Shown in pieces: positions 1 to 25,661 of a stretch of 25,661 bases of DNA. This stretch comes from a virus. The stretch is from positions 1 to 25,661 of the IMG/VR virus record IMGVR_UViG_3300033146_001063; one strand, given 5' to 3'. Positions within the stretch are counted from its first letter, which is position 1. Each line of letters starts with the position of its first letter. A model generated the notes under the pieces. It saw only the letters and a list, made by a program, of their open reading frames with translations, was not told where the DNA came from and did not search any database. The position numbers were made by a program, and so were the translations under genes.

Positions 1-657
1 TTCAAATTCTCTAGCTTTACTTAAAGGTTCCATTAAAGTAATGTAATAACGGGGTGTAGATCCACTCCATCTTTCAACATCAAACTCTTGTGCAGTAGCT
101 GTAACTACGAAACTTACATCACCTAAAGTCCAAGCACTTATAGAAGCAAACTCTACTGGAGCTTTAGATAATGATTTTTCTAATGTATCACGTAACATCT
201 TAACTACATCTGTTGTAGCCATACCTTCAACAACTACACATGAGCCATAAAAATAACCTTCTTCATTAGGTGAAATCATACCACCGTAAGCTGGTACTGC
301 TAAACGTATAATAACTGTTTCACCTACCACAAAAGTATCTGATGCAAAATCAAGTGTGTGTTGACTTAACACTTCATCAACAGGTGCAACTAACCCACTA
401 ACATTTTTTACTTTATCTATATAATCTACTAATGTTTTACCATAAGGATCAGTATATTTAATGTAAAAATTACCTTCTGCTTTTGGTCCGCTTAGCAATA
501 CTTCATCACCTGTAGCCGCATCCAATTCATACATATATCCATGTAAAGCACCTAAAGTAGGTACTGGTTCTGGACTAGCGTTTGAACTATCATTAACAGT
601 TAATTTTTCCAACACTATGACTTTCATATGCTGGTTTGGTCCTTTTAATAATCCCAT
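1..657 (-). CDS. Virion structural protein, partial (C-terminus off the window)
   Basis: The open frame starts at an ATG at 657 (beginning MGLLKGPNQHMKV) and stays open for 219 codons to the window edge, so the C-terminus is missing. It was read directly from the sequence. The composition is mixed polar and beta-like with no membrane segment. It is the last visible gene of the late leftward operon, 31 bases downstream of the paralogous connector-like genes. That position after the capsid gene in crAss-like phages usually holds head-tail ring, tail-hub or tail proteins. I do not recognise a specific domain, so the structural role is inferred from position only. Confidence 0.6.
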   Translation of the reverse strand, partial: MGLLKGPNQHMKVIVLEKLTVNDSSNASPEPVPTLGALHGYMYELDAATGDEVLLSGPKAEGNFYIKYTDPYGKTLVDYIDKVKNVSGLVAPVDEVLSQHTLDFASDTFVVGETVIIRLAVPAYGGMISPNEEGYFYGSCVVVEGMATTDVVKMLRDTLEKSLSKAPVEFASISAWTLGDVSFVVTATAQEFDVERWSGSTPRYYITLMEPLSKAREFE

Positions 658-688
658 AATAATAATTTTTTATATATTAATAATATTT

Positions 689-1393
689 TTAACCTTGTTG
701 TTGTTGTTGTTGTAATGCTGCCACTTGTTCAGGTGTTAATTGCTGTGGTTGTTGTCCTTGCACTCTAGATCTTTTATAAAGGTCTACAGACATTCTTACA
801 ACTTCTTTTAAAACTGCCATTGTAAAGTTAGGAATATTTTGGTATCTCATACCCTTAATTGTAACTTCTATTGGCATACTATGTAAAATAATTGGTTCTG
901 GATTAGTAAGTACTATAAATCTATAATGCTTTGGTACATAAGTACCATCAAAATGAATTTCAAAAGATGATTCTCTTTCGTACCTATATGCAATCTTATT
1001 GTTAGGCTTAGTAAATGGACTCTCCAATTCACTTTTCCTATCATTGTAATTACCAGGTATCACTTCAATTTTAAATCCTCTCTCAACCCACAATTCTTCA
1101 AACAACACCTTTATAAAATCCTTTTCCAAGAATGTTATAAAAGGTATTATAATAGTATTATCAATTTGCGTAAAACAAGTACTATCACAATCGTAATGCT
1201 TTATTACAGGTTTCAATAATTGTTTCACATATTCAACATCAGTGGCTTTTGTAGCCAATTGAAAAACATAATCTTCTAATGCTTTAGACATGAATATAGA
1301 TTTAGTATACTCGGAAGCACCTTTAACTAAAGGCTCACCTAGTACCTCATCGAAATAGCTACTTAATTCTTTTGCTTTTTCATTAATGTCCAT
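689..1393 (-). CDS. Putative head-tail connector/ring protein, paralogue A
   Basis: 234 codons. The N-terminal half resembles the next gene upstream (1405-2076): both have a Leu...Phe-Asp start, a KG...Y.KS stretch near residues 25-32, an A.E...F.LA helix, and later a PN.KIAY / PNKNIAY strand followed by a ..P.PI.L segment. The two are therefore probably tandem paralogues. The C-terminus is glutamine-rich (QQPQQ, then six Q before a final G) and probably disordered. It lies 11 bases downstream of its paralogue in the late operon, after the capsid gene. In crAss-like phages that position holds head-tail ring or stabilisation proteins. Function is inferred from context; no catalytic motif is visible. 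Confidence 0.65.
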   Translation of the reverse strand: MDINEKAKELSSYFDEVLGEPLVKGASEYTKSIFMSKALEDYVFQLATKATDVEYVKQLLKPVIKHYDCDSTCFTQIDNTIIIPFITFLEKDFIKVLFEELWVERGFKIEVIPGNYNDRKSELESPFTKPNNKIAYRYERESSFEIHFDGTYVPKHYRFIVLTNPEPIILHSMPIEVTIKGMRYQNIPNFTMAVLKEVVRMSVDLYKRSRVQGQQPQQLTPEQVAALQQQQQQG

Positions 1394-1404
1394 GTCTTAT
1401 ATCA

Positions 1405-2076
1405 TTATTTAGAATTTGCATTAGTATCAGGAATACCTACATATACTCTTTGAGCATAATTAACAGCAGCTTCTACAAGTTTGTCTTTAAATTTATCATC
1501 CAATACAGGTTCTGTTGCAACTACAATACCATCAATAGAATCTCCAGGATCTAGATTTTCTAGTACGATAGGTGTAGGTTGCTCCACATAATGTATGAAG
1601 ATTTCGCTTATTTGAAAGTTAAAGGGTACAAAGACAGATGAGAATATTTCCGATCCATTCTGTACCCTCAAAACATAAGCTATGTTTTTATTAGGGTATT
1701 TATAATCTCTACTCAATAAATCAGTTATCACATCTTCACTAACATTCGCACCAACTATATTAGTAGAATTATTGTCATTTAGAGTAGTACCCCTAATGAT
1801 ATAATCTAAAGTTTGAAACGAATCTTCAATATATGAATACGTTTTACCATATGGTGAATACGGATTTGATACCGTAGTCAGTAATGTTAAAGGCTTTGTA
1901 ACTAATAATTGAGTTAACTCAGAAGTCAATCGCTTTTGAGCTAACTCGAATATTATTGATTCTTGGGCATACGAGTAACATAATGATTTTTCATACTTAT
2001 CTAAACCCTTACTACCATTGGTATTAAGTTCCTCAAAAAGTACATCGAATTCACTATTTAGCTCCGTTAATTCCAT
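1405..2076 (-). CDS. Putative head-tail connector/ring protein, paralogue B
   Basis: 223 codons. It overlaps the upstream 284-codon gene by 23 bases, suggesting translational coupling. It shares a pattern with the following gene: KGLDKYEKS against KGASEYTKS, a helix ending FELAQ against FQLAT, and YPNKNIAY against KPNNKIAY before a beta-rich C-terminal half. It lacks the glutamine-rich tail of its paralogue. A duplicated connector subunit would fit the stacked ring proteins known between portal and tail in crAss-like virions. That is an inference from position and duplication; I recognise no enzymatic motif. Confidence 0.65.
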   Translation of the reverse strand: MELTELNSEFDVLFEELNTNGSKGLDKYEKSLCYSYAQESIIFELAQKRLTSELTQLLVTKPLTLLTTVSNPYSPYGKTYSYIEDSFQTLDYIIRGTTLNDNNSTNIVGANVSEDVITDLLSRDYKYPNKNIAYVLRVQNGSEIFSSVFVPFNFQISEIFIHYVEQPTPIVLENLDPGDSIDGIVVATEPVLDDKFKDKLVEAAVNYAQRVYVGIPDTNANSK

Positions 2077-2908
2077 CGTTTATCTCTTTTTGAATAGACA
2101 TATAAATATCTTTATTCTTTTTATTTTTCAGAAACCTCACGGATTCATCAAAAGTAGCAATGTTATCACCATCACCTAGTTTAATATCTTTATAGTAGTA
2201 CATACTACCTTTGTAAGATATTACACCCATTTGAGTACCTACTCCCACTATACCTTTATAATTGAAATCAGGGTCACTCAAAATACTTAGGAACTGCTCT
2301 TTATTCAAATCAGCCTTAGTGTTAACAATAGCTATCAGTTCTTCGGTTGATTTAGAAGCACTAAATCTCTCGTTGATAGATGATAAGTACATTAACATCT
2401 TAAACTTGTTATCTTCAATCCTACCAAGCTCTTTATAGAAGTTCTTGTTAAGATTAAATTCAGCATTAACTAAATCAGTTTCCTCACCTTCAAGTACTCT
2501 AACATACCTATACGTAGGTCTGTTTTTAATACTCTTTAAGTCAGGTGCTATAACATTTGAATAGGCACGTAAAATACCATCCAATAGTCTTTGGTAAGGA
2601 TCAGATAAATCTAATGTCCTTTTATCAATATTCATAGTTATATCAATACCCTCTAAATACTCATTAAATCTATTATTTACATTTAATGTACCTGGCTTCA
2701 AAGATAATTCTTTTTCTATCTTAGTTAATTCAGTTTTTGTAAGAGCGATTACATACGATCCCATTTCACTTCTCAATACTGATATCGAATCAGTTACTCC
2801 TGGCATCCTACCTCTACCCAAAATATGGTTAGGGTTTTCTACATTATATACCTTTTTTGGTATAAAGCGATATTCTACAATATCGCTTTGTTTTGTTTCT
2901 GTTTTCAT
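2054..2908 (-). CDS. Late structural/assembly protein of unknown function
   Basis: 284 codons, directly downstream of the major capsid gene (24-base gap). The protein is soluble and mixed alpha/beta. The N-terminal 35 residues are basic and turn-rich (GRGRMPG), the middle is helical, and the C-terminal part carries glycine-rich strands (GIVGVGTQMG). There is no signal peptide or membrane segment. Its place just after MCP suggests head completion or connector function. The leader contains ATAAGCTAT (complement of 2910-2918), also found before the scaffold-like gene. I cannot assign a family. Confidence 0.6.
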   Translation of the reverse strand: MKTETKQSDIVEYRFIPKKVYNVENPNHILGRGRMPGVTDSISVLRSEMGSYVIALTKTELTKIEKELSLKPGTLNVNNRFNEYLEGIDITMNIDKRTLDLSDPYQRLLDGILRAYSNVIAPDLKSIKNRPTYRYVRVLEGEETDLVNAEFNLNKNFYKELGRIEDNKFKMLMYLSSINERFSASKSTEELIAIVNTKADLNKEQFLSILSDPDFNYKGIVGVGTQMGVISYKGSMYYYKDIKLGDGDNIATFDESVRFLKNKKNKDIYMSIQKEINDGINGAK

Positions 2909-2932
2909 TATAGCTTATGTTTAAATTACTTA

Positions 2933-4420
2933 TTACTGAAGTACATTAGGTATGTATGTTACTACCTTACCTGGATCTACTATAGCAGCAGAGAACGAAC
3001 CGTATCTAGTGTATGTGGCACTATCCTTAGAATGTGACATGTTCATGATTTGACGTTCACCTGTGATAGGGTTACGGAAACCAGATTCATACCCCCAATC
3101 ATCACCTCTAGAAAGTTCAACTTTATAGATGTTAGGTTCAGATGTATCTCCAATGAAATAGATATCATAACGATAAGATTCAGCTACGCCAGGCCCTAAA
3201 TGTGGAGCCATAATAGTATTACGAATCTTAGAATCGTACATAGGGTCTACCTCGAATTTAACGTGATATCCCATAGGTGCAATCCACTCTGTAAATTGGA
3301 ATCCTGCTACAAAAGCATTAGGGTGCCATTCAGAAGTAGTCTTGCGATAAGTTGCAGGGTTAAGTCCACCCAATGCTTGCCATCCAGATGCATCATTAGC
3401 AATAGCTCTTGAAGCTTGTGCCAATCCCATCTCACCTGTACGAACCATAATAGTACGTTGTGAAGGAGCTAATTTACCTGCACCAATATCTGAAAGGATA
3501 GCTTCGAATTGACGAAGGCTGAATATATTATAATACTGCACTCCTGAAGCTTCTTGTTGCTCACGTAATCCCATACCTTGCTTGATATAGTACCCATTCT
3601 TACCAATGTTGTAGTATCTACCATCATCAGTAGCATTTGAACGAGCGAAAGCTATAGCGTGTGCTTTCTCGTAAGACCAAGTTTTTTGAAGTTCCCACTC
3701 TACGGCAGGCATCCAAGTAGTAGTTACAATCTCATCATTACCTCGTTTGATGATAATTGGAGAAGCAACTTTTTTACCAATATTCTTACCAGGCTCTGTA
3801 TGCTCGATACGAATAGTTGTGAATTCATTTCCAACCTTAGAGTTAGAAGCAAAACTGATTTCACCACCTTTAGTAGACATAACATCTTCAACTGGACTGA
3901 AATCTTTAGAGAATCTAATACCCCCTACAACTTCTACAGAAGGAATACCAGTAAGTTTATTTTTACCCATCAATTCTACAACACAAGCGTGTAGATTATC
4001 TTCAGTAAAAGTTTCTTTAACACGTAGTTGGTAAATCTCGTTTTTACGACCAACCAACATATGCATTTCACGGAAATCATCTTCCTCAAAATAAAGAACT
4101 AAGTCTTTATTGATACCGACATTTCCACCACTACCTGTAATTATCTGTGAATTACCATACTCTTTAGCATAAACTAAAGGTAGGTTTCTATCTGCATCAC
4201 CTGCGATCTCCCAAGTGTAAATATCTTCTTCCTCCATTTTAGCAACAGGGAATTGATCTAATAATGTGTCCAAGTTACGGACACCTGCCGAAGCGAGTAA
4301 TCTTGTTACTCCTTTTTTCAACAGCTGAGGCTTATTTCCAAACATTATACGGAAATGGTTGTCTGTCACCAATCCTGTAGTAACTGTGGCCTCCTTAAAC
4401 TGATAAGGTTGTAGTTTCAT
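2933..4420 (-). CDS. Major capsid protein (crAss-like, HK97 fold expected)
   Basis: 495 codons, about the size of crAss-like major capsid proteins. It is preceded by an acidic scaffold-like gene and the portal, the standard head-gene order. The protein starts MKLQPYQFKEATVTTG and has the look of an HK97-type shell subunit: an N-terminal arm, an alternating beta/alpha body, aromatic-rich beta strands (residues about 360-400) and a C-terminal beta region (near TYTRYGSFSAAIVDPG). The sequence is better balanced and less AT-driven than its neighbours, as expected for a highly expressed gene. It should form the icosahedral shell. The fold is inferred from family knowledge and gene order; no alignment was run. 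Confidence 0.82.
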   Translation of the reverse strand: MKLQPYQFKEATVTTGLVTDNHFRIMFGNKPQLLKKGVTRLLASAGVRNLDTLLDQFPVAKMEEEDIYTWEIAGDADRNLPLVYAKEYGNSQIITGSGGNVGINKDLVLYFEEDDFREMHMLVGRKNEIYQLRVKETFTEDNLHACVVELMGKNKLTGIPSVEVVGGIRFSKDFSPVEDVMSTKGGEISFASNSKVGNEFTTIRIEHTEPGKNIGKKVASPIIIKRGNDEIVTTTWMPAVEWELQKTWSYEKAHAIAFARSNATDDGRYYNIGKNGYYIKQGMGLREQQEASGVQYYNIFSLRQFEAILSDIGAGKLAPSQRTIMVRTGEMGLAQASRAIANDASGWQALGGLNPATYRKTTSEWHPNAFVAGFQFTEWIAPMGYHVKFEVDPMYDSKIRNTIMAPHLGPGVAESYRYDIYFIGDTSEPNIYKVELSRGDDWGYESGFRNPITGERQIMNMSHSKDSATYTRYGSFSAAIVDPGKVVTYIPNVLQ

Positions 4421-4439
4421 ACTAAATAAATTTTAATTA

Positions 4440-5729
4440 TTAAACTAAGTCATCGATTGTATCAGGATCGATGGTGTACTTATTCGCACTCTTATTGTTT
4501 TTGCTATTGGTGATAGCATCACCTGTAACTAAATTCATACTCTCGAAAACATTTCGCATAGCTTTTGAAGCTTTAGTTTCGGCTTTACGGTCGAAAGTAT
4601 TTAGGTCTTTGAATCCATTTGTTACTGCATATAGGTACATCATATTGAATTCAAAGTCTACAGGATTCTCTTGTTGGTACTTCATTATAGCATTTAACGG
4701 TGTACCGTCTTTTGCTGTTCCTGCAGGTTTAGTTGCTATGTCTAGCATCTTCTCTTTAATCCTCTTGGAAACTTTCTTACCGAAAGCTGTACCAGATTGT
4801 ATTTTTGTTCGTAATTCTTTTATCTTGTCATTGCGAGCATCAGATTCAGCACGTTTCTTATCCTCTACAGATTTCACTACATTCTCTCTATCCAACACAA
4901 GCTGCTCTCGCTTAGATAAAAGACTTTTAGTCACTACAGATTTCAACTCACCTTTCTGTTTATGTACTTCATACAAACTATCAGCTGTGGTAGCATCTAT
5001 ACCTTTCTCTTGGTAAGCACCAACAATAATAGCTTTAGTTATACCCTCATCAGCTAGTACATTGTCTATTTGTACATTGTCGATTTGTTGTATGGCTGTG
5101 TCTATTTGTCTCATTTTGGCAACATCTACACCACCATTCATTTTCTCATATAACTCTTTAGTCTTAGATTCCATTCTAGATATAGCTTCCTTTTCTAAAA
5201 TATCATCAAAATCAGATTCTGTTTTAATCTCCTTTAATTCATCTTCATCTAAATCTCCAAGATATTTAAGAACTCCTTTCTCTTTTAAAGCTAGAGCTAA
5301 ATTCATATAAAGGTTACTTCCTTCATCAGTATTTATTCTATCATCATCGTCGTCATCATCATCATCACCTAACAATTTTAGGTTTTGCTTAAACTCATCT
5401 GATAAACGTTCTCTCAGTATTGTTTGTACTTCATTAGGAATATCATCGTCATCTAACTTCTTTTCACCAGATTCGATTTTCTCTACTATATCATTTAACT
5501 CATCTTCAGTGTAATGATGATCATGTAAATCAGTCGAATCATTTGGATCTTTTGATGATGATGATGATGATTGTGATTGTTGTATAACAACACCATTTTC
5601 ATCTACTTCAATCTCATTTGGTACATCCCAATATTCTTGCGATGTTGTTGCATCATTAGGATTATTGATCTTTCCTGTGCCATCAGATAAATCAACATTA
5701 TCGTCATTTGGCGTAAAATTTAATTTCAT
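4440..5729 (-). CDS. Putative capsid scaffolding protein, acidic
   Basis: 429 codons between portal and MCP, where scaffold proteins are encoded. The N-terminal 140 residues are very acidic and low in complexity: a poly-serine run near residue 55 and a run of nine aspartates near residue 127. The rest is predicted helical and highly charged (KK, EK and DK rich), without globular hydrophobic blocks, as is usual for scaffolds. I see no protease signature such as a Ser-His pair in a conserved context, so a fused maturation protease is not supported. The ATG overlaps an ATAAGCTATG motif. An intrinsic terminator lies 49 bases upstream, so it may also have its own promoter. Confidence 0.65.
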   Translation of the reverse strand: MKLNFTPNDDNVDLSDGTGKINNPNDATTSQEYWDVPNEIEVDENGVVIQQSQSSSSSSKDPNDSTDLHDHHYTEDELNDIVEKIESGEKKLDDDDIPNEVQTILRERLSDEFKQNLKLLGDDDDDDDDDRINTDEGSNLYMNLALALKEKGVLKYLGDLDEDELKEIKTESDFDDILEKEAISRMESKTKELYEKMNGGVDVAKMRQIDTAIQQIDNVQIDNVLADEGITKAIIVGAYQEKGIDATTADSLYEVHKQKGELKSVVTKSLLSKREQLVLDRENVVKSVEDKKRAESDARNDKIKELRTKIQSGTAFGKKVSKRIKEKMLDIATKPAGTAKDGTPLNAIMKYQQENPVDFEFNMMYLYAVTNGFKDLNTFDRKAETKASKAMRNVFESMNLVTGDAITNSKNNKSANKYTIDPDTIDDLV

Positions 5730-5777
5730 AGCTTATGTAAAATTATAATTAATATTTAATGTTCACAAGATTTCAAT

Positions 5778-5803
5778 GAAAAAGTTCATAGAAATCCTAT
5801 GAA
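5778..5803 (-). terminator. Intrinsic terminator-like hairpin after portal gene
   Basis: On the minus strand a TTCATAG stem, a GATTT loop and a CTATGAA stem (7 bp) are followed by CTTTTTC. The hairpin includes the portal stop codon. It sits between portal and the scaffold/MCP genes, so it could set the level of portal transcript relative to capsid transcript. The U-run is short, so termination may be partial. Confidence 0.45.
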
Positions 5804-8112
5804 ACTTGCTGTTTCGCAGCAATATCTTTTTCTTTAATATCTAATTCTCTGGACTTTAATTTAACTTTGTCAGCTTCAGTATCCATGAATGAAGCAAGTT
5901 TAGCAATCTCTTTTCGTAAGTCTGCAATAGTTTTATCATTCTTTTGATCAATGTCTGCCATATCTACTAAAGCATCCATTTCCTTAATTTTCAATTTCAC
6001 CTCAGCTTCAAGATCTACTTTATATTTTTCGAAATCTCTATCCTTGTCTTTAGTTGCTGCATCAGCTTCTATCTGTTGTTGTACAGCTTGTTGCTCTCTC
6101 TGTGCAGTTTCCTGAGCTTCTTTCTTACGGTCTGCTTCCATCTGCTCTATCAATCTACGTTTCTCTGCCATAGACTTAGAGAATAGTACATCAAATACAA
6201 AAGCAAAGTCTCCACCGTTTTGCATATATGCATGAGCAACTTGATTTAGTACATTATCAAATTCATGTGCTTTGTTAGAATCAGTTACTCTAATACCCAA
6301 CTCTAGATTTTCGAAATCATCTTTCACTATTGTTAAGTACCTCTCAACATTAGAATTTACTATGGTAGTCATCTTTCGAGGGTTATCCTCTAAAGCACGT
6401 ACAGCAGCACTTATAAGTAAATCGCCTACACGATTCTTAACACTTTCATGTTTATATGAGTACCATTCTGTTACATGGGAAGATTGAGATGTAGCCCTTT
6501 CGACACCGCCTACAGTCTCACGAGTACCTACATCACCTAAACGTTGTGGAGTAATACCTATACTTTCAGGTACACTCTTACGCATATATTCTGCAAGGTT
6601 TATTAATTGTTGTATGTAATTACCGAAATCTAGATTTTGTACCTCATCTCTACCTGTTTGCATATTACCTGCAATCTGTCCTTTTGAAGCACCTTTCTTA
6701 ATCTCTCTGAAATTATCTTTGAACTTGAAGTTGTATTTGTATATGAAAGAAAGCCACTTTTTAACATCCCAGTTATCAGGCTTTCTAGATAAATCCATAT
6801 CTAAGATAGGACCTATATTTTTAGACATCGCTACTATAATATTATCCATGATTACATCATACATATATTGTTGAGCTCGCATCTTTGTCATTGCAGGAAT
6901 AGCTATCCTGTTATTAATATTATATATCTCACCTACTATACCAGGATGACCTTCAGATATACCCGGTGAGGATTTTTGAAATATTGGTTGCGGTTTAGCA
7001 TCTACTATTATATCTACACCTATTAGAGTACATATCCACCATTGATATGACCATGTTATACCTATATTCATTTCACCATTCTGCAATTTATAATCTCTAG
7101 GCCTGATTTTTATTTGCTCTTCACCAGTTGTAGGGTCTTGATATTTAATCTTGTTTAACTTTACATAAGCTTTCCATCTTATTCTTAAATGCCTTATATT
7201 ACCATCCAAATCTATTACGCCTGTACCAAATTCGTTCTCACCATATTGATAAGGTATAAACTGACCATCTGTAACTAATCCACTATCGTAAGTGGTATCT
7301 GATGTTAGATTACCTTCAAGAATCCTATCTACATCATCCCTCTTCAATTCGTCACCATACATGTCAATTAGAGTACCAGGTGATAAATGACTTTCATACG
7401 ATATGATATCTGAATCTTCTATTCTTTGAGAATTTCTTCTACCCCAGTAGCGCAATTTTGTTGGGTCTAGTACTTCAAATGTGACATCATTATTAACTAT
7501 ATCTACAGCATAAGCTTCTTCGGCAGCTAACCACACACCCCTAAAACCTTCTATAAAACCATCATTGATATATAAAGATTTTGCATAATGTTGGTACAAT
7601 GCGGTAGCTTTTATCTCCTTAGCATCCTTGTACTCAAATTTCAATTGTCTCGATAGCTTTTCTACTTCAACTTGTAACTCTTCATCAGTACCCTCAAAAG
7701 TAGATTCTAATGCCTGTAGTCTAGCGTTCACATAATCCTCCTTGCGTTTTCGCTTATCCTCAATCCCTACATCATTTATAATCTCAACCAAAGGTTCATA
7801 AGGTCTATCAATCTCTTCACCCACTAATAAATCTATGATTGGTGCAGCAATAGGATAGTGATGTAATTCTCGTGTAGCATCAATAGTTTTTAACTCTAAA
7901 GGGTTTACCATGTGTACAAAATCACTAGGGTTTATGATACCATCGTACAAGTTGTAATTAAGTTTCATATCTAATACCCTGGCTCTGATATGCTCGGAAT
8001 TGTGTACAGACATATTACCTGCTGCAAAGTTTGCTATATCTTTAACCCAATCCTTTATTTTTGATCTTGCTGGTAGTTTGAAACTTATGTTAGTTGCGCT
8101 TAAATCATACAT
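5797..8112 (-). CDS. Portal protein (crAss-like)
   Basis: 771 codons, immediately downstream of TerL (11-base gap) and upstream of the scaffold-like gene. Early residues include an LNYNLYDG segment (about 51-58) and then PIAAPIIDLLVGEE, a pattern I associate with crAss-like portals. The central region (about 180-560) has the alternating helices and strands of a portal clip, stem and wing. The C-terminal 130 residues are a long, highly charged helix rich in Q, E and K, likely a coiled coil lining or crowning the barrel. It should form the dodecameric DNA gate at one capsid vertex. The assignment rests on size, order and these features. Confidence 0.85.
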   Translation of the reverse strand: MYDLSATNISFKLPARSKIKDWVKDIANFAAGNMSVHNSEHIRARVLDMKLNYNLYDGIINPSDFVHMVNPLELKTIDATRELHHYPIAAPIIDLLVGEEIDRPYEPLVEIINDVGIEDKRKRKEDYVNARLQALESTFEGTDEELQVEVEKLSRQLKFEYKDAKEIKATALYQHYAKSLYINDGFIEGFRGVWLAAEEAYAVDIVNNDVTFEVLDPTKLRYWGRRNSQRIEDSDIISYESHLSPGTLIDMYGDELKRDDVDRILEGNLTSDTTYDSGLVTDGQFIPYQYGENEFGTGVIDLDGNIRHLRIRWKAYVKLNKIKYQDPTTGEEQIKIRPRDYKLQNGEMNIGITWSYQWWICTLIGVDIIVDAKPQPIFQKSSPGISEGHPGIVGEIYNINNRIAIPAMTKMRAQQYMYDVIMDNIIVAMSKNIGPILDMDLSRKPDNWDVKKWLSFIYKYNFKFKDNFREIKKGASKGQIAGNMQTGRDEVQNLDFGNYIQQLINLAEYMRKSVPESIGITPQRLGDVGTRETVGGVERATSQSSHVTEWYSYKHESVKNRVGDLLISAAVRALEDNPRKMTTIVNSNVERYLTIVKDDFENLELGIRVTDSNKAHEFDNVLNQVAHAYMQNGGDFAFVFDVLFSKSMAEKRRLIEQMEADRKKEAQETAQREQQAVQQQIEADAATKDKDRDFEKYKVDLEAEVKLKIKEMDALVDMADIDQKNDKTIADLRKEIAKLASFMDTEADKVKLKSRELDIKEKDIAAKQQVS

Positions 8113-8123
8113 GCTTCAATATT

Positions 8124-10421
8124 TTATAATAATTCTTCATCATTTGTTTGCAAATCTAATGCAATTTGACTATTCAAATTTACGCCAAATTTATTTAATA
8201 ACTCATCCTCTGCAAAAAACTCATCATCAAAATCATCAGCTTGCTTAGTATTTGCATCATCATCAAAATCTATATCACCATTCAATATTTTTAAATCTTC
8301 ACGAAGTATGAATAATAAATTACCACTAGATACTTTATCATAGTTTCCATTTGACTGCCAATGGAGTACTTCACGCATATATTCTATATCATCTATTAAA
8401 TCTATACCCTGCACATTATAATACGTATTCATCTTACGCATATAATCTGCTTGTAATCGCCTACCCCAAGCATTAATAGCTTTGTTAGCTCTAGTACCTT
8501 TAGACTTATTACCTACTGTATATCTTTTATTTATTAATGATTTCTCTTCTAGGATAGTTGGTGTGTCATACAATAAATGTAAAGCACCACGATTTTTGAA
8601 ATGACCATATAAACCCTTTAAGTTGTTCTCATAATTTATCACAGCATTGAATGAAGTTGCCACCATTAGTACTATATCATAATCTTCAGCTACAATATCT
8701 CTCCTACCTATGTACCACCCTATTATCTCATCTTTCCAGAAATCCATTAACATCCAAGCAAATAGAGATTTACCTTCAGATTCAGCATCATCATCATCTA
8801 AAGTGTCTACACCTATACCATACCTGTATATTGGAGGTTCACTAGATGGTGGTAAGTATTTTAGTACCAATCCAGCAGTATTAGCTTGATTACCTGTATA
8901 TGGAAATTCTGTTATCGGAAATACACCATTGTAAAAATATTGTACATGGCCACCTTTCATTACAGGATACACAACGTGTAAATTCTCACTTATAGTTTCG
9001 TACTCGCCTGTTATAGTAGCTACCCTCTCTCTAGTTAAATCTAATGGGAATGGTGATGAACCTTGTGTTACCATAGCCTCTAAAGGTGTGATAGCACTCT
9101 CAGCTTTCTTCTGTGCTAGTACATCAGCATCTTCAATTTCTGTTGAGATAATCTCACGCTCAATGAAGATATCCACCAATGACCTTACTATATCATTGAC
9201 ACCATCTTTATTATACCTGCCAGGTCTATTCATGTATTCACCAATAAACCAACCAGTTTTACCTGTACCTCTTCTATCAAAGATATTGTTTACAGACTTT
9301 ATATGGAAACCTTTTGGACTATAGTGTAAAGTATTTAAGCCATGAAAATCAGAGTTCTTGTCTCCACCAGTACCCATAGCCATCTGCAATCCGAAAACGT
9401 TACCACGGTCATTCAATGACTTGTGAGTTATATCCCAAGATCGTAGGATATGCTTGTCAGAACCAGCTTCCTCATGTATTACCAACTTACCACGTTTACC
9501 CCTCGCTGCATTAGGATTCTTTACGTTTACAGGGTTTATCTCACTTAGATATCCACTAAGTGCATTGTTCTTGGATTTATCTTTGAATCCGAATTTTATG
9601 CCATCTACAGTACCTTTAAGTTTACGTTTCTTATAAGCTGTGTTGTCTTGTATAAACCCTTCGGAATCTAGTACCTTGTTCATTAATCCATCAGTGTACA
9701 GGTACTCATCTAAAGCAGCAAATAAATAAGTCTTGGATTTCTTTATTAAGAACCCATTCCTATGTGCCATTGAAGCCGCCTTTAATGAAGCTCCAACACC
9801 TCTGGACTTTAAAAGACTTGCGTACTCACCACTATTTTCAGCTTGCTCTATGTAGTGAAACCAAAAATAATCAGCTTCCCAAATATCTGGAAAACTGTCT
9901 ATCCTATCTGCTCTATGTGAATGTATCTTGTTTAAGGCCTCTATCTCTTTTAACTCCTCATCATTATCAACCCTCTTAGTTAACGGTATTTGAGTGTAAT
10001 TCCAGTACCAATAGTTGTAACCACTTATCCACTCACCATCAATAGGCCTAACATATCCCTCTATAGATCTACGTTTCTCCTCATCCCAGAATTTCTTGAA
10101 CTCCGATTTAGGACTTCTGGATGGCTTGGCAAATGTATAAACACCATTCTTTAAAAAGGTATCTCGGCTTTTTGTAAAGTAACTCATGTTTTCAAGTACA
10201 TGAGGATGCTCTAAATCTACTATCAACCTACCCTTAGCATCTCTAGGTAAATCCCTGGCATACTTCCTGTCAGGTGCAACAAGTCTTTCAACCCATTTAA
10301 CGTTTTGTATAAAATCTATTAAATCAGCAAAGACTTTCTCAGATACCTTAGACTTCAATATTTCATCTATAGGTGTCTGATATTCATTCGTGGGGTATAA
10401 TATCTTATTAGTTTCTAACAC
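8124..10421 (-). CDS. Terminase large subunit (ATPase and nuclease)
   Basis: 765 codons. The ATPase motor occupies about residues 200-390. The Walker A-like motif is KSRGVGAS (205-212), with the lysine at its first position and Ala where GK usually sits. Walker B is LVIHEEA (313-319) with E317/E318. A GTGGD coupling-type motif follows at 350-354. The nuclease domain begins near GIGVDTLDDDD (D539 as first metal ligand) with INYENN near 595-600 and a further acidic helix later. It packages DNA into the prohead through the portal encoded next. The ATG overlaps the upstream gene by 7 bases. The deviant Walker A resembles that of lambda gpA, where the lysine is also moved forward. Confidence 0.9.
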   Translation of the reverse strand: MLETNKILYPTNEYQTPIDEILKSKVSEKVFADLIDFIQNVKWVERLVAPDRKYARDLPRDAKGRLIVDLEHPHVLENMSYFTKSRDTFLKNGVYTFAKPSRSPKSEFKKFWDEEKRRSIEGYVRPIDGEWISGYNYWYWNYTQIPLTKRVDNDEELKEIEALNKIHSHRADRIDSFPDIWEADYFWFHYIEQAENSGEYASLLKSRGVGASLKAASMAHRNGFLIKKSKTYLFAALDEYLYTDGLMNKVLDSEGFIQDNTAYKKRKLKGTVDGIKFGFKDKSKNNALSGYLSEINPVNVKNPNAARGKRGKLVIHEEAGSDKHILRSWDITHKSLNDRGNVFGLQMAMGTGGDKNSDFHGLNTLHYSPKGFHIKSVNNIFDRRGTGKTGWFIGEYMNRPGRYNKDGVNDIVRSLVDIFIEREIISTEIEDADVLAQKKAESAITPLEAMVTQGSSPFPLDLTRERVATITGEYETISENLHVVYPVMKGGHVQYFYNGVFPITEFPYTGNQANTAGLVLKYLPPSSEPPIYRYGIGVDTLDDDDAESEGKSLFAWMLMDFWKDEIIGWYIGRRDIVAEDYDIVLMVATSFNAVINYENNLKGLYGHFKNRGALHLLYDTPTILEEKSLINKRYTVGNKSKGTRANKAINAWGRRLQADYMRKMNTYYNVQGIDLIDDIEYMREVLHWQSNGNYDKVSSGNLLFILREDLKILNGDIDFDDDANTKQADDFDDEFFAEDELLNKFGVNLNSQIALDLQTNDEELL

Positions 10422-10741
10422 AAGTCTCCGAATATAACTGTTTCATTATTATCGATACATTCCTCTATTTGTGGATATAGAGATTGCATAGAACGTTTTG
10501 TGGAAGCTAGTACAAAAGCTACAGCTCTACCTTGTATATCAACACCATTTAAAGGCTCACCTAAATCTGGATTCGACCGCTTTACAGTATTTTCCATAAC
10601 AGTTTTCATGTCAAAAGATATTAGATATGTATACCCAAATGGTGTGATATTAGCTTGGTTCTTAGCATCTTTCAAAGCATCTTTATACACTAAGGCTAGT
10701 TCATTCCTGTAGTCCGATAATTTTAATTGTATAGTTTCCAT
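10415..10741 (-). CDS. Small late protein, unknown
   Basis: 108 codons between a 186-codon gene (12-base gap) and TerL (7-base overlap), so probably translationally coupled to TerL. The protein is soluble, with an amphipathic N-terminal helix, a central beta region and a Cys at the end. No motif is recognised. Genes here in crAss-like phages are conserved but uncharacterised. A terminase-accessory role is possible from position alone. Confidence 0.55.
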   Translation of the reverse strand: METIQLKLSDYRNELALVYKDALKDAKNQANITPFGYTYLISFDMKTVMENTVKRSNPDLGEPLNGVDIQGRAVAFVLASTKRSMQSLYPQIEECIDNNETVIFGDLC

Positions 10742-10753
10742 AATAAGTATTAT

Positions 10754-11314
10754 TTAATTCTCGTAAAAACCTACGTCACCACCACCATATACAGATATGT
10801 TAGCTAGAATCTCATCTTTTAAACGCAATTCGAAATCTTTTAGTAATTGTTCTGTTTTAGGTATCTGCTCATTTATACTTGAAAATTCTTTATAGTCTAC
10901 AACATTGTACTCTTGCATAGCTTCCTTATCACCCAAAATTTCTGGAGGGTATCTTAGTACCATAGCTCTAGCATATTCTTTCAACTTGTTCAAATTCTCT
11001 AATAGTACAAAGTAAGCATCCATGCTACTCTCAGAATATATCTCTTCGAATAACTCAGATGCCTCCCTGAAATATCTATCTATCTTAATATCATTACCCT
11101 TGTAAATGAAATTCTTTACAGCTTTATACCTCTCCTTCTTATCATCTATAAGCCTACGGAACTTAGAATCAAAACTGTACATAAAGTAAATAACACCAAA
11201 TACACTTGGTACCATATCAGGTGCAGTACGCTCATAGAGTTTTCTGAATTTCTCTATCATCATAGCTTGCTCTGTGAGTATTATCTCGTTATTTTCATCC
11301 AAGGTTATAATCAT
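10754..11314 (-). CDS. Unknown late protein, helical
   Basis: 186 codons, mostly alpha-helical and charged, with a tail containing SVYGGGDVGFYEN. It starts 4 bases after the stop of the GroES-like gene and ends 12 bases before the next gene, so it belongs to the same operon. Arginine/tyrosine-rich helices (FRKLYERTAPD, RYKAVKNFIY) could bind nucleic acid or proteins, but no HTH is clear. A small-terminase role could be tested; I have no motif evidence for it. Confidence 0.55.
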   Translation of the reverse strand: MIITLDENNEIILTEQAMMIEKFRKLYERTAPDMVPSVFGVIYFMYSFDSKFRRLIDDKKERYKAVKNFIYKGNDIKIDRYFREASELFEEIYSESSMDAYFVLLENLNKLKEYARAMVLRYPPEILGDKEAMQEYNVVDYKEFSSINEQIPKTEQLLKDFELRLKDEILANISVYGGGDVGFYEN

Positions 11315-11318
11315 CTTA

Positions 11319-11753
11319 CTATAGTATTTTAGATTTATAAATATACTTAATGTGATTAGTACTTACTAATAAATACTTCTCATCATCTATATCCTCTATA
11401 GGTGGGTGTACCTTTATAACATTGCCTAAATCATGTGGACCAGGCTTTGAAGTTTTTGGGAATTTCTCAGGATCTATTTCAACCCAATCACCAACTTTCA
11501 CACCTGTAACATAATCTCCTACAGCTACGACTACTTGTTTAGTACTCATCAAAGGATTAGATAGAATCTTACTAGGCTCATTGTGTGTACTAACCAAAAT
11601 CGAAGATCCTAGTAAAGTTATATTTGGTACAATAGCATTTGTACCATAGTACCCCTTAACATAGGTTTTGGCTGTTTCTTTTACTTGTCCTGAATTTAAT
11701 ATAGACTTACTCATCTTTATTACTCCTTTAGGCATTTTTTCAGATTTACTCAT
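11319..11753 (-). CDS. GroES-like (Cpn10 fold) protein, putative phage co-chaperonin
   Basis: 144 codons. The core reads like a Cpn10 barrel. A strand ILVSTHNEPSKIL (52-64) is followed by a mobile-loop-length segment, VVVAVGDYVTGVKVGDWVEID (74-94) matches the GroES pattern ..V.AVG.....VKVGD.V.., and the end YLLVSTNHIKYIY (127-139) matches the C-terminal VLI..ESDI.A.. strand. A 16-residue PGPHD-containing insertion replaces the GroES roof region. Phage T4 gp31 is the known example of a phage co-chaperonin that helps capsid folding, and this gene lies in the head operon. ATG overlaps the previous gene by 4 bases; an in-frame ATG at codon 14 is an alternative start. Fold assignment is by eye. 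Confidence 0.5.
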   Translation of the reverse strand: MSKSEKMPKGVIKMSKSILNSGQVKETAKTYVKGYYGTNAIVPNITLLGSSILVSTHNEPSKILSNPLMSTKQVVVAVGDYVTGVKVGDWVEIDPEKFPKTSKPGPHDLGNVIKVHPPIEDIDDEKYLLVSTNHIKYIYKSKIL

Positions 11754-12232
11754 TTTTCCTTATGTTTTAATTTATATATAATTTTATGCATTTCAGATTT
11801 GCTGTGCTTATAAGACTTGTTATACATATGAGAATCTTTCCTGAAGTAAGGCTTTAACTTTATACCCTTCTTCTCGGTAGTAGTACACATAGGATTACCT
11901 TTTATATAATGCTCCGAGAAAGTAGTATAATTCTTTTTAGAGTACTCTAACCCCTCCTCATATGTTTCCTTAGTGATATGGTTGTTCTTATACAAATTCT
12001 CCCAAACTGTAATAGGCTTTATAGCCAACCTGGCTAACCCATGAAACAACCTTATGAAGTACTTGTTATCCCTGTATAAATCAAATGAATCTATATCCAA
12101 ATGCTCCGCTAAACATCCCTTGAAAGCCATGTCAGCTTTAAGTATTGTATATATCTCTTTACGAGTTATACCATACTTATCCATAATCTCCTGCTCGGCC
12201 TCCTTTAAAGGTTTTTTCGCTAATCTAGACAT
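11750..12232 (-). CDS. Small basic late protein, unknown
   Basis: 160 codons with lysine-rich termini; the last 40 residues are K, H and Y rich (KSYKHSKSEMHKIIYKLKHKEK), suggesting nucleic acid binding. The first 35 residues (EQEIMDKYGITRKEIYTILKADMAFKG) could form a helix-turn-helix-like helical bundle. It overlaps both neighbours (8 and 4 bases), so the three genes are probably co-translated. No family recognised. A small terminase subunit is conceivable from position. Confidence 0.55.
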   Translation of the reverse strand: MSRLAKKPLKEAEQEIMDKYGITRKEIYTILKADMAFKGCLAEHLDIDSFDLYRDNKYFIRLFHGLARLAIKPITVWENLYKNNHITKETYEEGLEYSKKNYTTFSEHYIKGNPMCTTTEKKGIKLKPYFRKDSHMYNKSYKHSKSEMHKIIYKLKHKEK

Positions 12233-12623
12233 TTGTGTTTATTATTTTTATTGTTGTCTCAGTATCACTAGGTATGAAATCTTTATTCAATGCACCACCA
12301 TTTAAAAAGAATCCCTTCTTCTTTATTACTGATACATAATTCCTGAATACAGGTACACTCATATGTATCGATTCTCGCAGTTTTTTGATGTTGTCAGGGT
12401 CTTTTACCATACTAGATATACTTGGTACATCTAGCTTATCTTCAGTATCTGATATGTCCTCATTAGCTTTCAATAACTTAGACCTTAACCTGTCTTTCTC
12501 TATGTGTGATAATACAAATACATGGACAACATCTAACTCACGGCCAGATATCCCATATATAGTACCTATTACTTCTATGTATTTCCTAGTGTACATCTTA
12601 GTACCTCGCACTTTTACTACCAT
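12225..12623 (-). CDS. Putative winged-helix/HTH DNA-binding protein, first gene of late operon
   Basis: 132 codons. Residues about 76-115 read as a DNA-binding helix pair with a wing: IKKLRESIHMSVPVFRNYVS followed by VIKKKGFFLNGGALNKDFIP. This layout (a helix, S...F.NYVS..KKKG, then a G..N..FIP strand) recurs in small DNA-binding proteins of Bacteroidota phages. As the promoter-proximal gene upstream of TerL it is a candidate small terminase subunit or late regulator. The first AUG of the frame is used. A TAAATTTG promoter-like box lies 30-37 bases upstream. Role is inferred. Confidence 0.55.
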   Translation of the reverse strand: MVVKVRGTKMYTRKYIEVIGTIYGISGRELDVVHVFVLSHIEKDRLRSKLLKANEDISDTEDKLDVPSISSMVKDPDNIKKLRESIHMSVPVFRNYVSVIKKKGFFLNGGALNKDFIPSDTETTIKIINTNV

Positions 12624-12652
12624 CTTATATACTACTTTATAGCTTATACATA

Positions 12653-12660
12653 CAAATTTA
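12653..12660 (-). promoter_or_regulatory. Putative -7 promoter element for the late operon
   Basis: On the minus strand this reads TAAATTTG, matching the Bacteroidota -7 consensus TAnnTTTG. It lies 30-37 bases before the ATG at 12623 in a 95-base AT-rich divergent gap. The same TACAAATTTA decamer (plus strand) occurs at 14953-14962 ahead of the other minus-strand unit. I see no matching TTTG at -33 in either case. Confidence 0.35.
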
Positions 12661-12718
12661 ATTAAAATTACAGCATATTGACATAATTTTTATTATTTTT
12701 ACATCAAAATTAGTCATT

Positions 12719-13015
12719 ATGAAAGTTTATATAAGCACAGATGCAGCTAAAGTATTGGGTTTTAATGCAGCTATACTTCTAGAGCATATCTACAATACCG
12801 CTATGAGTTCATACCCTCAAAACAATAAGCTTAAATTAGATCAAACTAGCCTAGCTAATGTACTCCCTATAAGTATATCTACTATACAACGTGCATTAAA
12901 AAAGTTAGTTGATGAAGAGTACCTCATTAAAGTTGGTAGATCTGCCTACACTATAACTGAAAAGATTCATGAATTTAAAGATTACGCTAGTTATGTTAGA
13001 TTCTTCGCAAAGTGA
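12719..13015 (+). CDS. Winged-helix protein, replication-initiator or regulator-like
   Basis: 98 codons, on the plus strand between two minus-strand units. The start LGFNAAILLEHI matches the helical entry of phage replication-initiator/DnaD-type wHTH domains (compare G..AAILL..I). A clear HTH follows, LDQTSLANVLPISISTIQRALKKLVDEEYLIK (about 40-71), and then a short wing (VGRSAYTIT). With so little beyond the wHTH it may act as a transcription switch or recruit replication proteins. It is transcribed divergently from the late operon, so it could control that promoter. No host-like lysogeny genes are nearby. Confidence 0.6.
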   Translation: MKVYISTDAAKVLGFNAAILLEHIYNTAMSSYPQNNKLKLDQTSLANVLPISISTIQRALKKLVDEEYLIKVGRSAYTITEKIHEFKDYASYVRFFAK

Positions 13016-13190
13016 TTTTAATGATTTCTATAAGGAGTATGAACATACTATCCTTAAAGATATACCCAAAAGTATAGCTCGAATTATATTTGAGCAAGGC
13101 TGGAAATCTCATGTAGACTATATGCTAATTCAAGAACGTGATGGTTTCATACAAATTCAAAGTATCAAAAAACCCTCTACTAATACATAA
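12993..13190 (+). CDS. Small unknown protein after the winged-helix gene
   Basis: 65 codons from ATG 12993 (MLDSSQSDFNDF), overlapping the wHTH gene by 23 bases. An earlier in-frame ATG at 12969 would add 8 residues and overlap more, so 12993 is preferred. The product is soluble, acidic then basic, with an aromatic pair in the middle (EQGWKSHVDYML). Its stop codon lies in the loop of the terminator hairpin. Likely co-translated with the wHTH protein; function unknown. Confidence 0.5.
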   Translation: MLDSSQSDFNDFYKEYEHTILKDIPKSIARIIFEQGWKSHVDYMLIQERDGFIQIQSIKKPSTNT

Positions 13191-13211
13191 TAGAGGGTTT
13201 CTTTTTTTATA
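13170..13211. terminator. Bidirectional intrinsic terminator
   Basis: A perfect 10-bp stem, AAACCCTCTA (13170-13179) with TAGAGGGTTT (13191-13200), and an 11-base loop. On the plus strand it is followed by CTTTTTTTATAATTTTTTT; on the minus strand by a T6 run (complement of 13167-13172). It ends the plus-strand wHTH cassette and the converging minus-strand unit 14807-13230. Confidence 0.8.
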
Positions 13212-13229
13212 ATTTTTTTACTTCTACAA

Positions 13230-13871
13230 CTATCCGAAGATACTTAGTAATTCATACATGTTCATAGTAAGCTTATCGTACTCATGCATGAATATCCTTT
13301 GGAATTTTACTGGATATACATTGTCCTTATCTTCAGCATTTATAGCATTTACAGCATCTATGTACTTATCTAGTACCAATAAATCCTTAGATATTTGTAC
13401 TATCTCAGCATCCTCCTTACCATCAGATTCACTAATAGTTGATTTCATGTACTCCTGGATATCCCTTAAACTAGGATTAGGTTTGTTGTACTTCTGCAAT
13501 AGTATAGCAACATACTTCTGAATATCCATTTGAGTACTCAAGTTTGGTAACTTCTTCTTGTACTTTTCGTAAGCTTTATTCAGCACCACGAGATTGTTGT
13601 TTATTCGCTGGATAACATTCACAGGTAATTCTAAATTCCTGAATGTAGCACTACCGAATTTCTGTAAGTAATCATCTATCAATCTAATATGTAAATCGAT
13701 ATTCTTCTCATTAATGGACTTTACATTGATGGACTTTACATCTCCAGTGGATTTAGCATCCCTACTTACAGATTTCCCAGACGATACATTTTTACCATCT
13801 AATACCTTTAATGACTTTTTATCACCACCACTCTCTTTAGACTTCTGCTTTTCTTCTTTTACAGTCTCCAT
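13230..13871 (-). CDS. Unknown protein with lysine/serine-rich disordered N-terminus
   Basis: 213 codons. Residues 1-55 are low-complexity K, S and D (with a repeated DVKSINVKSINEKNID pattern) and probably disordered. Residues 56-213 are predicted mostly helical (RLIDDYLQKFG..., LNKAYEKYKKKLP). It starts 3 bases after the stop of the HTH gene 13875-14807 and ends at the shared terminator, so the two form one transcript. There is no recognised domain. The lysine-rich tail suggests nucleic acid or polyanion contact. Confidence 0.55.
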   Translation of the reverse strand: METVKEEKQKSKESGGDKKSLKVLDGKNVSSGKSVSRDAKSTGDVKSINVKSINEKNIDLHIRLIDDYLQKFGSATFRNLELPVNVIQRINNNLVVLNKAYEKYKKKLPNLSTQMDIQKYVAILLQKYNKPNPSLRDIQEYMKSTISESDGKEDAEIVQISKDLLVLDKYIDAVNAINAEDKDNVYPVKFQRIFMHEYDKLTMNMYELLSIFG

Positions 13872-13874
13872 AAC

Positions 13875-14807
13875 TTATTGTTTGTTGTTAATTAATATTT
13901 CTAAATCTTCTATGTAGTACTTGTGGTAATCCAATATAGTACTCCTGCTAACTTTCAATAACCTCGATAATTCAGCATTGCTGTACTCCTCCACAGAACT
14001 ATCCAATAACTCCTTGAAACTCTCATACTTCTCTGTACTCTTGTCAGTCTTGAATTTCCTGAAACTATTCTCTACTCGTAATATAGACTTGTCCTCAGCT
14101 AAAATAGATTTGTTGTACTTGTAATCATTCAACGTTAACCCTAAACCCATATTCTTTATATTCCTTAGTACTACTACACGGTCTATCTTCCTTAACCTAT
14201 GCTCATATTCTAAAGCTGTGGATATACCTACACTTAACACAGTACCTAAAACCGTTGTTAATACAGTACTCCTATATCGCTTACTCAATGAGCGCCTGTC
14301 ACTAGATGTTAAATCAGTATACCTGCTGTAAATTATATAAACCTTTGTTGGATATGTAGGACTAGATAAACCATTTACTACTAAGTCCAATAATGAATTG
14401 TTTATCAACTTTAATATAAACCCGGTGCTGATGTCTGTCCTATACTTATGTACCTTGGTTACTATATAATCAGATAGATTCCTACGTAACCCTAACCCTA
14501 TTGATGTCTCATCTATTATACTCCTCAATACTAAAGGATTCAAATAACATAAATCTCGTACAACCTTACTCACTACACCCGATAAATCTATATAAGAACT
14601 AGGTGTGTACATATATCCCATGTAGGGTACTATAAAACCCCCCACGTTAGTACTAGCATATACTTCCTCCTTGAAACCATGAGATAACGATTCAACCTCT
14701 TGTACAGTATAATCTAACATACCATATACATCCAAGTCCTCCATACGTAAGTCTGTTCGTAAATACGATGAGGTGTTCTCTAATATTTTATACCCTTTTG
14801 CTCCCAT
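13875..14807 (-). CDS. Unknown protein with C-terminal helix-turn-helix
   Basis: 310 codons and the first gene left of the divergent control region. Residues about 275-307 read as an HTH: YSNAELSRLLKVSRSTILDYHK, with an acidic helix before it. The N-terminal 240 residues are rich in L, S, T, Y and R with one moderately hydrophobic stretch (STVLTTVLGTVLSVGISTAL, about 184-203); I do not recognise a fold. A C-terminal HTH on a larger domain would suit a transcription regulator or DNA-transaction protein. Its position next to an inverted repeat and GTAC palindromes makes autoregulation plausible. This is inference. Confidence 0.55.
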   Translation of the reverse strand: MGAKGYKILENTSSYLRTDLRMEDLDVYGMLDYTVQEVESLSHGFKEEVYASTNVGGFIVPYMGYMYTPSSYIDLSGVVSKVVRDLCYLNPLVLRSIIDETSIGLGLRRNLSDYIVTKVHKYRTDISTGFILKLINNSLLDLVVNGLSSPTYPTKVYIIYSRYTDLTSSDRRSLSKRYRSTVLTTVLGTVLSVGISTALEYEHRLRKIDRVVVLRNIKNMGLGLTLNDYKYNKSILAEDKSILRVENSFRKFKTDKSTEKYESFKELLDSSVEEYSNAELSRLLKVSRSTILDYHKYYIEDLEILINNKQ

Positions 14808-14915
14808 ATCAATACCAAATATATATATATTATTCAGCTATACAAAATAATAAATCCTTTTTTGTGCATTTTAACACTCCTATTTTATAAGTGGTTGCTA
14901 TTTAGTTGTTTAAGC

Positions 14916-14975
14916 TGTACAGGTCATCCTAATTTCTCCACTTAAACTATTATACAAATTTAGATAACCTGTACA
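14916..14975. promoter_or_regulatory. Inverted repeat flanking a minus-strand promoter box (putative operator)
   Basis: TGTACAGGT (14916-14924) and ACCTGTACA (14967-14975) form a perfect 9-bp inverted repeat with a 42-base spacer. The spacer holds CAAATTTA (14955-14962), which is TAAATTTG on the minus strand and matches the Bacteroidota -7 box. Two operator half-sites bridging a promoter would suit repression of the 14807-13230 unit. Confidence 0.4.
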
Positions 14976-15032
14976 CCCTTTGTAAACCTTTGTCTATAAT
15001 CTAACCTAACCGTTTAATTTAACCTTATTAGT

Positions 15033-15088
15033 AGTACACTAGTATAGTACTATAATAGTAGTACATGTAGTACTATTCCTACATGTAG
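15033..15088. repeat. Cluster of GTAC palindromes
   Basis: Four GTAC sites lie within 15033-15073. A 24-base near-palindrome (15054-15077) has AATAGTA/TACTATT arms, a TACATGTA centre and one G-G mismatch. A second palindrome, CTACATGTAG, is at 15079-15088. Such clustered symmetric sites suggest binding of a dimeric protein. Confidence 0.5.
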
Positions 15089-15203
15089 TTTTGGAATATG
15101 TTTATACGCTTTTTCGGTTATTATTAATAAAGACCCTATAATATTTTGCCAAGTAGGTTTACTACCTCCCTATAAGGTTAAACGTTTATGAGGTAGTATA
15201 ATA

Positions 15204-15220
15204 AATAAACAATTAAATAA
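15204..15220 (+). repeat. Shared 17-base A-rich leader, copy 1
   Basis: AATAAACAATTAAATAA ends one base before the ATG at 15222. The identical 17-mer occurs at 15962-15978 before the ATG at 15987. Both follow a TATAAT-like hexamer (15197-15202 and 15941-15946). A-rich leaders without Shine-Dalgarno sequences are usual for strong Bacteroidota translation starts. The exact repeat suggests a shared expression signal for early genes. Confidence 0.5.
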
Positions 15221-15221
15221 G

Positions 15222-15527
15222 ATGGATAAGATTGCAATTATCGTAGACAATGTACGTATCGTAAAGTTTTACAATGAAGAAGGCGAAGGCTCTAAGATTA
15301 TCTTAGAGGATAATGCATTTTTCAATGTATTAGGTGAAGAACTAGCATACATCAAGGTTAAATTAACTAGCCACAAAGACGTAAACTACAACATCAAGTT
15401 CTTTAGTGACCAATTAGAGGATTTTGATATTAAATCTATGAAAGACATTAAGAAAATCTTTAAAGACCAAATGGTATTTTTAAATGGTACTTGGGTTGAA
15501 GAAGGCGAAACGAAAGTTGGTTTGTAG
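15222..15527 (+). CDS. First rightward (early) gene, unknown; probably frameshifted at the 3' end
   Basis: 101 codons starting MDKIAIIVDNVRIV, with a strong A-rich leader. The protein is soluble, mixed alpha/beta and acidic, with aromatic strands (FYNEEGEG, NYNIKFF) and then FLNGTWVEEGETK before a TAG. Right after this point the -1 frame continues as a coherent coding stretch (15500-15661) with a basic helix and an acidic end. So the natural product is probably about 146 residues, and the stop here results from loss of one base in the A-rich GAAACGAAAG, or marks a programmed shift. Function unknown. As the first gene of the module it is likely expressed early. Confidence 0.6.
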   Translation: MDKIAIIVDNVRIVKFYNEEGEGSKIILEDNAFFNVLGEELAYIKVKLTSHKDVNYNIKFFSDQLEDFDIKSMKDIKKIFKDQMVFLNGTWVEEGETKVGL

Positions 15528-15661
15528 AATCTGACAAAAAGATTGTTAAACTTATGCGTAAAAGAATACGCAAAATGAAAGAACTTGCTATTGAGCGAGC
15601 TTTTGGAACTGCAAAGCCTAAGAAAAAGGTTGAGGCAAAAGTTGAAGCAGATGATGAATAA
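15500..15661 (+). pseudogene. Out-of-frame 3' continuation of the 15222 gene
   Basis: The -1 frame is open from 15500 to a TAA at 15659-15661. From about 15515 it reads SWFVESDKKIVKLMRKR, then RKMKELAIERAFG, then an alternating K/E/A tail ending ADDE. This looks like a real basic helical C-terminus. The frame-0 alternative past the TAG gives only a short unconvincing peptide. One extra A in the AAA at 15513-15515 would join the frames (GETK then SWFVES). An internal ATG at 15554 could also give a separate 35-codon peptide. Confidence 0.5.
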
Positions 15662-15675
15662 CTCACTGTAATACA

Positions 15676-15710
15676 ATGCATTACATCTACGGATGTAGTG
15701 CATTTTTTTT
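15676..15710 (+). terminator. Strong intrinsic terminator
   Basis: ATGCATTACATC (15676-15687), a TACG loop and GATGTAGTGCAT (15692-15703) form a 12-bp stem with one G-T pair, directly followed by a T8 run. It ends the first rightward transcript 15 bases after the out-of-frame stop, which supports the longer frame-shifted gene as the true unit. Confidence 0.85.
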
Positions 15711-15848
15711 GCTCAAAAAACCACTTAAACGCTAAAAACCTAATTCAAATAATTCTACAATTGCTATAAACAACAATTAACAAAATGTTATAAATATAAC
15801 AATTAGTTAAATCCACACCATTTTTTTAACATCTTGAAACCACTAAAC

Positions 15849-15915
15849 AGTCAGCTAGGAGACTATAAAATACATTCTGAAGAGACTAGACGAAATACTA
15901 TATAGTATCAATGTA
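15849..15915 (+). ncRNA. Hammerhead-type self-cleaving ribozyme, copy 1
   Basis: All core elements are in order. Stem I 5' is TACATT (15871-15876), then CTGAAGA (15877-15883). A G...C-closed loop, GACTAGAC (15884-15891), is followed by GAAA (15892-15895). Stem III is TACTA/TAGTA (15896-15907). UC (15908-15909) precedes the predicted cut, and stem I 3' is AATGTA (15910-15915). The residues match the hammerhead consensus CUGANGA-GAAA-UH and the A15.1-U16.1 pair. Upstream hairpin AGTC/GACT (15849-15864) has a loop whose CTAG (15855-15858) can pair with CTAG (15886-15889) in loop II. A near-homologous copy at 17807 keeps every pair by compensatory change. Cleavage would leave a 77-base 5' leader on the 15987 gene. 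Confidence 0.75.
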
Positions 15916-15961
15916 CAACTCGTGTTAATATGCATCCGAGTATAATATATTCATATAATAA

Positions 15962-15978
15962 AATAAACAATTAAATAA
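15962..15978 (+). repeat. Shared 17-base A-rich leader, copy 2
   Basis: Identical to 15204-15220 and placed 8 bases before the ATG at 15987. It lies downstream of the predicted ribozyme cut and of a TATAAT at 15941, so the gene could be expressed from either a processed or a new transcript. Confidence 0.5.
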
Positions 15979-15986
15979 ATATCAAA

Positions 15987-16178
15987 ATGGAAGAAAATAA
16001 ATATTACGTTTACGCACACGAAGATGTGCAGAACGTAAACGGACAGAGAATGTCCGAAACAGTGTATTATGTATCTACAACGGATGTAGATACAACCAGG
16101 ACAATGTCTTGGTTGGAGGCAGAATTTGACTCCTTCGAAGAGGCTGAGGAGTATATAAAAGATATGCAACGCCTATAA
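15987..16178 (+). CDS. Small acidic protein; mRNA rich in hairpins
   Basis: 63 codons (MEENKYYVYAHEDV...), acidic and soluble, ending in a likely amphipathic helix (FDSFEEAEEYIKDMQRL). Preceded by the 17-base A-rich leader and the first ribozyme. The coding sequence carries four perfect or near-perfect stem-loops in about 115 bases (16041-16055, 16070-16094, 16096-16112, 16129-16152), unusual for an AT-rich phage gene. The amino acid sequence looks genuine, so I call it coding, but a structural RNA role cannot be excluded. No family recognised. Confidence 0.6.
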   Translation: MEENKYYVYAHEDVQNVNGQRMSETVYYVSTTDVDTTRTMSWLEAEFDSFEEAEEYIKDMQRL

Positions 16179-16252
16179 TGCCATAACCTAGTCAAGTTAT
16201 AAAACTGACTACAAATTAAAATAAACACACACACATACATAAATAAATAGCC

Positions 16253-16741
16253 ATGATAAATACTAAATTAATGAACTTACTACTACTGATGCTAGTAGTA
16301 GGTTTAACTTTCTTTACTGTATCTACTTTAAATACTTTGATTGAAAAAGAGCAATCATTAGTAGACTTAAAGAAAGACTATATAGAACTGCGTAAAGCCT
16401 ATGATGCTGTAAACGTGGATAAGTTTTATTTAACCGAATCGATTGATTCTTTAGAGTACGTAATATATAACCAAAAAAAAGATTTTAGTACTCAACTAGA
16501 TAGTTTAAATACTATCAAGGATAGGTATAAACTTAAATCTCAAACATTACAATGCAAATTGGATAAGGTTATACCATTGACTAAAGAATCAATGCGTAGG
16601 ATGTATTTATATAAAGATTACGTTAAGGATTTATATATATTAAATTCTAAGCAAAGAACTGAAATAACTCAATTAAATCGTGAAATAGATAAACTATCTA
16701 TAAAGATTTACAAATTAAAAAATAAAACTGCTATAAAATGA
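16253..16741 (+). CDS. Membrane-anchored coiled-coil protein
   Basis: 162 codons. Residues about 8-27 form one transmembrane helix or uncleaved signal anchor (LLLLMLVVGLTFFTV), followed by about 130 residues of heptad-like charged helix (IEKEQSLVDLKKDYIELRKAY...). There is a single Cys near residue 101. This layout is shared by inner-membrane spanins (Rz-type) and by some phage membrane scaffolds. Without a neighbouring lysin or outer-membrane lipoprotein in view the spanin idea stays tentative. The stop overlaps the next ATG by 4 bases, so the two are coupled. Confidence 0.6.
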   Translation: MINTKLMNLLLLMLVVGLTFFTVSTLNTLIEKEQSLVDLKKDYIELRKAYDAVNVDKFYLTESIDSLEYVIYNQKKDFSTQLDSLNTIKDRYKLKSQTLQCKLDKVIPLTKESMRRMYLYKDYVKDLYILNSKQRTEITQLNREIDKLSIKIYKLKNKTAIK

Positions 16742-16926
16742 AAAATATAGATTTAATACTAAACATGATTGAATATAATCTTGTTGCACCAAAAGTATTA
16801 TACTTAAAGTGCAGTACAATATTAACACAATCTGAAATAGATGAGTGTTTTGGAAAATGGTACATTGTAAAAAATGAATCATTATTAGTACAAATATTAA
16901 ACGAATTAAAGAACTTATTTAAATAA
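16738..16926 (+). CDS. Small unknown protein
   Basis: 62 codons, start ATGA overlapping the preceding stop. The product is short and mixed alpha/beta with a Cys in LYLKCSTILTQ and a WYIVKNES strand. No membrane segment or motif. Its translational coupling to the coiled-coil membrane protein suggests a related role. Confidence 0.45.
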   Translation: MKNIDLILNMIEYNLVAPKVLYLKCSTILTQSEIDECFGKWYIVKNESLLVQILNELKNLFK

Positions 16927-16936
16927 ACAAACAAAC

Positions 16937-17125
16937 ATGAAAGACATATTAGGATTTTTCGCATGGGTTATTTTAACAATATTAATTTATGGAACACTAT
17001 TGAGCTTATTTGCTCTAGTGTATTGGGAAAACCCAATGAATTTCTTTATTGTAGGTAGATTAATTTTGCTAGTAATAGCAATGATTATATCTTTGATTCT
17101 TACAGTAAATTACAAATCTGAATAA
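16937..17125 (+). CDS. Small two-helix membrane protein
   Basis: 62 codons with two hydrophobic segments (about 4-27, LGFFAWVILTILIYGTLLSLFALV, and 35-57, FIVGRLILLVIAMIISLILTV) separated by a short WENPMN turn. Preceded by a repeated AAACAAACAAAC leader. The size and topology suit a holin, but they are equally common among unknown phage membrane peptides, and there is no endolysin nearby to support the call. Confidence 0.5.
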   Translation: MKDILGFFAWVILTILIYGTLLSLFALVYWENPMNFFIVGRLILLVIAMIISLILTVNYKSE

Positions 17126-17131
17126 TAATCC

Positions 17132-17163
17132 AGGGATTATATCTAAACAAAGATGTAATCCCT
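17132..17163 (+). other. Stem-loop between small genes
   Basis: AGGGATTATATCT (17132-17144) pairs with AGATGTAATCCCT (17151-17163) over 13 bp with one G-U and a 6-base AAACAA loop. It is followed by AAAATACTTT rather than a T-run, so it is either a weak terminator or an mRNA-stabilising 3' hairpin just before the 17180 gene. Confidence 0.55.
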
Positions 17164-17179
17164 AAAATACTTTAAATCA

Positions 17180-17467
17180 ATGATAAATAAATTAGCTAGA
17201 CATGCTTGGAATAATAACATTATCAATAGAGATAGAATAATGGTTCAATTCAAAATAGAAGAACTATTTGATTTTGGTAATAATGTAATAATGGATGATA
17301 ATATCTATTTATTAAATAACCATGGTACTAAAGTAAATGAAGTACCAAAGCATGTTGAGGTTGTACCTGTAGAGTACAATAATAAATCAGCTATGTTGAA
17401 GTTTATGTACAATAATAAATTGTACTTAAACGATATTTGTGCATTTAAGTCAAACAAAAATAAATAA
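17180..17467 (+). CDS. Small unknown protein
   Basis: 95 codons and soluble. N-terminal helix with two tryptophan/asparagine-rich turns, then beta-like strands (KHVEVVPVEYNN, LKFMYNNKLYLNDIC). It directly abuts the next gene (stop then ATG without a gap). The two ends look weakly alike (NNKLYLNDICAF against NGVKYTNSIECF), hinting at distant paralogy. No known domain. Confidence 0.5.
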   Translation: MINKLARHAWNNNIINRDRIMVQFKIEELFDFGNNVIMDDNIYLLNNHGTKVNEVPKHVEVVPVEYNNKSAMLKFMYNNKLYLNDICAFKSNKNK

Positions 17468-17764
17468 ATGAACACACTAGAGTACACAAGAGCATTGTGG
17501 ATTGGGAGCAATTCTGCAAGATCATCTTTGAGCCGTCTTTTAGACGAAGAATCTATCAAAGAAATTTTCAATACATCATCTATAATAATGGATGATCTAT
17601 CATATTTAAAACCAAGAAATAAAAACTATTCAGATTTATTTAAAATCCAAATAGATAAAAAAGATTGGAAAATGTGTGGTGTTGAAAACAACAAACAAAT
17701 AGAATTTGAAGTAAATGGTGTAAAATATACTAATAGTATAGAATGTTTTAGACCATATAAATAA
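17468..17764 (+). CDS. Small unknown protein
   Basis: 98 codons, helical N-terminus (RALWIGSNSARSSLSRLLDEESIKEIF) and a beta-like C-terminus (IEFEVNGVKYTNSIECFRPYK). It starts at the base after the previous stop and is followed within 7 bases by a terminator hairpin, so the two form the end of a transcript. Function not recognised. Confidence 0.5.
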   Translation: MNTLEYTRALWIGSNSARSSLSRLLDEESIKEIFNTSSIIMDDLSYLKPRNKNYSDLFKIQIDKKDWKMCGVENNKQIEFEVNGVKYTNSIECFRPYK

Positions 17765-17770
17765 ATAATT

Positions 17771-17805
17771 AAATCTCCTGTATAATCACATGCAGGAGAT
17801 TTTAA
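17771..17805 (+). terminator. Intrinsic terminator upstream of the second ribozyme
   Basis: A perfect 10-bp stem AAATCTCCTG (17771-17780) with CAGGAGATTT (17793-17802) and a 12-base loop, followed by a short T-run (TTTTAAT overlapping the stem end). The ribozyme hairpin begins two bases later, so read-through would place the ribozyme in the transcript. Confidence 0.6.
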
Positions 17806-17806
17806 T

Positions 17807-17871
17807 CGTCAACCTGGAGACGTTAAAATTTACTCTGATGAGACAGGTCGAAACTATATTTAGTCAGTAAA
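17807..17871 (+). ncRNA. Hammerhead-type self-cleaving ribozyme, copy 2
   Basis: Stem I 5' TTTACT (17829-17834) is followed by CTGATGA (17835-17841). Then come a loop GACAGGTC (17842-17849), GAAA (17850-17853), stem III CTA/TAG with a TATT loop (17854-17863), UC (17864-17865) and stem I 3' AGTAAA (17866-17871). This is the canonical core with a GUC cleavage triplet. The upstream hairpin CGTC/GACG (17807-17822) has loop bases ACCTG (17812-17816) complementary to CAGGT (17844-17848) in loop II. Compared with copy 1, stem I, stem III, the hairpin and the loop-loop helix all change in paired fashion. Cleavage would leave a 29-base leader before the ATG at 17895. Confidence 0.8.
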
Positions 17872-17894
17872 CAAACTTTAAATATTTATAAAAA

Positions 17895-18104
17895 ATGTGT
17901 GACAAGGACAATAAACACAGTAAAGGGCAAGAAGGTAATCTTGCTGAATTTCTGGTTAATATTCCAGAAAAAATGAAACCTGTTTTAATTATATTAATTC
18001 AGGAAATACAGATATCTGATTTAAAGGCAGAGATATCAAAACTCAATAAAACTATTGAGAATTTAGAAACTGAACTCAAAGAGTTTAAAATTTGCAATAA
18101 CTAA
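17895..18104 (+). CDS. Small coiled-coil protein
   Basis: 69 codons. The first 28 residues are polar. Residues about 29-69 form a leucine/isoleucine heptad helix (LIILIQEIQISDLKAEISKLNKTIENLETELKEF), typical of a short dimeric coiled coil. It follows the second ribozyme and overlaps the next gene by one base (TAATG). The function is unknown; a scaffold or antirepressor-like adaptor role cannot be separated. Confidence 0.5.
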   Translation: MCDKDNKHSKGQEGNLAEFLVNIPEKMKPVLIILIQEIQISDLKAEISKLNKTIENLETELKEFKICNN

Positions 18105-18205
18105 TGTTTGAGCTATTAATAAATTTGTTACTATTTATACTAGGTGTAATAGTAACAGCATTTGTTGTGGTGTACTTAGGTGAAAAACATGGATGGTTAG
18201 ATTAA
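18104..18205 (+). CDS. Tiny single-span membrane protein
   Basis: 33 codons (MFELLINLLLFILGVIV...GWLD), one transmembrane helix covering residues 3-25 and a short charged tail. Its ATG overlaps the previous stop (TAATG), which supports translation. Comparable micro-membrane proteins are common in early phage regions. Function unknown. Confidence 0.45.
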   Translation: MFELLINLLLFILGVIVTAFVVVYLGEKHGWLD

Positions 18206-18232
18206 AGACCTTTTTTTTGGTGGTTTGATGAT

Positions 18233-18275
18233 GGTTAATGGGTGCAAGTGTAATAACTTGCATCCATAACCTTTT
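18233..18275 (+). terminator. Intrinsic terminator
   Basis: GGTTAATGGGTGCAAG (18233-18248) pairs with CTTGCATCCATAACC (18257-18271) over about 15 bp with one bulged A, then TTTT. It closes the ribozyme-led unit 17895-18205. Confidence 0.75.
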
Positions 18276-18287
18276 AAATTTAAAATC

Positions 18288-18602
18288 ATGGTAGAATATC
18301 TAAACACTATAAATGCATTTTACTTTATAATACTTTTTGTAGGCATGATTATAGCTTACAACCAAAAGCTTATAAATAAAAGTAAAACACCAAGTACATT
18401 AGTACCTAACAAATCTTGCTTGGAGAAAATCTTAGGTAGAAAAATATATACCCAAGATTATACTATTACTAAGGCTGAATTTGATTTATTCAAGTACAGT
18501 ATCTTAAAACATTCTGTTGTAGATAAGGTTGAAACTATAGAGTTTGATACTTATGCTACATTCTATTTTAAAGATGATACAAGAATAAAATATAAATTGT
18601 AA
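18288..18602 (+). CDS. Small membrane-anchored protein
   Basis: 104 codons. An N-terminal hydrophobic helix (about 8-24, NAFYFIILFVGMIIAYN) is followed by a cytosolic-looking basic linker and an alpha/beta domain ending with FDTYATFYFKDDTRIKYKL. It starts 12 bases after the terminator's T-run, so the promoter must lie in or before the terminator region, or expression depends on read-through. No family recognised. Confidence 0.5.
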   Translation: MVEYLNTINAFYFIILFVGMIIAYNQKLINKSKTPSTLVPNKSCLEKILGRKIYTQDYTITKAEFDLFKYSILKHSVVDKVETIEFDTYATFYFKDDTRIKYKL

Positions 18603-18604
18603 TT

Positions 18605-18772
18605 ATGGTTATAAATAAAACCAAAATAATAATAAGATATCCTGATGGTGAAGTAAAAATAAAACCATGGGCATCTGAGCATAAGGATATAAAAAAGCAT
18701 ATCCAAGATGCTAAAAATGCATATGGTGGTTTATTGGAAGACAGTAAGATTTCAATAGAAGCCTATATTTAG
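18605..18772 (+). CDS. Small basic unknown protein
   Basis: 55 codons, read directly from ATG 18605 to TAG 18772, two bases after the previous stop. A short strand (KIIIRYPDGEVKIKPW) precedes a helix with KHIQDAKNAYGG. The composition is basic. Its start spacing and the terminator 20 bases downstream support it as a real gene. Confidence 0.45.
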   Translation: MVINKTKIIIRYPDGEVKIKPWASEHKDIKKHIQDAKNAYGGLLEDSKISIEAYI

Positions 18773-18792
18773 TTAGTTTGTTTATTGATGTG

Positions 18793-18827
18793 AAGTGGTA
18801 GTCTAAAAAGCTACCACTTTTACTTTA
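18793..18827 (+). terminator. Intrinsic terminator
   Basis: AAGTGGTAG (18793-18801) pairs perfectly with CTACCACTT (18811-18819) around a 9-base loop; TTACTTTAT follows. It ends the 18288-18772 pair. Confidence 0.75.
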
Positions 18828-18856
18828 TAACATATAACTTTTAAATATTGTAAAAA

Positions 18857-19009
18857 ATGAAAAATATAAAAAAACCTAGAATACGTACATTCAGAGTACG
18901 TATAATATCTGTTGATGAGAATGGTAATATACTATTTCTTAACAAAACACCTCGAAACAAAAAACTAATTATAAAAAACCCTTTTAAATCATGGCACAAG
19001 TCAATTTAA
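18857..19009 (+). CDS. Small highly basic protein
   Basis: 50 codons from ATG 18857 to TAA 19009. It is strongly basic (KKPRIRTFRVR, TPRNKKLIIKNP), so it may bind nucleic acid. It overlaps the start of the next gene by 19 bases, implying coupling. No domain recognised. Confidence 0.45.
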   Translation: MKNIKKPRIRTFRVRIISVDENGNILFLNKTPRNKKLIIKNPFKSWHKSI

Positions 19010-19251
19010 ACCTTAGCGATAACACAGATCAATTTAGAAATGTACCAATGAACATGGTTATCTTACCAGAACCTGTAGTAGAACGAATAAATGTTCGTTT
19101 TAAGTACAATGGTACTGTAATAAGACTAAAGAAAGGTGCTAAATTATCTATGTACTTAAATAAAATGCATGCCAATGCACATAATCCTATTCCTGCTTCA
19201 AGATTAATAGCTGAAGCAGAGAAAAGAGGGTTATATAAAATATTTGGGTAA
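18991..19251 (+). CDS. Small basic unknown protein
   Basis: 86 codons. Central strand-rich part (ERINVRFKYNGTVIRLKKGAKLSMYL) followed by a helix (SRLIAEAEKRGLYKIFG). Clear basic patches suggest nucleic acid contact. The preceding gene overlaps its start. Just downstream lies the tRNA-like element. Function unknown. Confidence 0.5.
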   Translation: MAQVNLNLSDNTDQFRNVPMNMVILPEPVVERINVRFKYNGTVIRLKKGAKLSMYLNKMHANAHNPIPASRLIAEAEKRGLYKIFG

Positions 19252-19272
19252 TTATTACTAATTACACAGGTA

Positions 19273-19369
19273 ACCTATATAGTTTAACTAGGAAAAACCC
19301 CATAAGAATAAATTTTTATTTCTTTTTTTAACTCAATGGGAGATAATGGTTCGAATCCATTTATAGGTA
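19273..19369 (+). tRNA. tRNA-like element with enlarged anticodon loop
   Basis: Acceptor ACCTATA (19273-19279) pairs with TATAGGT (19362-19368), and U8-A9 follow the acceptor. The D stem is GTTT/AAAC with a 9-base loop holding GG. The T arm AATGG/CCATT has the loop TTCGAAT. The anticodon stem CCCAT/ATGGG (19299-19303, 19336-19340) encloses 32 bases instead of 7, with an internal AATAA/TTATT hairpin and a T-run. No anticodon can be assigned and CCA is not encoded. It is either a decaying tRNA gene, a tRNA with a small insertion, or a tRNA mimic. Confidence 0.55.
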
Positions 19370-19402
19370 CTAATATTATTTATTAATTAACAAACAAATA
19401 TT

Positions 19403-19561
19403 ATGGTTTTAAGAAAAATCAAAGAAAAGATTGAATCTAAACCCAACTTGGGTGATAGATTAATGAGGTTTATGCAAATATTCACTACAATATTATTTAT
19501 TGTAAGTGTTATTTTGTTAGTGTATAACTTAATACGTGAAGCATTATGGATGACTATTTAA
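19403..19561 (+). CDS. Small single-span membrane protein
   Basis: 52 codons read from ATG 19403 to TAA 19561. A basic N-terminus (VLRKIKEKIESKPN) is followed by one transmembrane helix (about 25-43, IFTTILFIVSVILLVYNLI). An AACAAACAAA leader precedes it. It overlaps the ATPase gene start by 16 bases, so translation of the two is probably linked. Confidence 0.5.
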   Translation: MVLRKIKEKIESKPNLGDRLMRFMQIFTTILFIVSVILLVYNLIREALWMTI

Positions 19562-20883
19562 GAATAACCTCGAGAGGGGAAATAGATAAAGCTGGTTTCA
19601 CTTTAATGGGTGCTTCAGTAAAGAAAACTGATGAGCCTATCGGAGCTTTTGGTAGTGGATTAAAATATTCTATTACAGCATTGTTACGCTTAGGTATTAA
19701 ATTCAGAGTATTCTCAGGTGTAAATGAAATATTATTTACTACCGAAAAGAGATTATTCAGAGATAAAGAATTTGATGTGGTAGTAATAGATGGTGAAACA
19801 ACATCTTTAACAACTGAAATGGGTGAAGGTGTATCTAATGATTGGAATGATGCTTTTCCAATATTTAGAGAGATTTATAGTAATGCTATAGATGAGGGTG
19901 ATGCTAGAATGTTAGTAACATCTAATGTTATAGGATTGGCTAACTATACTTCATTCTATATTCAGTACACAGGTAATTTTGTAGATATGTTTGTGAAGTT
20001 CAATGAGTACTTCTCATTTGAAACTAAACCATTGGTAGATTTTAAAGTTAATGACTATCCAGCATTTAATATTAAAATACTACCTAAAGGTGTTAACAAT
20101 ACTGCTAGGATATTTAGAAAAGGTATTCTAGCGTTTAGTGACAATGGTACTACTAAGTCTTTATATAATTATGACTTAGATGCTGTAAAAATCAATGAAT
20201 CTAGAGTTATCACAAATATCCATAAAGTGAAATCTAGAATAGGTGTAGCTTGGGCTTCTTGTCCAGACATTAGCTTATTTATAGATTATGTTAATGGTCT
20301 AAAAGGTGGTAATGCAGGTACTTTTGAACATGATTGTATGCCTAGTAAATGGGATACTCCATCTATACATATAGATGTTAAAAATTGGCTATTGAAGCAG
20401 AAATTCATAGCTGTGGAGCATCTTATATTATTAAATGAACCTGTGGATAGCTCATGGACTATAATGCCTTTAGAATGGATAAAATACTATCTTAAATATT
20501 TACCTGAATTAATAGTTTATGGTATAAATTCGAGAGGTGTATTCTTCACTGAAAAAGCACCTAGTACTCAGTTATTTGATAAGGTACAAGAAGCTTTAGA
20601 TATTTTGAAAAGAACCTCATATAAAGACAGCGTTAAAGATGTTGTTATAAAATATGTTAGATTCGATGAAAACAGTACAAAAGCTTTAGCCGAAGAGGGT
20701 GCAGTATATTTATCTATAACATTGCAGCATGAGAGTGTAGATCACATAGCTAAAATTATTATCGAAGAGATTGAACATTTAGCTACAGGGTATGAAGATT
20801 CTACTAGAGCTTTTCAGAATCACTGGATTAAATTATTCTATAACCAATTAATACTAAACACTAAAATTTATGAAAGCCAGTAA
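19546..20883 (+). CDS. GHKL-type ATPase, apparently circularly permuted, with degenerate zincin-like C-terminus
   Basis: 445 codons. Residues 31-42 (PIGAFGSGLKYS) match the Hsp90 lid motif IGQFGVGFYS, preceded by LMGASVKKTD like the Hsp90 strand before it. The N-box (REIYSNAIDEGDA, 108-120: E109, N113, D116) comes after, not before, this motif, so the ATP-binding fold seems permuted. A conserved-looking IFRKGILAF...SLYNYDLDAVKINESR block (189-220) follows. Near the C-terminus EEIEHLATGYEDSTRAF (about 409-425) resembles the HExxH..G..D.SR.F zincin pattern but with Glu for the first His, so it is probably inactive. Located in the replication-side operon, it may act as a chaperone-like or DNA-repair ATPase. 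Function is inferred. Confidence 0.6.
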   Translation: MDDYLRITSRGEIDKAGFTLMGASVKKTDEPIGAFGSGLKYSITALLRLGIKFRVFSGVNEILFTTEKRLFRDKEFDVVVIDGETTSLTTEMGEGVSNDWNDAFPIFREIYSNAIDEGDARMLVTSNVIGLANYTSFYIQYTGNFVDMFVKFNEYFSFETKPLVDFKVNDYPAFNIKILPKGVNNTARIFRKGILAFSDNGTTKSLYNYDLDAVKINESRVITNIHKVKSRIGVAWASCPDISLFIDYVNGLKGGNAGTFEHDCMPSKWDTPSIHIDVKNWLLKQKFIAVEHLILLNEPVDSSWTIMPLEWIKYYLKYLPELIVYGINSRGVFFTEKAPSTQLFDKVQEALDILKRTSYKDSVKDVVIKYVRFDENSTKALAEEGAVYLSITLQHESVDHIAKIIIEEIEHLATGYEDSTRAFQNHWIKLFYNQLILNTKIYESQ

Positions 20884-21067
20884 AATAAAAAACTCTTTAA
20901 AAAAAGGGAGATTGTGGGTATGTTGGAGAGGTAAAGAGTGGGAGGTAATTCAACTCTTTACCAAAAAAGTATTGATCCGTAATAGAGACGGTGAGATGTT
21001 TCAGATACATTCCAATGAGATTGAATTTAAAGAATTTTTAAAGTTGAAACATGAAAGTACTACTTAA
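20870..21067 (+). CDS. Small basic protein
   Basis: 65 codons, overlapping the ATPase end by 14 bases and the next gene by 17. A compact beta-rich pattern (GRLWVCWRGKEWEVIQLFTKKVLIRNRDGEMFQIH) resembles a small SH3-like or Tudor-like barrel, though this is only by eye. Basic; possibly nucleic acid or protein binding. Confidence 0.5.
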   Translation: MKASKIKNSLKKGRLWVCWRGKEWEVIQLFTKKVLIRNRDGEMFQIHSNEIEFKEFLKLKHESTT

Positions 21068-21347
21068 TTTTATAGCAATTCCACTACTACCTCCAAGTGA
21101 GGTAGTAGATAATAATTTGAGTGAAGTATCTATTGATATTACTAAGGAGTACTTGGAAATGTCAAAGTATAGAGTACCTCAGATAAACGATTCTATTAGT
21201 TCAGAAGCTATCAGTAAATTGGCTAGTACTCTATTTGATGAAGAATCTTTAGATTTATTGTATAGTCGTTCTTGGAGTATTTATATAATTGAATGGACTT
21301 ACGTGAATAATAATATAGCATTAAACATAATTTTAAACGGAAATTAA
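21051..21347 (+). CDS. Unknown protein
   Basis: 98 codons, start overlapping the previous gene by 17 bases. Starts with a hydrophobic stretch broken by prolines (LLNFIAIPLLPPSEVV), too short for a clear membrane anchor. The rest is acidic and helical, ending in a strand (SIYIIEWTYVNNNIALNIIL). No motif recognised. It lies inside the ATPase-to-polymerase operon. Confidence 0.5.
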   Translation: MKVLLNFIAIPLLPPSEVVDNNLSEVSIDITKEYLEMSKYRVPQINDSISSEAISKLASTLFDEESLDLLYSRSWSIYIIEWTYVNNNIALNIILNGN

Positions 21348-21348
21348 T

Positions 21349-21870
21349 ATGATTTTATTAAGAGAAAACCTAGAGGAGACTCTAGAAGAAATTGGACATG
21401 AAGATTTACATATTCAATTAGGTGTGAATGGAGATATAGTACTAGCTACTACATGTGGTAATACTATATTAATGTTCCCATCATTATCACCAAAAGCATC
21501 GCTTTCTGCTGCAGAGCGTAAATATTTAACAAGAGTTATCAAGACTTATATTGAAGGTCATGTAGGTTTGATAGCTGATATAGTTGATGCTAAAGCAAAG
21601 CTAAAGGATCTAACAAGACCTCATTATGATAAGACTTCACTAAGTAATGATACTGTGTATTATGCTTATGCAAAGGGAGTTAAATTGGTTTCAAATAGTG
21701 ATGATGAGTACTACATAGAATCTAAGAGTACCTCTACTATTGAGGATGTAAAAAGTTTGTTGGCAAATTTAGAAACTGTCAAAGGTTTTATACTAGAGGT
21801 AAAAGACTTTAAACAGGAGTTAAAGAGACTGCAAGCAATTATAGCTCTAGGCACTACTTGCAATGTCTAG
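21349..21870 (+). CDS. Unknown protein
   Basis: 173 codons, one base after the preceding stop. Beta-rich first 50 residues (LHIQLGVNGDIVLATTCGNTILMF), then long helices including a terminal leucine-rich helix (VKSLLANLETVKGFILEVKDFKQELKRLQAII), possibly a coiled coil. The stop overlaps the ATG of a short blocked frame (21863). Part of the operon leading to the polymerase; role unknown. Confidence 0.55.
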   Translation: MILLRENLEETLEEIGHEDLHIQLGVNGDIVLATTCGNTILMFPSLSPKASLSAAERKYLTRVIKTYIEGHVGLIADIVDAKAKLKDLTRPHYDKTSLSNDTVYYAYAKGVKLVSNSDDEYYIESKSTSTIEDVKSLLANLETVKGFILEVKDFKQELKRLQAIIALGTTCNV

Positions 21871-21910
21871 TTTATAAGTAGACAGTAAAAAAGAACTAAC
21901 CATTCAGGAG

Positions 21911-22138
21911 GTGAAAGACTATGTGTCTGAAGCCTCTTGGTTTACTCTTTATAAAGAGTTTCCTGATAGGTTAGAGTACAGAACCAGAAAGAATGGTTGT
22001 GTAGGATTTAAGATTACTGGTGAACTTGATGTAGCTAAAGCCAGGGAATTAGAGTACGATTTTGATAAAACTTCTAATGTTAGGGCTTTTGTTGAAAAAG
22101 TGTATGAGTGGACACACTTAACGATTATAATAAATTAA
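21911..22138 (+). CDS. Small unknown protein; start unclear (in-frame TAA upstream)
   Basis: 75 codons from GTG 21911. Coding signal seems to begin earlier. In the same frame an ATG at 21863, overlapping the previous stop as is usual here, gives MSSL then TAA, then VDSKKELTIQEVKDYV leading straight into this protein. So the natural start is probably 21863 and a TAA at 21875-21877 interrupts it. The GTG has CAGGAG at once upstream, too close to act as a normal Shine-Dalgarno sequence. The product is acidic/basic mixed with ASWFTLYKEFPDRLEYRTRKNGCVGF. Function unknown. Confidence 0.5.
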   Translation: MKDYVSEASWFTLYKEFPDRLEYRTRKNGCVGFKITGELDVAKARELEYDFDKTSNVRAFVEKVYEWTHLTIIIN

Positions 22139-22162
22139 TATTAATATTTAAAACAAACTGAA

Positions 22163-23077
22163 ATGAAATTCGATTTAGATTTTTTGAAAACAGTACAGAT
22201 ATTTGGTACTGTAAAAGATGGTGCAACTATCGACAAAGGGTTTATTATTAAATCCAATGGATCTATGGTATTTAGTCCTAAATTCTATAATATAATGGAT
22301 CAAGGTAAAAAAGGATTCGATATATTTTTGACTACTGAATGGGGTCAGATTAAGGTAGACAAAAAGGCTATTCTAGTTACTATAGTTGATATAGATGAGC
22401 CTAAACTAGATATCAGTCCGTTATTTACATATGATGCTGATTTTAATGTTTATACTTGTAGACCTAGTAAAGGTTCATATAAATTATTAGGATTGCTTGA
22501 AGATTTATTAGGTAAGCAAAATTCTTATCACATTGATTTATCTGATATAACTTTATCTTCACCAAATAATTTGTATTACATACCTAAAGTTATCACTAGA
22601 GGTACTAATAAAGGTAAAAATTCATATGTACGTAGAGAGAATATTTCTGTGTATCCTATTCAATTATTAGAGAATCTTAATGAAGTTGAAAAATCTCAAA
22701 ATGATTCTAAAGTTTTAGATGATAAAGCACCTCTTAGAGTTATCACACAAGAGGAGGCTTATAATCCTACTAAAACTGAAACTGAAGAAGTAGCTAAAGA
22801 AATAGCTAATAAAGAAGTTGAATATGAAATTGGAAATGTTTACGATAATTCATCTAATATAGATGAAACATTTAAAATTGATCCTGCAGAAGATTCAAAT
22901 ACTGTAGAAGATACAGATAATTGTGATGTTACCGAAGATTTAGGCAATACACAAGAGATTCAATCTGATACTGCTAGCGGTACTCAAAAAGAACCTGAGC
23001 CTGAGCCTAAGCCTAACACTAAAGTAGGTGGTACTAAAGTATTCAATCCTTTTACAGGTAAATACGAAGTAATCTAA
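22163..23077 (+). CDS. Replication-associated protein with acidic tail, possible ssDNA-binding or polymerase accessory
   Basis: 304 codons. Residues 1-175 form a compact alpha/beta part (GTVKDGATIDKGFIIKSNGSMVF..., then YYIPKVITRGTNKG). Residues about 175-285 are acidic and low complexity (many E, D, T, N), then an EPEPEPKP segment and a short ordered end NPFTGKYEVI. A folded domain with a long acidic linker and a short conserved tip resembles phage ssDNA-binding proteins and clamp-like accessories, and its stop overlaps the polymerase ATG (TAATG), pointing to a shared complex. No OB-fold motif can be proved by eye. Confidence 0.55.
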   Translation: MKFDLDFLKTVQIFGTVKDGATIDKGFIIKSNGSMVFSPKFYNIMDQGKKGFDIFLTTEWGQIKVDKKAILVTIVDIDEPKLDISPLFTYDADFNVYTCRPSKGSYKLLGLLEDLLGKQNSYHIDLSDITLSSPNNLYYIPKVITRGTNKGKNSYVRRENISVYPIQLLENLNEVEKSQNDSKVLDDKAPLRVITQEEAYNPTKTETEEVAKEIANKEVEYEIGNVYDNSSNIDETFKIDPAEDSNTVEDTDNCDVTEDLGNTQEIQSDTASGTQKEPEPEPKPNTKVGGTKVFNPFTGKYEVI

Positions 23078-25308
23078 TGGGCTCTACTTTATATTATATT
23101 GGAAATACGCATAGTTGTTCTTATGACTGTGCGGATTTCCAATTTGTACTTAATAGATTTAAACCTTTTAAGTACATAGCATATGACACTGAGACATCTG
23201 TGGAGAATATTCAAATTAACTTCAAGCTAAAAGTTATTTCAATTAGTTGGGATTTTGGTGCTGAAGTAGCTGTATTTGAATGGTCTTTCTTATCTGATGT
23301 TCAAAAAGAGAAATTATATAAAGCTTTAAAGAATAAAATACTTATAGCTCAAAATGCTAAGTTTGACTATACAGTATCTAAACTACATAGTATGACTTTC
23401 GAAAATTGGAGATGTACTATGTTAGCTGAAAAAATAATTACCTCATCAGTGCATAGTAAAACTATAGGGTACGGTTTAGCTGCTATTGTCAAAGCTAGAT
23501 TAGATATAGATATATCTAAGGATGAACAAAAAGGTTTTGATGATTACGAGTACCTAACAGACGTTCAAATTGAATATTCAGCAATGGATGTAGTACTGTT
23601 AGAAAGAATACTTGAACAGCAAATCGAGGAAATGAAAGTATTTGATTCTAAAATGAATTTGGAGTACCATAAAGGTATGCTAAAGACTTTTTGGTGGGAG
23701 AATGAATATCTAAAAGTTCTTGGTGATTCTGAAATACATGGTGTGCGTTTCGATGAAGAGCAATTAATATCTGCTGTAGAAATACTAGAGGATGAAAATG
23801 CTATTGAGCTTGAAAAATTAAATAAGATATTGGTTAAGGATTTTAAACTATTTCTTATTGGTCATGAGTACATATTCGATACAAATACTCTCAAACAAAA
23901 TCTCTGGTCATCATCTAAAGCTAAACTTATAATCTTATCTAGTATATATCCTGGTATCGAGAAAACAAGTAAAGTGGAATTACGTAAATATTTACGTGAC
24001 ACTGATCCTAATTTCCCTGAAGATTTAAAAACTCTGAGTGGTAAGAAATGGGATGAGCATAACTATACTACTGATTTGAATTCTAGATTCTTTATGATTA
24101 AACTTCTAGCTAATGTTGACAAGACTACTAAAATAGAGATTGAAAAATCTTTAAATGATTATGTACTTGATAATATGTTAGATGTACTAAAAGAACATGA
24201 CTTAGTTTATATAGCAGGTGAAGTACAGTTTAATTGGAATTCTAATGTCCAAAGACTGAAATTATTTAAAGAAATTAATCCTAATATAGAATCTACAGGT
24301 AAAGAATATCTTATAGATTTTGTAAACCAACATGAAATAATAGCACAATATTTACATTACAATGAAACTGTGTATTTATTACAAAACTTTGGTAGGAGTT
24401 TCTATAATAAGAATGTAGGTCCTGATGGTAGAATTAGAGGACATTTTAATCAGATTCTAGCTACAGGTAGAGTTAGTTCTTCTGCAGCAAATTTATTAGG
24501 TTATCCTAAGTACCCTGCTTATCGTAGAGCTATTGTAGCTGACCCAGGACACTCATTAATTGGTGCCGATTTTGATGGTGAAGAGCTAAATATAATGGCT
24601 AATCTATCTAGTGAAGATTCTTGGCTAGATGCTATTGAACATGGATATGATTTACACTCTATCAATTCTTCATATATGTATGGGTACGATTGGGAAGTAG
24701 CTACTGAAGAAGGGTGTGAATTCAAATTACATAAGAAAAAATGTTCTTGCCCTGAACATATGAAAATGCGTACTTCAGGTAAAACTCTAGTCTTTCTTAG
24801 TTCTTACGGTGGATCTCATATAGCTTTAGCTTTTAAAATGAAAATTACTGAAAGTAGAGCTGAAGAGTTACTAAATAATTTCTATGATAGAGTACCTAAG
24901 CTTAAAGCTATGATGGATGATTTAGGTGCTTTTGCTTTATCTAATGGTTATATTTATGAACCTGTTTTTGGTAGACCTAAAATCTATGAAAAGTGGAGAT
25001 TAGCTGTACAAGCTGAGAGAGGTAGTATTATGCGTACTGCATCTAACTTACCTATTCAAGGCTCTGGTGCAGCCATAATTAAAATCTTTGGTGTACTATT
25101 CCGAAGATGGATTATGCATAATGGGTACTTTAATGTAATCAAATTGTTATTAATGATTCATGATGAGAGCTTGACTGAAAGTCGTAAAGATGTTGAAGAT
25201 TTAGCTAAATCTAAAGTAGAGTACTATATGATATTAGCTTCTAAATTAGCTGGGTTTGACATTAATGCTGAAGCAGGTATAGGTCACACTTGGCACGATG
25301 TACATTAA
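23077..25308 (+). CDS. polA: Family A DNA polymerase with 3'-5' proofreading exonuclease
   Basis: 743 codons. N-terminal DnaQ-like exonuclease: Exo I YDTET (D37, E39), Exo II NAKFD (93-97), Exo III YSAMD (167-171). Polymerase domain: motif A GADFDGEELN (D498), motif B RTSGKTLVFLSSYGG (K569, Y577, G578), motif C MIHDES (H695, D696, E697). All catalytic acids are present, so the enzyme should be active and proofreading. There is no 5'-3' exonuclease domain, as in T7-like and crAss-like polymerases. Coupled by a 1-base overlap to the acidic-tailed 304-codon gene. It replicates the phage genome. The region between about 190 and 430 is an unusual extended linker or thumb region. Confidence 0.93.
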   Translation: MGSTLYYIGNTHSCSYDCADFQFVLNRFKPFKYIAYDTETSVENIQINFKLKVISISWDFGAEVAVFEWSFLSDVQKEKLYKALKNKILIAQNAKFDYTVSKLHSMTFENWRCTMLAEKIITSSVHSKTIGYGLAAIVKARLDIDISKDEQKGFDDYEYLTDVQIEYSAMDVVLLERILEQQIEEMKVFDSKMNLEYHKGMLKTFWWENEYLKVLGDSEIHGVRFDEEQLISAVEILEDENAIELEKLNKILVKDFKLFLIGHEYIFDTNTLKQNLWSSSKAKLIILSSIYPGIEKTSKVELRKYLRDTDPNFPEDLKTLSGKKWDEHNYTTDLNSRFFMIKLLANVDKTTKIEIEKSLNDYVLDNMLDVLKEHDLVYIAGEVQFNWNSNVQRLKLFKEINPNIESTGKEYLIDFVNQHEIIAQYLHYNETVYLLQNFGRSFYNKNVGPDGRIRGHFNQILATGRVSSSAANLLGYPKYPAYRRAIVADPGHSLIGADFDGEELNIMANLSSEDSWLDAIEHGYDLHSINSSYMYGYDWEVATEEGCEFKLHKKKCSCPEHMKMRTSGKTLVFLSSYGGSHIALAFKMKITESRAEELLNNFYDRVPKLKAMMDDLGAFALSNGYIYEPVFGRPKIYEKWRLAVQAERGSIMRTASNLPIQGSGAAIIKIFGVLFRRWIMHNGYFNVIKLLLMIHDESLTESRKDVEDLAKSKVEYYMILASKLAGFDINAEAGIGHTWHDVH

Positions 25309-25310
25309 TT

Positions 25311-25508
25311 ATGGGATTTTTCACAAAAATATTCATCCAGAGAAATTCTGGTGAATTTCAAAATATAACCAACTTAAATAAAAAAGAGTACGAATCTTTC
25401 TTAAAAGCTATGGTTATGCTTAACAAAAGGTATTACGAACTAGTTGATAAACCTTTAACTCTTAAACAAAAGATTATAAAGTTTATTGATACTTACAAAA
25501 TTTGGTAA
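25311..25508 (+). CDS. Small basic protein after the polymerase
   Basis: 65 codons from ATG 25311 (MGFFTKIFIQRN). The frame is open further upstream, but this start lies two bases after the polymerase stop and is preferred. Basic and helical, with KIIKFIDTYKIW at the end. Function unknown; in the replication operon. Confidence 0.5.
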   Translation: MGFFTKIFIQRNSGEFQNITNLNKKEYESFLKAMVMLNKRYYELVDKPLTLKQKIIKFIDTYKIW

Positions 25509-25510
25509 TT

Positions 25511-25661
25511 ATGAATAGAAAAACAATAAAAAAATACAGGAAAGAGTTCGATCACTGGGTGAATGGTGGTGAGCTAGAGGCTATAGACACAGAAAGTAAC
25601 TGTATACCTAATTGGTTTAGTACCAGCACACCGTCATTTGATGGTACTTGTGCGTACAGAA
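25511..25661 (+). CDS. Unknown protein, partial (C-terminus off the window)
   Basis: Fifty codons are visible from ATG 25511, two bases after the preceding stop; the frame remains open to the window edge. It starts NRKTIKKYRKEFDHWVNGG, a basic helix followed by an FDHW..GG turn, which I associate with small uncharacterised phage proteins. Truncated by the window. Confidence 0.5.
   Translation, partial: MNRKTIKKYRKEFDHWVNGGELEAIDTESNCIPNWFSTSTPSFDGTCAYR

Follow-up and report, generated by a model that had tools for sequence, protein, structure and literature searches.

Two predicted cis-cleaving RAGATH-1 hammerheads in a crAss-like phage, and relatives that lack a substrate strand

The element at 17806–17871 (+ strand) of the window, which is the whole 25,661-nt stretch of viral DNA analyzed here, is, judged from its sequence, very probably a cis self-cleaving RAGATH-1 hammerhead, one of two such elements that a Crassvirales phage carries among its small genes. 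It combines a complete hammerhead core with a stem II of a single base pair and a 5' hairpin that pairs with loop II. The sequence-only reading was right and describes a known family, from which the element departs in small peculiarities; what makes the case interesting is the set of relatives, which fall into two classes, namely 29 cis-type elements (window copies included) and 15 elements without a substrate strand, plus one odd member.

The window is a piece of a crAss-like gut phage: the major capsid protein matches PF23898 (E = 3e-109), and terminase and portal are of the crAss type according to PHROGs matches. Phages of this kind are very abundant gut viruses, and little is known about their transcript processing. 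Two RAGATH-1 hammerheads within 25 kb can now be placed in one of them; a full-text literature search found no paper that names crAss-like phages and hammerheads together. Both window elements lie on the + strand, amid small open reading frames that are antiparallel to the structural genes. The first stands ahead of a 69-aa frame (17895–18104, +; no match in a PHROGs search), which supports the leader position that had been proposed from the letters alone, while its sister (15848–15915, +) lies upstream of a 63-aa frame (15987–16178, +; no match in a Pfam search). The distance of 29 bases to the gene given in the sequence-only reading holds when counted from the predicted cut to the start codon at 17895, not from the end of the element. 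The window also contains a tRNA-like gene (19273–19370, +) whose anticodon arm region contains an insertion and to which ARAGORN could not assign an anticodon.

When the whole window was scanned against 4227 Rfam families, RF03152 (RAGATH-1) was matched at 17806–17870 (56.1 bits, E = 4.3e-7) and at 15848–15914 (66.4 bits, E = 2.3e-9), so that the search with Rfam hammerhead models suggested earlier returned both copies. A search with this single family gave E = 1.0e-10 and 5.6e-13 for the two, and matched none of 14 control genomes. Relative to the curated cut-off of 56.3 bits, the sister lies above and the named copy 0.2 bits below, the latter with a full-length match (1–77). By sequence, both copies are assigned to the known RF03152 type, and their architecture is the family consensus rather than a new one; the suggestion that a separate 5' hairpin would be unusual for a hammerhead did not hold. 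A chance resemblance, which might be considered for so short and A+U-rich a motif, is refuted by the E values of the Rfam-wide scan (4.3e-7 and 2.3e-9) together with covariation across independent phages, and its probability is practically negligible.

In the named copy, the 5' hairpin P0 (17807–17810/17819–17822) consists of 4 bp, CGUC/GACG, and carries the loop AACCUGGA, as judged from folding and from covariation among relatives. Within this loop, ACCUG (17812–17816) can form 5 bp with 5'-CAGGU-3' in loop II. The 5' strand of stem I, UUUACU (17829–17834), forms 6 bp with 17866–17871 and leads into the catalytic core CUGAUGA (17835–17841; assigned by Rfam match and core layout), which is followed by the rudimentary stem II with its one pair G10.1–C11.1 (G17842–C17849) and the loop ACAGGU containing the pseudoknot partner (17842–17849 overall). 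The core segment GAAA (G12, A13, A14, A15.1; 17850–17853) opens stem III (17853–17856/17861–17864; loop UAUU), whose 4 bp include A15.1–U16.1 (U16.1 = 17864). C17 (17865) and the 3' strand of stem I, AGUAAA, complete the element up to 17871, with the predicted cut at 17865/17866. All of these parts are on the + strand, and the general hammerhead core CUGANGA ... GAAA ... UH with A15.1–U16.1 is present. The complete core at 17807–17871, the 6-bp stem I and the cleavage site had all been read correctly at the outset; stem II, put at 1–3 bp, is indeed rudimentary and comes down to the single pair, and stem III, put at 3 bp, is present and extends to 4 bp once A15.1–U16.1 is counted. A strong hairpin of 13 pairs lies just upstream (approximately 17771–17803, +; predicted by folding). 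It had been taken for a terminator ending 2 bases before the element, but no T-run follows the stem and the hairpin is absent from the terminator-like sites flagged in our scan; it is not a clear intrinsic terminator, and the picture of a ribozyme placed right after a terminator is not established. 

For the comparison with relatives, elements were gathered from IMG/VR by DNA patterns and kept if the 5' hairpin pairs and its loop can pair with loop II; pairs were counted on 32 distinct relatives or, for stems I and III, on 27 distinct cis types. The selection required a pseudoknot of at least 4 bp and the three inner hairpin pairs, and a cis strand had to offer at least 3 stem I pairs; full pair counts are therefore partly built in, unlike the variety of pair types per position. 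Of the variable P0 pairs, one is formed in 31 and two in all 32 of the 32 relatives, the fourth pair being an invariant C–G; the inner four pseudoknot pairs are formed in 32/32 (shuffled means 17.7–30.1), with AT, CG, GC and TA all occurring at one position; and each pair of stems I and III is formed in 24 to 27 of the 27 cis types, with many pair types. Covariation is thus seen in P0, in the inner four pairs of the pseudoknot and in both stem I and stem III. The kissing interaction proposed in place of a normal stem II is supported by this result, and homologous loci, named at the outset as the place where broken core residues or pairings might show up, keep both, the pairings through compensatory change. 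At position 17, C is found in 24 and A in 3 of the 27 cis types, G being barred by the search rule. The outermost pseudoknot pair is usually G.A, is U–A in seven other elements and is A–U only in the named copy. A search for annotated close relatives of the exact locus yielded only a 48-base piece in crAss-like phage cr272_1, and the conservation described here is that of the wider set of relatives rather than of the named copy itself.

It is conceivable that the named copy has decayed or is poorly active and that only the sister at 15848 is functional. The score just under the RF03152 cut-off would fit such a view, as would nested folding, in which the hammerhead without its pseudoknot reaches −4.8 kcal/mol compared with −10.0 kcal/mol for the best nested fold, an advantage of 5 kcal/mol over the hammerhead helices alone; the helices are short and A+U rich, and with so poor a thermodynamic margin, modeling suggests that misfolding is possible. 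However, no core base has been lost, and at 5 bp the pseudoknot exceeds its usual length, the two-sided change from G.A to A–U having created a pair, so that we consider decay unlikely.

As a cis self-cleaving ribozyme, the element would use the pseudoknot of 4–5 bp between loop II and the 5' hairpin loop in place of both stem II and the tertiary contact, with stem I as an open helix. The transcript would cut itself after C17 (17865); the upstream product would then end in a 2',3'-cyclic phosphate, and the gene at 17895 would be preceded by a 29-nt leader starting with a 5'-OH. In the sister, the corresponding pseudoknot is CUAG/CUAG and the cut is predicted at 15909/15910. The substrate strand is present in both copies, which gives them a cis and not a trans layout, and we conclude from sequence that both are predicted cis self-cleaving ribozymes in small-gene leaders. 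We infer cleavage as such from homology and anatomy, building on hammerhead variants of the RAGATH set that have been reported as demonstrated ribozymes (PMC11061315). The cut may serve to split or trim the transcript, trimming of the leader being plausible. Position in a small-gene leader and the strong hairpin just upstream might also suggest that the element does not serve cleavage but acts as a leader structure influencing how the downstream mRNA is translated or how stable it is. Yet the cis class keeps all catalytic residues and the UC of the cleavage site while the helix sequences change, and retention of C17 and G12 counts against a purely structural role because mere structure would need neither; we therefore regard such a leader as quite improbable, even more so than decay of the copy.

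Several further observations were made among the cis elements. One (L185; IMGVR 3300010885_044958, minus strand, at about position 10070 of the reverse complement) combines C3→G with G8→C, which by sequence represents a compensatory swap of two core bases that pair with each other; we know of no natural report of a G3–C8 core pair. A U3–A8 core pair has previously been reported in nature (PMC3088659). In seven elements (L008, L009, L011, L012, L014, L023 and L044), stem III is long and contains, close to the base, the conserved internal motif AGAGAAACUAU...AUAAUGG. In crAss-like phage cr130_1, one ribozyme (L024) has two candidate substrate strands, one of them about 210 nt away, and both return the identical stem III sequence. 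The genome of crAss-like phage cr131_1 (NC_055902.1; G012) contains four RAGATH-1 matches, located at its two ends; two of these have tRNA-Met and tRNA-Gln genes in their vicinity. In five contigs (G005, G020, G024, G025 and G008), the terminase frames run through several TAG codons, as would be expected where crAss-like phages recode TAG. A pattern scan of genome contigs gave mostly chance matches in coding DNA and only two real elements (L058 and L065), both on one phage-like contig binned in a Rickettsiales MAG, and four IMG/VR matches (L031, L036, L040 and L043) were discarded as repeats of one chance match.

To separate the two classes of relatives, a substrate strand was sought 3' of GAAA, within 300 nt, as stem III return, UH and stem I return. 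In the cis class this strand usually surpasses what shuffled sequence offers by a wide margin; two members with a short stem III (L030 and L034) were assigned to the class by eye. Fifteen elements lack a convincing one (L004, L005, two in L006, L013, L015, L020, two in L026, L027, L033/L038, L035, L041, L042 and L186), although three of them reach p values of 0.01–0.08 via weak, distant matches that we judged by eye to be chance. An intrinsic terminator follows the arm after GAAA in 15/15 substrate-less but 0/29 cis elements (Fisher p = 4e-12, an optimistic value given that relatives are not independent). The substrate-less class retains the 5' hairpin, the pseudoknot and the catalytic core. 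Since our first patterns had demanded the core, we rescanned with the 5' hairpin and linker only, which recovered the substrate-less elements, and all those not cut by a contig end retain CUGANGA and GAA. The odd member outside the 15 (L222) also keeps CUGANGA and GAA but has U at position 15.1. The free arms of the class measure 5–6 nt and about 8 or more nt, and no distant cis substrate strand was found in the same contig. Behind the first of the two tandem elements in L006 lies a strand that nearly qualifies as a substrate, GAUAU-UUUAAG-UACAG, but has additional bases where the cut would fall; L015 has a weaker one. A UGAA(N)AGUA loop resembling a bulged-G motif is found in many of the terminator hairpins (also at G002:32709), and the same hairpin follows a gene in Microvirus MT135430.1.

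Several substrate-less elements begin within 15 nt of a stop codon, which in at least four contigs is that of an RNA-ligase gene (PF09414). In related phages (G002, G011, G013, G029/G033 and G043) the element lies directly behind this gene, and in G023 a short frame stands between the two. Among six elements at corresponding loci in five RNA-ligase contigs, the scaffold is 93–100% identical and the upstream flank 58–83%, while the arms are mostly at chance-level identity, with arm III common to one pair. The second element of L026 and L186 have both arms in common although their flanking genes differ. A crAss-type terminase was found in four phages with substrate-less elements (G017, G024, G031 and G036); neither it nor a crAss capsid was found in the examined contigs of the RNA-ligase group. 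The short contigs that carry such elements, one of 5.8 kb and one of 6.1 kb, are not microviruses, as is evident from their terminase-like and RNA-ligase genes.

To our knowledge, the hammerheads found in nature work in cis. In the substrate-less class, a scaffold that makes sense only with a substrate strand stays intact in its absence and comes with free arms and a terminator, which suggests that these relatives in crAss-like and other gut phages may be natural trans-cleaving hammerhead small RNAs, a reading we put forward tentatively and consider doubtful. Such an RNA would consist of a frozen scaffold (5' hairpin, pseudoknot and core), two fast-changing guide arms and an intrinsic terminator. 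Its source would be the 3' ends of phage mRNAs, including several that encode RNA ligase; the window's cis copies might represent the ancestral form of the trans type, or the reverse. Having a cis layout, the two window copies themselves fall outside the proposal. Searches for targets in the elements' own contigs gave no excess relative to shuffled arms, nor with foreign contigs as the null (Fisher combined p = 0.66). In 12 contigs taken together, 2/14 tests fell below 0.05 (the first element of G004, 0.04; G036, 0/25 shuffles), both with their best site in an unrelated phage, and we claim no target. No excess was seen in the tRNA loci of one Prevotella or in one Porphyromonas 16S, and the exact target pattern of one guide had 3 hits in IMG/VR, where we estimate about one to two by chance. 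This failure counts against trans cleavage but is not decisive, the bacterial loci covered being those of one Prevotella and one Porphyromonas and several contigs being fragments. A binding-only antisense RNA and a stable 3'-end structure are alternatives for the substrate-less class. If trans cleavage were true, a ribozyme small RNA built of scaffold and guides would be the first hammerhead from nature of which we are aware that acts in trans, and it would offer a ready-made, pseudoknot-stabilized RNA cutter.

Compared with known systems, the window elements share with RF03152 the 5' hairpin, the conserved linker UAUAAAAU, the one-pair stem II, the loop–loop complementarity (the consensus loop CCAAG can pair with CUUGG), the hammerhead core and stems I and III; the named copy differs in that its ACCUG/CAGGU has A–U in place of the consensus G.A and in that its stem III has only 4 bp. 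The hammerheads described by Perreault et al. 2011 (PMC3088659) have the same core, a pseudoknot replacing the classical loop contacts and, in some cases, a very short stem II, but their pseudoknot links stem II with loop I (or its counterpart), whereas the window type uses a separate 5' hairpin. About 40% of hammerheads were predicted in that study to have a stem I–stem II pseudoknot, at odds with the sequence-only reading that natural hammerheads rely on loop I–loop II contacts. Non-circular hammerhead permutations of type SGC and CSG (PMC10085705) likewise combine the hammerhead core with additional pseudoknots, whereas the core segments of the window elements follow the ordinary C-G-S order with an open stem I. 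Finally, engineered trans-cleaving hammerheads (e.g., PMC6412130) have the same layout as the substrate-less relatives, arm I – CUGANGA – stem II – GAAA – arm III, from which the latter differ in being natural and in carrying a 5' hairpin, a pseudoknot and a terminator.
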